Below, piece after piece: positions 1 to 64,000 of a stretch of DNA of 64,000 nt. The position numbers were made by a program, and so were the translations under genes. The stretch comes from Candidatus Caldarchaeum subterraneum (lineage in GTDB: Archaea > Thermoproteota > Nitrososphaeria_A > Caldarchaeales > Caldarchaeaceae), in assembly GCA_000270325.1 (NCBI GenBank), contig BA000048.1, positions 36,233 through 100,232 on the forward strand, given 5' to 3'. The notes under the pieces are model-generated. The model did not search any database. It was not told the origin of the DNA and saw nothing but the letters and a program-made list of their open reading frames with translations. Position 1 is the first letter of the stretch, and each line of letters starts with the position of its first letter.

Positions 1-2
1 AC

Positions 3-473
3 ACTTTCGGAGAAGGGGTGCTGGTCGGATTCCCGTACCAGTATAGGCTGAACACAACCTATGAAGCATATGGGGTGAGGATTAGGTTAGCATTCTACGG
101 CCAGGATGGAAAGCTTGTATGGTCATCTAACTATACTCCTAACGACCTCCCGTTCAACTTCAACGTTGTCGGCGAACATGGCGGAAGCTTGTACGCCCTT
201 ATCCCTGATGGTAAACAGTTCATAGGCCCCGTCAGCCAGGGAACAAAGATCACATTGGTTAGAATAGGCCGAGACGGAACAATAAACGCCATACTATCAG
301 TGAAGGATTTTTTGGCTGCTGAGCTCTTCAGGGGCGAGGACCCATGGTCGTACAGGTTCTCCGACGACATACATGCAATAATCATAGACAACAAACTCAT
401 CCTAACCACCAAAGCCTCTGTCAAAGACCATGTCTACACATATGTTGTCGCCTTCGAGAGGATACTGCAGTAA
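3..473 (+). CDS. Hypothetical protein, C-terminal part (cut by the left edge)
   Basis: The frame is open from the first bases of the window with no stop upstream, so the gene begins outside and only the last ~156 residues are seen. The in-frame GTG at 18 is therefore probably internal. The sequence alternates short hydrophobic strands with Gly/Asp/Asn turns (for example LVRIGRDGTINAIL and HAIIIDNKLILTTKA), which suggests an all-beta, propeller-like fold. No catalytic motif or family signature is recognised. It ends 24 bases before the next feature, which lies on the other strand. Confidence 0.6.
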   Translation, partial: TFGEGVLVGFPYQYRLNTTYEAYGVRIRLAFYGQDGKLVWSSNYTPNDLPFNFNVVGEHGGSLYALIPDGKQFIGPVSQGTKITLVRIGRDGTINAILSVKDFLAAELFRGEDPWSYRFSDDIHAIIIDNKLILTTKASVKDHVYTYVVAFERILQ

Positions 474-496
474 TACAACTCAATGTGTCCAAATAA

Positions 497-878
497 TCAC
501 TGCAACCAATGCTCACAGGCTTTCTGGCCGCTATTCATTCTTCTTATGTATGAATCTTTTATCATCTCTGCTATTGATGCTGTGTCTCTGCTCACGTCAA
601 CGGCCTGTATCATGAACGCCTCATAGCCCCTCTTCTTCGAGACGTTGAACTTCTCCAAGTTCTTTGCATGTACACGTTCTTGGTAGTTCTGTAGCTCGTC
701 CATCTCGACTACAATCATAGCCGCTGTTATGAGAATATCTATGCGGTAGCCCTCTGGCAAGCGTTTTCACATGCCTTATCCGTTGTTTCAGTTCTTTCCT
801 AGACAGCCTGTGCTCCTCTATAGAGGCCCTGAGAACCTCAGCCCTCACACCCAACTTGGGCGAGCATCGACGGCACAC
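497..878 (-). pseudogene. Frameshifted hypothetical gene
   Basis: Two overlapping minus-strand frames read as halves of one protein. The first (from 878) gives a basic helical N-terminus (VRAEVLRASIEEHRL, KELKQRIRHVKTLA). The second continues with YRIDILITAAMIVVEMDEL and an amphipathic C-terminal part ending at 497. The switch falls around 750-765, near LARG/YRID, and a one-base indel there would restore about 125 residues. The family is not recognised. It may be a real recent frameshift, a sequencing error, or two unrelated short frames. It lies directly downstream of the PIN/ATPase pair on the same strand. Confidence 0.35.
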
Positions 879-942
879 TTCTCAGAAGAATGAGAAGAAG
901 AATAGTTGGGTGAGGGGAGAGGATGCATCAGCAATCAGAGAG

Positions 943-1380
943 TTAAACAAAATCATATGCTTCGTTAGGAGTTAGAACACGTATCGTGTATGGTAATCTT
1001 TTCATAGCTTCCTTGAGCCGTGAATCAATTGTTACCAGAGTTGCGTTTGCATGGTTTGCTAGCCTTACTATCTCCACATCATCAGGCGGTATCTGATTCT
1101 CATTCGATAATTTGGGGAGATAATTAATTAATTGAACTTTAGCTTTAATAATTATGGCCATTTGAAGAAGCTTCGGAACGGAGGATTGGTGTTTCCCCGC
1201 AAGATTACTTATTACTCTCAGATATCTCTCAAGGAGGTTGCCACTACATACCATCGTGTGGCACTTTTGTATTATATCTAAGAGGAGCCGAAGGCAAGTG
1301 ACGTCCGGTTCACCTTTTTCGTTTTCCATTTTGGCCGCTAGAATGATTATGTTTTCGTCTAGCACGAACTTCTCCGTCAT
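943..1380 (-). CDS. PIN-like nuclease domain protein partnered with an ATPase
   Basis: A 145-residue protein with the layout of a PIN-type metal-dependent RNase. An N-terminal strand carries an acidic residue (FVLDENIIILA), a helical middle follows, and the C-terminal part has the typical second and third acidic positions (PPDDVEIVRLANHANATLVTIDSRLKEAM). It starts 2 nt after the stop of the upstream ATPase gene, so the two are probably translationally coupled. VapC toxins normally follow a small antitoxin; here the partner is a RecF/SMC-like ATPase. Function is inferred: an RNase controlled by the ATPase, possibly in defence. The nuclease fold call is moderately secure. Confidence 0.7.
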   Translation of the reverse strand: MTEKFVLDENIIILAAKMENEKGEPDVTCLRLLLDIIQKCHTMVCSGNLLERYLRVISNLAGKHQSSVPKLLQMAIIIKAKVQLINYLPKLSNENQIPPDDVEIVRLANHANATLVTIDSRLKEAMKRLPYTIRVLTPNEAYDFV

Positions 1381-1382
1381 AG

Positions 1383-2678
1383 TTATCGTTCTTTGGATGG
1401 TCTTAGAGCCTCTAGATATTTCTCCCAGTTTTCTAGCTCGGCTTCGAAGAACCCTTTCAACCCGCCTTCCAGCTGTCCTTTCTCGTTAACCGCGAGATTG
1501 GTAACTTTTGTCTCGCCTCCTACTCTTTCAAAGTAGTAAACCTTGAGTTCCTCAGGGCTCAGATCTCGTCTGGCTACAGCTGTCAGTAGCCTCAGTAAAA
1601 TGTGTTCGCTATGCGTCGTTATGATGAGCTGTTTCTTCTCCTTTTTTGCAACATCAGTCAGGATGTCTGCTAGCGTTGCTTGACTCCTTGGATGTAGGTG
1701 TATCTCTGGTTCTTCGATGCCAATGATAGACATTTCAGGAGCAACAGCTAGAGCTAAAAGCATGATGACAATCTGGTTAAGGCCAAACCCGTCGTTAACA
1801 AGGTATGTCTCCACTTCTCCGTCTCGGCTTCTCAACGCAGCCAAATCGGGCGGCTCGATCCTAACATAGATTCTGGCGCCAGTTATCTTTTCAGTCCAGT
1901 CAGAGACCTTATCCTCCAGCTTATCACGTCTGTACGTAAGTAGGTTAGATGCGTATTGAGCCTGGATGGTAACGTTTGGGTTGGCAATGACATCTGAATT
2001 GTATCCCGTCAACTTGTAGGAGTGATTATCAAATCCTCTAAGTACTGGCACAAATCTGAACGAGTCAAGGTCATTGAATATCACGTTGAATATTTTATCA
2101 TACGCATCTTTTACTCTTCGTAGCATTATACTGGTAGTAGGGGTATTGGAGCTGAATGTCATTGTGCTTACTATAGGTTTAGCTATGTATGGCGCTTCGG
2201 CAAGATCAACCGCGCCTATCTCATCGACCTGAATTCTTCTAGGCTCAAGTTCTTGGTTCCCATATGAATCAAGTGTTGCCTTAAATCTTAATCCGTTACA
2301 TGATATCTCCCCGCTGTGCCATACCCAAGCTGCATCAGAACCGAACATGACACCGTACTTATACGTGACATACTCAATTTTATTGTCTGAGCGTGATATG
2401 GGCGCTAACTCGGCCGGGTCAATGAAGCGTTTGCCAGTTAACACAAATTTTATCTCTTTGGATTGCGTGGACAATATGTTTTGATAAGAGCCTAGATTTA
2501 TCATCTGACCGTTGGCATAAAGATGACCCTGACCTAGTGATTGTCTTAACGCTGCGAGTGCATGTAATACGCTGGATTTTCCTGAACGGTTTGGGCCTAT
2601 GATGACAGTGATTAGCCCTAGGTCTAGGCTGACGTTTTTAAGGCTTTTGAATCCCTGTATGGTCAGCTTCTCGATCAC
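1383..2678 (-). CDS. RecF/SMC-like AAA ATPase (AAA_21/DUF3696 type)
   Basis: A 431-residue ABC-class ATPase. The N-terminus reads MIEKLTIQGFKSLKNVSLDLG, followed by Walker A GPNRSGKSSVLHAL near residue 30. A signature-like NDGFGLNQIVIMLLALA, Walker B IIGIEEPEIHLHP and a switch TTHSEHILLRL lie in the last third. The C-terminal GFFEAELENWEKYLEAL resembles the end of DUF3696 proteins. Such single-gene overcoming-lysogenization/RecF-like ATPases are often paired with a nuclease in defence operons. The next gene, 2 nt downstream, encodes a PIN-like protein. ATPase identity is secure; the role is inferred from the pairing. Confidence 0.85.
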   Translation of the reverse strand: MIEKLTIQGFKSLKNVSLDLGLITVIIGPNRSGKSSVLHALAALRQSLGQGHLYANGQMINLGSYQNILSTQSKEIKFVLTGKRFIDPAELAPISRSDNKIEYVTYKYGVMFGSDAAWVWHSGEISCNGLRFKATLDSYGNQELEPRRIQVDEIGAVDLAEAPYIAKPIVSTMTFSSNTPTTSIMLRRVKDAYDKIFNVIFNDLDSFRFVPVLRGFDNHSYKLTGYNSDVIANPNVTIQAQYASNLLTYRRDKLEDKVSDWTEKITGARIYVRIEPPDLAALRSRDGEVETYLVNDGFGLNQIVIMLLALAVAPEMSIIGIEEPEIHLHPRSQATLADILTDVAKKEKKQLIITTHSEHILLRLLTAVARRDLSPEELKVYYFERVGGETKVTNLAVNEKGQLEGGLKGFFEAELENWEKYLEALRPSKER

Positions 2679-3107
2679 TGCGGCACCGTTATTACTAAGC
2701 TTGGGAATAAAAAAGCTTTAAACAACGTCTAGATGTGGGCATGGCTGGAACAGGTGAGTCGTCCTCGGCCAATCTTCCAGAAAACATGCAGTTGCCGAAG
2801 GCCATGGCGACAGTAAACGCCAAGCTCATGGCAGCCGCCACCAGCATCATAACGTGTAAACGTTTACCTGCGGCGCCTTGGCTTATGGATGAAAGGCTAC
2901 AGGTAGCTGGCTTATTCCGATTAATCCATCTGTACCCTAAGGTGGCTTTTGTTAGCGCTAGTTTGGCTAGTATATTGTTTTTACATGTGGCTGTTCGCAT
3001 AGATTATGAGCCTGAGCAGAATCTATCATATGGATGGTTAGTGACAGCCTTTAAGGCCTGCTAAGATGGTGTGTGTATGGTGTTCATGTTGGTTTTGTGG
3101 AGGGTTT
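2679..3107. other. 429-bp gap without a convincing gene
   Basis: Both strands have overlapping open frames here (about 109 codons plus, 101 codons minus). Neither shows a recognisable family or a clear ribosome-binding site. The minus frame has one hydrophobic stretch (MMLVAAAMSLAFTVAMAF) and could be the remnant of a small membrane protein. The segment probably also holds the promoter of the ATPase-PIN pair. Confidence 0.4.
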
Positions 3108-4025
3108 TTAGGTCTTTTCTGTTTTTGATGCTATATTTGAGATGACTTCATCTACAGTGTGATACCGTCTCGTTGGGTCTAGTGTGGAGAGTAGCTGTGC
3201 TGCTCTGATTCTTTTGTCATGTGTTAGGTCTATTATTTTCCAGCCGTGGATGGCTATTAGGTCGTCTCTTGAGGCTGGGAAGAATGGGTCTTCTCTCAAA
3301 ACCTTCTCTAAGGATTGGATTCCTGTTTTTCCTGTTGTTTGTGGGAATTTTCCTGTCTCGTGATAGTATTTAAGCCTGGCAGCGTCCTCATACATCTTGA
3401 CAGTATGAAAGGATAGCATAACCCTCTTAGAGGGGCTGGCCTCCGCTTTCCTGCTTATCTCCAGCAGCTCATCATCATCAAACTGGTAAATGTTATGGAC
3501 ACCCTTCCCAAAGAGCCTAGAGTATGTTATTTCATCGTGATAGTAGGATGGTTCCTGTCTAGATATGTCCACGACATGTATCAAGCCCAATTCCCTCATA
3601 GCTTCAAGTGCTTTCCCATCAGATTCTCCCCTTATCTCGAGAGCATACATGACATCTTTCGACGGAGATGAGCTGAAGAAATCTCTTAACAGCTCACATG
3701 TTACACGTAGGGTGGGTGGAGTTTCCATCACTAGTAGGGGTGAGCGCAGTAGGCGACAAACCCTAAGCATGTATTCTAGGACTTTCATGGACTCGCGGTT
3801 GTTGGCAAGCCCGTGGATGTGTGTTATCTTTCTGTTGCATTTCACGGTGAAGACGAAGCTATCTGGCACCTTTTTTCTCCATGAAGCCACAACATCCAGA
3901 GGCAGAAGCCTGTAGAATAGGCTGTTAACCTCCACGAAGTCGAACACTTTAGCATATTTGGTTAGCCTGTCTCCGGGTACGTTGAAGTAGCGCCATCCCC
4001 CAGCACCTATCAACACCTCACCCAT
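3108..4025 (-). CDS. DUF72 family protein (YecE-like), shorter paralogue
   Basis: A 305-residue DUF72 protein, a TIM-barrel family of unknown biochemical activity. It starts with the family signature IGAGGWRYF (usually GTSGW), then FDFVEVNSLFYRLL, FVFTVKCNRKITH and LLVMETPPTL. It is divergently arranged with a second DUF72 gene 38 bp away. This copy departs from consensus (GAGGW for GTSGW, VNSLFY for xNSTFY), so it may be specialised. Family membership is clear; no substrate is known. Confidence 0.85.
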   Translation of the reverse strand: MGEVLIGAGGWRYFNVPGDRLTKYAKVFDFVEVNSLFYRLLPLDVVASWRKKVPDSFVFTVKCNRKITHIHGLANNRESMKVLEYMLRVCRLLRSPLLVMETPPTLRVTCELLRDFFSSSPSKDVMYALEIRGESDGKALEAMRELGLIHVVDISRQEPSYYHDEITYSRLFGKGVHNIYQFDDDELLEISRKAEASPSKRVMLSFHTVKMYEDAARLKYYHETGKFPQTTGKTGIQSLEKVLREDPFFPASRDDLIAIHGWKIIDLTHDKRIRAAQLLSTLDPTRRYHTVDEVISNIASKTEKT

Positions 4026-4063
4026 AACACTCTAGAGGCCTTTATACGGGGCCGTGTAAATAG

Positions 4064-5230
4064 TTGTTCCTGTTGACGGGGATACTTCTGGGAACGTCTG
4101 GCTGGAGCTATGATGAGTGGGTTGGGCCCTTCTACAGAAGCAAGTCTGAGCCAAAGCTTAGACGATACAGCAACCTCTTCGAAACAGTAGAGATAGACTC
4201 AACATTCTACTCATACCCAGGTGAGAGAACCGTGGCTGGTATGATGCGAGCTGTTCCAGAAAGCTTCCAGTTCACCGCCAAGGTTCCCGGAGAAGTAACC
4301 CACAGGCTTGGGCTGGATGTTGATAAAGGAGCTCTAGAAGCTATGGAGAGGTTCACAAAGCTTATGAGGCCTATGCTTGTGAAGGGTATGCTAGGCTGCC
4401 TACTCCTCCAGCTACCCCCAAGCATGAAGTATTCTCCGGAGCTTCTTGAGAAGTTTCTCGAAAGTGTTGATAGGGGTTTCAGGTATGCTGTGGAGTTTAG
4501 GCATCCCAGCTGGATAAGGAAAGAGACATTCACACTTCTTAGGAGGCTTGAGGCAGCGTATACAATAGTGGATGAGCCTCTACTGCCTCCGGTGGTTGAG
4601 GTAACCACAGACTTCGCTTATGTGAGGTGGCATGGAAGAGGTAAGAACCCTTGGTACAACTATCACTACAATGAGGCTGAGCTTAGGGGATGGGTGGATA
4701 AGCTCCAGAGCATAAAAGGCTCAGTCAGACGCGTATATGGATACTTCAATAACCATTTTCACGGATACGCTGTCCACAACTGTATCCAAGTGCTTGAGAT
4801 GCTAGGACTGGCTGATGAGAGGCACAAGGCTGTAAAGACACAGCTCGAAAACTACTTCATGATGACCGGCATATGGAGAGAGGAAGAGGCTCCCGTAGCC
4901 TCCGATGAGGAGAAGATGCGCCTCCTCTCATCACTGGTAGACACACCCAGGCTCAGGAGAGCAAGCGAGATAGCGGATGAACAGGTCCAGATAATCACAG
5001 CCTCCCCCCACTACATAAGGGCCAGGATAAAAGAGTACACAGCAATAGTTGATGTCGAAAAGATGGTTATACTACATGATTGTGAAGACTGGAAGAAGGG
5101 AAGCATACAGAAAAGACTCTGCAAACACCTAACCCGACTATTCCTCACCCTCCCAGAAGACACAGCAACACCCATACTCAAGTCAATTAAATCATACCTA
5201 TCTACTTGGAGCTTTGAGGTAAAGAACTGA
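4064..5230 (+). CDS. DUF72 family protein with C-terminal extension
   Basis: A 388-residue protein. Residues ~7-260 are a canonical DUF72 domain: GTSGWSYDEWVGPFY, FETVEIDSTFYSYP, FQFTAKVPGEVTH, LGCLLLQLPPS, YAVEFRHPSW and the C-terminal YGYFNNHFHGYAV. About 125 further residues are charged and helical and are not part of the usual ~240-residue domain. The listed start is a TTG. A TATA-like box (TTTATA near 4041-4046) would place transcription initiation near 4070, so a second TTG at 4073 is an alternative leaderless start. Divergent from the other DUF72 gene, probably sharing a promoter region. Function unknown. Confidence 0.88.
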   Translation: MFLLTGILLGTSGWSYDEWVGPFYRSKSEPKLRRYSNLFETVEIDSTFYSYPGERTVAGMMRAVPESFQFTAKVPGEVTHRLGLDVDKGALEAMERFTKLMRPMLVKGMLGCLLLQLPPSMKYSPELLEKFLESVDRGFRYAVEFRHPSWIRKETFTLLRRLEAAYTIVDEPLLPPVVEVTTDFAYVRWHGRGKNPWYNYHYNEAELRGWVDKLQSIKGSVRRVYGYFNNHFHGYAVHNCIQVLEMLGLADERHKAVKTQLENYFMMTGIWREEEAPVASDEEKMRLLSSLVDTPRLRRASEIADEQVQIITASPHYIRARIKEYTAIVDVEKMVILHDCEDWKKGSIQKRLCKHLTRLFLTLPEDTATPILKSIKSYLSTWSFEVKN

Positions 5231-5354
5231 CCCAAACAACTAGCATCGCCTCAAGGGTGGACCTAACTCTGTGTCTCGATATACCTAAGACTATTAGGCC
5301 GAGTGTTGCACTTTCACACCACCCTCTAAACTTTATGAAGGGCCCTGTGTTTCT

Positions 5355-5843
5355 ATGTTTATTGCTTCCTATAGGGAGAGGCTTGAAAGGATTAGGGTTG
5401 GGGATGTTGTATATAAGGAGGAAGAGGAGACCTCTGTTACCGAGATTGGCTCTATATTGAATGGTTTTGAGCCTGTTATAGCTGATGTAAGGCTTTCTAC
5501 CGAGACGCTTTTATCCACTCTCAGAATGTTTGAGAGGGATTTTGACTATGTTATGTTCTCGTTTAGAGATGGCGTATTATCTATTAGCTCTAAGTCTCTG
5601 GAGAGGTCTTTAAAAGTGTCTGGACGGGGAGAAGTGGATAAACAGTATTTCAGCCTCTACTACCTTCTTAGGTATTTAAAGGGTATAGATAGGCTGGGTA
5701 TTAAAGGTGTTAGGCTATTATTCAGCGAAGCGCCTCAAGAGTTCAGTAAAGACCCTCAAAAGAATAGCCCAAAACCCATAATTATTGAGGGTAGAATTAG
5801 GGATATGGAGATAACACTATACCAAGCACCAAGAATAGAATAA
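5355..5843 (+). CDS. PCNA-like protein with a single C-terminal clamp domain
   Basis: A 162-residue protein whose last ~115 residues follow the C-terminal domain of archaeal PCNA. The order is a helix STETLLSTLRMFE, strands FDYVMFSFRDGVLSISSKS, a YFSLYYLLRYLKGIDRL helix (PCNA: YSIDYL...MIKA), and the terminal LYQAPRIE matching the PCNA ending YLLAPR(I/V)E. PCNA is normally ~245 residues with two such domains. Here the first domain is absent and only ~45 divergent residues precede. The upstream 120 bp cannot encode the missing half. An ATG at 5355 lies ~22 nt after a TATA-like AAACTTTATG. It could be a clamp-interacting or regulatory paralogue, or a decaying copy. The homology call is by eye. 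Confidence 0.6.
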   Translation: MFIASYRERLERIRVGDVVYKEEEETSVTEIGSILNGFEPVIADVRLSTETLLSTLRMFERDFDYVMFSFRDGVLSISSKSLERSLKVSGRGEVDKQYFSLYYLLRYLKGIDRLGIKGVRLLFSEAPQEFSKDPQKNSPKPIIIEGRIRDMEITLYQAPRIE

Positions 5844-5881
5844 GCCTCATTAAAACCCAAGCCACATAAACACAGCCGAGA

Positions 5882-5986
5882 ATGAAAGCAAAAGCTGTCG
5901 CACATCCGATAGAGGGACTGGTCAAATACCATGGGTTAAAAGGACTGGAGGCGCTTTTGAGCAGCCCGTGTAATTTAACTGATTAA
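5882..5986 (+). pseudogene. N-terminal relic of a mevalonate-pathway decarboxylase
   Basis: A 34-codon open frame begins MKAKAVAHPIEGLVKYHGLK. This closely resembles the start of archaeal (di)phosphomevalonate decarboxylases, which begin with an AHPIxGLVKYHG motif. After ~20 residues the resemblance stops and the frame ends at TAA 5984-5986. The rest of the ~320-residue enzyme is missing. It is therefore read as a fragment left by a deletion or rearrangement, not a working gene. Recognition is from memory of the family motif. It overlaps the end of the small minus-strand ORF 5975-6115. Confidence 0.45.
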
Positions 5987-6115
5987 GAGTTTAAAGAAGC
6001 GTCTGAAAATCCCGAGGTTTAGCTCCCGCGCGATGCCGTAAACCATCCACGTGAGAACAATCGTCAAAATAAGCGTAACCAAGACCATCAAAAACTCTAT
6101 GTCGGTCGACAACAT
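5975..6115 (-). CDS. 46-residue single-span membrane peptide, coupled to the surface protein gene
   Basis: A 46-codon ORF whose ATG (6115-6113) overlaps the TGA of the upstream 834-residue gene in a TGATG junction, the arrangement expected for translational coupling. The peptide has an acidic N-terminus (MLSTDIEF), one hydrophobic span of ~20 residues (LMVLVTLILTIVLTWMVYGI) and a basic tail (FRRFFKLLIS). The predicted topology is outside-in with the basic tail in the cytoplasm. No homologue is recognised. Because the large protein also ends in a membrane anchor, the peptide may be an assembly partner; this is inference. Confidence 0.55.
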   Translation of the reverse strand: MLSTDIEFLMVLVTLILTIVLTWMVYGIARELNLGIFRRFFKLLIS

Positions 6116-8619
6116 CACACCATCCCCTTAGCTCTCTTCCTTCTCTGCCCCGCTGCTTTGCGTAAACCAGCTATGGAGGCCACGGCCACCACAGCAACCG
6201 CTATCGGCATAAGGATTGTCAAGAGGTCGGATGAGGACAAGGATATGTTACCCAGCACAAGCGTGACCGGGACCTTGATGACATAAACCTGTCCATCGGA
6301 GAGAAGGTTAACCTGTTGCACGGCCTGTTTGGTTCCGACTGAGGCTTTAAGGACATATGGCCCGGGCGGAAGCAAATGGTAGAATGCTTCGGAGCCGGTG
6401 AAGGTTCCCAGCGAGACATCTCCACGTGTAAGTGTGATGGATGCTTCTATGGGTGTGTCGAGTTCGTTGACAACAGTTGCTTTGAGGCTGTATAGAGGCA
6501 GCGTAAACTCTGTTCTGTTCCCCGCCTTGGCCACGCCCTCGAAAACTGTGAACCCACGGTAACGCGCCGTGAATCCGTAAGAGCCTAAAGGCTTCTGACT
6601 CAGCCTCGCGACGCCGTCCGCACCCGTTTTCTGCACATCAAAGCCTGTGGCCACAATTTCTACACCGCTTATCGGGGCCCCGTTTTGGTCATGGAAAAAC
6701 AGTTCAACCCATCCAGCCTCCGCAGCCACGCTCACTTCTTCAGAAGCTTTCACAGTGCCGTTGAAAACCGCCACATCATCGAGAAATATGGTTAGCTGAT
6801 GGGCCCCTGCCGGCACTTGGTCGAAGACCGCCGACCCGTTCACGACCGTCTGCTGCTCAGATGACTGGCCCTGCCACAGGAGTGCGGAGGCTTTCATCAA
6901 TGGTCGGCCGTCAACACCGAGAACCCTCAGACGCATTTTGTAAATCTCCGCCGACAGCGTCAGCGTCTCGCCCGGCCTTGGCTCAGCCATGATGTCAAGA
7001 ACTGTGTAACCGTTCCAAGATGCTTTAAACAGGTAGGGCCCCGGTGTGAGATTGGTTAGTGTGGCTTTTCCTCCGCGAAGCGACACGGGCTTTCCCTCAA
7101 TCGTCAACTCCGCGTCTATGCGACGCCCCTCCTTATCCACCACCTCAACAGCCGCGTCAAACACCTTCACCCTTATAGTATGCTGTCCATGGTCACGGGG
7201 GATAGCGAAATACTGCTCACCCACGTCAACATATCTTTCTCGGTAAGCATCGTAAGCCTGCACCTTAACAACATACTCCCCTCGCGGAAGCCTCTCGAAA
7301 ACAGTAGCTGAAACGTTCTCAGCCAAACGGTTCAGCGGAGTTAGCAAAATCTTTACAGGAAGGTTAACCTGTTTACCCTCCAAGGTCTCGAGCTTGACGC
7401 CGACGTCGCCTACGTCCACCGTTGCTTGAAGCCTGCCGCCCGGACTATTAATCACCAGAGGCTCTTCAACACGTATCTGTGACGTGTAGACTTCAACATC
7501 CATCCACCGAACCGAAACACTGTACTCTCCCGGCGGCACGTTAACAAACCTAGCTAAACCATCCACGGAAAAAGCTCTCACACCGTTCAAGTAGACATCC
7601 GTCTCCAAAGGCCTGTTGCCGAGGTCCCTAACATCCACATGCACCTCAAAGAGAGAAGACCTTAGAAAGGGTTGTTTGACGAGGTCAAAGAGGACAGTAT
7701 ATTGCTGGGCAGCGAGGTAGACTTTTTCATCATAGGGTGAAAGGTATGTGATACGTGTGAGATAGGCCCCGTCGTTTACCCTTTTCACATCGATGTAACC
7801 ATTTTCATCAGCTCGGTAGGTGAAGGAGCCTTCGACGTTGGGGAGCGTGGGAATGAATTCAACCACGGCTCCGGGCACCGGGTTCTGTCCCCACTTGTCC
7901 AACACCTGTATCCTGAAGCTTCTGTAAGGCGCTATCATCACATAGTCGAGGTCCGTGGAGACGGTTAGAGGCCCTATGCTTCTGCCATCGGCTCCGGTGA
8001 AAACCGCTCTGAACCGGAGCTCCGCTTTCAGCCTGCCTGTCGGAATATCGGGTCGCGGGTTTATGGAGATGTTGAAGCTGCGTTCGACAAGCCTATCGAG
8101 GATAACCCCGCCTGGAACGGTGTATGTTATGGCTGGGCCGTCGTAGCCGGCCACCCATATCTGAAACTCCGTGATGTTGAACACACCCGCCTCCAAGTTT
8201 TTCAGCCTAATTATCGCCCAGCCTCTTCCACCCGCGTGGATATCACCCTGCCAAGCGAGAACATCGGCCACAACCCTCCAAAAACCAGCGGCCTCTGGCA
8301 CTAGACAAACATTAAACACCTCATCGAGCGAAAACCTTCTCTCACCAGCGTCTATCCGATAGCCAGAGGCGGTCACGTAATAGGTGTAAAACCATGCAAA
8401 GGCCTCGATGGATGCATATCCTGTCGAGTTGGTGACTCCACCTGTTCGATGGGTTGGGTTGTCGAGGTTTACGGATGCGCCCTGAATAGGCGCACCAGTG
8501 ATGCAGTCGGTTACACGCACATAGACTGTGCCATAGGGTGTCCCGGGCGGAATAGGTTCAGCGGCATATGCTGAGACGAGGAGTAGAAAAACCATCACGA
8601 GCAGAATCGTTGAGCGCAT
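6115..8619 (-). CDS. Secreted multi-repeat surface protein with C-terminal membrane anchor
   Basis: An 834-residue protein with a Sec signal peptide (ILLVMVFLLLVSAYA, cleavage near residue 20). A chain of ~75-100-residue beta-sandwich repeats of the carboxypeptidase-regulatory/CnaB-like type follows. Each repeat carries a variant of VxDxxGxPIxGAxV; examples are ITGAPIQGASV, WGQNPVPGAVV, GRPLMKASAL and NGAPISGVEI. One transmembrane helix near residues 795-820 is followed by a very basic tail (RKAAGQRRKRAKG). This is the topology of an archaeal cell-surface or S-layer-associated protein. No enzymatic motif is seen. It overlaps the start of a 46-codon membrane ORF downstream. The precise function is unknown. 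Confidence 0.75.
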   Translation of the reverse strand: MRSTILLVMVFLLLVSAYAAEPIPPGTPYGTVYVRVTDCITGAPIQGASVNLDNPTHRTGGVTNSTGYASIEAFAWFYTYYVTASGYRIDAGERRFSLDEVFNVCLVPEAAGFWRVVADVLAWQGDIHAGGRGWAIIRLKNLEAGVFNITEFQIWVAGYDGPAITYTVPGGVILDRLVERSFNISINPRPDIPTGRLKAELRFRAVFTGADGRSIGPLTVSTDLDYVMIAPYRSFRIQVLDKWGQNPVPGAVVEFIPTLPNVEGSFTYRADENGYIDVKRVNDGAYLTRITYLSPYDEKVYLAAQQYTVLFDLVKQPFLRSSLFEVHVDVRDLGNRPLETDVYLNGVRAFSVDGLARFVNVPPGEYSVSVRWMDVEVYTSQIRVEEPLVINSPGGRLQATVDVGDVGVKLETLEGKQVNLPVKILLTPLNRLAENVSATVFERLPRGEYVVKVQAYDAYRERYVDVGEQYFAIPRDHGQHTIRVKVFDAAVEVVDKEGRRIDAELTIEGKPVSLRGGKATLTNLTPGPYLFKASWNGYTVLDIMAEPRPGETLTLSAEIYKMRLRVLGVDGRPLMKASALLWQGQSSEQQTVVNGSAVFDQVPAGAHQLTIFLDDVAVFNGTVKASEEVSVAAEAGWVELFFHDQNGAPISGVEIVATGFDVQKTGADGVARLSQKPLGSYGFTARYRGFTVFEGVAKAGNRTEFTLPLYSLKATVVNELDTPIEASITLTRGDVSLGTFTGSEAFYHLLPPGPYVLKASVGTKQAVQQVNLLSDGQVYVIKVPVTLVLGNISLSSSDLLTILMPIAVAVVAVASIAGLRKAAGQRRKRAKGMV

Positions 8620-8708
8620 TCTATCGAGATTTGGCCTATGTCTGCTTATATCTATTTTCTGTTGCTCTGGTGGGTAGGGCTGTGGTTGAGCGACGAGATT
8701 ATATAGCG

Positions 8709-8924
8709 ATGATGCAGTCGATTGGGAGGTGGAGTTTGGTTTCCGCGAGGAATGTTCTTAGGCTGGTGATTAAGACGGTGGCTGGACTGCTTCTCATAGG
8801 CTCCGCCATAATAGCCTACAACCTTTCCACAACACCATTAGCCTCCATACCAGTCATAGGCACGTTGACAGTTTTCTTCACCGCGCTCCTAGTCATCAGC
8901 GCTGTGCTGATACTAATCTACTGA
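8709..8924 (+). CDS. Small two-span membrane protein
   Basis: From the tandem ATG at 8709/8712 the protein has ~71 residues with two hydrophobic helices (LVIKTVAGLLLIGSAIIAY and IPVIGTLTVFFTALLVISAVLILIY). The frame is open upstream to 8568, but that would overlap the 5' end of the divergent surface-protein gene by ~50 bp. The inner ATG, preceded by an AT-rich TTATATAG, is preferred. The gene ends 8 bp before thrC on the same strand. No family is recognised; it could be an integral membrane subunit or a stress peptide. Confidence 0.5.
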   Translation: MMQSIGRWSLVSARNVLRLVIKTVAGLLLIGSAIIAYNLSTTPLASIPVIGTLTVFFTALLVISAVLILIY

Positions 8925-8932
8925 CACCAGCC

Positions 8933-10144
8933 TTGAAGCCTCCATATCTAAGGTGCATATCATGCGGCGCCGAGTGGAGCGGTGACGAAATAATCTACAC
9001 ATGCGCCAAATGCGGTTCTCTTCTCGAGGTAGTGCTACCCGGTCTCGAGGAAATGGATGGAAGAGCTGTTGCGGGTCTTTGGAGTGGCCGAGAGCGGACG
9101 ATGTGGCGCTATCGCGAGGTTCTTCCCGTTGACAAGGCTGTTGTTTCGCTCAGAGAAGGTGGCACACCGTTGTATGAGGCGTCTGCTGCGGCGAGGTGGG
9201 CTGGTGTGAAAAAGCTCTACGTCAAGTTTGAGGGAATGAACCCGACGGGGAGCTTCAAGGATCGAGGCATGAGCGTCGCCGTCTCCAAAGCAGTTGAGCT
9301 CGGTAAACGCGTCGTTGTATGCGCCTCGACAGGCAACACATCATCCTCGATGGCGGCCTACGCCGCAGCGGCAGGGCTGAAAGCGGTAGTAGTGGTTCCT
9401 AAAACAGGCATAGCCGCTGGAAAAATCTTCCAAACCATTCTCCACGGTGCGCAGACCGTTCAGATACCTGAAGGGTTTGACAAAGCTTTGAGCACGGTGA
9501 TTTCTGCTGCTCTCGGCTCCGAGGCTTATCTGCTCAACTCTGTCAACCCGTGGCGCATCGAGGGCCAGAAAACCCTTGCATACGAGCTTTGGAGCGACCT
9601 CGGCGACACCCCGTTCCACCTCTCTGTCCCAGTGGGCAACTGCGGAAACATCTCAGCCATCTGGAAAGGCTTCAGAGAATTGCAGAGGCTTGAGCTGGTC
9701 AACACGCCTCCACGTCTGATTGCTGTGCAGGCGGAGGGCGCATCTCCTTTCGTCGACATGGTTAGAAGAGGTGACAACATGTTGAGGCCCGTGGAGAAGC
9801 CTTCAACCATCGCTTCAGCCATCAGGATAGGCAGGCCGGTCAACTGGACAAAGGCCTTGAAAGCGATGAAGGAGTCGGAGGGCCTCGCAGAGAAAGTCAG
9901 CGACCAGCTAATACTCGAGGCTCAGCGTGTCCTCGCGTCAGCGGTGGGAATAGGTGTTGAACCAGCTTCAGCAGCCTCCCTCGCAGGTGTCAAGAAGCTT
10001 GTTGAAAGCGGTGAACTCGACCGCTCAGAAACAGTTGTCTGCGTAGCCACCGGACACGCTCTCAAAGACCCCAACCCCGACATCATCGCACCCTACCTCA
10101 GCCACGAAAACATCTCTCTCGATACACTTCTAAAGAGCGTTTAA
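8933..10144 (+). CDS. thrC: Threonine synthase
   Basis: A 403-residue PLP enzyme converting O-phosphohomoserine to threonine. Residues 8-32 form the zinc ribbon typical of archaeal ThrC (CISCGAEW...CAKCGSLLEV). The fold-type II PLP domain follows, with the lysine motif NPTGSFKDRG, CASTGNTSSSMAAYAAAAG, and the glycine-rich phosphate loop VPVGNCGN. The length is normal. The start is a TTG at 8933, 8 bp after the preceding small membrane gene. Other threonine-pathway genes are not in the window. Other PLP lyases such as threonine dehydratase lack the zinc ribbon, so the call is firm. Confidence 0.93.
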   Translation: MKPPYLRCISCGAEWSGDEIIYTCAKCGSLLEVVLPGLEEMDGRAVAGLWSGRERTMWRYREVLPVDKAVVSLREGGTPLYEASAAARWAGVKKLYVKFEGMNPTGSFKDRGMSVAVSKAVELGKRVVVCASTGNTSSSMAAYAAAAGLKAVVVVPKTGIAAGKIFQTILHGAQTVQIPEGFDKALSTVISAALGSEAYLLNSVNPWRIEGQKTLAYELWSDLGDTPFHLSVPVGNCGNISAIWKGFRELQRLELVNTPPRLIAVQAEGASPFVDMVRRGDNMLRPVEKPSTIASAIRIGRPVNWTKALKAMKESEGLAEKVSDQLILEAQRVLASAVGIGVEPASAASLAGVKKLVESGELDRSETVVCVATGHALKDPNPDIIAPYLSHENISLDTLLKSV

Positions 10145-10181
10145 ATCCGACTAATCAAACACTTGAACACAGGTGGTTCCT

Positions 10182-13061
10182 ATGGCACCTCCCCTCGAGA
10201 AAATAGGCAACAACACATGGCGCATCCCCCAAACATACCGAAAAGACATGCGCGTCCCCGTCATCGTATACGCCTCTGAGAAACTCCTCGAAAAAATGAA
10301 AACCGACAGAACACTAGAACAAGCCGTAAACGTCTCCACACTCCCCGGCATAGTGAAGCAAATGACCGTCCTCCCAGACGCCCACGAAGGATACGGCTTC
10401 CCCATAGGCGGCGTCGCAGCCATGGACGCCACCGAAGGCGTAATATCGCCAGGAGGAGTGGGATATGACATCAACTGCCTTCCAGCTGGGACGAATGTGC
10501 TGACAAGTCTAGGGTACAGACTTCCTATTGAAAGGTTCAAGGCAAACGAGGAGGTCGTTTGCGTCAACCAGAAGCGCTCAGTACCTGCGGGGATCATCTT
10601 TGTCATAAAGAAGGGAAGGGACCGGTTGCTAAGGATAAGGACGAAATCCCAATTCTTCCTGACCGCAACCCCGGACCATCCCGTGCTGACGCCAAACGGC
10701 ATGAAGCCAATGGAGCAGATCAGGCCGGGCGAGAGGGTCGCGCTCTTCCCCTTTGAGGGTGTTGAGTATGAAGACCCGAGGGACTGTTTGCTTCTGGACG
10801 AAAAGGATGTGCCGGAGCACGTTAAGTCAGAGTTGAAGAAGAGGGGGCTGTTGCCGATTAAGCTCGATAACCCAAAGCTCCCCTACCTAGCGAGGCTTCT
10901 GGGCTATTTCACCGGCGATGGTGCTTTCAACGGCAAAACCACCGTATTCTACGGCAGCGTGGAGGGGTTAGAGGAGATCAGAAGGGATATCGAACGGCTC
11001 GGCTACAAGCCCTCAAAAATTCACACCCGCAGAAGGCAGAACATCATCAATGGCAGGAAATTCATCGGGGCCGAGAACTCGGTGCGGGTAAACTCCAGAA
11101 GCTTCACCGAGTTACTGAGGCGCTTGGGCGCACCCGATGGCAAGAAAACTGACGCAGAGTTCTTTGTACCTCGTTGGATACTGTTAGCTCCTAGATGGAT
11201 TAAGAGGCTTTACCTAGCGGGACTATTCGGTGCAGAGCTTAACAAACCCCAGACTGTGAACGGATATAACTTCCAAGTACCGCAGCTGACGCTGAACAAG
11301 AGACCAGACCTAGAGGACAATGGCCGGATGTTCCTCGAGCAGATAGCCGAGCTCCTAAGGGAACTCGGAGTCGAAACGACAAAAATAGTGTCGGCCCCGG
11401 AGGGAAGATGCATTCGACTTAGGCTCCTAATCTCCGAGAGACCTCAAAACCTGATCAGATTATGGGGCAGGATCGGGTATGAGTACAATCCCCAGCGGCG
11501 GAGGCTTGCTTTGGCAGCCGTCGTCTGGCTTAGGCTGAAGCAAAGCGTAATAGACTTGAGGATAAGGGCGCAGGAGGCGGCTATAGCTATGGCAGCCGAC
11601 GGAACAACGATAAGTGAAATCAGCGAGGTCCTGGCCAATGAGTTTGTTAACACGAGATACCTAGAGAGATCTGTATATGAAGGTCGTGAGGATACACCTA
11701 GGGTCCCGAAGAACTTCCCAAGGTTCGAGGATTGGGTTGAGCTTCACCTCGATGGCGACATTGTATGGGACGAGGTCGAATCGGTCGAGGAGGCCGGCGA
11801 GGTTAACGATGTCTACGACTTGACTGTTGCAAACCCAGGACACAGCTTCATCGCTGAGGGGGTGGTGGTCTCGAACTGCGGCGTCAGGCTGATGGTGACG
11901 AACCTCACGGTGAATGATGTGAGGCCTAGGATAGTGGAGCTGGTTAACACTGTTTTCAGAAATGTTCCTGCGGGTCTGGGTTCGCGGCGGAAGGATTTCG
12001 TTGTCACTCATTCGGACTTGGATAGGGTGGCTTTGGAGGGTGCACGCTATGTTATCGAAAAATACGGGCTTGGCTGGTCTGAGGATTTCAAGAAGATGGA
12101 GGAGGAGGGCCGCTACCCCAGCTACAAAGCGGGAAACATACCTGACCCAGACCCCTCAATAGTTTCCAGAGAAGCAAAGGCGCGCGGAGAGTCGCAGATA
12201 GGCACCCTCGGAAGCGGCAACCACTTCCTCGAGATACAGCGCGTTGACAAAATCTACGACCCACGAGCCGCCAAAGCCATGGGCATCACGCAGGAAGGCC
12301 AGATAACAGTTTTGATACACTGTGGAAGCAGAGGTTACGGCCATCAGATATGCAGCGACTTTCTCAGAATCATGGAAAGAGCCGTCGCCAAGTACAACCT
12401 TAGACTACCTGACAGAGAGCTGGCCTGCACACCCGCCAACAGCCCCGAGGCAACACAGTACCTCAAAGCATTCGGATGCGCCGTCAACTTCGCCTTCGCC
12501 AACAGACAGGCGATAAGCCACTGGGTCAGACAAAGCTTTGAACAGGTCTTCAAACGCTCGGCCGACGACATGGGTATGCAGATAGTTTATGATGTTTGCC
12601 ACAACGTCCTGAAGTTCGAGAAACACAAAGTCGACGGAAGCGACGTCGATGTCTTCGTCCACCGCAAGGGGGCGACACGCAGCTTCCCCGCGGGCCACCC
12701 ACTCATACCACAGGTCTACCGCGAGATTGGACAGCCCGTCCTCATACCGGGCTCCATGGGCACAGCGAGCTGGGTTCTTCTCGGTAACGAGAAAGCCATG
12801 ACACTCAGCTTCGGAAGCACAGCCCACGGCGCGGGAAGAGAGATGAGCAGAAGCGGAGCCAAGAGAAGATACCGCGGAGACCAAGTTCTCCGAGAGCTCG
12901 AGAGTAGAGGAATCTACGTCAAGGGCGACAGCATGGAGACCGTTGTAGAAGAAGTTGACGCAGCCTACAAGTCGGTTGACGAGGTTGTCGAGGTCAGCCA
13001 CCAAGTCGGAATAGGCACAAAAGTCGCGAGACTCGTCCCAATAGGCGTAGTCAAAGGATAA
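10182..13061 (+). CDS. rtcB: RNA-splicing ligase RtcB (intein-containing precursor)
   Basis: RtcB joins RNA 2',3'-cyclic phosphate and 5'-OH ends with GTP and Mn2+ and is the archaeal tRNA-splicing ligase. The ATG at 10182 is chosen because AGGTGG (10171-10176) sits 5 nt upstream; an in-frame GTG at 10173 is the alternative. The exteins (~495 residues after splicing) show VLPDAHEGYGFPIGG, SPGGVGYDINCGVR across the splice junction, GTLGSGNHFLEIQ, LIHCGSRGYGHQ and the C-terminal SFGSTAHGAGREMSR with the guanylated-histidine region. A 467-residue intein sits before the metal-binding Cys. An intron-containing tRNA-Tyr at 56.2 kb is a likely substrate class. Confidence 0.95.
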   Translation: MAPPLEKIGNNTWRIPQTYRKDMRVPVIVYASEKLLEKMKTDRTLEQAVNVSTLPGIVKQMTVLPDAHEGYGFPIGGVAAMDATEGVISPGGVGYDINCLPAGTNVLTSLGYRLPIERFKANEEVVCVNQKRSVPAGIIFVIKKGRDRLLRIRTKSQFFLTATPDHPVLTPNGMKPMEQIRPGERVALFPFEGVEYEDPRDCLLLDEKDVPEHVKSELKKRGLLPIKLDNPKLPYLARLLGYFTGDGAFNGKTTVFYGSVEGLEEIRRDIERLGYKPSKIHTRRRQNIINGRKFIGAENSVRVNSRSFTELLRRLGAPDGKKTDAEFFVPRWILLAPRWIKRLYLAGLFGAELNKPQTVNGYNFQVPQLTLNKRPDLEDNGRMFLEQIAELLRELGVETTKIVSAPEGRCIRLRLLISERPQNLIRLWGRIGYEYNPQRRRLALAAVVWLRLKQSVIDLRIRAQEAAIAMAADGTTISEISEVLANEFVNTRYLERSVYEGREDTPRVPKNFPRFEDWVELHLDGDIVWDEVESVEEAGEVNDVYDLTVANPGHSFIAEGVVVSNCGVRLMVTNLTVNDVRPRIVELVNTVFRNVPAGLGSRRKDFVVTHSDLDRVALEGARYVIEKYGLGWSEDFKKMEEEGRYPSYKAGNIPDPDPSIVSREAKARGESQIGTLGSGNHFLEIQRVDKIYDPRAAKAMGITQEGQITVLIHCGSRGYGHQICSDFLRIMERAVAKYNLRLPDRELACTPANSPEATQYLKAFGCAVNFAFANRQAISHWVRQSFEQVFKRSADDMGMQIVYDVCHNVLKFEKHKVDGSDVDVFVHRKGATRSFPAGHPLIPQVYREIGQPVLIPGSMGTASWVLLGNEKAMTLSFGSTAHGAGREMSRSGAKRRYRGDQVLRELESRGIYVKGDSMETVVEEVDAAYKSVDEVVEVSHQVGIGTKVARLVPIGVVKG
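10476..11876 (+). mobile_element. RtcB intein with LAGLIDADG homing endonuclease
   Basis: A 467-residue in-frame insertion within rtcB, between GGVGYDIN and CGVRLM. It starts with Cys1 (CLPAGTNVL, block A), has block B TATPDHPVL with the TxxH motif, and block F VNDVYDLTVANPGHSFIAEG. It ends VVVSN before Cys+1. Two LAGLIDADG-like motifs are present (LLGYFTGDGAF and YLAGLFGAELN), with acidic residues retained, so the homing endonuclease looks intact. The penultimate residue is Ser rather than the usual His, which may alter the branch-resolution step. The insertion point puts the RtcB metal-ligand Cys as the splicing nucleophile. Confidence 0.95.
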
Positions 13062-13162
13062 TTATATCATCCGCAAACACACTATATACACGGGATTGGT
13101 TATGGGTATTTCTCAGCAGAATTTTTTCAGACCTCTTCACAGAGGACGAGGAAGGCGTACCC

Positions 13163-14626
13163 GTGATTGGAACCTTTATAGGCGGCACATGGCAGGTATC
13201 CAAGGAGAAGCCGGTTTTCAACGTTGTTTCACCAATCGACGGCACAATCATAGCCCGTGTTCAGAGATGCGGACCCGTTGAAACAGCGGAGGCAGTTAAA
13301 GCTGCTAAGGAGAACCAGCACAAGATACGCTCGCTAGCGGCAATCGACCGCATCGAGATAATGGAGGAAACCGCTCAGATACTGAAAAATCATGCAGAGG
13401 AAATCGCCTCGGTCATCACCTATGAGATGGGTAGGCCCTTGGCTGATGCGCCGGGTGAAGTGAATGCGGTAGTGGAGCGGCTTAAGCTCTCGATGGAGGA
13501 TGCGCGTAAGATAAGCGGCGAATACATACCCGGCGACTGGTCACCGGACACCGTTGGCAAGATTGCGGTGGTTCTCCGCGAGCCCGTCGGCGTCGTCGGA
13601 GCAATAGGCCCCTTCAACTATCCTCTCTTCATACCAGCAGCGAAAATAATACCGGCAATACTTGGCGCGAACTCGGTGGTCGCAAAGCCCGCTAGCGCGA
13701 CGCCGATATCTTTGCTTCTTTTCGCGCGTGCTTTGCAGCTGGCTGGTCTTCCCGACGGTGTGTTGAACGTTGTCACGGACCCGGGAGAAGTGGGTGCGAT
13801 GCTGGCCAGTCATCCCGATGTTGGAATGATTAACTTCACCGACAGCACAGAGGTGGGAAAAGAGATTGCGCGAAACGCGGTCAACAAGAGGCTGCATCTC
13901 GAGCTAGGCGGGAAAGGCTACGCAATCGTGTTGGATGATGCCGATGTCGAGTTGGCTGCGCGGAAATGTGTCGAAGGCGCTCTCCGCAACGCGGGCCAGC
14001 GATGCGACGCGGTGAGCATGGTGCTTGTCCAGGAACAGGTTGCCGACGAGTTTGTCGAAAGAGTGCTGCAGATTGTTGAGACGTGGAAGACTGGTGACCC
14101 GCGTGACATGTCCACACGGCTGGGCCCACTGGTCAGCGCCTCGGCCGCTAAACGGGTGAACACATTGGTGAAGCAGTCTATAGAGAAAGGGGCCTCACTC
14201 GCGTACGGCGGAGAAGTGGATAACGCCTATCATCAGCCAACAGTTTTGACAAACGTGCCCGATCAAGCCCCCATAGTGTGGGAGGAGACATTCGGCCCCG
14301 TCATCCCAATCATGACTGTGAAAAGCGAGGCCGACGCCCTCTCGGTTGCATCCCGCTCACGCTACGGCTTGGACGCAGCCGTCTTCACCAACAACTTCTA
14401 CAGGATGTGGAAGGTTGCCAAGGCTCTGACCGTCGGCGAAGTAACGATAAACGATTTTCCACGACACGGCGTAGGCTTCTTCCCCTTCGGCGGCGTCAAA
14501 GACTCGGGCATAGGACGCGAAGGAATCGGCTACAGCATCGAGGAAATGATGGTCATCAAAACCATCGTCTTCAACCTCGAGCCAGCAGGCCTCGGCAAAC
14601 TACGGAGACCCCGCCAAACCACGTAA
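13163..14626 (+). CDS. gapN: Aldehyde dehydrogenase, probably non-phosphorylating GAPDH (GAPN)
   Basis: A 487-residue member of the aldehyde dehydrogenase superfamily. It shows the cofactor loop GPFNYPLF, FTDSTEVG, catalytic Glu in LELGGKG, catalytic Cys in NAGQRCDA, and the C-terminal INDFPRHGVGFFPFGGVKDSG. The RHGxGxxPFGG and GQRCDA signatures match archaeal GAPN, which oxidises glyceraldehyde-3-phosphate directly to 3-phosphoglycerate with NAD(P)+. The listed start is a GTG. A TATA-like CTATATAC near 13081 suggests a transcript of ~50 nt upstream, and a short out-of-frame ORF begins at 13102 in that leader. Substrate specificity is inferred from motif similarity; a related aldehyde dehydrogenase is the alternative. 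Confidence 0.85.
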   Translation: MIGTFIGGTWQVSKEKPVFNVVSPIDGTIIARVQRCGPVETAEAVKAAKENQHKIRSLAAIDRIEIMEETAQILKNHAEEIASVITYEMGRPLADAPGEVNAVVERLKLSMEDARKISGEYIPGDWSPDTVGKIAVVLREPVGVVGAIGPFNYPLFIPAAKIIPAILGANSVVAKPASATPISLLLFARALQLAGLPDGVLNVVTDPGEVGAMLASHPDVGMINFTDSTEVGKEIARNAVNKRLHLELGGKGYAIVLDDADVELAARKCVEGALRNAGQRCDAVSMVLVQEQVADEFVERVLQIVETWKTGDPRDMSTRLGPLVSASAAKRVNTLVKQSIEKGASLAYGGEVDNAYHQPTVLTNVPDQAPIVWEETFGPVIPIMTVKSEADALSVASRSRYGLDAAVFTNNFYRMWKVAKALTVGEVTINDFPRHGVGFFPFGGVKDSGIGREGIGYSIEEMMVIKTIVFNLEPAGLGKLRRPRQTT

Positions 14627-14668
14627 CCCGATAAAAATAAATTACCGTCTACATCCATTCATAGGTGG

Positions 14669-14743
14669 AGCGGGGTAGGGTAGCCAGGTTAACCCGCCGG
14701 GCTCATAACCCGGAGATCGGTGGTTCAAGTCCACCCCCCGCTA
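14669..14743 (+). tRNA. Initiator tRNA-Met (CAT)
   Basis: A 75-nt cloverleaf with acceptor AGCGGGG/CCCCGCT and discriminator A. The anticodon stem is CCGGG/CCCGG around loop CTCATAA, and the T arm is GGTGG-TTCAAGT-CCACC. The A1:U72 pair and the run of G-C pairs in the anticodon stem mark it as the initiator rather than the elongator. CCA is not encoded. No intron. Confidence 0.95.
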
Positions 14744-15019
14744 CTTGTTATATATAGTATGTTTTTGTTTTGAATATTATACACAGTTTTTGCGAGGAAT
14801 GGTCAAAGGCTTCTATCTACGTAAGAACAGAGTGTTTTCCATGTACAAACCGTCTTGTCGCGGGGCCGCCATCCAGTTTACAAACTGGGCTATGATTTTA
14901 CGGATTATACCTCGATGGATGAGAATTGGGATGTAGATTCTTTCTACCTGTACTTGGAGAGTACTTTCTACACGTTCAGTCTAGCGGAGTTCTATATAGC
15001 GTGTTCGTTTCTTATGGAG

Positions 15020-15700
15020 AGCACCGTCAACCAGGTATTACACCTCCTTCTCCAATTACGTTCAGTATTAAGTTGTGTATCAGAGCTATTGCCCTTACTA
15101 ACTCCTCTATGCTCTTCAACGCCTTAGCGTTCACGTTGTTGTAGAACCTCTTTGTACTGTCTTTCATTTCCCTGAACCACCTCTCTATCCTGTTTCAATG
15201 CCCATGGATACCAAGGACCTCTATCGACTACTATCAAAGGTCTGTTCTCGCATGACTTAAGTAGCATCTTAAGGAATATCAAAGCGTTCAGAAGTGATCT
15301 GCCTCTAGAAGCATAGACTGCTATTATCTCCCCCGAGTCCACGTCTACAGCTGACCACATGAAGAATCTATGTCCTTTAAAGTTGATCACGGTCTCATCC
15401 ACGGCCACGATCCTCCTGAACTTCCTTGAAGGACTGAACAGCATCGAAACCCTATGGACCCATTCCCTGACGCTCTCCCTAGATGCGCTGATCAATTCGT
15501 ACCTCTCAGAAATGTCCCTCAAGCTTAGACCTGCGAGATAGAGGATTACAGCATATGCCTTCTCCAATGGAGAACGGTTGTGGAACCTGAACAGGGAAGA
15601 GATCTTATCCGCCAGGTAATCGAATACGTGCACAAAGGATTGAGGACGAGCATGGCCATAGGCCCTTCTTAGAAAGACTTAAGTAAAAGTTGACAGTACC
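15020..15700. mobile_element. Degenerate IS6-like insertion sequence
   Basis: The transposase pseudogene is bracketed by an imperfect inverted repeat: GCACCGTCAAC at 15021-15031, and GTTGACAGTAC at 15689-15699, whose complement is GTACTGTCAAC (9 of 11 matching). The transposase stop lies inside the left repeat, as in compact archaeal elements. The span of ~680 bp is close to the 700-750 bp expected once the internal deletion is counted. Target-site duplication was not identified. The preceding ~280 bp (14744-15019) hold AT-rich sequence without a convincing gene. Confidence 0.55.
15027..15633 (-). pseudogene. IS6-like DDE transposase with internal deletion/frameshift
   Basis: The first frame (from 15633) has a helix-turn-helix region (LAGLSLRDISERYE) and the DDE-domain strands VAVDETVINFKG, WSAVDVDSGEIIAVYASRG and IVVDRGPWYPWALKQ. 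Right after ALKQ the frame is broken. The next frame continues with DRIERWFREMKDSTKRFYNN and ends VIGEGGVIPG at 15027. About 15-20 codons normally found between the tryptophan-rich motif and the catalytic Glu region (xxERWFR) are missing, so the element should be inactive. Confidence 0.8.
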
Positions 15701-16111
15701 GATAAGACTACCCCAAAACCTCATATAGGTAAAGGGGAAGGAGGTTTTCACTTGGTTGAGAGTGCTACTGGTGATGCGGCATAATTTACAGCACCTGCTC
15801 AGTTCTTGAGACTAGAATCTGGCTTCGCTTAAGTGCTTCAGGGCTTCGATGGTGTTTTCCGATGAATTGTGAGTGCTATGAACTACGATTATTCCCAGTT
15901 CTCAAGGACACTTCATACTCGAGGAAGATAGTGGGGAGTTCATCAAAAGGGAAAAGGGAAATTGATTAAAATAAAGACAGCCCCCAAAGCGTTCATTACA
16001 GTTTACAACTAAACGAGGCATAAACTCTAGAAACGGAAGTATTAGCGGAGGAAATGGACAAAGTATGGGGGGATCAGGCCCAAGGCACAGAAGAATTATA
16101 TATCAAGATTG
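15701..16111. other. ~410-bp spacer, no gene recognised
   Basis: AT-rich spacer between the IS remnant and the PD-(D/E)XK gene. Only short frames interrupted by stops are present on both strands. A TATA box (TTATATAT, 16096-16103) near its right end probably serves the next gene: initiation ~25 nt downstream would fall at about 16127, where an in-frame ATG lies. Confidence 0.4.
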
Positions 16112-17161
16112 ATGCGGTATAGTGACATGGTAATTGTAGTTAGGAACGGCAGGCGAATGCATACTAGATTTAAAACATTTAGAAACGAGGAAGAGCTTAG
16201 AGATATCCTAGTATCAAACATTGATGCCATTCCCGTATCAGAAATAAACGAAGAAGATGAAAGTATAGTGGCTTGGTGTAAAGAATTTCCCGTGGAAGGG
16301 GTTGGCTCTATCGATATAGTTGCAGTAGGAGATGGAGGGGGAATTTACCTAATCGAGACAAAGCTTTCCAGAAATTTTAATAGACGCGAAGTAATAGGGC
16401 AAGTACTCGATTATGCTGCTGGCATGTGGAAGTCTTTCGCCCGCAACGGAAAGGTATTTTTAGAAATGTTAAAGGATAGAAACGGGGCCGATATACCTCA
16501 GGAGGATGGTGAGTTTCTTAGGAAGGTGGATGAAAATTTAACTGAGGCGAATTTTAACATATTGATAGCTATGGACGGAGTGGATGAACAGACTAAAACA
16601 TTAATTAACTTCCTAAATCAATTCACTGATCTTAAATTCATAGCGCTGGAGCTAGAACGCTATGCAACCGAAGGCGAAGAACAGGAAATTATAGTCCCAA
16701 GACTGCATGGGGAAGAGGTTACGAAAATACCGCGTGCTCAATACAGACCGAATTGGCCACTAGAGAAAGTTGAAAACGAGATACAGAAAATTTCCGACGA
16801 AAAACTGAAGAATAGATTAAGCCGTATATTAGAGTTTGCAAAGCGAAGGAATATTTTCTACCAATTAAAAAACAGACACTCTCCAGCGTTTGGAATAGCA
16901 TACAGAGGAAAATTAATCTTGTCCATCGGTACAGACGGAGGTTTGTTTGCTTATATTGGGCAAAATGAAATAAAGAAGTATCCATCTGTGGATGCTTGGA
17001 AAGGTTTTGTCCAATCATTAAAGGATTTTGGATTCTACCCTCCTGACTTCAATTCTGAAACTCAGAGGGATGGAAGGGGCTCTCAAAGAAAGCTTAACGA
17101 CCTTTCAGATGATGAATTTGAGAGGTTTCTAAAGTTTTTAGACGAATTTTTTAAAAACTGA
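16112..17161 (+). CDS. PD-(D/E)XK nuclease-like protein of unknown role
   Basis: A ~349-residue protein. Residues ~70-120 carry a restriction-endonuclease-like core: VGSIDIVAVGD (Asp), IYLIETKLSRN (E-x-K) and a following helix with GQVLDYAAGMW. This layout is seen in NucS/DUF91-like and DUF4268-like proteins. The C-terminal half has a strand-rich part (FGIAYRGKLILSI) and a charged tail ending DDEFERFLKFLDEF. The start is uncertain: TTG 16109, ATG 16112, or ATG 16127, which would be leaderless given the TATA box at 16096. It lies alone in an accessory zone between decayed elements, so it could be a solitary defence or repair nuclease. Confidence 0.7.
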   Translation: MRYSDMVIVVRNGRRMHTRFKTFRNEEELRDILVSNIDAIPVSEINEEDESIVAWCKEFPVEGVGSIDIVAVGDGGGIYLIETKLSRNFNRREVIGQVLDYAAGMWKSFARNGKVFLEMLKDRNGADIPQEDGEFLRKVDENLTEANFNILIAMDGVDEQTKTLINFLNQFTDLKFIALELERYATEGEEQEIIVPRLHGEEVTKIPRAQYRPNWPLEKVENEIQKISDEKLKNRLSRILEFAKRRNIFYQLKNRHSPAFGIAYRGKLILSIGTDGGLFAYIGQNEIKKYPSVDAWKGFVQSLKDFGFYPPDFNSETQRDGRGSQRKLNDLSDDEFERFLKFLDEFFKN

Positions 17162-17219
17162 GAATCGATGTCCTGGATCCATTGTTATGAAATGATGTTC
17201 TGCGGTTAAACACCTGCTT

Positions 17220-17554
17220 TCACGATCTAATCTCGCGCTTTTTACTAAGTTCCTTTTTCATGCCTGATTTAAGGGGATTGTGTATGATTGCCCTCTGGAT
17301 TTTCATTTTTTCTGGTCTGCAAGCAGGACCTAGTCACCAAGACGTTTCGATACGTTCTCGAGGACCTTTCTGTGCTAATTCGCACGTTCTCCTCCGCAGG
17401 CGTGCTCTCGACGAGCGCAACCTTGTCGTTTTGATGCAGGCTAAATCCACACCTTGCTCTTGGTTACCATTATCACAAGCCAGCAGTCCATCTCGAAGTA
17501 GTCCCTGACATGATACTCGAACCTCCTGCCCCTCCGGTAGCTCATCTGGTTCAT
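17220..17554 (-). pseudogene. Relic of a Holliday junction resolvase (Hjc-like)
   Basis: Minus-strand pieces in successive frames reassemble an archaeal Hjc-like protein. The N-terminus MSYRRGRRFEYHVRDYFE is intact in one frame. After frame changes the segments VDLACIK, KVALVES (Hjc: VExK active-site strand), RPEKMKIQRAIIHNPL and a basic tail follow, ending at 17220. At least two frameshifts and a stop interrupt it, and the catalytic ExK strand reads VES. The pieces occur in the right order over the right length (~110 residues), so decay of a real gene is more likely than chance. Confidence 0.5.
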
Positions 17555-17939
17555 GATAGCCTTCAAGACATTTATTGATCGCGGACCCGTGGTAACCGGA
17601 TGTATCTGGGAGGTCCAGAGCCAGGAGGACCTGATATTCTCGAGCGGGAAGCTGGGCGTCGCAGGCTCTAAATCCGAGGAGGAGGCTTGCGAGAACGTCA
17701 GGAAGGTCTACTAGGAGATCAGGGGACTTCTACATCTGCGCGGAGCTGGGGTTAACATTTCCAGCGACCCATGCTCACAAAGGAATGTTTGGAACAATAG
17801 TCGCGGAGAGCTAGACATCGCCTACCGCATAAGATACTGTCAGGACAGCGCACAGAGTTACTATGAATACCGCTGGAAACAGGGTTGCGAGTATGTGAAG
17901 ATAATGGGATTCCAAAGATACTGTAAGGTCATGAGCTAA
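17553..17939 (+). pseudogene. Relic with a TATA-binding-protein-like segment
   Basis: Starting head-to-head with the Hjc relic, this frame contains EDLIFSSGKLGVAGSKSEEE followed by ACENVRKVY. It closely resembles one repeat of archaeal TBP (LIFSSGKLVVTGAKSxEEA...AVxKV). An in-frame TAG follows VY, then EIRGLL. The rest of the frame to 17939 no longer resembles TBP. The N-terminal part of the repeat is also absent. It is read as a decayed and truncated TBP paralogue; the match rests on one ~35-residue block. Confidence 0.45.
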
Positions 17940-18321
17940 GTTGGCCGAAGACAGGCCTGTAACAGAGGATGAGCCTCACATAGCTCGAGGGTCTGTTCAC
18001 AAAATACAGTACCGCATAAAGGCTCATATAGATGAGAAATCCGGTGAGCCATGCCACAGGTGGAAACGCCATCAACTCTCCCATGTGGGGGCTACCCTCC
18101 CTTAATATTCCGGATGAGGTCAGGTGGAGGGAGTAAAGGAACGCTAGAGTGTTTGACGATATGCCAACCAACGCGAGGAGAAGGTAGCTCAGTTCGAAGA
18201 AATCCTGCCATCTTTTCTCTGATTTGCCGTGTGGTGGCATCATATGCCACTTAGATCCCGTTTTAGAGATTAATAGTCTTAAATAGGGTAGGAGGATGTG
18301 GTTGTATCTTTTAGCATCCAC
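17929..18321 (-). CDS. Hypothetical membrane protein
   Basis: A 130-residue frame with three hydrophobic stretches (FFELSYLLLALVGISSNTLAFLYSL, VAWLTGFLIYMSLYAVLYF and VRLILCY). The start is unsure. MDAKRYN at 18321 falls inside the end of the adjacent homing-endonuclease relic, so an internal ATG (MMPPHGKSEKRW, ~18243) is plausible. No family is recognised. Sitting among pseudogenes it may itself be a fragment. Confidence 0.4.
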   Translation of the reverse strand: MDAKRYNHILLPYLRLLISKTGSKWHMMPPHGKSEKRWQDFFELSYLLLALVGISSNTLAFLYSLHLTSSGILREGSPHMGELMAFPPVAWLTGFLIYMSLYAVLYFVNRPSSYVRLILCYRPVFGQLSS

Positions 18322-18840
18322 GTCCTCGTAAGTCGTTTTTGCTTTAGCCGTATGTTGAATCCGACATGTATGAAGTCAGATTGCAGTAGCGACGGACAAC
18401 AAGTCTATGAACGTCCTTTCTAAGCACGTGCATTTTCCCTGTAATCCTGCTGAAGAAAGGTGTCCCTTTCCTCCGACATAAATGCGGCCCTGTCGTTTCT
18501 ACGAACAAGCTTCATAAAAATAAATTAATCTAAGATCGGTACCAGTGCAGCCAACTCCTCCATCTTTGGGCACATGCCCTTCGCTGTCGAGGAATCCTTT
18601 GAGGAAGCTTCGTTTGCAGTCTTCGCAATATTCGATGAATTTGCGTATCTTGTTTATGTCGATGGGTTTTTGGAGGAGTCCGCTGAGGACTTACGCTTAC
18701 GTAGTGTTTGCCGCGGGCTGTTGGTTTTGTTTGGGCGGTTCTCTTCGTAGTACGTGGACGATGCATCTGGCGAATTCTTCAATGATCTCTATGTCTTTTG
18801 CCTCTCTAATTCGGTTTTTGTCCCCTCTTGTGTCCTAGCC
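18310..18840 (-). pseudogene. Decayed LAGLIDADG homing endonuclease
   Basis: Segments in shifting minus-strand frames match archaeal intron-type LAGLIDADG endonucleases in order. They are RIREAKDIEIIEEFARCIVH; then RGKHYVSVSS, LLQKPIDINKIRKFIEYC and CKRSFLKGFLDSEGHV (the second LAGLIDADG motif); then GGVGCTGTDLRLI; and finally FIHVGFNIRLKQKRLTRTW. Several frameshifts and stops make it non-functional. It is not inside an rRNA or tRNA intron now, so it is a stranded relic. Confidence 0.6.
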
Positions 18841-18958
18841 TTTTAGGAAGCCGCGAATCATCTTCAATGCTCCCACCGCTTTTGGCCTTTAAAAGCCGAG
18901 ACTCAGCTATTGCTGGTATGGATGATGCTGGGCTGTTCTCCGCGGTGATCACATTAGG

Positions 18959-19315
18959 TTATTCTTCTATGATGACCTTGACGCCGAGATTTTCCAATCT
19001 CTTAAAACCCTTGTCTAAAGTTAATAGTGGTATGCCGCTGGCTTTTGCGGATGCGGCTAGTAGGAGGTCTGCGTCGTTCATTAGTTGACCTTTCTCCTTT
19101 AACCTGTCGTAGAGTTTGCAGTATTCTAAAATGATGTCATTAGTTATTTCAACAACGGTAAATCCTTCCTCAATTGTTTTCTTCAGTTTACCCCGCTTGG
19201 CTTCAGGTATCCCCCTCAACATCTCTATTAGTGTTATTATGCTTATCTTTCCATCCACGGGTTTTTTCTCTTTTAACTTTTTTATGAGAACGCTTGTATC
19301 TATCAGCTGCATCAT
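18959..19315 (-). CDS. vapC: VapC family PIN toxin
   Basis: A 118-residue PIN-domain RNase toxin. Acidic residues are in the expected places: LIDTSVLIKKL at the N-terminus, SIITLIEML (Glu), NDADLLLAASAKA (Asp) and LLTLDKGFKRL (Asp). Its start overlaps the stop of the vapB gene by 4 nt, the usual antitoxin-toxin coupling. All acidic positions are present, so it should be active. RNA target unknown. Confidence 0.9.
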   Translation of the reverse strand: MMQLIDTSVLIKKLKEKKPVDGKISIITLIEMLRGIPEAKRGKLKKTIEEGFTVVEITNDIILEYCKLYDRLKEKGQLMNDADLLLAASAKASGIPLLTLDKGFKRLENLGVKVIIEE

Positions 19316-19539
19316 CGGAGTTTAAACTCCCTTCTAAACCTTCTAGATTCTTCGAGAATGTTGTTCAATTCTTTCTCAGAGAGAAGCTTGGCGAGATTTT
19401 CCAACGCCCTCTTTTTCCTTGTCTCCGTGGCCTCCTTGTATAATTCTAGTAGGTATTCTCCCCACTCACGGCTTCCTTTATCCTTCTCCAAGGTTTTCTT
19501 CACATCATTGGGGACCGATATCGTTGAATAATTACGCAA
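19312..19539 (-). CDS. vapB: VapB-type antitoxin
   Basis: A 75-residue protein directly upstream of vapC. The N-terminus TISVPNDVKKTLEKDKG fits a short DNA-binding (ribbon-helix-helix or AbrB-like) segment. The remainder is a charged helix (ALENLAKLLSEKELNNILEESRRFR) of the kind that wraps a PIN toxin. Such antitoxins usually repress their own promoter together with the toxin. The call depends mainly on size, coupling and partner. Confidence 0.8.
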   Translation of the reverse strand: MRNYSTISVPNDVKKTLEKDKGSREWGEYLLELYKEATETRKKRALENLAKLLSEKELNNILEESRRFRREFKLR

Positions 19540-19622
19540 TTATGTCACCTAATGCTGATAAAGCCTCGTCAGCTAATAAACTTTTCAACATTAGGTTCCC
19601 GCGGCTTGTTTGGAAAGAGAGT

Positions 19623-20225
19623 TTATGGGACGTGTCCGAGGGGGGCCTTTTGGTCGAAGATTTCTGCGCATGAGTTGCAGCATAGATAGTATTCGCGTCC
19701 CTCTATTGTCCTCTTTATTGGGCGGCCTTCTATTTCTTTGCCGCATATTGTGCAGAAGACTCTTATGCCTGCTCCGGGCTTTAGCCTTGGCCCGGGCTCG
19801 TCTTTGATGGTGTTTGTGACGATGTTTGTTCTTATTCCCTGTATGCCGTTGAGGGTTGAGAGTTTGTTGGCTATGAAGTCGTCCAGCTCAGCGTAGCTCT
19901 GGACTGAAAGCCTCACAATTAGGTCGTGCTCTCCAACGGTGCGGTAGAGTCCCACCACTTCCTCGATGTTTTTCAACTGCTCCACAACATTCCCGATGTC
20001 GGCTGGTTTGGCGCTTATACCGATGAAGATGTCATAGCCCGTTACGCGTTTAGGGTTCAGCAGTATGGTGAAACGCTGTATCACACCTTCTTTCACAAGC
20101 CTGTTAACCCTCTGCCTCGCCGTTGGGACGCTGACCCTCGCCTTACGCGCAAGCTTAGAGAGAGGTATTCTGCCATCCTCCTGAAGTATGGAGAGTATTC
20201 GGTAGTCTATTTGGTCCAGCTCCAA
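19623..20225 (-). CDS. Lrp/AsnC regulator with C-terminal TRASH metal-sensing domain
   Basis: A 200-residue regulator. Residues 1-60 are an Lrp-type helix-turn-helix (LDQIDYRILSILQEDGRIPL, SVPTARQRVNRL). Residues ~65-140 are the RAM-like ligand domain (ISAKPADIGNVVEQL, TVGEHDLIVRL). Residues ~158-200 form a TRASH zinc/copper-binding domain (FCTICGKEIEG...EYYLCCNSCAEIF). The same architecture occurs in archaeal copper regulators such as CopR/CopT beside CopA. Here it lies at the distal end of the copA operon, 39 bp after a small membrane gene. It is therefore predicted to sense copper and control this operon. Confidence 0.88.
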   Translation of the reverse strand: MELDQIDYRILSILQEDGRIPLSKLARKARVSVPTARQRVNRLVKEGVIQRFTILLNPKRVTGYDIFIGISAKPADIGNVVEQLKNIEEVVGLYRTVGEHDLIVRLSVQSYAELDDFIANKLSTLNGIQGIRTNIVTNTIKDEPGPRLKPGAGIRVFCTICGKEIEGRPIKRTIEGREYYLCCNSCAEIFDQKAPLGHVP

Positions 20226-20264
20226 GGTGTCTATCTATTCACAGTCATGCCGTATATAGTTTGT

Positions 20265-20486
20265 CTATCCGCCCAGCCTCGGCCTAAGACGCGGCAGTAG
20301 GAGGGGCAGGGAGACGATGAACGAGATGGTGAAGAACCATACTGAGCCTATTGTTATGTCCAACGAAGTGTATCTACCGATGAGTGTGGCAGCCGCTATG
20401 AATAGGGCTGTTATCGCCGTCGCGAAGGATAGACAAATGCTGAGCGTGAGTAGGCTTCGATAAGGTTTCCCCATCGTTTTTCTCAC
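20265..20486 (-). CDS. Small membrane protein of the copper operon
   Basis: A 73-residue protein with two hydrophobic helices ([24 protein letters not shown] and [17 protein letters not shown]). Its listed start overlaps the copA stop by 4 nt; an internal ATG (MGKPYRS, 20474) is also possible. No metal-binding Cys/His/Met cluster is seen. Position between copA and the TRASH regulator suggests an accessory copper-export role, but the function is unknown. Confidence 0.7.
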
Positions 20487-23020
20487 CTCATCTTGGGCTT
20501 AACCCTTGCGAGCGTCAGACTGTTGAGGGTGACTGAGACGCTGCTCAGAGCCATCAGTAGCGCAGCCAGCTCTGGGCTCATTATGAAGCCTGTCGCCGGG
20601 TATAGGGCGCCTGCCGCAATCGGGATGGCTGCTGCGTTGTATCCAAACGCCCATAGAAGGTTCTGCTTAATCTTCTGCATGGTTTTCTTGCTCAGATGAA
20701 TCGCGTTGACGACGTCGCGGAGGTCGTCTTTAACGAGGACTATTTTGCCCGCCTCCATCGCTATGTCCGTGCCGCTTCCCAACGCTATTCCAACGTCTGC
20801 CTGTGTGAGCGCTGGTGCGTCGTTTATCCCATCTCCCACGAAGCCGACCCTCTTACCCTCTTGCTGAAGCTTCTTCACCTCCTCGGCCTTTTCGCCCGGA
20901 AGCACCTCGGCCAGGACACGTGTTATCCCCAGCTGCCTCGCTATTGCTTGCGCGGTCCGCGTGTTGTCTCCTGTCAGCATGGCAACCTCGACACCCATGT
21001 CCTGGAGAGCCTTCACAGCTTCCGCCGAATGCTCCTTCAAAGTGTCGGCAACGGCCACAAGCCCGAGAGGGGCCCCGTCAAAGGCCATTATCATCACAGT
21101 CTTACCTTCATCCTCCAACATGCGTATCCTCTCCTCCAGCTCCGCCACATCCACACCATAACTCTCCATAAGCTTCCTATTCCCCAGCAGTATCGTTTTC
21201 CCGCCATACGTTGCGCGCACGCCGTGTCCGGGGATTGCCTCAAAGTCCTCCGGCTCAGGTATCTCGAGCCCAAGCTCCTTGGCTTGCTCCACTATGGCCT
21301 GTGCCAGCGGATGCTCTGAACGTTTCTCGGCTATGGCCGCTATGAGTAGCAGGTCCCGCTCGTCCTCGATTGGCCGCGGGTTGGCCAGCATCTTGACTGC
21401 GGGCTTCAGTAACACTAGGTCGGTTACAGAGGGCTTGCCCCTTGTAAGCGTCCCAGTCTTGTCAAAGACTATGACGTCGAGCTTGTGGCATATCTCCAAA
21501 GCCGCTCCGTCGCGTATGAGTATCCCGTTTTCCGCCGCTTTTCCCGTGCCAACCATCACAGCTGCTGGTGTGGCGATGCCTACGGCGCATGGACAGGCGA
21601 TGACAAGTATTGAGATGGCTATTATGAGGGCGAATATTCCCGCTGTTGTGTCGGGTGCTACGATTCTCCAAAACCCTGCCCACATCTCGCCGCCGCGTGG
21701 AACAAAGTAGAGCTGATATCCTGCGAAAAACCAGAACGCGAACGCCAGCATGGAGATTATGAGTGATGCTGTTACGAAGTGGCCGGCTACCCAGTCAGCC
21801 AGCCTCTGTATCGGGAGCTTCGTCTGCTGAGCCTGCTCCACCAACTTAACTATCTGCGCCAGCGCCGTGTCTTTCCCAACCCTCGTCGCTCTAACCTTCA
21901 GGAACCCTGTCTTATTCACTGTGGCGCCTATAACCTCATCTCCAACCTTCTTATCAACAGGAATACTCTCTCCAGTAATCATGGACTGGTCGACGGACGA
22001 GTAGCCCTCTACAACCACACCATCCACTGGAATTTTCTCCCCTGGCCTCACGAGGACAACATCACCTATCTGAACATCGTCTGCAGGTATCTCCATCTCC
22101 TCGCCGTCTCTAATCACACGCGCGGTCAACGGCTTCAGCTCCATCAATCTTCTAACGGCCTCAGATGTTCTCCCTCTCGTAATTGTCTCCATCAGCCTGC
22201 CCAACACTATGAAGGCTACAAGAAGCGCCGCAGCCTTGAACCATGTTGGAAAGCCGGGGGCGAGTGGATAGAAGGCGTGAACGGAGCTGAAGATGTATGC
22301 GGAGCCTATTCCAACTGCGTAGAGAAGGTTCATGTCAGCTGCACCGTGCATGAGGCTGCGGGCTGACCTGATGAAGAACTGTCTCGCGGGCCCAAAAACA
22401 GCTATCGACGTAAGTATGAAGAGGAACAGCGGGCTCCCGAGAAACTCCGGCAAAGAAACATATTGGATAAGGTGTTTCCTAAACTCTCCCAACACCACAA
22501 GCGCGGCTATCGGCGCCGCTATCCCGAGGTTAATCATCTGACTACGTATCTCACGCCGCCGCTCCTGCTTCTCACGCTCCATCGCCGTCTCCGCAGAAAC
22601 CTCCTCCCCCGCATCATAGCCAACGCCTCTCACAGCCTTTATGAGAGACTGCTTACTTGTCTCAGGTAACACGTTTACGACAGCCCTACCCGTCATCAAA
22701 TTAACCGAAACATCTACAACACCCTCAACCTCCTTCAAAGCATTCTCAACACTCTGAACACATGAAGCACAATGCATCCCACGTACGCCCAGCGTTATTT
22801 GGTCCTTGAGAACCCTGTACCCTATCTCCTTGATAGCCCTCTCCATTTCGGCGAGGCTCACACGCGTCGGGTCATACTCAACCAACGCACGCGAAGAAGC
22901 GAAGTTGACGCTCGCATTGTATACGCCGTCGAGACTTTTGAGCATGCTCTCTACGCTCTGTGCACACGACGCGCAGTGCATGCCACCAATCTGGAGAACA
23001 ACCCGACGACGCTGAGCCAA
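20483..23020 (-). CDS. copA: Copper-translocating P1B-type ATPase CopA
   Basis: An 845-residue heavy-metal P-type ATPase that exports Cu+ across the membrane. Two N-terminal HMA domains each carry GMHCASC (residues ~13-20 and ~80-86). Eight membrane helices, the metal-site motif [12 protein letters not shown], the actuator loop [11 protein letters not shown], the phosphorylation site [13 protein letters not shown], the ATP-site HP motif (SEHPLAQAI) and [16 protein letters not shown] are all intact. It is the second gene of the operon, 44 nt after a YHS-domain gene, with a TRASH regulator downstream. The CPC motif and tandem GMxCxxC domains favour copper over zinc/cadmium. Confidence 0.96.
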
Positions 23021-23064
23021 TGACCACCACCCGCAACAACAAAAAAATAGGGGATGAAGCGTCT

Positions 23065-23232
23065 TCAGTGGCTGTGCGGCTCCTTGATGTATTTGTGGGG
23101 GTTTTTCTCAAACGCTTTCTTACATCCTTCTGCGCAGAAGTAGAAGACCTTCCCACCGTGCTCCGACTTGTACCTAGCGGTCGCGGGGTCCACCTCCATG
23201 CCGCAAACAGGGTCTACAACTTTCCCAGCCAT
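23065..23232 (-). CDS. Small YHS/TRASH-like metal-binding protein (CopM/CopZ-type)
   Basis: A 55-residue protein with [10 protein letters not shown] at residues 7-16, [14 protein letters not shown] in the middle and a His-rich end (EPHSH). This is the YHS domain, a small metal-binding fold that supplies three cysteines. As first gene of the operon, just upstream of copA, it probably serves as copper chaperone or scavenger. Its ATG is 23232-23230. A TATA box lies ~30-35 bp upstream. Confidence 0.85.
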
Positions 23233-23261
23233 GTTACATCAACCAATGGAGTTCTTTGCCG

Positions 23262-23272
23262 AAATTATAACA
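23262..23272 (-). promoter_or_regulatory. TATA box of the copper operon
   Basis: On the minus strand GTTATAATTTC lies 30-40 bp before the ATG of the YHS gene, a fitting distance for an archaeal promoter with a short leader. Confidence 0.45.
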
Positions 23273-23633
23273 TTCCCATACATAGAAGGAAACAAGATGA
23301 ACAGTAGTTTTCCGAAAGAGATAACGCTGAACAGAATGACAGCAAACATTAGGAAATCCGTGGGCCTGCACTTTATAAGCCAGAAACTCGAAAAACCCAA
23401 CCCCTATATACCTTCGAAAAAGGCAACTGCCCTCCCGCGACCTTAGAGCCGATGTTGAAACTTGTTTCCATCTTCTGACGAACGCAAGCCTGTTAGTGGG
23501 CTAAAATTCATGTCTTAGGGAATTGATAAAAGCTGCATGTGACGGTTTAGCGTCGTACATATGTCGGGTAAACCCTTATTTACTACCTCTGATTGGGGTA
23601 GGGGGTAAGGGTAAACAGTAAAGGTAAACCAAA
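23273..23633. other. ~360-bp spacer with no gene recognised
   Basis: AT-rich spacer between the copper operon and the second vapB-like gene. Only short frames with no family resemblance are present. It should contain the upstream elements of the copper promoter (minus) and the promoter of the antitoxin gene (plus). Confidence 0.4.
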
Positions 23634-23864
23634 TTGGCTGAGTACGTTACAGTTTCCACAAAAGTCAGGAGGAAGTTGAAGGAGGAGGCTGAACGGCTTG
23701 GTGTAAAGGTCTCCGAGGTACTGAGGCGTGCTTTGGAAGAGGAGGTCAGGAGACGTAGGCTTGAGGAGCTTGAGAAAAGACTTGAAAACCTCGGCACAGC
23801 TCTCGATAAACTCGACACAGACAGGATAACTCTGATGATTCGGGAGGATAGGAAATCTCAGTGA
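23634..23864 (+). CDS. VapB-type ribbon-helix-helix antitoxin
   Basis: A 76-residue protein starting at a TTG. The N-terminus YVTVSTKVRRKLKEEAERLG and VKVSEVLRRALEEEVRRRR is a ribbon-helix-helix DNA-binding domain typical of VapB antitoxins. The C-terminal helix (LEELEKRLENLGTALDKLD) would bind a PIN toxin. The following gene is a VapC that carries a premature stop, leaving this antitoxin without a working partner here. Confidence 0.8.
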   Translation: MAEYVTVSTKVRRKLKEEAERLGVKVSEVLRRALEEEVRRRRLEELEKRLENLGTALDKLDTDRITLMIREDRKSQ

Positions 23865-23871
23865 ACACTGA

Positions 23872-24189
23872 ATGAGGGACCTTCTCTTCGACGCATCATC
23901 CCTCGTATCTTTGTTGAAGCGCAGGAATCTAAAACCGCTCAACCACAACTACATACATTGGTTAACTATCTACGAAGTTGAAAAAGCTCTCTGGAAGGAA
24001 GTGTTAACGTAGTTTAAGCTTGGGATTACAGCCTTCGACGCTTCTTGCGTCGTTTTAGCTAAAGCAAATGACTTATCTCTGGTGACTGAGGATGCTGAAT
24101 TGAGGGATAAAGCGGGAAAAATGATTAAGGTAGTTAGTGTAAGCGAAATTTTGCAGCCTTTTTCGTCGAATGATTGGGGCCGCCACTAA
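23872..24189 (+). pseudogene. Broken VapC PIN toxin
   Basis: From ATG 23872, 7 bp after the antitoxin gene, the frame reads RDLLFDASSLVSLLKRRN (first Asp), then TIYEVEKALWKEVLT (Glu), then an in-frame TAG. The same frame resumes LGITAFDASCVVLAKANDL and LVTEDAELRDKAGK (the C-terminal acidic positions), ending at 24189. Including the stop only ~105 codons remain instead of ~130, so a small deletion near the TAG has probably removed the middle helices as well. Confidence 0.75.
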
Positions 24190-24190
24190 T

Positions 24191-24778
24191 TCAGCCTCGG
24201 GTCTCGTTAACGAGGTCTGAGGCCTCAAGAGGATGCGCTGCTTCCGCGATTAGAAAATCACGCAGCACCAACATGTCTTTCTCTAAATATTCAGCGATAC
24301 AGCCGAGAAGCTTCTTCAAAGATTCTCTGTCTCTATAGCTTTTCAGGATGGGGATCAGATGCACGTTAAGGAACCTATGCTGAATCCGCCGTATATTTTT
24401 CAGTGTGTCCAAGTCACCAGCCAGCGCTGCCTTTTTCTCCTCTCTAAGCAGTATGTTAATGAAAGCAAGCATTGTCGTCAAATGGTCAGGGTTATCTGAC
24501 TCGCAGTCGTATCCTGCGTTCTTGTAAAATTCGTTAACCATTGTAGGGTAAAGCCTACGTGTTGCAGGGTCCAGCTCTACCCGTATGGACCTTCCTAGGA
24601 GCTGGGGAATTTCGGAGGACGCCTCTTCTATAATCTTACTGGTGTTGAGCACGCATCCAAGCTCCCGAAGGCCCTCAAGAATCTGTGACGCGGAGGGGTC
24701 ACCGTTTTCGAGGAGCTTAAATAAAGAATAGAGGGTTTCGTAGAATGTTTGCCGTATTTCTATTGTTTGAATATCCAT
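24191..24778 (-). CDS. TorD/DmsD-like molybdoenzyme chaperone
   Basis: A 195-residue, all-helical, acidic protein of the size and pattern of TorD-family chaperones. These bind the Tat signal peptide of a molybdopterin oxidoreductase and hold it until cofactor insertion. Supporting pattern: ETLYSLFKLLENGD at the N-terminus, VNEFYKNAGYD and DHLTTMLAFINILLREE in the middle, and RRIQHRFLNVHLIPIL, close to the conserved DHLxxELxFM...FLxxHLxxW pattern. It is the last gene of the ttr-like operon, 7 bp after the catalytic subunit. Confidence 0.8.
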   Translation of the reverse strand: MDIQTIEIRQTFYETLYSLFKLLENGDPSASQILEGLRELGCVLNTSKIIEEASSEIPQLLGRSIRVELDPATRRLYPTMVNEFYKNAGYDCESDNPDHLTTMLAFINILLREEKKAALAGDLDTLKNIRRIQHRFLNVHLIPILKSYRDRESLKKLLGCIAEYLEKDMLVLRDFLIAEAAHPLEASDLVNETRG

Positions 24779-24785
24779 CGATGCT

Positions 24786-27700
24786 TCACCAGATTATCTG
24801 AGGTACCTCGATCTTCATCTTCTTACCTGTGGGTTTTAGTCTTGCCTTTGTGTCGTAATATGCTTGGGCTGCTCCTATCCAGCTCAGAAGAGGCCAGTCT
24901 CCGAGCGACGGGTCTCCCAGCAGTATCGGGTTGGGTGTGACTCCGTTAAACCGCCATTCATCGGGCTTGAGCCCTGTCATATAGTAGTCGTCTGGGCTCT
25001 TGGTGAAGAGCAGCTGTTTGACGAGCGGTGGAAGCTGTTTAACCGGGTTCACCGCTTCCTCTGGTATGCTGACCTCATCGGGTATTTCATCGAGTATTTT
25101 CTTGAGCGTCGGGTCTTTGAGGCCCTTGAGGTAGTTTGTCTTTTTGATAACCGTGTCTGACCACCTGCCTAGACCGTATGGAACCGCGATCACACCCTCC
25201 ATGACCGTGGGCTCGACCACCGCAGCTGCCTCCAAAACGCCATACGGTGTCTCCACCTCGACGAACTCACTGTTTTTGACTCTAAACTTCTCGGCGTCCC
25301 GCGGGTTTATTATGACAAAGTTCTCTGGGAGGATTTGTCTAATCCAGTAGTAGAACTGGCTTCTATGTTTAGTCATAAGGGGCCCTGTCAGGAAAACAAG
25401 GTGCAGAGGATACTCTGTCGCAGGCCACAACTCACTTAACGGAGTTCCTAGCGGTGAAAGTCTTCCTTTTCCTTCGATGGGGGCATACGTGGCTGCAGGT
25501 ATGTATTTGGGCCCGCCGTAGAACCTTTCACCGGTCACGCTGTTACGAGTCTTGGCTAGGGTCTCATTCCAGAGCCTAGCTACTCCGTCGCCGAATGGGC
25601 TTCGCTTTGTGAAGCCCTTCTCATTAAACGCGTCGTCATATTTTGTGAAGACGCCGCCCCTCGCTAACGCGTAGGTCACATACCTCCATTCGTCGGCTGG
25701 CAGTATGTCTTTGAACTTTGCTATTGGGTAGTTCTGCTCCACAAACCCGACCTCTGAAGACGGTATTTCCGCAGGTATTAGGCCGCGGTCTTTTGCATCC
25801 AAGGCGCCGTTACTGTATACTCTCATAATGTATTCCCAGAGGCAGTTGAGCGGGAACCACTGGCCATCGTACTTTTTCTTAGCAACTCCCGGTATGCCTT
25901 TCTCTCCATAGCCCGGGGCCTTAAGGGCTTTCGCGACATCTATCAGGAACTCCCACATGCTCGCCCATCTGTCGTGTCCGTTGGGGCATTTCCCTATGTA
26001 TTCTGTCATTGGAAGAATTATAGGAGACCTCCAGCCTTCGTTCAAGAGCCCGCCGCCGCTTGTGGCGTATAGGTATTGGATTCCAAGGGTTCCTGTCTCG
26101 AGGTATGTTGTGTCGGGAACGATGTAGTCTGCGTACATGAAGGTCTCGTTTATCGTTGTGGTGATGGCTATGAATAGCGGTATCTTCTGGGTGTTTTTCA
26201 ATACTTCGATGAATTTGATGCCGTAGTTGGCGGAGAGGACTGGGTTGGCGTAGTACATAATCAATGCTCCGATGCCGTATGGGTAGCCTTCAGCGATTGC
26301 GGCGAACAGCTCCGTGTAGCTCTCCTCAGGGGTTAAGGGGTACCAGGGCCTCTTTGCTGGGTATGGGTTCTCGCCCCGCTTCAGCTTAAGCAGGTACTCC
26401 AAGGTGTTTTCGTAGGCGTAGCCGTGTCGGTCTACGGGTGGGCCGAGTCGTGGCGGTTCACCGAAGCCGCTTGTCCCTGTGTTATACAAGTATCCGTTGT
26501 AGTTTGTGTGGGCGGCTCTCGCCATCAACCCACCCTTTCTGTTCAGGTTTCCCACGATTATGTCGAGCACTCTGAAGGCCCATACAGCGTATTCACCGTT
26601 TGGATGCATGCAAACACCTCTGTGTAAATATGTTGACGCCCGTGGTGCAGCTTCGGTGAAGTCATGGGCCATCTCTACGATGGTTTCAACTGGTACGCCG
26701 CATATCTCCGACCATTCCTCCAATGTTTTGCTGAACGCCTCCTCCTTGAGGATTGTGAAAGGTGTCTTGACAAGAACCTCTTCTCCCGAAGACAGTTGAA
26801 CTCTTCCGCTGAATTCTATGTCAGCCTTCTCAACAGCGTCGTTGGGCATGAGAACGCCGTTGACGGAGACTACGGGTTGGGAGCCTTCTAAACCTATGTC
26901 AGACGCCTTGAGATGTTCTCCGAAACGTGGATGCCCGTTCTCAAATATCACGAGCCATGTAGCGTTGGTGTTGACTGGGTATCCTCTCAACGTCTTGGCA
27001 GCCTCCGAGTTGGTGATTGAGAGAAACTCTTTGTCGAAACGGTTGTTCTCGATCATCCATCTTATCATCGCCATGGCAAGTGCAGCGTCCTCACCGGGCT
27101 TCACAGGAACCCATTTGACCGAGCCGCGTGTACCCAACGTTCTCGGAGCTGTCGGGTTTACATAGTAGACCTTCACCTCTCCCTCCACTGCTCTCTCTAT
27201 TAGAAGGCCTTGGCCCGTCGCTCCCGGATGCTGTCTACCCATGGTCGCCCCTGCCATTATGACAACCTTGGCGCCCATCACGTCTGCGTTAACATCCGTG
27301 TATCCTGACCAGAGCCTGTTTCCGGCGTAGTAGCCGAGCTGACACGCCGAGGTGTGGCGCAGCCAATTGACGCTGCCTAGGGCGTAAACCCATCGCTGGT
27401 AGAAGTAGTCTGCGTGCCCCTGTCCCCTGCCTCTGACGAAGACAATTTTGTTGGCTAGAAAGCCGAGGTCGGGGCGGTCGGGGTCTATCAGCACATCCTC
27501 GAGCCTGAGTCCATACTCGCCAAGTTTTGTGGTCCATTTTTCTTTAAACCCTTCTATGGCTGCTGTCAGCTCTTCAATACCTACATTCTTGTCCTTGGCC
27601 TTTGCAACCAAGCTGTCAACATCTTTCTTAATTTCTGCAAGCAGCGTGTTCGGATTCTCTACGCCAGTTTCCTTGAGCCTGCCGTAGACAAAGAAGTTCT

Positions 27701-28247
27701 TGAGGCCGGGCAGCCTTTCACCAGTTTCATCTATCACGCCGCCCTCCACAACCTCCTTCACTAACTGCTCCCATGAAATCGTCTTCCATTTTCCGCTGCC
27801 TCGGGGCCCGGCTCTTTTCAGCGGTTTGAGAACTCTGTAGGGGTCGTATACGTAGTGGATGCCGTCCTGCCCCCTCGCACACAGTGTACCATGCCACATG
27901 GCCATCGCCTCCTCGACGGGTGTTTGGTAGTCCAGCTGAGTGTATCTCTTGACCTGCCTGTCGTAGGAGACGGCTCTGTTGTATGGATGGTATGGATTGC
28001 CCTCAATCCTCTCTATCACATCAACTCCGTCTCTGTTCACTATGCGGACTCTTATCCCGCATCTTACGTTGCATCCAAGGCATACAGAGTTTACGTAGCG
28101 GACATTAGACCCTCTCTGAGGGTCGGATGGATAGATCTCACGCTTCGGCCGGAAAATCTGCTCAATAGTCGGGCTGTATCCTGCGAGGAAGGCGCCGAGC
28201 GAGGCAACTGCGACTATTCCTCTTATCGCATCTCTTCTGCTACTCAT
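24786..28247 (-). CDS. ttrA: Tetrathionate-reductase-like molybdopterin oxidoreductase, catalytic subunit
   Basis: A 1153-residue member of the Mo-bisMGD family. The N-terminus SSRRDAIRGIVAVASLGAFLA is a Tat signal, so the enzyme acts outside the membrane. The N-terminal 4Fe-4S site is CLGCNVRCGIRV...GTLCARGQDG. The segment GPRGSGKWKTISWEQLVKEV matches TtrA-type enzymes closely. C-terminal FVIINPRDAEKF and VEVETPYGVLEAAAVV form the cofactor-binding domain. Partners TtrB-like and NrfD-like precede it (8-nt overlap) and a TorD-like chaperone follows. The substrate could be tetrathionate, but related arsenate, selenate or polysulfide reductases share this architecture. Family firm, substrate inferred. 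Confidence 0.88.
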   Translation of the reverse strand: MSSRRDAIRGIVAVASLGAFLAGYSPTIEQIFRPKREIYPSDPQRGSNVRYVNSVCLGCNVRCGIRVRIVNRDGVDVIERIEGNPYHPYNRAVSYDRQVKRYTQLDYQTPVEEAMAMWHGTLCARGQDGIHYVYDPYRVLKPLKRAGPRGSGKWKTISWEQLVKEVVEGGVIDETGERLPGLKNFFVYGRLKETGVENPNTLLAEIKKDVDSLVAKAKDKNVGIEELTAAIEGFKEKWTTKLGEYGLRLEDVLIDPDRPDLGFLANKIVFVRGRGQGHADYFYQRWVYALGSVNWLRHTSACQLGYYAGNRLWSGYTDVNADVMGAKVVIMAGATMGRQHPGATGQGLLIERAVEGEVKVYYVNPTAPRTLGTRGSVKWVPVKPGEDAALAMAMIRWMIENNRFDKEFLSITNSEAAKTLRGYPVNTNATWLVIFENGHPRFGEHLKASDIGLEGSQPVVSVNGVLMPNDAVEKADIEFSGRVQLSSGEEVLVKTPFTILKEEAFSKTLEEWSEICGVPVETIVEMAHDFTEAAPRASTYLHRGVCMHPNGEYAVWAFRVLDIIVGNLNRKGGLMARAAHTNYNGYLYNTGTSGFGEPPRLGPPVDRHGYAYENTLEYLLKLKRGENPYPAKRPWYPLTPEESYTELFAAIAEGYPYGIGALIMYYANPVLSANYGIKFIEVLKNTQKIPLFIAITTTINETFMYADYIVPDTTYLETGTLGIQYLYATSGGGLLNEGWRSPIILPMTEYIGKCPNGHDRWASMWEFLIDVAKALKAPGYGEKGIPGVAKKKYDGQWFPLNCLWEYIMRVYSNGALDAKDRGLIPAEIPSSEVGFVEQNYPIAKFKDILPADEWRYVTYALARGGVFTKYDDAFNEKGFTKRSPFGDGVARLWNETLAKTRNSVTGERFYGGPKYIPAATYAPIEGKGRLSPLGTPLSELWPATEYPLHLVFLTGPLMTKHRSQFYYWIRQILPENFVIINPRDAEKFRVKNSEFVEVETPYGVLEAAAVVEPTVMEGVIAVPYGLGRWSDTVIKKTNYLKGLKDPTLKKILDEIPDEVSIPEEAVNPVKQLPPLVKQLLFTKSPDDYYMTGLKPDEWRFNGVTPNPILLGDPSLGDWPLLSWIGAAQAYYDTKARLKPTGKKMKIEVPQIIW

Positions 28248-29415
28248 GCACCTCCACCCCCGTCGCGTATTTACTGTCCCATGGGAAAATCCATGAGAGC
28301 ACTGTGAAGACGAATATCGCCATGGCGAAAATCGAGAGAGACGCTATCAGCCCCTCTTTGCCAAGCAGCGGCATCTCATACCACAAAAGTCCCTCCTCGG
28401 TCCGTGAAATTATCTGTCCGCCGATAACCATGTTCCATCGATAGGCTAGGACACCGATTAATGCGAGCAGTGATGAAAACAGTACGACAGACATGCGTCG
28501 TCTCAGTGATGGTATGAGGAGCAATACTAGCGGTATTCCGGCGCCTATCACGAACTCTATGACACCCGTTGAGACCATTAGATCAAATTTTAGGGCCTCT
28601 AGATATGGCCAGCTCGCTGTTCTGTGGTATGCTCTGTAAAGCTCGTCAGCTCCTTTAAGCGCTAGGTCAACAAGCAGAGTCCACGCAAGAAGCCCCGCCA
28701 AACCGTAGACAACGCCTTTGTCAAGCCTCCCTGCATGCGACGCGAAGGCATAGTAGACAATTATCAGCAAGGCTATGCCTGAGACTATTGCTGAAACGAG
28801 AAAGTCGACTGCCATGAAAGGTGTCGCCCAGAGAACCCTTGATTTCATGCTGCCGAAGAGGAACCCGACGTATGCATGAAACAGTGCTGCGAGAGGTATT
28901 CCTACAAAGGCGAGAACCGTCACAACCTTCTTATCACGTTTAAGCATGGTGTCCGAAACCTCTCGCGCGCCGAGGGCCAGTATTCTCCATAATGTTTTCA
29001 GCTTTCCTCCTCTGTTGGCTTTCTCTACTAGGTCCGCTCTCCAGAGGAAAATTATTTCAACAACCATCAAAATTATGTAGCCTACAAGCAGGTATCCGAA
29101 AACAGCCATCGGCGATATGTTAGGTGTTGAAGGGGTTGCGACGAGGTGGGGTCTCGTGAATATCTCATACGCTCTATCGGGTTGTTTCAAATCTGCAATG
29201 AGTGGGAGAGGAGCTATCAGTAGGAAGGTAAAAGCCAGCAGCACAGCGATTCCGCCGGCTTTCTTGTAGCGGGTGTTACCAAAAGCGTAGGCGAGCGAGC
29301 TTATGATAAACGAGCCGGCCACAAGCCCTGTTATGTATGGGTAGATTGTGATCAACACGCCCCATATGGCAGGCTGCGCCAATTCATTCGGATAAATGAA
29401 CTGCTCCATCACCAT
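28240..29415 (-). CDS. ttrC: NrfD/TtrC-like membrane quinol-oxidising subunit
   Basis: A 391-residue polytopic protein of the NrfD/PsrC family with ~9-10 membrane helices. It begins EQFIYPNELAQPAIWGVLITIYPYITG, contains ETHx-like family surroundings (PLPLIADLKQPDRAYEIF) and ends in a short cytoplasmic tail. It passes electrons from menaquinol to the iron-sulfur subunit. The gene lies between the ttrB- and ttrA-like genes, overlapping ttrA by 8 nt. Confidence 0.87.
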   Translation of the reverse strand: MVMEQFIYPNELAQPAIWGVLITIYPYITGLVAGSFIISSLAYAFGNTRYKKAGGIAVLLAFTFLLIAPLPLIADLKQPDRAYEIFTRPHLVATPSTPNISPMAVFGYLLVGYIILMVVEIIFLWRADLVEKANRGGKLKTLWRILALGAREVSDTMLKRDKKVVTVLAFVGIPLAALFHAYVGFLFGSMKSRVLWATPFMAVDFLVSAIVSGIALLIIVYYAFASHAGRLDKGVVYGLAGLLAWTLLVDLALKGADELYRAYHRTASWPYLEALKFDLMVSTGVIEFVIGAGIPLVLLLIPSLRRRMSVVLFSSLLALIGVLAYRWNMVIGGQIISRTEEGLLWYEMPLLGKEGLIASLSIFAMAIFVFTVLSWIFPWDSKYATGVEVHE

Positions 29416-29423
29416 TCACCCCC

Positions 29424-30095
29424 TTACCTGTTAGCCTCCTCGGGCAGGCCTATGTAGAAGGTCATGGGCTTATTCCCTGTCCACGGCTTCCATCGTGAGA
29501 AAGAGCTTTCTCGGACGATTTTTGAGACCTCACTGTCTGGGTCGTTCGAGTCTCCGAAGATTCGTGCCCCTGTTGGACATGCCTCAACGCATGCAGGCAG
29601 CTTACCCTCATATATCCGGTGTCGACATAGAGTGCACTTGTCGGCGACACCCTTAACCGGGTTGAAGAAACGGGCGCCGTATGGACAGTTCTGGATGCAT
29701 GCGCCACAGCCTATGCAGACGTTATCGTCAACTAGGACCTCGCCGTTGGGTGCTTTGAAGGTTGCGTTAACCGGACATACTTCAACGCATGAGGGCTCTT
29801 CGCAATGGTTACACATCTTGGGGACGAATACTACGCCTCCCCCAGGTGTGACATATCTCTCGATCCATGTCCTGAAAACACCTATTGGAACGTTGTTCTC
29901 AGCCGCGCAGGCTGCAAGACACGCATAACAGCCATAACACTTAGAAACATCTATAACCATAGCCCACCTCTTCCCAGAAGACTCTTGGCCTACCTCCGCA
30001 ACACCCGTAGCAAGACCAGTTAAAACCAGCGAAGCACCCGCTGCACAGACCGAAACCAACACGTCACGTCTTTTCAACTGGTCACCATTCGACAT
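29424..30095 (-). CDS. ttrB: TtrB-like four-cluster ferredoxin subunit
   Basis: A 223-residue protein with a twin-arginine-type signal (KRRDVLVSVCAAGASLVL). Sixteen cysteines follow in four groups: CYGCYACLAAC, CNHCEEPSCVEVC, CIGCGACIQNC and CTLCRHR...CVEAC. This is the DMSO-reductase-type electron-transfer subunit carrying [4Fe-4S] clusters between the membrane subunit and the catalytic subunit. First gene of the operon, 8 bp before ttrC. Confidence 0.9.
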   Translation of the reverse strand: MSNGDQLKRRDVLVSVCAAGASLVLTGLATGVAEVGQESSGKRWAMVIDVSKCYGCYACLAACAAENNVPIGVFRTWIERYVTPGGGVVFVPKMCNHCEEPSCVEVCPVNATFKAPNGEVLVDDNVCIGCGACIQNCPYGARFFNPVKGVADKCTLCRHRIYEGKLPACVEACPTGARIFGDSNDPDSEVSKIVRESSFSRWKPWTGNKPMTFYIGLPEEANR

Positions 30096-30143
30096 ATTCG
30101 TATAAACATTCTCACATCATGTAGAAAAGCTATGGCCTATAGA

Positions 30144-30160
30144 TGTATACTGATTTATAC
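30144..30160 (-). promoter_or_regulatory. Putative promoter of the ttr-like operon with short inverted repeat
   Basis: The minus strand reads GTATAAATCAGTATAC, a TATA-like GTATAAAT about 55-60 bp before the ttrB start. It also forms the inverted repeat GTATA-6 nt-TATAC, a possible regulator half-site pair. Inference only. Confidence 0.35.
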
Positions 30161-30271
30161 AGTTGTATCTCTATCTAATGGTCAAGTGTTTGACCTGTCT
30201 AAATTTCGCTCTTTCGTAAAGAACCTCCCATCGATTTGGTGATGATCCCGCCATGTAGATAAGTAGTGTGT

Positions 30272-30700
30272 TTATCGCTTGGGTTTCTTTACCTCCCCCG
30301 TTACGAGTAGGTCGAGGGGTGCTCCGTTCACCATTGTTACTTTGTATCTTACGCCGGGGAGGTCTCCCATGGATTTGCCCATGGAGCCGCCGATACCTTC
30401 GACGATTACTTCGTCGTGTTCGTCTACGACGTTTAGGGCTCCGTCGCCTGGTAGGAACGCGGTTATGACTTTGCTGTTTTTGATGAGCTGGACGCGGACG
30501 CATTTGCGGACGGCTGAGTTGGGCTGACGCGACTCAATACCCACTTTCTGTATCACGATGCCACGGGCCATCGGCGCCCCCTCGAGAGGGTCTGTCTTCT
30601 CCTTGAGGTTGAGCATTCTTATGCGGTAATCTCGCTTCGCCCACCTAAACCTGTTCCTAACCTGCTTAAGATGTCTCGCAGCGAATTCTCCGTTGCCCAT
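30272..30700 (-). CDS. rps12: Small ribosomal subunit protein uS12
   Basis: A 142-residue archaeal/eukaryotic-type uS12, part of the decoding centre. Diagnostic segments: [42 protein letters not shown]-like [24 protein letters not shown], and the basic C-terminus EVKKPKR. Normal length. It lies 47 bp after moaA on the same strand rather than in a ribosomal-protein or elongation-factor cluster within this window. Confidence 0.95.
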
Positions 30701-30747
30701 TCCGGTCTCCGAAAAACAGCTGCATGCCGGTGTTAATAAGGTTGAGC

Positions 30748-31743
30748 CTATCCGCCGATGGTGTGCATCGGCCTCACATGAGGCACAAACCCTTTAGCCT
30801 TAATAAGCGTCTCGACACCCGCGAACTTTTTCCTAAAACTCTCCCTGATAAAAGCGGCTATCTCCTCGTCCGAGGCCCCGCCGCGCAGAAGCCCCTTCAC
30901 ATCATACTCGTCTCTGCTGAAGAGACATGGCACGATTTTTCCATCGGCTGTTAGCCTTATTCTGTCACAGTCGCCGCAGAAAGGCTTGGTCATGCTTGTG
31001 ATGACGGCGACGTTTCCATCAGCTCCGTCGGCGAATTCGTAAACCACCGCCGTGCTTCCCGGTTCACGCGGCAGCTCAACCAACCCATACTTTTCACGTA
31101 TCTTCTCTATTATCTCCATGCCGGGCACAAGCCGTGAAACATCCCATAGATGTCTACCGTCGAAAGGCATGTATTCTATGAACCTGATGGAGAAACCTGA
31201 CTGGCGGCCAAGCTCCACGAAGTCTAGTATCTCGTCGTCGTTGCAGCCACGGGTTACGACGCAGTTTATCTTGATGGGCTGCAGTCCAACCTTCTTCGCC
31301 TCCCTAAGCCCGTCCAACACTTTCGAGAAAACATCCTTTCGTCCAACTATTTTTTCAAACCTTTCGGGCTTGAGGCTGTGGAGGCTTACTGTGACGCTTT
31401 GGAGTCCTGCTTCTTTGAGCTGCGCCGCCTTTTCCTCCAGAAAGTAGCCGTTGGTTGTCATCGAGATTGTCTCGACGCCGGGTATGCTGCTGATGAGCTT
31501 CACGCCCTTCTCCAAGTCACGTCTCATCAGAGGCTCGCCACCGCTCAGCCGAACCTTGGTAACATTCATGCCTACGAGTATTCTGATCACACGCGCCATC
31601 TCCTCATAGGTAAGAATCTCCTTATGAGGTATCCAGACGGGGTGAAGAGGCATGCAGAAATCGCATCGGAAGTTGCATCTATCGGTGACCGAGAGACGGA
31701 GCTTCCTCGCCACCCTACCGAACCCATCTACCAGCGGCTGCAA
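30748..31743 (-). CDS. moaA: GTP 3',8-cyclase MoaA (molybdenum cofactor biosynthesis)
   Basis: A radical SAM enzyme that makes the first intermediate of molybdopterin from GTP. Radical SAM motif [11 protein letters not shown]-binding [11 protein letters not shown], and the C-terminal second cluster [20 protein letters not shown] are intact. The C-terminal GG typical of MoaA is present (MHTIGG). The frame is open to 31791, but a TATA box at 31770-31775 places transcription near 31745. The TTG at 31743 ([10 protein letters not shown]) is therefore the preferred, leaderless start. It supplies the cofactor needed by the TtrA-like enzyme encoded 2.5 kb away and by the XDH-family subunit at the right edge. 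Confidence 0.92.
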
Positions 31744-31769
31744 ACTAGCAAAGATAAGGTACGCGACGC

Positions 31770-31775
31770 TATAAA
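31770..31775 (-). promoter_or_regulatory. TATA box of moaA
   Basis: TTTATA on the minus strand, ~28 nt before the TTG at 31743, consistent with a leaderless transcript. Confidence 0.45.
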
Positions 31776-31800
31776 GAGATTTTTGATACACTTGGTTGAG

Positions 31801-33150
31801 TTATTTGACCGCCTGCATCGCATGCCTGTAAACATGTGCGATTGCTCCGAAGAGCATCACGACGACGCCTAGGTTGAAGAGAGAGAGGTTTTTGAGGCCT
31901 TCGAGATAGTTTTGGAAAGCGACGAGAGAGAGAATGCCTATGACTGCTAGGAGGCCCATGATTATCCTCACAGCCCATGGGTAGGGGAGCTGGAAGGTTA
32001 TGGGCCTTGTTCTGACAGGGGGCTTCTGTGGATGCGCCGATGGTGGTGGCGCGATGAACTTGTAGCTTATGATGAAGGATGCGGCCACGAGGAAAGCCAG
32101 CAGCGGGTAGAAGATCAGGGGCTCGATGTATACTGCCGTGAAGGCGTCGACCCGCGGCGTGGTGTAGAAGCCCCAGACGGTTGTCACAGCTATGAGGACT
32201 AGTGAAGATATTCCCGCCGCCGTGAAGAAGGGCCTCTCTTTCCAGCTGAGTTTTTTGGAGCGGTCGACGAAAGGTATCAGGAGGAAGAATAGGATGAACA
32301 GTAGGGGGAGGAAAGCGCCCGCTGTAAACCTCTCAAGCCCCGTCCTCAGAAACGCGTAGATACCGGTGAGATACCACTCCGGCACCTCCACGATCCCCCT
32401 TGTCGGGTCATACTTTATCCCAAGGTCGACGGGATAGAGCCCACCCGCTATCAAAATCGCGCCTATGACGCCTGCGACGACTGGCGGGTCGAAGACTAGG
32501 TTACGTGGGAAATGGACGAGGACTAGGAGAAGCATAACCATGGGGAGGATGAAGACATGCAGAGCGTAGAACCTGATTATGAGGTCGTAGAGACCGCCGC
32601 CGAGAAGAAGAGGCGCAAGCTGGGCCCCAAGGAAGGGCGCGGAGTTTGTGAGTCCGACGGCGATGTTGACCGCCAGCATCGCTCTCTGGTTGAGTATGAG
32701 GTCGTATCCTGTGAAAGCCTCGATTACGGTCACGGTTCCTAGAATAATTCCAGTCACCCATATAACCTCGTTCTTGACCTTGAATCTTCCGCTGAAGTAT
32801 TGGTAGAAGAGGTGGGCGATGGCGAGGAAGACCATCGCGTTTGAGGCGTGGTAGTGGATGTTTCGGATGAAGAAGCCGAAGGCTATACCGTCTTGAATCT
32901 GTTTCACACTGTTGTAGGCCTGTGTGACATCGGGTCTGTAGTATAACATTAGAAGAGCTCCAGTGACTCCGAGGAGCAGAAAAACAATTGCCGTTAACGT
33001 GCCGAGGTATCCGAAGGGACTGACCGCGACCCGTGGTATTTGGAACCTGAAGGTTACAATCGGTGTTCTCTCAAGCCTCTCCACAAGCCATTTGACAAAC
33101 TCGTCAAACACACGGCCCAGCGGCCCTGCCTCGGTCTTCTGCTGAGACAT
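31801..33150 (-). CDS. Cytochrome b (fused b/subunit IV type), quinol-oxidising
   Basis: A 449-residue integral membrane protein of the cytochrome b/b6 family. Haem ligands: in helix II the His of RNIHYHASN pairs with His in AIAHLFYQ (13 residues between). In helix IV ALHVFILP pairs with VLVHF (14 residues between), the spacing of b6-type proteins. The Qo-site PEWY motif is present in VPEWYLTGIYAFLR, followed by further helices, so N- and C-terminal halves are fused. No Rieske or c-type partner is adjacent. It would act in a menaquinol-oxidising complex. Convergent context: moaA downstream on the same strand, pyrB divergent upstream. Confidence 0.9.
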   Translation of the reverse strand: MSQQKTEAGPLGRVFDEFVKWLVERLERTPIVTFRFQIPRVAVSPFGYLGTLTAIVFLLLGVTGALLMLYYRPDVTQAYNSVKQIQDGIAFGFFIRNIHYHASNAMVFLAIAHLFYQYFSGRFKVKNEVIWVTGIILGTVTVIEAFTGYDLILNQRAMLAVNIAVGLTNSAPFLGAQLAPLLLGGGLYDLIIRFYALHVFILPMVMLLLVLVHFPRNLVFDPPVVAGVIGAILIAGGLYPVDLGIKYDPTRGIVEVPEWYLTGIYAFLRTGLERFTAGAFLPLLFILFFLLIPFVDRSKKLSWKERPFFTAAGISSLVLIAVTTVWGFYTTPRVDAFTAVYIEPLIFYPLLAFLVAASFIISYKFIAPPPSAHPQKPPVRTRPITFQLPYPWAVRIIMGLLAVIGILSLVAFQNYLEGLKNLSLFNLGVVVMLFGAIAHVYRHAMQAVK

Positions 33151-33229
33151 TGGTAATTACCTCACCGTCTCAATATATAAGAGTAAATCCAAACAACCTT
33201 AAGGCCACAAAGTTAAATAACAAAATCCG

Positions 33230-34177
33230 TTGCTCAGGGTGTTGAAGCACGTCATCTCGGCTAAGCAGTTCGACCGCGATACACTTGCTGATTTGTTCTC
33301 GACTGCGAAGGCTTTGAAGAACAGGTTATCGGAGAAGAGGGGTTTGAAGCTTGCTGTCGACAGGATTTTGATGACGGTGTTTCTGGAGCCTAGCACGAGG
33401 ACGCGGCTGAGCTTTGTCTACGCCATGAAGCGGCTGGGAGGCGAGGTTGTCGACTTCGGGCCCGAGGAAGTGACAAGCAGGGCTAAGGGCGAGACCTTCG
33501 AGGACACTATGCGGATGCTAGACGGATACGCTCCGGATGTGATTGTTCTCAGAAGCCGTGAAGTCGGGGCCGCTGAGAAGGCATCGAAAATCGTCAGATG
33601 CAGCGTCATCAACGCGGGTGATGGCTGGAACGAGCATCCCACCCAGGCGCTCCTCGATGTCTACACCATTTGGGAGGAGCTGGGAAAGGTGGATGGACTC
33701 AGGATAGCGATTATGGGTGACCTAAGATATGGTAGAACACCCAGCAGCCTCTCCTACCTTCTAGCAAAATATCGAGACATCACCTTCCACTACGTCGCTC
33801 CGCCTCAGCTCCAAATCCGCGAAGAGGTGTTGAAGGAGGTCTCCCATCACGATGTTCATCAGCATAGCAGGCTTGAGGAGATAAGGGATGAGGTTGACGT
33901 GCTTTATGTGACGAGGCTTCAGAAAGAGCGGCTTGGCGATGAGAACCTGTATCAACAGCTGAGGGGAAGCTACGTCGTCACCGTCGACCTATTGAAGAAA
34001 CTCAAGAAAATCCCCTTGATAATGCATCCCCTGCCGCGTGTCGATGAGTTGTCAACCGAGGTGGATGCTCTGCCTCAGGCCAAGTATTTCCAGCAGGCGG
34101 AGAACGGTGTATACGTCCGCGCCGCCCTTCTTACAAAATTGCTCAACCTCGACACATCAAGCCTTCAGAGAAGCTAA
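33230..34177 (+). CDS. pyrB: Aspartate carbamoyltransferase catalytic chain
   Basis: A 315-residue ATCase, second step of pyrimidine synthesis. The carbamoyl-phosphate loop FLEPSTRTRLSF, NAGDGWNEHPTQALLD, the hinge MGDLRYGRTPSSL and the C-terminal MHPLPRVDEL are intact. It begins at a TTG (33230); GTG 33239 is an in-frame alternative. The regulatory chain gene pyrI, usually adjacent in archaea, is not next to it. Its 3' end overlaps the convergent membrane-protein gene by 21 bp. Confidence 0.95.
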   Translation: MLRVLKHVISAKQFDRDTLADLFSTAKALKNRLSEKRGLKLAVDRILMTVFLEPSTRTRLSFVYAMKRLGGEVVDFGPEEVTSRAKGETFEDTMRMLDGYAPDVIVLRSREVGAAEKASKIVRCSVINAGDGWNEHPTQALLDVYTIWEELGKVDGLRIAIMGDLRYGRTPSSLSYLLAKYRDITFHYVAPPQLQIREEVLKEVSHHDVHQHSRLEEIRDEVDVLYVTRLQKERLGDENLYQQLRGSYVVTVDLLKKLKKIPLIMHPLPRVDELSTEVDALPQAKYFQQAENGVYVRAALLTKLLNLDTSSLQRS

Positions 34178-35452
34178 ACCCTCAGATTTTTTTGCGAACA
34201 TCCACAATCCATGAACAGCCGAAGCGGCCACAAGTGCTGCGGGAAGCAAAGCCAGCAGCGCGAAAAGGTCGGTGGATATCCTGACCATTTGTAGAACAGC
34301 TGCCGCGGCGAAGTTGAGGCCGAGGACGAGTAAAAGGCCTGAGTATAATTTTCTTCTCCATCCGCCGTCCGTGAACAGTGTTGAGATGGCTATGATGTTT
34401 ACTGCTCCGAGTCCCGTGACTAAGGAGGTGAGAGGGGCGTTAGAGGTTGCCGCCGCGAGGGCTAGGACGATGGATGACATGGGGAGCAGCTGATATGGAG
34501 CTTTCCCCCTCAACAGTTTTACGCCATAAGTTGTTTTGACAGCTTCGCCGACAACTCCGACCGCCGCCGCGAGGGCGATTACCTGCAACACCCTACGAAT
34601 CAGGGCCGCGGAAGCATCCACCGTGGGAAGACCGGTCAAAGGTGTTAGAAGATTAGCCAAGCCTGTGTGGAAAACGGCGCTATACATGGCGAGTCCAGCA
34701 GCCGCAGAAACCATGACAGCGTCGCCGAACCTGCCTCCGTTTCCGCTTAGGGTTGGGGAAAGGGCCGCGAATGCCGCGGGGATGATTAGCAGAGCTTCGG
34801 GGCCGAGTTCCGTGCTTATGGATGGCTGCGTCTCTGACAGGGGTGAGAGAAAAATCCCGAGAACGATGAAGAGGAGAACTGCGGCGGCTACGGCTGTGAA
34901 GGCCTGGGGAAACGTGGAAACTGTCTTGACACCTGCAGAAGCCGTTGCCAATAGAAGAATAGCCAAGGTTAGTGAGGTCGATTCAGCTGGAAAAGAGATG
35001 GTTGTTAAAGCGGCCAGCAGCCCCAGAACGGCCGAGGCTGAGACAGCCTGGGCAATCACTGGGCCCATCCTCTCATAGAGGAGAGTGTGGGAGACGAGAG
35101 CCACCGCGAAGACAACAAGGATGGGAAATTCGAGCCCCTCCCCATTAAGGGGTCTGATGATTAACGTGAGCAACAAAGTTGTTGACGCCAGTTGTGGGAT
35201 GAGGGGTTTCTGGAAACGGAGTCCGAGGCGTGTTAACCAAGGTGTGAGCAAAGCTGTCGCGAGAAAAAGCCCCGCAACCGCTCCGAGGGTGGAGAAACTG
35301 CTGAAAAAATAGGACGCGAAAACGAGGTAAAGGTAGAGCATCGAGTAACTTCCCCCCAGACCCGGCCTACGCCGGCCAATCAGAAGAAGACCCAGCGCAG
35401 CCGCCGCTACAAGAAGGATGAAAATTATCAGTGGCAACAACCCATAAAGCAT
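34157..35452 (-). CDS. Polytopic membrane protein of unknown function
   Basis: A 431-residue very hydrophobic protein with ~12-13 predicted helices, rich in Ala and Leu, with few charged residues. Examples are LLPLIIFILLVAAAALGLLLI and ALLALLPAALVAASAVHGLWM. No transporter or enzyme motif is recognised. It starts 33 bp after porB on the same strand, so it may be the last gene of the pyruvate oxidoreductase operon. A link to redox or transport is guesswork. Confidence 0.75.
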   Translation of the reverse strand: MLYGLLPLIIFILLVAAAALGLLLIGRRRPGLGGSYSMLYLYLVFASYFFSSFSTLGAVAGLFLATALLTPWLTRLGLRFQKPLIPQLASTTLLLTLIIRPLNGEGLEFPILVVFAVALVSHTLLYERMGPVIAQAVSASAVLGLLAALTTISFPAESTSLTLAILLLATASAGVKTVSTFPQAFTAVAAAVLLFIVLGIFLSPLSETQPSISTELGPEALLIIPAAFAALSPTLSGNGGRFGDAVMVSAAAGLAMYSAVFHTGLANLLTPLTGLPTVDASAALIRRVLQVIALAAAVGVVGEAVKTTYGVKLLRGKAPYQLLPMSSIVLALAAATSNAPLTSLVTGLGAVNIIAISTLFTDGGWRRKLYSGLLLVLGLNFAAAAVLQMVRISTDLFALLALLPAALVAASAVHGLWMFAKKSEGLASLKA

Positions 35453-35485
35453 CGTGAACCTCGTGTAATAAACTGCGTGGACCAG

Positions 35486-36460
35486 CTAAGGCGGTGTTAT
35501 GGTCACGGGTTTTGCGACCGTTATCCTGAAGCCCTCGTTCTGGGCGGCTTCGAGCCAATAGTTGTTGACTTGTTCCTGTATGCTTGCTATCGCCTGCTCC
35601 TGTTTCCTCGGCGTGAAGAGATGTCTGAACCTGTTTTGATGTCTGAGATATTCTTCGACGGGTTTCAGAACTGTTGGGATGTATGTGTGGCGGACTTTTC
35701 CGTAGACGGATTCCTTCAGAGGCCAGACTCCGCACTCCACCGCCAGCCTCGAGATTCTAACCGAGAGCGAAGGGTCAAACCCCCAGCCTGTTGGACAGGA
35801 TGAAAACGCTATGAAGAGCTTGGGGCCTTTGAACTGTGAGGCGGTCTCGATTTTTCTAAGCATGTCCACCATGTGCGAGGGAGCTACAGTGGCTATGTAG
35901 GGGGGCTTGTGGCTTCGCCAAATCTCGAACAGGTCTTTCTTTGCACCTGTGTAACCTGTTGGATTTCTTTCCGTAGGGGGTGTGGTTGCCGTGGCCGAGC
36001 CGTAGGGTGTTGCCCCGCTTTTCTGAAAACCTGTGTTGCCATATGCCTCGTTGTCGTAGACGAGGTAGTAGAAGTCGAGGCCTCTCTCTATCGCGCCTGA
36101 TGTAGACTGCAGGCCGATGTCATAGGCCGCTCCGTCGCCCGTTACCACGACCACTTTAAGGTCCTCAATACTGTTTACCCGTCCCTTCTCGATTAGAATG
36201 TCTAATGCGTCACGTATCCCCTGAGCACCAGCGGGAGCAGAGGCGAAGGCCGTGTACATCCAGCTTGACTTGTTCGGCGTGTAGGGATAAACCTGTAGCA
36301 GGGTTAGGCAGCCGGCCGCGTTGACGAAGACTACGTCGGGCCCCAGAACCTTGTGAAAAGCGCGGAGCACAAGCATCGCACCGCATCCCGCGCACATCGT
36401 AGCACCGGGAGAGAGATACTCTTCAACCGGAAAATCTCTCAACGTCCTGTACCGCGTCAA
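35486..36460 (-). CDS. porB: Pyruvate:ferredoxin oxidoreductase, beta subunit
   Basis: A 324-residue thiamine-diphosphate-binding subunit. The N-terminal CAGCGAMLVLRA is typical of PorB. The ThDP/Mg site is VTGDGAAYDIGLQS and DNEAYGNTG; conserved SSCPTGWGFDP follows. Together with PorA and PorGD it converts pyruvate and CoA to acetyl-CoA, CO2 and reduced ferredoxin. Starts within the stop region of porA (4-nt overlap). A 2-oxoacid oxidoreductase of other specificity is possible, but the cysteine pattern favours pyruvate. Confidence 0.92.
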   Translation of the reverse strand: MTRYRTLRDFPVEEYLSPGATMCAGCGAMLVLRAFHKVLGPDVVFVNAAGCLTLLQVYPYTPNKSSWMYTAFASAPAGAQGIRDALDILIEKGRVNSIEDLKVVVVTGDGAAYDIGLQSTSGAIERGLDFYYLVYDNEAYGNTGFQKSGATPYGSATATTPPTERNPTGYTGAKKDLFEIWRSHKPPYIATVAPSHMVDMLRKIETASQFKGPKLFIAFSSCPTGWGFDPSLSVRISRLAVECGVWPLKESVYGKVRHTYIPTVLKPVEEYLRHQNRFRHLFTPRKQEQAIASIQEQVNNYWLEAAQNEGFRITVAKPVTITPP

Positions 36461-37689
36461 GCTTCATCACCTATGTGACCGGCGAGGCGGAGAGCTGTCT
36501 GGACATGGGCAAGCTCGTCCGCCCTGAAGAGGAAAACAGGTTTGCCCGGCTGTGTTTTCTCCGGATGCATCAGCATGTGGAAAACATGCTCGAACTCCTC
36601 AACCGTTGTATACTTTCCTCCGACACCTCCTATCGCTGAAAGAAGGGTCTCGGGCCTGTTTTTGACATGGTATAGGGCGGCGGCTACCTCGTTGTAGATT
36701 ATGCCTCCTAGCCCGGGGGAGATGTTCTGGTCGAATACCGCGACCGCTTTTCTGCCGCGCAGCTTTTCCACGATGTCTGGGCTGGGGAAGGGCCTCAGCA
36801 TCACGAGCTTGACCAGCCCAGCGGGAATACCTTTCTCCCGAAGCCTTACAACAGCTTTTCTGGCGATGCTTGTGAAGGAGTTTGTGACAACTAACACATA
36901 TTCGGCGTCGTCGAGGAGAAAACCCTCAACAGGGCTGTGAGCCCTGCCCCACATCTCCCTAAACTTTGCCGCAGCCTCTTTGAAAACATCGCTTGCTCTG
37001 AGTAGTGATTCATGGATGTTGTGTTTAAAGTATGCGTATATGTGTCCTCCTAGGACCGCAGGGCCCTTGACGACAGGCCTACCCGCTCGGAAGGGATGTG
37101 GAGGATTGTATGGTGGTAGAAATTCCTCGACATCGGTTTTCGACGGTATGTAAACAGGCTCGCGTGTGAAGCTAAGGTAGAACCCATCCATGTTGACTAT
37201 CACGGGCAGCATCACTCTATGGTCCTCTGCAACACGGTAGGCGATTAGAATCAGGTCGAGAACCTCTTGACACTTCTCCGCATGAAGCTGGATGAAGCCG
37301 CTGTCACGTGCGGCGAGAACATCGTTGTGGTCAGGCTCTAATGTGATGGGGGCGGCAACGGCTCTCGAGACATTCACCAGCACAAGCGGAGCACGCCAGC
37401 CCGCGATATTGTAGAGCATCTCGAAGCCGTAGAGAAGACCTTGGCTCGAGGTGGCTGTGAAGACTCTCGCCCCAGATAGGGAAGCTGTGCCCGCAGCCGT
37501 GAGCATGCTATGCTCAGATTCGAGTTGAACAAGCTTCGCCTTCATCAACCCTTGGCTTATCCAGCTGGCGAGCGTCTCGATTATCTCGGTCTGAGGCGTG
37601 ATCGGATAGGCTGGGATGTAGTCGACATCGGCTATGCGAGCGGCCCAAGCAGCGGCCGCGTTTCCCGTCAACATATCGACTTCACGCAA
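36457..37689 (-). CDS. porA: Pyruvate:ferredoxin oxidoreductase, alpha subunit
   Basis: A ~410-residue subunit. The signature YPITPQTEIIETLA, LESEHSMLTAAGTAS, ARVFTATSSQGLLYGFEML and the C-terminal VFDQNISPGLGG are typical of PorA. The frame extends upstream to 37770, but GGGAGGTGGAG lies 5-15 nt before the TTG at 37689. That start gives a normal N-terminus (REVDMLTGN) and an 8-nt overlap with porGD. Middle gene of the por operon. Confidence 0.92.
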   Translation of the reverse strand: MREVDMLTGNAAAAWAARIADVDYIPAYPITPQTEIIETLASWISQGLMKAKLVQLESEHSMLTAAGTASLSGARVFTATSSQGLLYGFEMLYNIAGWRAPLVLVNVSRAVAAPITLEPDHNDVLAARDSGFIQLHAEKCQEVLDLILIAYRVAEDHRVMLPVIVNMDGFYLSFTREPVYIPSKTDVEEFLPPYNPPHPFRAGRPVVKGPAVLGGHIYAYFKHNIHESLLRASDVFKEAAAKFREMWGRAHSPVEGFLLDDAEYVLVVTNSFTSIARKAVVRLREKGIPAGLVKLVMLRPFPSPDIVEKLRGRKAVAVFDQNISPGLGGIIYNEVAAALYHVKNRPETLLSAIGGVGGKYTTVEEFEHVFHMLMHPEKTQPGKPVFLFRADELAHVQTALRLAGHIGDEA

Positions 37690-38566
37690 AAATCTCCACC
37701 TCCCTGACAGAGGATATGGCGCGGATGGGGCACTCGACAACACAGATGAGACAGCCCTTGCAGTGCTCATAGTCTATGACGGGCTTATTCTCTGCATCGA
37801 GGCTTATGGCCGAGTCGGGACAGTAGACGAAACACACCTTACAGCCCGTGCACTTGCCATAGTCGACCACGGGCCTGAAAACTCTCCAGTTCCCAGTGGA
37901 CCTGCGCACCGCGTTGCCCGCAGCGAAAACATCGCTGAAGACAACTCTGCCGGATACAGGGTCAACCAGCTCAACTACTCTTTCACTTTCTTCGTCGACT
38001 TTGATGGAGTATCTTGGAGTGTTGTCGTAGGTCTCGGACATTAGTGTAAGGTTCTTTTGAAGCAATTCGTCACGCACACCCAGCTCGGCGAGCTCCTCGC
38101 GAACAGCCTCCTCAACATGTTGTTTTCTCAACCCGCAGAGTTTTGCGGCAGCTGCCGCCGCTGAAACACTCACGATTGGTTTTCCGATTATTCGCAAAGC
38201 CGGGTCTGTGAAGTTTATTCTCATAAACACATGCCCCGCTTGGTCTTCGGAGACCATGGGGCCGCGTGCCGAGTTTATCAACGCCACACCACCTCGCGGA
38301 AGGCCTTCCAACGGCCTCGCCTGTGCATCGGCTAGAAGTGTCTCATCCATCACCACCACTATGTGGGGGTTGAAAATGTAGCCTCGCTCCATGATAGGTG
38401 AATGAGAAATCCTCGTAAACGCTGTCACAGGGGCGCCTCTTCTTTCAGCTCCGTAGATTGGAAAATCCTGTGCAAAGAGCCCGGCGGAGAACGCCGCACG
38501 TCCAAGAATACGGCTGCTAGTCTTAACGCCTTGGCCACCCCTCCCATGAAACCTAATCCTGAGCAT
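37682..38566 (-). CDS. porGD: Pyruvate:ferredoxin oxidoreductase, fused gamma-delta subunit
   Basis: A 294-residue protein. Residues 1-~180 are the gamma domain (RFHGRGGQGVKTSSRILG, GAERRGAPVTAFTRI, INFTDPALRIIG). The C-terminal ~80 residues are the delta ferredoxin domain with two [4Fe-4S] motifs (CTGCKVCFVYCPDSAI and CKGCLICVVECPIRAI). Gamma and delta are separate genes in many archaea, so this is a fusion. It is the first gene of the operon, divergent from the acetyl-CoA synthetase gene across a ~93-bp promoter region. Confidence 0.93.
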   Translation of the reverse strand: MLRIRFHGRGGQGVKTSSRILGRAAFSAGLFAQDFPIYGAERRGAPVTAFTRISHSPIMERGYIFNPHIVVVMDETLLADAQARPLEGLPRGGVALINSARGPMVSEDQAGHVFMRINFTDPALRIIGKPIVSVSAAAAAAKLCGLRKQHVEEAVREELAELGVRDELLQKNLTLMSETYDNTPRYSIKVDEESERVVELVDPVSGRVVFSDVFAAGNAVRRSTGNWRVFRPVVDYGKCTGCKVCFVYCPDSAISLDAENKPVIDYEHCKGCLICVVECPIRAISSVREVEIFA

Positions 38567-38628
38567 GGAGGGGCACCAAACAATATGTTGTGCAAGGTGG
38601 CTTATTATTGTTTTATGGATTTCTTTGG

Positions 38629-38636
38629 TATATAAA
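38629..38636 (+). promoter_or_regulatory. TATA box of the ADP-forming acetyl-CoA synthetase gene
   Basis: TATATAAA centred ~28 nt before the ATG at 38660, indicating a leaderless transcript. Confidence 0.6.
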
Positions 38637-38659
38637 GGGCTGCTTAGCTTTGTAAATGA

Positions 38660-40771
38660 ATGCTTGAGGCTTTTTTCAACCCCTGCTCAATCGCCGTAGT
38701 CGGAGTTTCGGGCGACCCACACAAGCTGGGCCGCGCCATTTACGACCGTCTGCGTCAGAACAAGCTCGCAGGTGTTTTGAAGTCCCGTCTTTACGCGGTC
38801 AGCTCCTCGATAACCGAAATTTATGGAGAGAGAGTTTACCGCCGAGTCTCGGAGATTAACGATGAGGTGGAGCTGGTTGTGGTCGCTGTCCCCGCAACAG
38901 CTGTTCCAGATGTTGTGGCTGACGCGGCTGGTCACGGGGCTCGGGCTGTTGTCGTGATCAGCGGCGGGTTCTCCGAGGCCGGCAATAGAGAACTGGAGAA
39001 CAGGCTCCGGCAAGTGGTAGTGGAGACGGGAATAAGGCTACTGGGCCCCAACACAATAGGTATTATCGACCCCTACACAGGTGTCGACACATCATTCACC
39101 CGCGAGACTAAACCGTTTGCAGACGGAACGTGGGGGCGGGCAATCATATATCCCCGAAAAGGTAACGTGGCAATCATTTCTCAGAGCGGGGCCCTGGCCT
39201 ACCACAGCATAGACCTGTTCGGCGACAGAGGTGTCGGGCTCCGGGCAGCCGCATGCGTAGGCAACCAAGTAGACGTTAACATAACCATGCTGGCGGATTA
39301 TTTCTCGGACGACCCATTAACCCGGGTTATCGTGCTCTATGTTGAAGGTGTTGCTGACGGTAGAGGTTTGCTCAACGCCGTGTTGAAGGCCAGACATCGT
39401 GGTAAACAGGTTGTGGTGCTTAAGGCTGGGCGGACGGCCGTGGGCGGAAGGGCTGCCTACACCCACACCGCCAGCATGGTTGGTGAATGGGATGTTTTCA
39501 CCGGCTGCCTCAGACAAGCAGGAGCTATGGTTGTAACCGGGGTGGAGCAGATGGTTGACGTCGCCCATCTAGCCAGCCTCCAAAAACCTCCACGAAACAG
39601 GAAAACCCTCATTCTCACAAACGCGGGAGGCTTCTCAGTGCTTGCAGCTGAACACATCAACATAAACGGGCTAGAGACACCTCAGCTATCTCAACAGACG
39701 GTGGAGAAGCTTCTGCAGCTCAGAGAATCTGGAGCTATTCCGGCGGTGGCAGTTCCAGCTAATCCGCTGGACCTAAGCGGCAGCGCAACACCGGAAGCCT
39801 TTGAAAAAGCCTACAACACCGTCGCAGCAGAGGATTTTGGAATTCATCTGTTGATGCCCTTCCACATACCGCCTCCCATGGACGAAAGCGTGGTGGAGAA
39901 GCTTGTACGCATAGCTAATGGATGTGGGGCGACGGTGGCGGCGGTTGATACAGGATACTCGGATTGGGGACAACGGATAAGAAAGCTGCTCACGGAAAAC
40001 GGTGTTCCAGCATTTGAAAGCGTTGAGGCGGCTGCACAGGCCCTCTCCATCTACGCATCAGCCTCGACACCCAAACGAGACTCCTTCCCCATATTCCAAC
40101 AAGTCCATGGAGAACCCCAGCCTATGGAGAGGAAACGGCTTCTCAGTCTTCTAAGGGTTTATGGTGTGGAGCCTGCTGAGGAGAGGCTTGTCTACAACGT
40201 TGACGATGCTCTCGCGGCAGCTGAGGAATTAGGCTATCCTCTGGTGATGAAGATAGCTTCGGAGAAGATTTCACACAAGAGCGACTTGGGGGGTGTGGTT
40301 CTGGGCATCAACACATCTGAGGCAGCCGCTGAAGCTTTCAACAAGTTGATGAATTTGGCTAAGAGGCTCGGTGTGGCTGATGACGGCGTGGTGTTGCAGG
40401 AAACCTGGACTGGGCTTGAGCTCCTGCTAAGCACAAAAACAGACCCGTCGATGGGGCCTGTGGTGACAGTGGGCCTGGGAGGTGTTTACACAGAGCTTTG
40501 GCGAGACATCATCACATATGCGGCTCCCGTTACAGAGGAAGAGGCCTTGAACATGCTTGACTCGCTTCAGCACGTCCGAATTTTGAACGGCTACAGAAAC
40601 ATACCTCCCATCAACAGGCGAATGATTGCCAAACTCATAGTACGCTTCTCAAGCATAATACCCGAAAACCCGTCGATAAACCAGCTGGAGATAAACCCCC
40701 TAACCATCAGAGGCGAAAATGTAAAAGCGGTTGACATCAGAGGCCTTGAGACAAAGCCAACCAATCTTTAA
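38660..40771 (+). CDS. acd: Acetyl-CoA synthetase (ADP-forming), fused alpha-beta
   Basis: A 703-residue enzyme making acetate and ATP from acetyl-CoA, ADP and phosphate. Residues 1-~450 are the alpha part: CoA-binding SIAVVGVSGDPHKLGR, ISGGFSEAG, LLGPNTIGIID, ISQSGALAYHSID, and the phospho-His segment YTHTASMVGE. Residues ~480-703 are the beta ATP-grasp part (LGYPLVMKIASEKISHKSDLGG, VTVGLGGVYTELWRD, INQLEINPL). In Pyrococcus the parts are separate genes. Divergent from the por operon, it completes pyruvate-to-acetate energy conservation, or acetate use in reverse. Other acyl-CoA substrates are possible. Confidence 0.93.
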   Translation: MLEAFFNPCSIAVVGVSGDPHKLGRAIYDRLRQNKLAGVLKSRLYAVSSSITEIYGERVYRRVSEINDEVELVVVAVPATAVPDVVADAAGHGARAVVVISGGFSEAGNRELENRLRQVVVETGIRLLGPNTIGIIDPYTGVDTSFTRETKPFADGTWGRAIIYPRKGNVAIISQSGALAYHSIDLFGDRGVGLRAAACVGNQVDVNITMLADYFSDDPLTRVIVLYVEGVADGRGLLNAVLKARHRGKQVVVLKAGRTAVGGRAAYTHTASMVGEWDVFTGCLRQAGAMVVTGVEQMVDVAHLASLQKPPRNRKTLILTNAGGFSVLAAEHININGLETPQLSQQTVEKLLQLRESGAIPAVAVPANPLDLSGSATPEAFEKAYNTVAAEDFGIHLLMPFHIPPPMDESVVEKLVRIANGCGATVAAVDTGYSDWGQRIRKLLTENGVPAFESVEAAAQALSIYASASTPKRDSFPIFQQVHGEPQPMERKRLLSLLRVYGVEPAEERLVYNVDDALAAAEELGYPLVMKIASEKISHKSDLGGVVLGINTSEAAAEAFNKLMNLAKRLGVADDGVVLQETWTGLELLLSTKTDPSMGPVVTVGLGGVYTELWRDIITYAAPVTEEEALNMLDSLQHVRILNGYRNIPPINRRMIAKLIVRFSSIIPENPSINQLEINPLTIRGENVKAVDIRGLETKPTNL

Positions 40772-40797
40772 AAACATGTAACCACACCTTTCAACAA

Positions 40798-40873
40798 GGG
40801 GCCGTGGTCTAGCTTGGTCTAAGACTCCAGCCTGGGGCGCTGGCAATCCTGGGTTCAAATCCCAGCGGCCCCA
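40798..40873 (+). tRNA. tRNA-Pro (GGG)
   Basis: A 76-nt cloverleaf with acceptor GGGGCCG/CGGCCCC, discriminator A, D stem GTCT/AGAC, anticodon stem CCAGC/GCTGG around CTGGGGC (anticodon GGG), and T arm CTGGG-TTCAAAT-CCCAG. No intron and no encoded CCA (CATA follows). Confidence 0.95.
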
Positions 40874-40952
40874 TATTAAAAAAATTTAAATGCATCCAAA
40901 ATGGGCAGAGTTTTAACATGTGTATGAATCTTCATTTGCGGAGGTGCGGTTT

Positions 40953-41510
40953 ATGGATGTAGTTGGTTTCCTTGGCCAGATTGAGCCTCCTCTTCCGCCG
41001 CCTTGGCTTGACCCCGCTGTTTTCCTGTCAAACCTTTTCTGGGTGTTCCTGAGAACGTTTACGACGTTTGTCGTCGTCTTCATTCTAGGACTTGTCTCGC
41101 TTCGTGTTGTCGACTGGATAACTCCAGGTGTACGGGAGCTTGAACGAATCAGGGGTCATCCACTTGCGACGGCGCTTTTCGCCGCGGGCTTCTTCGTCTA
41201 CCTCTCCTTTGGCTACATCGCCTCGATGGCCTCACCAATCCCCGTGGGGCTGGAGACGGGAATAAGGTCTGGCCCCAACTTCAGCCCCCTCGTCTTGATA
41301 GGATACAAGCTTGTGACACTTCTTATCGGAGTTCTTCTCTCGTACGTGTTCGCGATAGTCTACTACCGTATACTGGCTAAGGTCGAGCCCTTCGGCCTCG
41401 ACTTGGATGATGTTGACAAGGAGCCGCTAGCCGTCGGCGTTTACCTCTTCGGCTACCTCGTCTTCCTCGGAGCAGTTGTCTACGTTGCGTTGATGCTGCC
41501 CGCGGCATAG
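40953..41510 (+). CDS. Polytopic membrane protein, first gene of a surface-protein cluster
   Basis: A ~185-residue protein with about four hydrophobic helices (FLRTFTTFVVVFILGLVSLRVV, ALFAAGFFVYLSFGYIASM, LVTLLIGVLLSYVFAIVYY and VYLFGYLVFLGAVVYVALM). The frame is open from GTG 40920, but GGAGGTG at 40940-40946 lies 6 nt before ATG 40953, which decides the start. No family is recognised. The gene is followed after 4 bp by the PrsW-like gene. Confidence 0.75.
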   Translation: MDVVGFLGQIEPPLPPPWLDPAVFLSNLFWVFLRTFTTFVVVFILGLVSLRVVDWITPGVRELERIRGHPLATALFAAGFFVYLSFGYIASMASPIPVGLETGIRSGPNFSPLVLIGYKLVTLLIGVLLSYVFAIVYYRILAKVEPFGLDLDDVDKEPLAVGVYLFGYLVFLGAVVYVALMLPAA

Positions 41511-41514
41511 AGAC

Positions 41515-42387
41515 ATGTCGCTCCGTGAAGGCTTCTCAACTCTTTTCAAGAAGCCGCAGCCCATCGTGAAGCCTACAGAGGAGGTTTACGCGGCGGGTGT
41601 AATCAGCCCCCGTATGTCTAGGCTTGTGCTGCTGGCGATTGGGGTTATGCTGGTGCTGGGTGTCGCGGCGCTTCTGGCCCAGGGGCTTTTCCCTATTCTC
41701 GCAACACTGACCTATTCTCTGATACCGGTGGTGCTGCTGCTGGGGTGGGCTATGAAAACCGATAGGTATGAGCCGGAGCCCAAGTCGCTTGTCATCATGG
41801 TGGCGGGAATAGGGGGATTTTTAGCCGCCGTGTTTACCTACCTACCGTTTCCAACGGGATTGGCGGCTTACTTGGTGAAGATAGGTTTGCTTGAAGTAGT
41901 TTTCTTCCTCGTTCTCTATGGGCTGGATGCGAACAGGGTGACTGGTAGAGAGTTCAACGACCACCTGGACGGGGCTGTGTATGGACTTGCTCTCGGCGCG
42001 GGATACATAGCTTTCTCCAACTTTCTCATAGCACAGAGCGGAGCCTATGTCACGCCCTTGGCCGCAACCTTGTTCACGTTGGAGAATTTTTTCACGATGG
42101 TGTTTCCCGGGTTGACGGGATGGTGGATAGGCTACGTCAAGGCAAAATATGTCTCCATAAGCTTTGCATCTCTTTTCACCGGGTTTGTTCCAGTTCTTCT
42201 CCTGAGGCTGGTGTATGAGGGGTTGTTGATAGGTTTCGCTGGTTTATCAATACCTGTGCGGGTCGCTGCCGTTACGTTGGCTGGGCTGTTTTTCCTCGCT
42301 CTTCTCGTGAGGAGAATATTTTGGGCCCTTGAGGATGAAAAGATTTGGGGCTACGCTTCTGGGCTGGCGCCGGTGGAGAAGAGATGA
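41515..42387 (+). CDS. PrsW-like (family M82-like) polytopic membrane protein
   Basis: A 290-residue protein with ~8 helices. The stretch DRYEPEP after helix 2 and EFNDHLDGAVYGLALGAGYIAFSNFLI resemble the PrsW intramembrane protease family (there DGxxYGxAxGLGFAxxEN). The usual Glu-Glu pair of PrsW appears here as a single Glu in KIGLLEVVFFLVLY, and the EN pair reads SN, so proteolytic activity is doubtful. Its stop overlaps the next ATG (ATGA), indicating coupling with the secreted zinc-ribbon protein. Confidence 0.6.
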   Translation: MSLREGFSTLFKKPQPIVKPTEEVYAAGVISPRMSRLVLLAIGVMLVLGVAALLAQGLFPILATLTYSLIPVVLLLGWAMKTDRYEPEPKSLVIMVAGIGGFLAAVFTYLPFPTGLAAYLVKIGLLEVVFFLVLYGLDANRVTGREFNDHLDGAVYGLALGAGYIAFSNFLIAQSGAYVTPLAATLFTLENFFTMVFPGLTGWWIGYVKAKYVSISFASLFTGFVPVLLLRLVYEGLLIGFAGLSIPVRVAAVTLAGLFFLALLVRRIFWALEDEKIWGYASGLAPVEKR

Positions 42388-43406
42388 AGCTACCCAAGAT
42401 TGCTGCGGTCATAGCCTTATTGCTGACGGTGTTGATGTTCTTCAACAGCTCCTGGGCTCAGGGCTCTCCGCCCCCCTACATCCAGCCCGGACTCGCCTTC
42501 GTCTACCAGCTTTTTGACCAGAAAACCCAACAAGCTGAAAACGCTTTTCAAAGATACATCATAGAGTCCGTGACATCTCAGGGGATAACAATATCCATCG
42601 TCTCCGACATCACTCAGTCTGGCAGGGTGACCGTTAACCCAAACGGGGAGTTCAAGCCGGGTGAGAGGATAGACCTTTGGATTCCGCCCGGAGTCTCTGC
42701 GGGGGCGCGGTTTAAGATGATGGGTGTGGATGCCGCCGTAATCCAGACAGGCTATGATATTGGGCAGGGGTTGAAGGTAACAGTGGCTGCGTCCACAGAC
42801 CAGTCTATCTTCTGGTTGTTCATAGAGGATGGCCCACAGCCCTACAACCAGTTAAAGGGTCTCTTGCTTGGTATCTTGTTTACTCAGAAGGGAAAAGGTC
42901 TCGCGTTGGTTAACATCGAGCAGGCGGGTGCCGTGACAACCACGTCCACCTACAGCACTACAACAAGGGCTACAACAGCGAGGCCTGTGACGACCACCAG
43001 AACAGCTGTGACCGGGGATAGAACCGAGACCGTTGTCGAGACTGAGACGGTTACCGAGACTGTGGTGGTGACCAGAACTGTTCAAACCGTTTCTACCTAT
43101 ACTACTACATCAACCTCATCAGTGAGCGTTCAAGCCGAAGGCCCTGCGGCCGGTATACCCTTGACCGTGGCCATACCTGTTGCCGCAGTCATCATAGGCG
43201 GTGGAATTTTCTTCGTGAGGTCAAGGAGGAGGCCTTTGCCGCCTACATATCCCTACCCAGCCTATCCACCTCCACCACCATATCCATCACCTTCGCCACA
43301 GCCGCCGCAGCAATTTATCCAGCCTGTTGGAGCCTGCCCAGCATGTCGGTTCCCACTATATCCCGGAGAATACATGTGTAGGAGGTGCGGATACCGTGTC
43401 GCATAA
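42384..43406 (+). CDS. Secreted, membrane-anchored protein with Thr-rich stalk and cytoplasmic zinc ribbon
   Basis: The ATG at 42384 overlaps the previous stop and gives a 340-residue protein with a signal peptide (AAVIALLLTVLMFFNSSWA). A ~160-residue beta-rich extracellular domain and a Thr/Val-rich stalk (TTSTYSTTTRATTARP and TETVTETVVVTRTV) follow. Then come a membrane helix (GIPLTVAIPVAAVIIGGGIFFV), a proline/tyrosine-rich cytoplasmic stretch, and a terminal zinc ribbon (CPACRFPLYPGEYMCRRCG). The combination of extracellular domain, stalk and cytoplasmic zinc ribbon suggests a surface sensor or scaffold. No known family is recognised. It overlaps the M6-like protease gene by 11 bp. Confidence 0.75.
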   Translation: MKLPKIAAVIALLLTVLMFFNSSWAQGSPPPYIQPGLAFVYQLFDQKTQQAENAFQRYIIESVTSQGITISIVSDITQSGRVTVNPNGEFKPGERIDLWIPPGVSAGARFKMMGVDAAVIQTGYDIGQGLKVTVAASTDQSIFWLFIEDGPQPYNQLKGLLLGILFTQKGKGLALVNIEQAGAVTTTSTYSTTTRATTARPVTTTRTAVTGDRTETVVETETVTETVVVTRTVQTVSTYTTTSTSSVSVQAEGPAAGIPLTVAIPVAAVIIGGGIFFVRSRRRPLPPTYPYPAYPPPPPYPSPSPQPPQQFIQPVGACPACRFPLYPGEYMCRRCGYRVA

Positions 43407-45027
43407 AACATATGCCGCGTTACTGGCTTTTCTAATGATTGCTGTAATGATTTATCCCGTCACGGGGCAGGAGGAGTTTGAATGGAATCGGCAGATACCG
43501 TTTCTAGGGGCGCAGCCTACTCTAGTCCTCCTGGTTCAGTTTAGCGACGTGAAGCTAAGCATCTCGAGGACACAGGCTGAGCAGATTGTGAAGATAGTTG
43601 ACAGCTTTGTTAGAGATGCATCATATGGCAAGACATGGCTGGAATACACGATTCATCCAAAGGTGATAACGCTGCCTAAACCCATGTCCTACTACGGTGG
43701 ACCATCCGCCGGTGCACAGCGTGGAGACGACAACCAAAGAATTTTGGAGTTTCATCTAACAACTATACAGCTAGCCAAGAAGGATGGGGTAGACCTAAGC
43801 CAATACAAACACGTGATAACGATTCACGCGGGAAAAGATGAAGCAACGGGCGGCTCAGCAAACGACATCTGGAGCCACTGCAACTGTGTAGCCCCAAAGA
43901 TTCTCTATTTTTTGATCGAGCAGTACGGATTCGACACTGTAGAATCAGAGTTGAAGCGGCAGGGATATGATTGGCTGGTTGAACTTTTTATGCATAGGAC
44001 GCGGAACGGCGAGGGTAGATTGCTTTCGGGAATAGAGACTGTCGCCGAGTACGATTTTCCATCTGTTATGGCTCATGAATTCACCCACAGCATGTGGATA
44101 TCTGACCTCTATGTTTACGCCAAAGACGGTTATAGCACGGGGAGCGAGGTCGGCATATGGACTAACATGGACGCCGGCTCATTCTTTGACCCGCCAGTGG
44201 ACATAGACGGCTGGAGCAAGTATCTTCTGGGCTGGGTGGAGGCCATAACAGTTGAAAAAGACGGAGAATACACTATTCATACTCTCGACAAACCCGATGA
44301 GCCACACGCCCTCATCATGCCGATAAACGACAAAGAATACTATTTTATACATGCACGTAGGCCTGTGAAGAATGATGCGGCGCTGCCAGGGCCAGGCATC
44401 CTAGTCATGAAAGTAAACAAATTCAAAAACCGGAATGTTGAGGGGGAGCCTTTTATGGCGCAGCTTTTCGACGCAAACCCAGACACCCCAAGAGAATGCG
44501 AACAATATGCGACCGGATTCAGAGACCCGCGTAGTTTTATGACTTTGTGTGTGAAGTTTGACGCACCTTTCTACGGCCCAGATGGCTACAGCGCTACATG
44601 GGTCTCAAAAGTTGCTGGCGGCCGAACGTATGGAACTTATCAGTTAAACTTGGCTAACTCCGAGTATGTGACGGAGGAGGGTTTCAGGATTTCTGTGTTG
44701 TCGTTTGATGAGAGCGCGGGTGTGGCGAGGATAAGGGTGTCGCTTGGTGGCCAGCCTCAAGAGGAGGGCGGTGAAACAACCGTTGTCACCTTAACACGAA
44801 CAGTCACCGGAACAGCCACTGAGACACTCTACACGACCACCACCATCGTCGGAACAGAGACAAGAACAGTCGTCGTCACCGTAACAACAACCCAGCTCCC
44901 AGTCTCAACAGGAGAAGAATACATCTCAATAGCCATTATACTTGCCGCACTCCTCTTCACAGTAGCGATAATCGCGTTGGGCCGAAGAAGACCAAGGATG
45001 CCTCCACCGCCGCCCCCTGCATGGTAG
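43396..45027 (+). CDS. M6-like (immune-inhibitor-A type) surface metalloprotease
   Basis: GTG 43396 is chosen: GGAGGTG (43381-43387) is 8 nt upstream and a signal peptide follows directly (YAALLAFLMIAVMIYPVTG). The ~543-residue protein has the zinc site MAHEFTHSMWISDLY (HExxHxxxxxD, as in M6 peptidases), a downstream NMDAGSFFDPP turn region, a beta-rich C-terminal domain, a Thr/Val-rich stalk (TLTRTVTGTATETLYTTTT), a membrane helix and a short RRRPRMPPPPPPAW tail. It is predicted to digest proteins outside the cell while anchored. Stalk and tail resemble those of the preceding gene product. Confidence 0.8.
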   Translation: MSHKTYAALLAFLMIAVMIYPVTGQEEFEWNRQIPFLGAQPTLVLLVQFSDVKLSISRTQAEQIVKIVDSFVRDASYGKTWLEYTIHPKVITLPKPMSYYGGPSAGAQRGDDNQRILEFHLTTIQLAKKDGVDLSQYKHVITIHAGKDEATGGSANDIWSHCNCVAPKILYFLIEQYGFDTVESELKRQGYDWLVELFMHRTRNGEGRLLSGIETVAEYDFPSVMAHEFTHSMWISDLYVYAKDGYSTGSEVGIWTNMDAGSFFDPPVDIDGWSKYLLGWVEAITVEKDGEYTIHTLDKPDEPHALIMPINDKEYYFIHARRPVKNDAALPGPGILVMKVNKFKNRNVEGEPFMAQLFDANPDTPRECEQYATGFRDPRSFMTLCVKFDAPFYGPDGYSATWVSKVAGGRTYGTYQLNLANSEYVTEEGFRISVLSFDESAGVARIRVSLGGQPQEEGGETTVVTLTRTVTGTATETLYTTTTIVGTETRTVVVTVTTTQLPVSTGEEYISIAIILAALLFTVAIIALGRRRPRMPPPPPPAW

Positions 45028-45076
45028 CTGTCGATGATGTTTATATCAACCATGTCCCGCTGAGATAGCGGAAAAA

Positions 45077-45931
45077 TTGGCTGGAAAACCCGTCATCGAG
45101 ATTGCTTTTGACACTCCACGGATGGAGGAGAAGCTGCTGGCCAAGGCTGTGACCGCAAAAGGCGCCGAACTCCGGCTGACAAACGTCAAACAGAATGTCT
45201 TCACCCTCCAGAAAACCTCTCTAGATGTCTGTCTCGTGCGATGCGTCTCCCTCTACAGCGCCATACACACAGCAGCCTTGAGAGAGGGCTCAGGAGTCCG
45301 CAGCATAAACAGCTCCGAAGCCATTTACCTAGCCGGCGACAAGGTCTTGACAGTTTCGAGACTCAAGTCGGCGAACCTGCCTATCCCGAGGACAGCTGTG
45401 GGACTGAACACGAGAGCGGCTGAAAAGGCCTTGGAGAAAGTGGGGTTTCCCGCCGTCGACAAACCGCCCATCGGAAGCTGGGGAAGGCTCATCGCCCTCG
45501 TACGAGACATCGACGACTTCAAGCTCGTCGCCGAACACCGCGAAATGTTGCCCAGCGGCTACATGAAAACCCACATCATACAGGAATACATCGACCTGCC
45601 GAACCGCGACATCAGAACTCTCGTCGTAGGCGATGAGGTCGTTGGAGCAATCTATCGTTACAGGGCTTCAAACGACTGGAGGACAAACGTAGCACTCGGC
45701 GGAGAACCTGTTCAAGCATTTCTCAACGACGAGCTCGTGGAGATAAGCCTCAGGGCCGCGAAAGCGGTGAAGGGTGATGTTGTAAGCATAGATGTCTTCG
45801 AGACAACGGATGGCAGCTACCTCGTCAACGAGGTCAACGGCGTCCCCGAGTTCAAGGGACTGATGAAGGCAACAGGAGTAAACGTTCCCGAGAAAATCAT
45901 CGACTACGTGATTGCCTCAACAAGAAGATAG
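45077..45931 (+). CDS. lysX: LysX/ArgX-type ATP-grasp ligase
   Basis: A 284-residue RimK-like ATP-grasp enzyme that couples the amino-group carrier protein LysW to alpha-aminoadipate or glutamate, protecting the amino group in lysine/arginine synthesis. Seen: ATP-binding FPAVDKPPIGSWGRLIALV, IIQEYIDLPNRDIRTLVVGD, and the metal-binding end YLVNEVNGVPEFKGL. The form VNGVPEFKG differs from the VNHTxEFK of lysine-specific LysX and fits glutamate-using (ArgX) or dual-function forms; this is from memory. LysW and the other pathway genes are not beside it. Start is a TTG. Confidence 0.82.
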   Translation: MAGKPVIEIAFDTPRMEEKLLAKAVTAKGAELRLTNVKQNVFTLQKTSLDVCLVRCVSLYSAIHTAALREGSGVRSINSSEAIYLAGDKVLTVSRLKSANLPIPRTAVGLNTRAAEKALEKVGFPAVDKPPIGSWGRLIALVRDIDDFKLVAEHREMLPSGYMKTHIIQEYIDLPNRDIRTLVVGDEVVGAIYRYRASNDWRTNVALGGEPVQAFLNDELVEISLRAAKAVKGDVVSIDVFETTDGSYLVNEVNGVPEFKGLMKATGVNVPEKIIDYVIASTRR

Positions 45932-46427
45932 CGCGGGTTCTACATCCATCGCATAGCTCGCCGCTTTTCGAGTCAACCTCGGCGACAGAGTTGCTGAAAC
46001 TCATGACACAGTATCTTGCGCTGCAGTGCCCCAGACCAATCAAGTGCCCAACCTCGTGAACAGCCTCCTTCAAAACCCTTTCAAGTAGCAGAGACCTCCC
46101 AGACCCACCAACTTCTACAGCGGGCTTCAGCCTATGGATTGAAAGAACACCGACGGGTGGAGGAGCATATCCGAAGACAAAATTCAGGCCCTCGACATAA
46201 AGGTCTCTATCTGTGAGGATGAGGACAAGCGACCCCTCGGCATGCATATGCTTCACAAGTTTTTCCGCGTTATACTGCCGTCTCTGAGGGTTCCAAGCCT
46301 TCTCGGCAAAAGACACAAAACCATTCTCAACAAAGACATCAAACCCATAAACCTCCGCAATCCTCGCCGCGGCAGCCGAACCGAGTCCCTCGTCGCCCGT
46401 CTCATTCAAAACCTTTAATCGCAACAT
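45897..46427 (-). CDS. amzA: Archaemetzincin
   Basis: A zinc metalloprotease of the metzincin clan. The motif HEVGHLIGLGHCSARYCVMSFS contains HExxHxxGxxH, the following Cys, and the Met-turn. A further CDGC completes the second zinc site typical of archaemetzincins. The frame runs upstream to 46574, but that would overlap the divergent kinase gene. The ATG at 46427 gives 176 residues, the usual size. NPQRRQYNAEKLV is also a family segment. Its 3' end overlaps the convergent lysX gene by 35 bp. Confidence 0.9.
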   Translation of the reverse strand: MLRLKVLNETGDEGLGSAAAARIAEVYGFDVFVENGFVSFAEKAWNPQRRQYNAEKLVKHMHAEGSLVLILTDRDLYVEGLNFVFGYAPPPVGVLSIHRLKPAVEVGGSGRSLLLERVLKEAVHEVGHLIGLGHCSARYCVMSFSNSVAEVDSKSGELCDGCRTRAIFLLRQSRSR

Positions 46428-46449
46428 CTCCAACAACCCGCGGGAAAGG

Positions 46450-47025
46450 ATGATAATATGGGTGACGGGGACTCCGGGGGTAGGCAAGACAACCACGGGT
46501 AGAATGCTTGCAAAACGTCTCGGAATAGGTTTCATAGACCTTCCCGAATTCGTATCAGCGAACAACCTGTACACGGAGAGGCTGGGGGACGGTACGATGG
46601 TTGTCGACCCACGGAGGCTTGAACGTCATCTATCTAGAAATGTTAAGGAGGATACGGTCATAGCGGGACACATCACGGTCAGGGTCCGAGGACATGAAAC
46701 AAGATGCATAGTTCTCCGACTCAACCCTCTCCAGCTCAGGAAAAGGCTTGAGGAAAGAGGCTACAGCGTCGAGAAGGTCGCGGAAAACGTGGAGGCAGAG
46801 TTTCTCGGAGTGGTTTACCTCGACGCGATACGTGTGTTCGGGAAGAACCGTGTAAGCCAGATAGATGTGACTGGGAAAGAGGCTAGCGATGTGGTTAACC
46901 GATGTGTTGATGTCTTGGAGGGAAGAGATGCTGGCGATGATGTTGAGTGGATGAGCCGCTTAGATGAAGACATCCTCTCTCAGCTTTTACGCTATCTCTC
47001 AACAGCCAAAACCAGAGGATTGTGA
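46450..47025 (+). CDS. Adenylate kinase 6/Fap7-type NMP kinase
   Basis: A 191-residue P-loop kinase of the AK6/Fap7 family. P-loop GTPGVGKTTTGRMLA, IDLPEFVSANNLY, and a lid region followed by the NVEAEFLGVVYLDA helix typical of this family. Eukaryotic and archaeal Fap7 assists late small-subunit maturation together with uS11/eS26-type proteins. Its position immediately before the ABCE1 gene, with Dim2-like KH and RIO1 nearby, supports that role. Confidence 0.88.
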   Translation: MIIWVTGTPGVGKTTTGRMLAKRLGIGFIDLPEFVSANNLYTERLGDGTMVVDPRRLERHLSRNVKEDTVIAGHITVRVRGHETRCIVLRLNPLQLRKRLEERGYSVEKVAENVEAEFLGVVYLDAIRVFGKNRVSQIDVTGKEASDVVNRCVDVLEGRDAGDDVEWMSRLDEDILSQLLRYLSTAKTRGL

Positions 47026-47093
47026 TATCTTTTTTACCGGCTGGCGGCGTTATGCGTCGCAGAAACCTTTCCTGGGATGGGTGGGTGATGTAG

Positions 47094-48881
47094 ATGGTTT
47101 CCGACCACCGTGTCGCGGTCCTCGACAGAGACAGATGCGACTCGAAAAAATGCGGAAACTGGCCATGCATAACCTACTGCCCACCCGTCCGAAACAACAT
47201 CGAAGCCATCAAAATGGGGGAAGACGGCTTCCCGATAATCAGCGAAACACTCTGCATAAGCTGCGGAATCTGTGTAAAGAAATGCCCCTTCGAAGCCATC
47301 ACGATAATCAACCTTCCCACCGAGCTACGTGAAGACGTGGCCCACCACTATGGCGTCAACAAGTTCAAGCTCTTCCGACTACCCTATCCCGAGGCCGGCA
47401 AAGTCGTCGGCCTACTCGGCAAAAACGGCATAGGAAAATCAACCGCTCTTAAGATACTCGCTGGACAGCTTGTCCCCAATTTCGGCATACTCGACAGACC
47501 TGTTACATGGGAGGAGGCTTCACGGTTTTTCAGAGGCTCGCTCATCCAAGAACATCTCAGCAGCATCTCAAAGGGAAAGTCCAAGGTCTCATACAAGCCT
47601 CAAAACATAGCCGAGATACCTAAGGTGGTTACGGGAACGGTTAAACAGGTTTTGAGCAGGCTCGGCGACGCCGCAGCCGTGGAGGAGGTGATGGAGAAGC
47701 TGGAGCTGACGAAGCTCAGCGACCGCGACATCCGTTTCCTCAGCGGCGGAGAGCTGCAGAGGCTCGCCATAGCCGCATGCCTCCTCAGAAAAGCAGACGT
47801 TTACATCCTCGATGAACCATCCAGCTTTCTCGACATTAGGCAGAGGCTGAGGATGGTTGAGGCTGTGCGAAACGCTCTACGCGACAACGTCAAAATCGTC
47901 GTGGCCGACCATGACCTAGCGGTTCTCGACTACTTCTCCGACACGATTTTCCTCTTCTACGGCGAGCCATCTGTCTACGGTGTCGTCGCAGGCCCTTACG
48001 GGGTGAGAGAAGGCATCAACATCTTCATCGAGGGATACATTCCCGACGAGAACATGAGGTTCAGGAGCGAGCGTATAGATTTTCAGGTGAAGCCTCCGAC
48101 ACGTGAACAGACAAGCTCCGAGAAGCTTGTGTGGCCCAGTTTCACCAAAACTTTTGAAGGGTTTAGGCTCGAGGTGGAGGAGGGCTGGGTCTACAGAGGC
48201 GAGGTGCTCGGCATCGTCGGCCCCAACGGCATAGGTAAAACCACTTTTGCATCAATAATCGCAGGCGTGCAGGAGACCGACCAAGGCTTCACCTTCGACC
48301 CAAAGGCTGTAAGCTACAAGCCACAGTATCCGCAGGCCGACGACAGAACAGTTGAAGAACATCTCAGAGAAGCCGCGGGACAGGAGTATGACACCTCGCT
48401 CTACCAATCCCTTATACTCAGACCCTTCGGCCTCGAGAAGCTGCTGGAGAAAAACATGAAGGAGCTGAGCGGGGGAGAGCTGCAGAAAGTCGTCGTCGCA
48501 GAGTGTCTCTCGAGAAAAGCCGACATCTATGTCCTAGATGAGCCGAGCGCCTTTCTCGACGTCGAGGAGAGATACCATATGGCGAAGATTCTGAAAAGGC
48601 TGGCTTTGGAGAAAAAAGTGTATGTTCTATTGGTTGAGCATGATTTCACGGTCCTCGACTTCGCGTCATCGGCTCTCATGGTTTTTAGCGGCGAGCCTGG
48701 TGTAGCGGGTCACGGCCTCAGCCCAACAGACCTCAGAACAGGTTTCAACATGTTCCTTGAGCAAATGGACGTCAGTTTCCGCCGCGATCAGACCACTAAA
48801 CGCCCCCGCATCAACAAGAGAGACAGCCAGCTCCACAGGCTCCAGAAAAAGATGGGCGAATACTACTACCTCTCCACTTGA
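47094..48881 (+). CDS. ABCE1/Rli1 ribosome-recycling ATPase
   Basis: A 595-residue soluble twin-ATPase that splits ribosomes after termination and acts in small-subunit maturation. The N-terminal iron-sulfur domain has CDSKKCGNWPCITYCPPVR and CISCGICVKKCPFEAI. NBD1 has GKNGIGKST and LSGGELQRLAIA; NBD2 has GPNGIGKTT and LSGGELQKVVVA. Walker B sites YILDEPSSFLD and YVLDEPSAFLD are intact. Normal length. It follows the AK6/Fap7-like gene by 68 bp on the same strand. Confidence 0.97.
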   Translation: MVSDHRVAVLDRDRCDSKKCGNWPCITYCPPVRNNIEAIKMGEDGFPIISETLCISCGICVKKCPFEAITIINLPTELREDVAHHYGVNKFKLFRLPYPEAGKVVGLLGKNGIGKSTALKILAGQLVPNFGILDRPVTWEEASRFFRGSLIQEHLSSISKGKSKVSYKPQNIAEIPKVVTGTVKQVLSRLGDAAAVEEVMEKLELTKLSDRDIRFLSGGELQRLAIAACLLRKADVYILDEPSSFLDIRQRLRMVEAVRNALRDNVKIVVADHDLAVLDYFSDTIFLFYGEPSVYGVVAGPYGVREGINIFIEGYIPDENMRFRSERIDFQVKPPTREQTSSEKLVWPSFTKTFEGFRLEVEEGWVYRGEVLGIVGPNGIGKTTFASIIAGVQETDQGFTFDPKAVSYKPQYPQADDRTVEEHLREAAGQEYDTSLYQSLILRPFGLEKLLEKNMKELSGGELQKVVVAECLSRKADIYVLDEPSAFLDVEERYHMAKILKRLALEKKVYVLLVEHDFTVLDFASSALMVFSGEPGVAGHGLSPTDLRTGFNMFLEQMDVSFRRDQTTKRPRINKRDSQLHRLQKKMGEYYYLST

Positions 48882-48930
48882 GGATGTGGGCTAAGGTTTT
48901 ATACCTGCCGTATGTAAAAGCCGATAGGTT

Positions 48931-51111
48931 ATGTCAAGCCCATCACCAACCAGGAAAAAGGAGCTTAGCCTGAGGGTCGCCGAGGCTCGTCAAAGAGACA
49001 TAGGGCGGAAAATAGCCCGCGTCGACAGCCAAGGAATGAAGGAGCTTGAACTAAGCCCCGGCGACTTGATAGAGATTACGGGTAGAAGAAGCACCGTCGC
49101 CATAGTCTGGCCGCCGTACAAAGAGGATGATGGACAGGGAATAATCCGGATAGACGGCGAAATTAGGAGGAACTCGGGAGTCAGCGTGGGCGAATTTGTC
49201 CGCGTAAGCAAAACAACAGCCAAGCCCGCTACGAAGATTGTTCTCGCACCTTTCGAACCTCTCCCCTTCGTGGGCGATTTTGGCAGAATTGTGAGAAGCC
49301 AGCTGCTCAACATGCCGGTTGCAAAAGGCGACATCATAGTGGTCCCCGTTCTTGGAATGGGTGTAGAGCTGAAGGTTAGCTCGACAAGCCCATCGCCCAT
49401 AGTCATGGTTACGGAAAGCACCGTCGTAGAAATCAGCTCCACAACAGCTAAGAGAATCGAGGAAGTTTCAGGCGTCACATACGAGGACATCGGAGGGCTT
49501 CACGACGAGCTACAGCGGATTAGGGAGATGATTGAGCTTCCTCTCAAGCATCCAGAGCTGTTTAGACACCTGGGCATAGAGCCGCCAAAGGGAGTTATAC
49601 TATACGGGCCGCCCGGCACAGGTAAAACACTTATCGCCAAAGCAATAGCAAACGAAACCGGGGCCCATTTCGTCTCCATAAACGGGCCTGAGATAATGAG
49701 CAAGTTCTACGGCGAGTCGGAGGCGCGGTTGAGGGAGGTGTTTCAGGAGGCTGAGCAGAACGCTCCCTCGATAATTTTCATAGATGAATTGGATGCGATT
49801 GCACCGAAGAGAGGCGAGGTCACCGGAGAGGTTGAGCGCAGGGTTGTCTCTCAGCTGTTGACTTTGATGGATGGGCTTAAGAGCCGTGGACAAGTAGTTG
49901 TGATAGGGGCCACAAACCGTATAGAAGCCATCGACCCGGCTCTCCGTAGACCGGGCAGGTTCGACAGAGAAATACGCATAGGTGTCCCCGATAGAAACGG
50001 GAGGAAAGAAATCCTGCTGATACACACGAGACGGATGCCTTTGGCTGAAGACGTCAACATCGACGAACTCGCAGAAATCACTCACGGCTTCGTGGGAGCA
50101 GACATAGCCGCGCTAACACGTGAAGCCGCGATGAACGCTTTGAGAAGATTCCTTCCACAGATAGATTTGGAGAAGGAGGTTATCCCGGCGGAGGTGTTGG
50201 AGAAGATTAAGGTTACGCGTGAGGACTTCGCAAACGCTTTGAGAACCATTCAGCCCTCTGCTCTCAGGGAGGTTGTTCTCGAGATACCTAACGTGAAATG
50301 GGATGACATAGGTGGGCTGGAGAATCTAAAACAGGAGCTAAGGGAAGCGGTTGAATGGCCGCTGAAGTATCCCGATGTGTTTAAACGGCTTGGAATAAGG
50401 CCTCCGCGTGGGATACTGCTCTACGGCCCACCGGGAACGGGAAAAACGCTTCTTGCCAAGGCAGTAGCCACCGAGAGCCAGGCCAACTTCATCAGCGTCA
50501 AGGGCCCCGAGGTATTGTCCAAATGGGTGGGAGAATCGGAGAAAGCGGTTCGCGAAATATTCCGAAAAGCTCGGGAGACAGCGCCCTGCATTATTTTCTT
50601 CGACGAGCTTGACTCTATAGCGCCTCGTAGAGGAATTCACACCGACGCAGGCGTCACCGACCGGATAGTCAACCAGCTGCTCACGGAGATGGATGGGATG
50701 CAGTCCCTCAAGGGAGTGGTTGTCCTCGGAGCAACAAACAGACCCGACATCCTAGACCCAGCGCTCCTCAGGCCTGGGAGGTTTGACAGAGTGCTCTACG
50801 TTCCTCCGCCCGACAAAAACGCCCGACTCGCGATATTCAAGATACATACTAGGGAGATGCCTCTTGACCAGGATGTTGACCTAGAGCAGCTGGCTGCGTT
50901 GACGGAGGGCTACACAGGGGCGGACATCGAGGCGGTGGTGCGGGAGGCCGCGTTGATAGCTGCCCGCGAAAACATCAACGCCCAGGTTGTCTCGATGAGG
51001 CATTTCGGGCTTGCGCTGCAGAAGATTAAGCCGAGTGTGGGCGCTGAGGAGAAGGCTGAGTATGATAGAATAGTCTCCAACTTCAAGAAATCCATGGCAT
51101 ACATCGGATAA
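48931..51111 (+). CDS. cdc48: CDC48/VAT family AAA+ ATPase
   Basis: A 726-residue double-ring unfoldase. N-terminal double-psi-barrel domain ([32 protein letters not shown]). D1 has [29 protein letters not shown] and [11 protein letters not shown]2 has [32 protein letters not shown] and [10 protein letters not shown]. Both rings look catalytically intact. The C-terminus ends KSMAYIG and lacks the final Hb-Tyr-X proteasome-docking motif. A TATA box (TTTTATA, ~48897-48903) sits ~30 nt before the ATG. The next gene, 109 bp downstream, is an ESCRT-III protein. Confidence 0.97.
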
Positions 51112-51220
51112 CCGAATACAGATGTAACACCCCAGCACTATCCACATATTCTCCAGTGCGTCGAAACGGATCAACCGATAAATACGCCGACGGCAGGCCT
51201 CGCCGCTGAGGTAGGAAAAA

Positions 51221-51841
51221 ATGAAAATGCCTTGGACAAGAGAACCAGCGCAGCAGCCAGCCTACGTCAGACCAGTCAACTACCAAGACCGAATGCTGGA
51301 GATACTGACGCAGCTGAAGATTCAGAACGAGAAGCTGAACCGCACGATTGAGAGGCTGAAGCACAGGGGCAAAGAGCTTTTCGAGCAGTGTGTAAGGGCT
51401 GAGCAGGAGAAGGACACGGCGCGTGCAACAATCTACGCTAACGAGATTGCGCAGCTCCGTAAGATGACGAGAACCCTGCTGGCCAGCCACATGTCGCTCG
51501 ACAAAGTTGTGCTACGGCTTGAGACGGTGAAGGAGTTCGGCGACGTGATGCATGTCCTCGGCCCGGCGACGCAGATAATCAAGCAGGTGCAGCACGAGAT
51601 TTCAGGTATTGTTCCAGAGGTGGCTCACAGCCTTAGAAGAGTCGACGAGATGCTGGAGAGCATCATAATCGAGGCTGGCAACGTAACAGGCGGAAGCGTC
51701 TACGTCTCGCCCTCCGACCCAGAGGCACAGAAAATCATAGAAGAAGCAGCCGAGGTCGCGGCACAGAGGATGAAGAGCAGCTTCCCAGAGCTGCCTGAAA
51801 CCTATCAACACCTCGAGTCAGCCGCCAACAGGGCTGACTAA
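51221..51841 (+). CDS. cdvB: ESCRT-III family protein (CdvB-type)
   Basis: A 206-residue, largely helical protein. The basic N-terminal hairpin (ILTQLKIQNEKLNRTIERLKHRGKEL, given here in two overlapping helices) and KDTARATIYANEIAQLRKM are typical of the Snf7/CdvB core. Later helices (VLRLETVKEFGDVMHVL, IVPEVAHSLRRVDEMLESI) complete the fold. The C-terminal tail (ELPETYQHLESAA) may interact with a Vps4/CdvC MIT domain. It is shorter than the ~260-residue Sulfolobus CdvB. GAGGTAGG at 51208-51215 is the ribosome-binding site. CdvA and CdvC genes are not in the window; CDC48 is directly upstream. Confidence 0.85.
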   Translation: MKMPWTREPAQQPAYVRPVNYQDRMLEILTQLKIQNEKLNRTIERLKHRGKELFEQCVRAEQEKDTARATIYANEIAQLRKMTRTLLASHMSLDKVVLRLETVKEFGDVMHVLGPATQIIKQVQHEISGIVPEVAHSLRRVDEMLESIIIEAGNVTGGSVYVSPSDPEAQKIIEEAAEVAAQRMKSSFPELPETYQHLESAANRAD

Positions 51842-51852
51842 ACACCCCATTT

Positions 51853-52740
51853 TTACATCATTTTTTTGAATGTTTTTGGTGGAGCTTTTTCTCGGAAAAC
51901 TTCCGGATGAAGTATCTCGGCAAGTATCAAAGCCGCGTCCCCAATCTGTGGACCATGTCTGCTGAAGTACCGGTCCGCCTCGACGGCGTAGACTTCGCCC
52001 AATCTATAGGCGGGGAGCTGTTGAACCCAGGTCTGGCCACTGAACCTATTAACTTCAGAAACGGCTTTTTCTAGACTGTATCCACAAGGCGCGGCCACCA
52101 GTTTCTCGGGCTCATGTGCAAGTATTTCCTCAGCCCTTATTCTACGGGATGGCTTGCCCGCGACACCGAGGTCATGGCCCCCAGCCATTTCCACGAGCTC
52201 GGGGACCCAGTGGCCGCTGCAGAACGGAGGGTGAAGCCACTCGAGAACAGCTGTCCTGACCCGGGGAAGACCTGCCGCATACTCTCTAACATACTCTAAC
52301 TTTGCTGAAATCGCTGCGACAAGCTCAACCGCTTCTCTCTCCCTTTTCACCAGTCGGCCAACTTGTAAGATGTCGTCGAGAATTTCCTTTACTGTATGCG
52401 GGTTGAGGGTGAATGTTGGCGCCAAGCTTTTCAGTTTCTCGGTGACGACATCGCCTGTTACGCCACAGACCTCGCAGAGGCCCTGCGCCAGTATGAGGTC
52501 GGGTTTCAGAGACGCGATCAAACCATAGTCAACAATGTAGAGCTGTTCACCATTTGCATGAGCGGATGATATTTTTCGGTCGACCTCCTCGGGGGAAAGG
52601 TTCTCGGTGGTGATTTGAGGCTTCACCACAACAGGCTTCGACACAACCCCGCATGCATAGGTAACCGCGGCCAATTCATCAACCGCACCCAACTCAACCA
52701 AGATGTCTGTTGCGCTGGGAACAAGGGAGACTATCCGCAT
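51853..52740 (-). CDS. BtuF-like cobalamin/metal-chelate binding protein
   Basis: A ~295-residue protein of the periplasmic-binding type III fold. MRIVSLVPSATDILVELGA at the N-terminus, a long helix, PDLILAQGLCEVCGVTGD, and C-terminal GHWVPELVEMAGGHDLG are typical of BtuF-like proteins. No signal peptide is visible in this form, as in many archaeal cobalamin-binding homologues. The frame runs to 52938, but the shared TATA region at 52764-52777 places a leaderless start at ATG 52740 (ATG 52749 possible). Transporter partner genes are not adjacent. B12 is used by the class II ribonucleotide reductase at 57.5 kb. Confidence 0.82.
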   Translation of the reverse strand: MRIVSLVPSATDILVELGAVDELAAVTYACGVVSKPVVVKPQITTENLSPEEVDRKISSAHANGEQLYIVDYGLIASLKPDLILAQGLCEVCGVTGDVVTEKLKSLAPTFTLNPHTVKEILDDILQVGRLVKREREAVELVAAISAKLEYVREYAAGLPRVRTAVLEWLHPPFCSGHWVPELVEMAGGHDLGVAGKPSRRIRAEEILAHEPEKLVAAPCGYSLEKAVSEVNRFSGQTWVQQLPAYRLGEVYAVEADRYFSRHGPQIGDAALILAEILHPEVFREKAPPKTFKKMM

Positions 52741-52763
52741 CACGTTCATTGACGTGTTGGTTT

Positions 52764-52777
52764 CATATATTTTTATA
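52764..52777. promoter_or_regulatory. Shared divergent TATA region (btuF-like / uppP)
   Basis: CATATATTTTTATAC-type sequence: TTTTTATA reads toward uppP ~25 nt before its GTG, and AAAATATATG reads toward the btuF-like gene ~28 nt before ATG 52740. Both transcripts would be leaderless. Confidence 0.5.
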
Positions 52778-52798
52778 CGGGTTGGATGAGCAGGTGAC

Positions 52799-53566
52799 GT
52801 GGATTTAGGCGAGGCGCTTTTTCTAGGAGTCATCCAAGGCTTTGGTGAGTGGCTTCCCGTCAGCAGCGAGGGACTGGTAACACTCTTCTCGACGCTTATT
52901 TTCGGCAGCAGCTTCGAGTATGCTCTCGCGGTCGCCATCTGGCTGCACTTGGGAACGCTTTTCGCAGCGCTTCTCTATCTTAGAAAAGATGTGCGTCTTG
53001 TTTTACAGGGGTTCAAAGGCGATAACGAGGGGCGGCGGCTTCTACGGTTTCTCATCGTGGCCACCCTATCCTCCGCCGTAACCGCGGCCCCCCTTCTCCT
53101 GTTTCTAAGGGGTCTCGAGTTATCTGAAAAACATTTCACCATAACCGTGGGCCTCTTACTCATCGTCACGGCCCTTGTTCAGCGACGGGCGGCCTCCGGC
53201 GAACAGAAAATAGATACACAGACCGCGTTGGTCGCAGGACTCCTGCAGGGCTTATCCATAATGCCGGGAATAAGCAGGTCGGGAATAACATTGGTAGCCC
53301 TCGTGGGCCTCGGGTTTAATGTCCGGGATGCACTGCGTTTAAGCTATCTGATGAGCATACCCGCGATAGCGGCTGCACAGGTTCTGCCTCCCCTGCTGAC
53401 GAGAGGGTTCACAGCGAGTCCTGAGATGTTTGCGGGAGCATTTGCGGCGTTTGCCGTGGGACTGTTAACCATGAGGATGTTGTTGTCTGCTGCAGCGCGT
53501 CTCGACCGCCGCCTCTTCATGATACCTCTCGGTGTGGCGATTGTCTTGCTCGGGCTGCTGCTCTAA
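52799..53566 (+). CDS. uppP: Undecaprenyl-diphosphatase-like (UppP/BacA)
   Basis: A 255-residue membrane phosphatase recycling polyprenyl diphosphate carriers for surface glycan synthesis. Both family motifs are seen: GEWLPVSSEGL (BacRS1, usually ExLPVSSxGHL) near residue 17 and PGISRSGITLVA (BacRS2) near residue 160. The His usually following SSxG is Leu here. About seven to eight helices. GTG start. It converges on the KH-domain gene with a 4-bp overlap. Confidence 0.9.
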   Translation: MDLGEALFLGVIQGFGEWLPVSSEGLVTLFSTLIFGSSFEYALAVAIWLHLGTLFAALLYLRKDVRLVLQGFKGDNEGRRLLRFLIVATLSSAVTAAPLLLFLRGLELSEKHFTITVGLLLIVTALVQRRAASGEQKIDTQTALVAGLLQGLSIMPGISRSGITLVALVGLGFNVRDALRLSYLMSIPAIAAAQVLPPLLTRGFTASPEMFAGAFAAFAVGLLTMRMLLSAAARLDRRLFMIPLGVAIVLLGLLL

Positions 53567-54177
53567 AATCGGGGGCGCGGCGGATAAAGGCCGCCGGTCT
53601 TTCTTCTTCTCGCGTATTCGTTGAGCATTCTGTAGACGGCGCCGTGTGGAGCTCCTCTTACAAGGGTTACGACAGCCTCTTCAGCCGCTCTGGCGTTCTC
53701 ATATTCGCCGATGATTGCGACGGTGTCGCCGTAAACCGATACATCGACTTGGCAGGTTTCCTCGATGATGCGGCGTGTTTTCCCCTGCGTCCCGATCACC
53801 CGAGCCTTCACTCTCGCGAGATGATTTGGGCTGTCGCCAACGTAGTCAGTTAAGTCAATCACTGTCAGAACGGTTCCGTCCTCTACGAGTTTCAGGGCTT
53901 TTTCGGGTGAGAAACCTCTACCTATTGCGGTGACGATGTCTCGTGCCTTGAACAGCGAGGCGGGGTCGCCGCCCTCCTCCACCGGCTTAGCCAAGCTGAT
54001 GACCACGGTTCCCTCGCTGCTGTCCACTTGAAGCGAGACACCGAGAAGCCTCTCTATCTCTGCTTTCACGGAGCCGCCTTCGCCAATCAACACACCCACA
54101 CGCTCCCTCGGAATGTTGACCACGAAGCTGGAATGAGTGATGTGTGGAAAATTCTTTCCACTAACCAAGTCATTCAC
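53563..54177 (-). CDS. Two-KH-domain RNA-binding protein (archaeal Dim2/Pno1-like)
   Basis: A 204-residue protein with two type I KH domains. GxxG loops are GEGG in VLIGEGGSVKAEIERLL and GTQG in ARVIGTQGKTRRIIEE. This is the archaeal homologue type of Dim2/Pno1, which acts in 16S rRNA 3'-end maturation. Its first codons overlap the stop of the rio1 gene by 4 nt, so the two are translated together. The pairing of KH/Dim2 with RIO1 is a well known archaeal neighbourhood. Confidence 0.9.
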   Translation of the reverse strand: MNDLVSGKNFPHITHSSFVVNIPRERVGVLIGEGGSVKAEIERLLGVSLQVDSSEGTVVISLAKPVEEGGDPASLFKARDIVTAIGRGFSPEKALKLVEDGTVLTVIDLTDYVGDSPNHLARVKARVIGTQGKTRRIIEETCQVDVSVYGDTVAIIGEYENARAAEEAVVTLVRGAPHGAVYRMLNEYARRRKTGGLYPPRPRF

Positions 54178-54965
54178 CCCGCCTTAACCATACGAACAGC
54201 TTCCTCGATATTTACACTAAACCCACGTTTGTTGAAAAACTTTGCCAGAGTCTCAAAGCCTTTGAGCAGAAGCGTCTCGGCAAGCGGATGACCCAGCTTC
54301 ACAGCCTGCGCAAAATCAATGATGTACACAGCCGGTCCACGGCCCACGACCACGTTGTATTCGCTGAGGTCACCGTGAACAAGCGCAGCCTTTCTATACA
54401 TTTTCGCCGCATTCTCCAACAGCTGCTCCCATATCATCTTCAACTCATCCGATTCAAACTTCTCCTCAACAAGCAACGGATACCTTACACCGTTTTCGCC
54501 GAGAAACTGCATAACCAAAATGTTCTCCCTCTGTACGATGGGTTTGGGAACAGAGACGCCGGCGTTGTATGCGTCGACAAGGTTCGCGAACTCCCGCTTC
54601 GCCCAGAGATACACAAATTTTCTAAAATCACGGGGAATAGATTTGAACCGCGGGTCGTCGACAACATACTGGAGCCGGTTGCGTCTAAACTCCGCCGACG
54701 ACGTGAGATAGATTTTGACAGCGGTCTCCGAGCCGTCGCCTGCAACACCGTGATAAACACGTGACTCCTTCCCCGCGCTAATCACACCCATAACCTCCCT
54801 AAGCTTACCCGTGTTGAGCAGCTCATAAAGAGCCAAGAGAGTCCGCTGGTCAAACACCTCCTCCAAACTCTCGTCAAGCTCCGACCTCTTCTCCAAATAA
54901 CGCTGCGCCCTCTCCTTCCTAAACTCCCGAAGCCGAAGCCTGTCCTCAACATCGTCAACACCCAT
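54174..54965 (-). CDS. rio1: RIO1-type serine protein kinase
   Basis: A ~263-residue RIO1 kinase. N-terminal RIO helices (LLALYELLNTGKLREVMGVI), the ATP-binding SAGKESRVYHG and AVKIYLT Lys, catalytic HGDLSEYNVV, and metal-binding IIDFAQAVKLGHP are intact. RIO1 acts in final small-subunit maturation. ATG 54965 is chosen over TTG 54971. A TATA box (TATATA, 55016-55021) lies ~50 bp upstream, so a leader of ~25 nt is expected. Followed by the coupled KH-domain gene. Confidence 0.95.
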   Translation of the reverse strand: MGVDDVEDRLRLREFRKERAQRYLEKRSELDESLEEVFDQRTLLALYELLNTGKLREVMGVISAGKESRVYHGVAGDGSETAVKIYLTSSAEFRRNRLQYVVDDPRFKSIPRDFRKFVYLWAKREFANLVDAYNAGVSVPKPIVQRENILVMQFLGENGVRYPLLVEEKFESDELKMIWEQLLENAAKMYRKAALVHGDLSEYNVVVGRGPAVYIIDFAQAVKLGHPLAETLLLKGFETLAKFFNKRGFSVNIEEAVRMVKAG

Positions 54966-55015
54966 TCCCAACCCCTTACACCCCGCTCCTAGGTCCTAAA
55001 AAACCAGCAACACCC

Positions 55016-55021
55016 TATATA
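55016..55021 (-). promoter_or_regulatory. TATA box of the rio1-KH operon
   Basis: TATATA on the minus strand ~50 bp before the rio1 ATG. The rest of 54966-55185 shows no gene. Confidence 0.4.
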
Positions 55022-55185
55022 CCGCATAAGGAAGGGCCGTTAAATTGCTTAAGTTCCCGTTTTCCGGTAATATCTTCTCTATGCGGGATACGCTAGTAGA
55101 TATTCCATGATACGGATTGCTGGAAATGTTTTGGCACTAGCGCCATCATTTGAAACGGAAGGAGACGGTAGATCATGATGGGAAT

Positions 55186-55791
55186 CTACAAGAGACCTAG
55201 TTTTGCTTTGATCTCCGATATATCCCTCTCCAACCTAGCAAGCCTCTCATCCAGGATAGTTTTCAAATCACGCCTAAGCTCCTTCACCTCCTCCAACGTC
55301 TCGTTAGCCAGACTAATGGATTCATTTTTGAACTCTCTAAACTCATTTCTATAATCCCTGAACTCATCTCTATAATCTCTGAATTCCCGCCTGAGGTCGC
55401 TGAATTCTGTTACGAGTTTTGTGAAGTATAGCCCTGACCACTCTAGGCTCTCCGCCATATCTCTCTCAATAGGCCTTGGCCTCTCCTCGCCATAGTCTAT
55501 CTCGAAGGCGCCGTAGCTCCTCCAAGGTCCGCTGTATCCAGTCTCACCCTCTCTAGACACCTCAACCCTTTCCACGTGGAGGCTTAGTACATCCTCGGCC
55601 CTGCCCTTAACGTCAATCATTTTAACAAACCTGTCCATAATATCCTCGGGTGCTTCTGCGAAGACCTCGACGGAGCCGTCATCCAAGTTCCTAACCAAGC
55701 CCCTAACACCGAGGGAACGGGCGATAAACTTAACCAAAGCCCTGTACCCTACGGCCTGGACATTCCCGAAGACCCTAACAGTAGCCCGCAA
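55186..55791 (-). CDS. Acylphosphatase domain fused to a long coiled coil
   Basis: A 201-residue protein. Residues 1-~95 match acylphosphatase: FGNVQAVGYRAL (catalytic Arg in the VQGVGFR loop) and GLVRNLDDGSVEVFAEA (catalytic Asn in GxVRNxxDGSVE), so both active residues are kept. A linker (~95-125) with SYGAFEIDYGEERP is followed by a highly charged coiled coil with near-perfect short repeats (REFRDYRDEFRDYRNEFREF) to the end. Ordinary acylphosphatases stop at ~90 residues. The coiled coil suggests oligomerisation or tethering. Stand-alone gene between intergenic stretches. Confidence 0.8.
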   Translation of the reverse strand: MRATVRVFGNVQAVGYRALVKFIARSLGVRGLVRNLDDGSVEVFAEAPEDIMDRFVKMIDVKGRAEDVLSLHVERVEVSREGETGYSGPWRSYGAFEIDYGEERPRPIERDMAESLEWSGLYFTKLVTEFSDLRREFRDYRDEFRDYRNEFREFKNESISLANETLEEVKELRRDLKTILDERLARLERDISEIKAKLGLL

Positions 55792-55889
55792 CCCCGCTAC
55801 CCAAATACTACGCTAAACAACGTAAAATAAACATTGCTAAAGCCAGAGCGGATTGTATCCGGATAAGCAACTCTACCCGTCTCCACTCC

Positions 55890-56156
55890 TCATCGCATGG
55901 TCGCATATTGTGAATAGTTTTTTATTCCTTGTTGATTTTTTGCGCTTAGTTTGTTGGGGAATACCGTGGCTCTCTCTTTTGGGTATCTGAAGACTCTCTC
56001 GACTCTATTCCTCATGTCGCCTCTCTGGTGCTCGTACTCTAGTGCACACCTGGACCAAGGGCCTTTATCTACTATTACCTTAGGCTTGTTCAGGCACTTC
56101 TTTAGGGACAAGAGGGCGATTAGGTAGCTACTATCATAGGAGGCCACATTAATCAA
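55890..56156 (-). pseudogene. Fragment of an IS6-like transposase
   Basis: An 88-codon frame with IVDKGPWSRCALEYEH, then RNRVERVFRYPKERATVFPN and KLSAKNQQGIKN. These correspond to the DDE-domain VDRGPWYRWAL and VERFFRYLKERTxxF motifs of archaeal IS6-like transposases. The N-terminal two thirds are absent and motifs are mutated. It belongs to a different element from the one at 15 kb, as shown by the KLSAKN ending. Confidence 0.65.
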
Positions 56157-56223
56157 CTGGAACTGCCTACAAGAATCTAAAAAGCAGTAAAAACCGTACG
56201 GGTCGAGAGTTTTCGGGCTGTGG

Positions 56224-56347
56224 TCCCGCGGGCAGGATTTGAACCTGCGACCACCCGGTTTCCATGTAGCCTGGCGGGCTGAACATCGGCTCAGCCGCGG
56301 GGCTGGCCGCTACAGCCGGGCGCTCTACCAGGCTGAGCTACCGCGGG
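56224..56347 (-). tRNA. tRNA-Tyr (GTA) with intron
   Basis: A 124-nt gene on the minus strand. Exon 1 is 56347-56310, the intron 56309-56260, and exon 2 56259-56224. The mature 74-nt tRNA has acceptor CCCGCGG/CCGCGGG, anticodon stem CCCGG/CCGGG around CTGTAGA (anticodon GTA) and T arm GCAGG-TTCAAAT-CCTGC. CCA is encoded directly after (56223-56221). Its first 23 nt overlap the end of the upstream membrane-protein gene on the same strand. Confidence 0.93.
56260..56309 (-). other. tRNA-Tyr intron (50 nt)
   Basis: Located one nucleotide 3' of the anticodon, the canonical 37/38 position. The intron is GC-rich and can pair with the anticodon region to give a bulge-helix-bulge for the archaeal splicing endonuclease. 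Boundaries were set by completing the 7-nt anticodon loop, so they may be off by one or two bases. Confidence 0.8.
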
Positions 56348-56915
56348 ACGTGTTCATGGTTTTGGTTTTTTCCGTGTTTTTTAGTTTTTCGAGTGCTTGG
56401 AGTCGTTTTGTCAGTATGTAGGCGTTTATTGCGAGTAGTGTGACTGCGGCGGCTGTGAGGATGGGGCTTAGGGCTGTGACGGCGGCTACTCCGAAGAAGA
56501 TGAGTGAGACAGGCCATCCGCAGCAGAGGTAGCCGAAGCTGATTATGCTTGCGAGGAGGCCGCCGACTCCGCTCCAAGCCGTCCCCAGCAGACAGGTTCT
56601 TAACATGCCTCGGCGATACAGGGTGAATAGAAGGCCTGCGTTGTATCCGACTAGGGCCGAGACAACCACGCCGAGAAGCATGGGGTAGAGGCGGAGGTTG
56701 AAGACAAACCCGTCGCCGACAACCTGTAGAAGAGGACCTGTATAAAGCTGTGTCTCAACAAAAGTGTAAACAAACACCGTGGAGGCTATGCCTATCCGCG
56801 GCGTCTGTATGAGCTGGGCAGCGCCGGTGAAAAACAGGTAGAACAGGAAATAGGCTACGGCGGGCAGGGCAGAGTATGTGGCGACCTGTTTTTTCACGGT
56901 TTTGTAAGCAGCCAT
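56325..56915 (-). CDS. Polytopic membrane protein next to SCO1
   Basis: A 196-residue protein with ~5-6 helices (AVAYFLFYLFFTGAAQLI, LYPMLLGVVVSALVGYNAGLLFTL, GLLASIISFGYLCCGWPVSLIFF and ALSPILTAAAVTLLAINAYIL). Its start overlaps the end of the SCO1 gene by 22 bp, and its last codons (SRGSSAW, stop) lie within the 5' part of tRNA-Tyr. A CC pair in GYLCCGWP could bind metal. Coupling to SCO1 suggests a role in copper delivery or oxidase assembly; no family is recognised. Confidence 0.75.
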   Translation of the reverse strand: MAAYKTVKKQVATYSALPAVAYFLFYLFFTGAAQLIQTPRIGIASTVFVYTFVETQLYTGPLLQVVGDGFVFNLRLYPMLLGVVVSALVGYNAGLLFTLYRRGMLRTCLLGTAWSGVGGLLASIISFGYLCCGWPVSLIFFGVAAVTALSPILTAAAVTLLAINAYILTKRLQALEKLKNTEKTKTMNTSRGSSAW

Positions 56916-57508
56916 TCCACTCCCTTCTGATATTCTTCAAACGGCATGTCAGGAGTGAAGGCGAGGCGGAGAATATGCTTCCTATCAGCTCCGAGAACGA
57001 GCGCATAGTGGTCGACGAGGTAGTTGCCCTTCTCGTCGGGCGGATATTTCTTGTAGTAGACGTTGTAGAGGCGTGCGACGGCATCAATCTCCTCGGGGGA
57101 GCCGGTCAAAGCAATAATCCTATCAGAATAATAGGCGACATATTTTTTCATGGCCTCCACGTTGTCACGCTCAGGGTCTACCGTGATAAATATGAGCGCA
57201 ACATCGTTGGCCCTGTTTCCAAGGGCTTTGACAAGTTGCCCATACTTGGTCATGACAAGCGGGCATACATCGGGACAGTGTGTGTAGCCGAAATAGATCA
57301 GCACAGCTTTACCCTTTACGCTCGACAACTTGAATGGATTGCCGTTCTGGTCGGTAAGTGTAAAGTCTGGTAAAACCCTCTCCCCAGGAATCTCTATCGC
57401 GGGTTTGTAGGGCTCGAGAACCTGACGCGATAAAACAGCTGCTGCGGCGCCCGCGGCCACTGCGAGAGCCGCGACACCCATGAAAAGGAGCAGCCTTGAC
57501 CTATTCAC
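56894..57508 (-). CDS. SCO1/SenC family copper chaperone/thiol protein
   Basis: A 204-residue protein anchored by an N-terminal helix (LLLFMGVAALAVAAGAAAAVL) with a thioredoxin-like domain outside. The Cu-binding site is present: FGYTHCPDVCPLVM (CxxxC) and the distal His in LVDHYALVLGAD. SCO1 proteins metallate the CuA site of terminal oxidases. No oxidase genes are in this window. Overlaps the following membrane-protein gene. Confidence 0.92.
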   Translation of the reverse strand: MNRSRLLLFMGVAALAVAAGAAAAVLSRQVLEPYKPAIEIPGERVLPDFTLTDQNGNPFKLSSVKGKAVLIYFGYTHCPDVCPLVMTKYGQLVKALGNRANDVALIFITVDPERDNVEAMKKYVAYYSDRIIALTGSPEEIDAVARLYNVYYKKYPPDEKGNYLVDHYALVLGADRKHILRLAFTPDMPFEEYQKGVEWLLTKP

Positions 57509-57540
57509 ATGTATGTTGAGGGGGTCTCTGTTTTAAGTTT

Positions 57541-60141
57541 ATGCCAGTTTCGTGGGAAAGAATAAAAGCGGTTGAGCGTTGTTGTTGTGAGTTGTGTCCT
57601 GTTCCTCTCAAGGTTGTTAAAAGGGATGGCAGGGTTGTGGATTTTGATGCTGAGCGTATACGTGGAGCCATCCGGAAAGCGATGGCTGCTAAACAAGTCA
57701 TGGATGAAAAGGTTTTGGAAAAAGTTGTCGCATCCGTGTTGGAGCAACTTTCAAGCAGGTTTGGAGCCGAGAAGATTCCGCATGTGGAGGAGATTCAGGA
57801 CATAGTTGAGAGCGCTTTGATGGAGCATGGGTTGAAGGAGGTTGCGAAAGCCTACATACTCTACAGGCATGAGCGGACAAGAATAAGAGAGGAGAAGATG
57901 AGGATACTGGAGACGGGGTATGTTGACGAGGTGGACAAAGCCTTCTCGGTCAACGCGCTCAGGCTCATGGCTGCACGCTACCTTCTACGGGATAGGTCAG
58001 GCCGACTCATCGAGAGACCTAAGCAAATGTTCCAGAGAACAGCAGCCCTCATCGTATTAGCCGACATCCTATACAACCCCATGTTCTTCGACAAAAGCGG
58101 TCAACAGAAAAAATGGGAAGAGGATGATGTGAAGCTCGAGGAGTACGCTGACAATATTGGCGTCGGGCCATCAGACAACATGCATGAGACAAAGTGGAAC
58201 ATACATCATCTCGAGAGGCTTGCCACATTATACAAACGTTTGAACGAGAGGGGGATGATGAGAAAACCTCTGCGAGAGGTGCTCGAGTATCTCAAGAGTA
58301 ATCCATCCAGGTTTTATGAAAACTACCGCCGCTACTATGACTTGATGGTTGGGAAAAGGTTTCTGCCCAACAGCCCCACCCTCTTCAACGCAGGCACTGT
58401 CCTCGGCCAGCTCAGCGCATGCTTTGTGCTCGATGTCGAGGACGATATCTCCTCGATTATGAGGACGGCTGAGGAGGCTGCGGTGATTTTCAAAACCGGC
58501 GGAGGAGTTGGCATAAACTATTCTAAGCTGAGACCTGAGGGCGATGTTGTTTCGTCGACGGGCGGTGTTGCGTCGGGGCCCGTGTCCTTCATGCGGATAG
58601 TTGACACCGTGACTGATGTGGTTAAGCAGGGTGGGCGTAGAAGAGGCGCGAACATAGGAATCCTCAACATCAACCACCCCGACATAGACAAATTCATATC
58701 CGCGAAACAGAGGCCAGGATTTCTCGAAAACTTCAACATCTCGGTGATGGTTACAGCTGATTTCTGGAAACACTACGAGGAAGACAGGCCTTATCCGCTT
58801 GTTAACCCAAGAGACGGCTCGGTCTGGAGGCTTGTCGACACACGTAAACTTTTGAGGCAAATCGCGGAGAACGCTTGGAAGACAGCCGACCCTGGGCTCC
58901 TTTACCACGACAACATCAACGAGCTCAACCCACTCCGTGAAGCGTATGGCGACATTTACTGCGTCAACCCATGCGGGGAGCAGCCTCTATATCCCCATGA
59001 ATCATGCAACCTCGGCTCCATCAACCTCCATGCATTCGTCAAAGATGGCCGCCTTGACTGGGATGCTTTGGGAAAATGTGTAGAAGATGCTGTGAGGTTT
59101 CTTGACAACGTTGTGGACTTGACCAAGCATCCCACAGAAGCCATCGAGAAGATGACTCTGAGGACGAGGAGGATTGGGCTCGGAATTATGGGTTTAGCGG
59201 ATATGCTCTATGCCCTCCGCATACCCTACAGCAGCGAGGAGGGGTTTGAGATGATGAGGAGGGTGATGGAGTATATTGCTTACAAGGCGGTTGAGACGTC
59301 TGTTGAGCTTGCGGAGGAGCGTGGACCGTTCCCCGATTTCCCGAGGTCGTCGTGGGCCAGGGGAGAGTTGCCGTTCAGGGGCTTGAGAGAGGGGCGTGAG
59401 CTGAAGATGTATTGGAGCAGGTTGGTAGAGCATGTGAAAAAAGGCATCCGCAACAGCCATCTTCTCACGGTCGCGCCAACCGGAAGCATCTCGATGCTCG
59501 CAGACACCTCTTCTGGCCTTGAGCCACAGTTCGCCCTTGTTTACCGCAAACAAGTGACCGCGGGAGTTTTCTACTACTCCGACCCCGTGTTCGAGAAAGC
59601 TCTCGAAGAATATGGGCTGCCTAAACAGGAGATAGTGAGGAGAGTTGCCGAGAACGGCGGCTCTGTGCAGGGTATTCAGGAAATACCTGAGGACCTGCGT
59701 AGGGTGTTTGTGACGGCGCTTGATATCCCCTGGTGGGATCATTTGAGGGCCCAGCATGAGATACAGAAGTGGGTTGACGCCTCGGTGAGTAAAACCATCA
59801 ACATGCCATCATGGGTGACTGTCGACGACGTGTTGAAGGCATTCATCGCAGCACACAGACTCGGGCTCAAGGGCGTAACAGTTTATAGAGACGGGTCAAA
59901 ATCGGCGCAGGTTCTTGTTACACCCACACAGCGCAACAGACGCTATGAACTATCTGTGATAAACAACACTCCAGAGCTGCTCCGCGGCCTCGGAATAGAG
60001 GTCGAGGAGAAAATAGCTGAGACACCTCCCCCAGCCATAATCCACACCACATGCCCAGTATGCGGCAGCACATCCATAGTCTTCCAAGAAGGATGCGAGA
60101 AATGCCTCGAATGTGGATGGACCAGCTGTGTAATTGCATAA
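57541..60141 (+). CDS. nrdJ: Adenosylcobalamin-dependent ribonucleotide reductase (class II)
   Basis: An 866-residue enzyme making deoxyribonucleotides, oxygen-independent, with B12 as radical source. An N-terminal ATP cone (VVKRDGRVVDFDAERIRGAI) provides allosteric control. The core contains FLPNSPTLFNAG, LSACFVLDVEDD, FKTGGGVGINYSKLRPEGD, NPCGEQPLYPHESCNLGSIN and VAPTGSISMLAD. The C-terminus has a zinc-ribbon-like CPVCGSTSIVF...CEKCLECGWTSC. The first ~20 residues are poorly conserved, so the true start may be slightly downstream of ATG 57541. No small subunit gene, as expected for class II. Confidence 0.95.
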   Translation: MPVSWERIKAVERCCCELCPVPLKVVKRDGRVVDFDAERIRGAIRKAMAAKQVMDEKVLEKVVASVLEQLSSRFGAEKIPHVEEIQDIVESALMEHGLKEVAKAYILYRHERTRIREEKMRILETGYVDEVDKAFSVNALRLMAARYLLRDRSGRLIERPKQMFQRTAALIVLADILYNPMFFDKSGQQKKWEEDDVKLEEYADNIGVGPSDNMHETKWNIHHLERLATLYKRLNERGMMRKPLREVLEYLKSNPSRFYENYRRYYDLMVGKRFLPNSPTLFNAGTVLGQLSACFVLDVEDDISSIMRTAEEAAVIFKTGGGVGINYSKLRPEGDVVSSTGGVASGPVSFMRIVDTVTDVVKQGGRRRGANIGILNINHPDIDKFISAKQRPGFLENFNISVMVTADFWKHYEEDRPYPLVNPRDGSVWRLVDTRKLLRQIAENAWKTADPGLLYHDNINELNPLREAYGDIYCVNPCGEQPLYPHESCNLGSINLHAFVKDGRLDWDALGKCVEDAVRFLDNVVDLTKHPTEAIEKMTLRTRRIGLGIMGLADMLYALRIPYSSEEGFEMMRRVMEYIAYKAVETSVELAEERGPFPDFPRSSWARGELPFRGLREGRELKMYWSRLVEHVKKGIRNSHLLTVAPTGSISMLADTSSGLEPQFALVYRKQVTAGVFYYSDPVFEKALEEYGLPKQEIVRRVAENGGSVQGIQEIPEDLRRVFVTALDIPWWDHLRAQHEIQKWVDASVSKTINMPSWVTVDDVLKAFIAAHRLGLKGVTVYRDGSKSAQVLVTPTQRNRRYELSVINNTPELLRGLGIEVEEKIAETPPPAIIHTTCPVCGSTSIVFQEGCEKCLECGWTSCVIA

Positions 60142-60172
60142 ACCATAAAAACCAACACATCACGAAAAATGC

Positions 60173-60610
60173 ATGCCAGAGGTAGTAAACAGGGCTAAAG
60201 CTGTTTGGCAGGGAGACCTATTCCACGGACAGGGCACCGTCAGCTTCGACAACGGAGCACTTCCAACAGTCGATGTCTCTTGGACCGCACGCTCTTCAAA
60301 GGTGAGCGGAAAAACCAATCCAGAAGAGCTTATTGCGGCCGCACATGCCACATGCTTTGCGATGGCTTTGTCCAACATAATCGCGAAGGAGGGAAAACGC
60401 GCTGAGAAACTCGAGGTTACCGCTGAGGTGGTGTTCTCCATCGGCGACCAGGTGAAAATCTCAGAGTCGCGGATAACCGTTGTCGGAAAAGTGCCAGGCA
60501 TGGACCAAGCATCCTTCGAGAAAGCTGCACAGGCCGCGAAAGATGGGTGCCCGGTCTCGAAAGCATTAAAAGGAAACGTGGCCATCTCATTAACAGCCAA
60601 GCTTGTATAA
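60173..60610 (+). CDS. OsmC/Ohr family peroxide-reducing protein
   Basis: A 145-residue OsmC-like thiol peroxidase. SSKVSGKTNPEELIAAAHATCFAMALS carries the first reactive Cys and conserved Glu, given here as one motif of two parts (NPEELIAAAHATCF). KDGCPVSKALKGNVAI carries the second Cys. It detoxifies organic peroxides. 31 bp downstream of nrdJ and overlapping the DUF192 gene by 8 bp, so probably co-transcribed. Confidence 0.9.
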   Translation: MPEVVNRAKAVWQGDLFHGQGTVSFDNGALPTVDVSWTARSSKVSGKTNPEELIAAAHATCFAMALSNIIAKEGKRAEKLEVTAEVVFSIGDQVKISESRITVVGKVPGMDQASFEKAAQAAKDGCPVSKALKGNVAISLTAKLV

Positions 60611-61133
60611 ACCACTCCTCGTCGCCGCAGCTTTTCTAACCATTTTCCTCGGAATTTTATCCTCCCTCTTTTTCCTCAGCAACCAACTAACGGCCACAAC
60701 GACAACCACAAGCACCAAACCATCTGAAACCATCACTACATCGGAAAAACCACGGGAACCATATGTAAAAATCCGGGAAACAATTTTCTATGTTGAGGTA
60801 GCTGACGATGACGCTGAACGTGGAAGAGGCTTATCAGGCCGGGAAAGCCTTCCCGAGAACCGTGGAATGCTTTTTGTCTTCGAGAAGCCTGGTCGCTATA
60901 GTTTCTGGATGTATGAGATGCGTTTCGCCCTTGACATCATTTGGATAGATGCCGACGGCCGTGTGGTCCATATCGAGGAAAACCTCCAGCCATGCACGCC
61001 TAATCAAGTTTGCCAATCATACACACCATCGGCTGATGCAAAATATGTTTTAGAAATTAACGCGGGACTTGTAAAAAAGCACGGAGTAGTTGTGGGTGAT
61101 TTTGTTGAGTTTTGGCTGGGCTCAGCCGACTGA
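60603..61133 (+). CDS. Membrane-anchored DUF192 protein
   Basis: A 176-residue protein with an N-terminal helix ([21 protein letters not shown]) and a Thr-rich linker. A DUF192 domain follows: [54 protein letters not shown] and [19 protein letters not shown]. The DUF192 function is unknown. TTG start at 60603 overlapping osmC. Its 3' end overlaps the convergent sufB by 12 bp. Confidence 0.87.
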
Positions 61134-62522
61134 GCCCGACATCTCTAGCTCGATGAGTCTGTTGAACTCGACGGCGTACTCCATGGGCAGCGTTTTTGTG
61201 AAGGGCTCGAGGAATCCGAGGACAATCATGTTTAGGGCCTCCTGCTCCGAGAGGCCGCGGCTCATCAGGTAGAAGAGCTGCTCCTCGCCGATTTTCCCCA
61301 CCGTCGCTTCATGCGTCGCCGTCGTATCCTCCTCATTAATCTCGTTGTATGGATATGTGTCTGTCCGCGAAATATCGTCTAGTATCAGTGCATCGCATCT
61401 TACGCTGGACTTGACCCGTTTCGCCCCCTTCGCAACATGCAGCAACCCTCTGTAGGATGTTCTGCCACCGTCCTTACAGACAGATTTCGAGGTTATGCGT
61501 GAAGTGGTGTCAGGCGCGAGATGCACAGCCTTGGCTCCCGTGTCCTGATGCTGGCCGCGTCCAGCGAAAGCAACCGACAAAATATCCGCCTTAGCCCCTC
61601 TCCCAAGCAAATAAACGCTGGGATACTTCATCGTCACCCTGCTTCCGATGTTTGCGTCAACCCATTCAACAGTGGCCTCCTCGTATGCATGTGCTCTCTT
61701 GGTCACGAGGTTGTAGACGTCGCTGCTCCAGTTCTGCAAAGTAGTGTAACGGACGTAGGCACCTTTCTTCGCAACTATCTCGACGACAGCTGTGTGGAGC
61801 GAAGAGGTTGAGTATATCGGCGCTGTGCAACCTTCTATATAATGAACCCTGCTGTAGGGCTCGGCTATGATGAGCGTCCGCTCAAACTGGCCGACGTTGG
61901 CTGCGTTGATTCTGAAGTATGCTTGTAATGGGTACTGGATTTCAACCCCTTCGGGTACGTAGATGAAGCTTCCGCCGCTGAAGACCGCGCTGTTAAGTGC
62001 CGCGAACTTGTTGTCATCTGGCGGTACAACCTTGCCGAAATAGGGTTTGAAGATGTCCGCATACTCGCGGAAAGCCGTGTCAGGGTCGACGAAAATCACG
62101 CCCTTCTTCTCAAGCTCTTTCTGCAGACTGTGGTAAACCACCTCAGACTCGTATTGGGCTCCTACCCCTGCTAGGAATTTTCGCTCAGCCTCCGGTATAC
62201 CCAGCCTGTCGAAGGTTTTCTTGATGTATTCTGGTACTTCGTCCCAGCTCCGTGCCTTGCGGTCGCTGGGCTTGATGTAGTAGTGAATCCGGTCAAAGTC
62301 TACACCCGAGAGGTCCGCGCCCCAGATGGGCATAGGTTTCCTGTAGAATATCTCGAGGCTCTTGAGCCGGAATTTTCTAAGCCACTCCGGCTCGTCCTTG
62401 TGCTGGGAAATCTCTTCAACAACTTTCTCCGATAGCCCGGGCTTGGACTTGTAGACGTACAGCTCCGGGTCCTTGAAGTCGTATTTGCTGTAGTCTATTT
62501 CGAGCTTTGTTTCTCCCGCCAT
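61122..62522 (-). CDS. sufB: Fe-S cluster assembly protein SufB
   Basis: A 466-residue SufB, scaffold of the SUF system. Conserved [77 protein letters not shown] and the C-terminal LGFLEPF are present. The region HEATVGKI holds the His/Glu/Cys-type cluster site. SufC and SufD are not adjacent in the window; the upstream neighbour is the XDH-family subunit, so the suf genes appear dispersed. Confidence 0.95.
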
Positions 62523-62600
62523 CTCGCTATAACGCCGTTATCCTCGCTATTATACGTTACACACCTACATCCACAGGGTAGCCGTCTTCTCACACCTTTT

Positions 62601-64000
62601 TTAGAGGCTTTCAGGTTTGATGGGGAGCTTTTTTACCCGTTTTCCAGTGGCGTCATAGACCGCGTTGGCTATGGCCGCAGGAGTGGGAATACATCCTGTC
62701 TCACCCAATCCCTTGGCTCCGAAGGGGCCCGCGGGGTCGGGCTTCTCGACGAAAACAGTCTTGATGACAGGCGTCTCGAGAGCTGTGGGTAGAAGATAGT
62801 CTGTCAGAGCTGCGTTGACGACGCGGCCCTGCTCAAGAACAAGCTCCTCATACAGCGTGTAGCTGAGGCCCATGGCTACGCCTCCGTGGACCTGGCCTTC
62901 GGCAGCGGCTGGGTTGAGTATGCGCCCCGAATCATGCACCGAAACTATCTTCAGCACCTTCACCCATCTTGTCTCAGGGTCGACCTCGACGAGAGCCGCC
63001 TGTGCACCGAAAACATATGCCGCAGAAAGGTTGCCCATCCAATTCTCATCCTGCATCTCCGTCGGCGGGTCGTAATACACCGAGACAACTATGTTGCTTC
63101 CTCCCTGTCTGAAATGAATCCTTCTAACAAGCTTATCAAACTCTATTTTCTTGGCGTGGTTTGTGATGTCGTAGACGGTGTTGTTTTCGAAGACCAGGTT
63201 CTCTGGAGTTGTTTGCAGTTCCTCGGCGGCGGCTTTGGCGAGGATTTCTTTCGCTTTTTTGGCGGCCAGCAAAGCTGAGTTGCCTGCGACGAATGTGGCC
63301 CTGCTCGCATGAGTCCCCACATCCCAAGGCCGTATCGATGCGTCGTCGTTGACCACCCGCACCTTCTCCAAAGGTATTCCCAGTTCTTCCGCGACAATCT
63401 GTGCTATCGCTGTGTCGGAGCCTGTGCCAAGGTCTGTTGAACCCGTGATCACTGTGACGAGGCCAAAGTCGTCGACGGAGAGAACTGTGCCGCATCCATC
63501 GGACCTGTAAACCCGTGCGCCTCCGCCGACATGGAAAAAGGCTGCGAAACCTATTCCACGATTGGGCCCAGCCATCCCCCGGCCACGCCATCCAATCTCC
63601 TCAGCCGCCCTCCTCAAACACTCGCGCAGTTCACACGTTGTTATCTTCAAGCCCTGCGGCGTGACTGTGTTGGGTCTGTTGGCGTTGATTATGCGGAACT
63701 CCACCGGGTCCATGCCCAGCTCCTCAGCCAACGCGTCCATCTGCTGCTCGATGGCGAAGGTTATCTGCGGGTTGCCAGCTCCCCTCTGCGTGCCGGTGTA
63801 GGGGTTGTTGGTGTAGACAACCGTGGCCTCGAACAAGACCTCTGGAACAGTGTAGAGCCCCGTAGTGGTGGCCATCATCACACGTCCGTCAAAAGGACCC
63901 CATGAAACATATGCCCCTGCGTCGAGAATTACACGCGCTTCTCTGGCCAAAAGCCTGCCGTCTCTGTCAGCGGCTGTGCGCATGTAGATTATCGCCGGCT
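62601..64000 (-). CDS. Xanthine dehydrogenase family molybdopterin-binding subunit (C-terminal part)
   Basis: The frame is open to the right edge, so the N-terminus lies outside; ~466 residues are seen. The molybdopterin-cytosine-dinucleotide segment TQRGAGNPQITFAIEQQMD, FHVGGGARVYRS-like substrate region, GSTDLGTGSDTAIAQIVAEE, VHDSGRILNP, QVHGGVAMGLSYTLYEE, and the catalytic Glu in GLGETGCIPTPAAIANA are present. Substrate (aldehyde, purine or aromatic CoA ester) cannot be told; the CO-dehydrogenase active-site loop AYRGAGR is not seen. Depends on MoaA-derived cofactor. Confidence 0.88.
   Translation of the reverse strand, partial: PAIIYMRTAADRDGRLLAREARVILDAGAYVSWGPFDGRVMMATTTGLYTVPEVLFEATVVYTNNPYTGTQRGAGNPQITFAIEQQMDALAEELGMDPVEFRIINANRPNTVTPQGLKITTCELRECLRRAAEEIGWRGRGMAGPNRGIGFAAFFHVGGGARVYRSDGCGTVLSVDDFGLVTVITGSTDLGTGSDTAIAQIVAEELGIPLEKVRVVNDDASIRPWDVGTHASRATFVAGNSALLAAKKAKEILAKAAAEELQTTPENLVFENNTVYDITNHAKKIEFDKLVRRIHFRQGGSNIVVSVYYDPPTEMQDENWMGNLSAAYVFGAQAALVEVDPETRWVKVLKIVSVHDSGRILNPAAAEGQVHGGVAMGLSYTLYEELVLEQGRVVNAALTDYLLPTALETPVIKTVFVEKPDPAGPFGAKGLGETGCIPTPAAIANAVYDATGKRVKKLPIKPESL

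Follow-up and report, generated by a model that had tools for sequence, protein, structure and literature searches.

A Caldarchaeum four-gene operon that joins a DUF350-M6-like protease pair with a pseudo-PrsW-zinc-ribbon pair

Comparison of four adjacent Caldarchaeum genes with their relatives shows that the operon is made of two modules joined together. Module A consists of P1, a DUF350 membrane protein, and P4, an anchored M6-like metalloprotease; module B consists of P2, a PrsW relative that has lost its catalytic residues, and P3, a stalk protein that is secreted and ends in a zinc ribbon. We tentatively read the operon as a membrane-anchored surface protease controlled by a pseudoprotease, with a logic like that of iRhom and ADAM17 and unrelated to them by descent, and we rate this reading at slightly less than an even chance.

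Results

Layout of the operon

The window, which is the whole stretch of 64,000 nt that was analysed, corresponds to C1:36233-100232 of G000, a single-contig genome of 1,680,938 bp. The four genes occupy positions 40953-45027 on the plus strand. P1 (40953-41510, ATG start) encodes the DUF350 (YjfL-like) membrane protein and is followed after a 4-bp gap by P2 (41515-42387, ATG start), the pseudo-PrsW gene. P3 (42384-43406, ATG start), the gene for the secreted stalk protein, overlaps P2 by 4 bp (ATGA), and P4 (43396-45027, GTG start), encoding the secreted, C-terminally anchored M6-like metalloprotease, overlaps P3 by 11 bp. A tRNA-Pro (GGG) gene at 40798-40873, also on the plus strand, lies directly upstream of P1 and marks the operon boundary. 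A GGAGGTG-type site precedes P1, and AGGAGGTG precedes P4. Protein topologies were deduced from hydropathy and signal-peptide appearance. A search of its own genome with P0003 gave no paralogue. A preliminary description of this DNA had reported genes that overlap or lie 4 bp apart and that encode a polytopic protein, a PrsW relative, a zinc-ribbon stalk protein and an anchored M6-like protease; both the spacing and, by profiles, alignments and sequence, the four parts agree with our analysis. It had not named P1 as DUF350, the absence of PrsW catalytic residues from P2, or the apparent exchange of the P2-P3 cassette.

Distribution of the two modules

The order was searched in 44 genomes, one per species and many of them incomplete. 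The full quartet was found in the same gene order and on the same strand in six genomes of three families (G000, G003, G001, G018, G028 and G029), and it is therefore not a chance juxtaposition. Full-length P3 was restricted to the six order genomes having P2. Close homologues of P1 and P4 (best E <1e-50) occurred in an identical set of 10 of the 44 genomes, among which P1 identity was 51-96%. By arithmetic that treats the genomes as unrelated, the chance of complete overlap between two such sets is ~4e-10. The locus consists of P1 and P4 only in G006 and G024, and in G027 these genes flank a 152-codon remnant in which part of P2 and a zinc-ribbon end survive. Since P1 and P4 live without P2-P3 in these three genomes, P2-P3 is not always needed. 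The locus of G002 is split over contigs and was not counted for or against the quartet.

Searches with the P2 profile showed that two other families also have module B, there without DUF350. In G338, the gene of a degenerate PrsW shares 4 bp with a stalk gene that ends in a zinc ribbon, and the ectodomain of this stalk protein is a relative of the P3 ectodomain (E 2e-12 with an ectodomain-only profile against seven test proteins). In G303 and G233, which belong to one genus of another family, a stalk-zinc-ribbon gene is followed by a degenerate PrsW gene and then by a gene for a secreted, anchored metzincin with the motif HEVGHVLGLHH. This metzincin had no match to M6, and the stalk ectodomains of the two genomes had no detectable relation to the P3 ectodomain. 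The P1 profile, searched over 398 genomes, found no DUF350 relatives in G338, G303 or G233. This independent triad with another metzincin supports the earlier grouping of a PrsW-family protein with a zinc-ribbon stalk protein and an anchored metalloprotease. The claim that the quartet forms a unit was upheld in part: the block is conserved in six genomes, but its pairs occur separately in G006, G024 and G027 and in G338, G303 and G233. The stalked proteins had been expected not to occur without the polytopic pair; P3 was never found without P2, nor the anchored M6 protein without DUF350, yet the two pairs split. We thus rejected one indivisible four-gene machine, since each pair occurs apart. 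These results show that the quartet is two modules joined, P1 with P4 and P2 with P3.

Module A and its enzymes

P1 falls within Pfam DUF350 (PF03994), with E 7.5e-11 and 42.7 bits against a gathering score of 26 bits. It has about four hydrophobic segments by hydropathy and a conserved acidic loop, PFGxDLDDVDKEP. When the P1 profile was searched against 398 genomes of the phylum, with E <1e-15 defining a strong relative, 14 further strong relatives were found outside the order. In all 14 of these loci, a secreted member of the transglutaminase-like superfamily is encoded directly 3' of the DUF350 gene, at a distance of 6 to 16 bp where measured. The Pfam Transglut_core model scored above its cut-off in two of the five proteins tested and below it in the rest; the Cys of GDCED, a His and the acidic residue of WIWVEA are kept in 14 of 14. 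Nearly all complete transglutaminase-like proteins carry a C-terminal hydrophobic helix and a basic tail, and two have a polyproline tail as in P4 (the G276 protein is masked and that of G284 is truncated by the contig end). An orphan DUF350 fragment remains in G005. From these sequences, module A is a DUF350 protein with an anchored peptidase, in which the membrane partner stays the same and the enzyme is swapped.

P4 matched the M6 model TIGR03296 with E 4.9e-25 and 89 bits, against a curated cut-off of 110.8. The window protein fell below the cut-off of PF05547, which was matched in eight of ten P4 relatives and exceeded by the relative L030. The immune inhibitor A structure 4yu5 was a weak match. 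P4 retains HExxHxxxxxD and the Met-turn, and these are followed by a Thr/Val stalk that leads to a membrane helix with a PPPPPP tail. The zinc-binding motif HEFTHSMWISD lies at 44074-44106 on the plus strand, and H227, E228, H231 and D237 are invariant in alignment A4. The glycine of HExxHxxGxxD is Trp in the window P4 and seven relatives and is still Gly in G024 and G006. Because this Gly is replaced in the quartet proteases, the protease activity predicted for P4 is likely but not assured. The protease of G024 bears a C-terminal zinc ribbon of its own.

The occurrence of the P1-P4 pair alone, and the fact that other archaea pair DUF350 with a transglutaminase-like ectoenzyme, would also fit a nutrient peptidase: P4 would digest external protein, P1 would anchor it, and P2-P3 would only aid export, folding or anchoring, with no regulation or signal. 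However, P2-P3 is found apart from DUF350 and M6 and with another protease, and a cytoplasmic zinc ribbon in a fast-changing, apparently exchanged cassette would be odd for a chaperone. Among the alternatives to pseudoprotease control, this is the most serious one, although we consider it unlikely.

The zinc-ribbon stalk protein

P3 starts with a signal peptide and a beta-rich ectodomain; a Thr/Val stalk leads to its single membrane helix, behind which come a Pro-rich tail and the ribbon cysteines CPAC...CRRC. The resemblance between P3 and P4 that had been noted earlier is real, as the Thr/Val stalk, membrane helix and proline tail occur in both. The ectodomain (residues 28-182, at 42465-42929 on the plus strand) was weakly LolA/RseB-like in an AlphaFold model with pLDDT mostly 70-87; the structure models in this study were built on six sequences each. 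Foldseek gave LolA as the top match, with E 9.1e-4 and prob 0.99, but with a target TM of 0.34 and an rmsd of 10.3. Such a fold would suit a sensor of lipids or of the envelope, but the modelled likeness is too weak to build on. The zinc ribbon, CPACRFPLYPGEYMCRRCG, lies at 43335-43391 on the plus strand, has four cysteines and is predicted to be cytoplasmic. Zn_Ribbon_1 was matched by two of six P3 members, and the ribbon of the G018 protein is missing one cysteine.

The preliminary description proposed signalling from outside to inside, in which P3 would sense a peptide or a surface change and its ribbon would relay this to a cytoplasmic, perhaps transcriptional, partner. The predicted topology of P3, the weak RseB/LolA-like fold of its ectodomain and the recurrence of zinc ribbons on neighbours (PRC-barrel-zinc-ribbon genes and active zinc-ribbon PrsWs) are consistent with this. 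Against it, the operon is without a regulator gene, no partner of the ribbon was identified, and one P3, that of G018, has a broken ribbon. We therefore regard a signalling role of this kind as improbable.

Two Caldarchaeum genomes carry diverged P2-P3 alleles

The window was compared with the sister MAG, G003, over a 19-kb stretch, in which nucleotide identity was mostly 85-95% (200-bp bins mostly 80-98%). In the P2-P3 region, from ~41,600 to 43,400, identity was 63-72%, and ~68% overall. Synonymous difference, in a comparison that leaves out row AK, was 0.19-0.33 in the flanks, 0.40 in P1 and 0.33 in P4, against 0.67 in P2 and 0.77 in P3. The divergence is bordered by the P1 stop and the P3-P4 junction, although somewhat higher values are also seen in the 3' half of P1 and midway through P4. 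The P2-P3 alleles of the window and G003 still group together. An identity of ~68% amid flanks of mostly 85-95% points to cassette exchange, and the simplest reading of these alignments is that a diverged allele of the same genus took the place of P2-P3 as a whole. An assembly error is possible but unlikely because the divergence stops at gene borders. As for ongoing diversification of P2-P3, a single genome pair is too little for proof.

The sharp borders of this divergence, together with the patchy presence of the quartet across the order, could also mean that P2-P3 forms a surface cassette that varies under diversifying selection, for virus attachment or strain antagonism, and that the protease hits hostile proteins. 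However, one close genome pair is comparable, and no recognisable toxin, immunity or defence gene adjoins the operon among the ORFs inspected. Such a conflict or recognition locus seems to us quite improbable.

The pseudo-PrsW

P2 aligned cleanly and over its full length with true archaeal PrsWs, and DxxEPEP and EFNDHxDGxxYG are common to both, which indicates by sequence that P2 is a member of the PrsW superfamily by descent. This superfamily also holds the CAAX proteases and APH-1 (PMC4602095). The PrsW model NF033739 gave P2 an E of 9.7e-05 and 22.1 bits against a cut-off of 225 bits. There was no match of P2 to Pfam PF13367, which was weakly matched by three of six P2 relatives (best E 0.0097).

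The motifs of PrsW proteases are EExxK in TMH3, a His in TMH5 and HxxxD/N in TMH6 (PMC4602095). In P2, one of the two EExxK glutamates remains, and the Lys and both His (of TMH5 and TMH6) are absent. All three are gone from six of six quartet P2s, which still have EPEP, NDHxDG and one of the two EE glutamates. A residue table was made of 19 PrsW relatives, 10 module proteins and nine standalone archaeal PrsWs. Intact EExxK and the TMH6 His were missing in all ten module P2s and the TMH5 His in nine; EExxK, AEN and both His were kept in all nine standalone proteins, several of which are fused to N-terminal zinc ribbons and keep the catalytic residues. P2 is thus a pseudo-member of the PrsW family, because both the profile score and the catalytic residues fall short of a PrsW protease, and the residue table disfavours an active PrsW. 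In a PrsW tree, a single branch (support 78/75) had all module P2s on the same side, giving modest support to a single origin of the pseudo-PrsWs. The AlphaFold model of P2 was all-helical (pLDDT 70.7). Foldseek with this model, which came from a shallow alignment of six sequences, gave no PDB match, nor did the profile of the P2 alignment (A2) match PDB sequences. That P2 is still a working intramembrane protease of altered chemistry, which cleaves P3 in regulated intramembrane proteolysis, is very improbable: one Glu of the EE pair, EPEP and NDHxDG are kept, but the Lys and both His are lost in all six quartet members.

Discussion

Under the pseudoprotease-controlled reading that we favour, P4 would be an outward-facing M6-type metalloprotease held by a single membrane helix. 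P2, a PrsW relative with its active site lost, would now be a membrane scaffold that recognises transmembrane segments, as iRhom and APH-1 do, and would support or gate the membrane segment of P4. P3 would be the obligate partner of P2, as sensor, adaptor or first substrate, with its ectodomain and Thr/Val stalk outside and its ribbon docked inside. Docking on P2 is probable because several active standalone archaeal PrsWs carry N-terminally fused ribbons, a Rosetta-stone argument. P1 would be the membrane protein that constantly accompanies the anchored peptidase. In a physical complex of these proteins, P2-P3 might position or gate P4, and the cutting or shedding of surface proteins could then respond either to an outside ligand or to the zinc-ribbon side inside the cell.

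No described system of such composition was found in the open-licence literature, as judged by titles and abstracts, in keeping with the earlier statement that none was known. The closest likeness is iRhom2, a dead rhomboid that binds the membrane segment of ADAM17 and restrains the protease (PMC11248996). In both cases, a polytopic, non-catalytic relative of intramembrane proteases stands with a single-pass, outward metalloprotease, although for P2 and P4 the joint action is inferred. The pairs differ in family (rhomboid and PrsW, ADAM and M6) and in domain of life, and the predicted archaeal system has in addition DUF350 and the zinc-ribbon stalk protein. APH-1 is a scaffold in gamma-secretase. 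There too a member of the PrsW/CAAX-protease superfamily serves as scaffold beside a protease, the role that P2 may have; however, no presenilin-like protease is seen here, and P4 would act outside the membrane.

PrsW of Bacillus subtilis is the site-1 protease of the anti-sigma factor RsiW (PMC4602095). As in that system, P2 is a PrsW relative paired with a protein that crosses the membrane once and has a cytoplasmic domain. Unlike in that system, P2 is without the catalytic motifs, P3 has no anti-sigma-factor domain inside, and a separate anchored metalloprotease is present. P4 resembles immune inhibitor A and other M6 peptidases in HExxHxxxxxD, the Met-turn and the TIGR03296 match; it differs from them in being membrane-anchored with a stalk and, in the quartet clade, in having Trp for the motif Gly. 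Bacterial DUF350/YjfL proteins are reported from PSP and spermidine-synthase operons (PMC11237479). P1 shares the Pfam family with them, but no PspA, polyamine or potassium-channel genes were seen here, and its partner is an anchored ectopeptidase.

More broadly, and with more doubt than for the operon itself, there may be an archaeal family of dead PrsW cofactors, descended from an intramembrane protease, that together with zinc-ribbon stalk receptors controls unrelated anchored metalloproteases, M6 in Caldarchaeales and another metzincin elsewhere. The receptor-cofactor cassette would be swapped in one block between strains, and the whole would be a prokaryotic counterpart of the control of shedding by iRhom-ADAM17. 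If true, this would be a prokaryotic case of an animal logic in which a dead intramembrane protease controls a live anchored one. DUF350, a family of unknown function, would gain a testable context as the constant partner of archaeal anchored ectopeptidases, and the locus would be a concrete starting point for studying how archaeal surfaces are cut and remodelled.

Some nearby genes were considered as further members. The genes for a secreted 461-aa protein, a polytopic 387-aa protein and PRC-barrel-zinc-ribbon proteins were rejected as core parts, although they are frequent neighbours in other genomes. The 461-aa and 387-aa proteins had zero Pfam matches and zero credible NCBIfam matches. A 387-aa polytopic gene is present in G004 without close DUF350 or M6, and in the window genome the genes for both proteins sit away from the operon. 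The downstream RimK/LysX-like gene (45077-45931) was likewise not taken as a fifth member: the sister MAG has it behind the operon too, whereas the other quartet loci do not.

Variation of the DUF350-M6 locus

The genes for the pseudo-PrsW and the zinc-ribbon stalk protein (P2-P3, window 41510-43480) differed by approximately 32% of nucleotides from those of the second Caldarchaeum genome (L011). The flanking DNA was mostly 85-95% identical, and the borders of the divergent stretch coincided with gene ends. As judged from sequence, the divergence is an apparent cassette replacement.

In genome G027, the P2-P3 region had shrunk to a 152-codon frame that holds part of P2 and a zinc-ribbon end (L029:9658-10116). 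Because only this remnant is left, the pair of DUF350 membrane protein and M6-like protease (DUF350-M6) outlasts the loss of P2-P3 there. In G024, the M6 protease itself carried a C-terminal zinc ribbon (L030:8797-10476), and its gene was convergent to the DUF350 gene.

A transglutaminase-like enzyme gene directly followed the DUF350 gene in 14/14 loci of other Thermoproteota (L090-L101, L082, L085, L088). These enzymes were secreted, most of them membrane-anchored. No description of this gene pair was found in the literature searched.

Neighboring genes and other features

A secreted 461-aa protein and a polytopic 387-aa protein, both without a Pfam match, repeatedly adjoined the DUF350-M6 locus (L012:2636-5687, L013, L030, L031), often with a PRC-barrel-zinc-ribbon protein as an additional neighbor. 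The accessory-gene locus in the window's own genome was L104:6121-8703.

The ORF at window 45897-46574 (-) looks like an archaemetzincin by its motif, HEVGHLIGLGHC...CVMSFS; it overlapped the beginning of an ORF that resembles a kinase gene. At window 56224-56347 (-), Rfam detected a tRNA that extends across 124 bases; ARAGORN missed this tRNA, which probably contains an intron.
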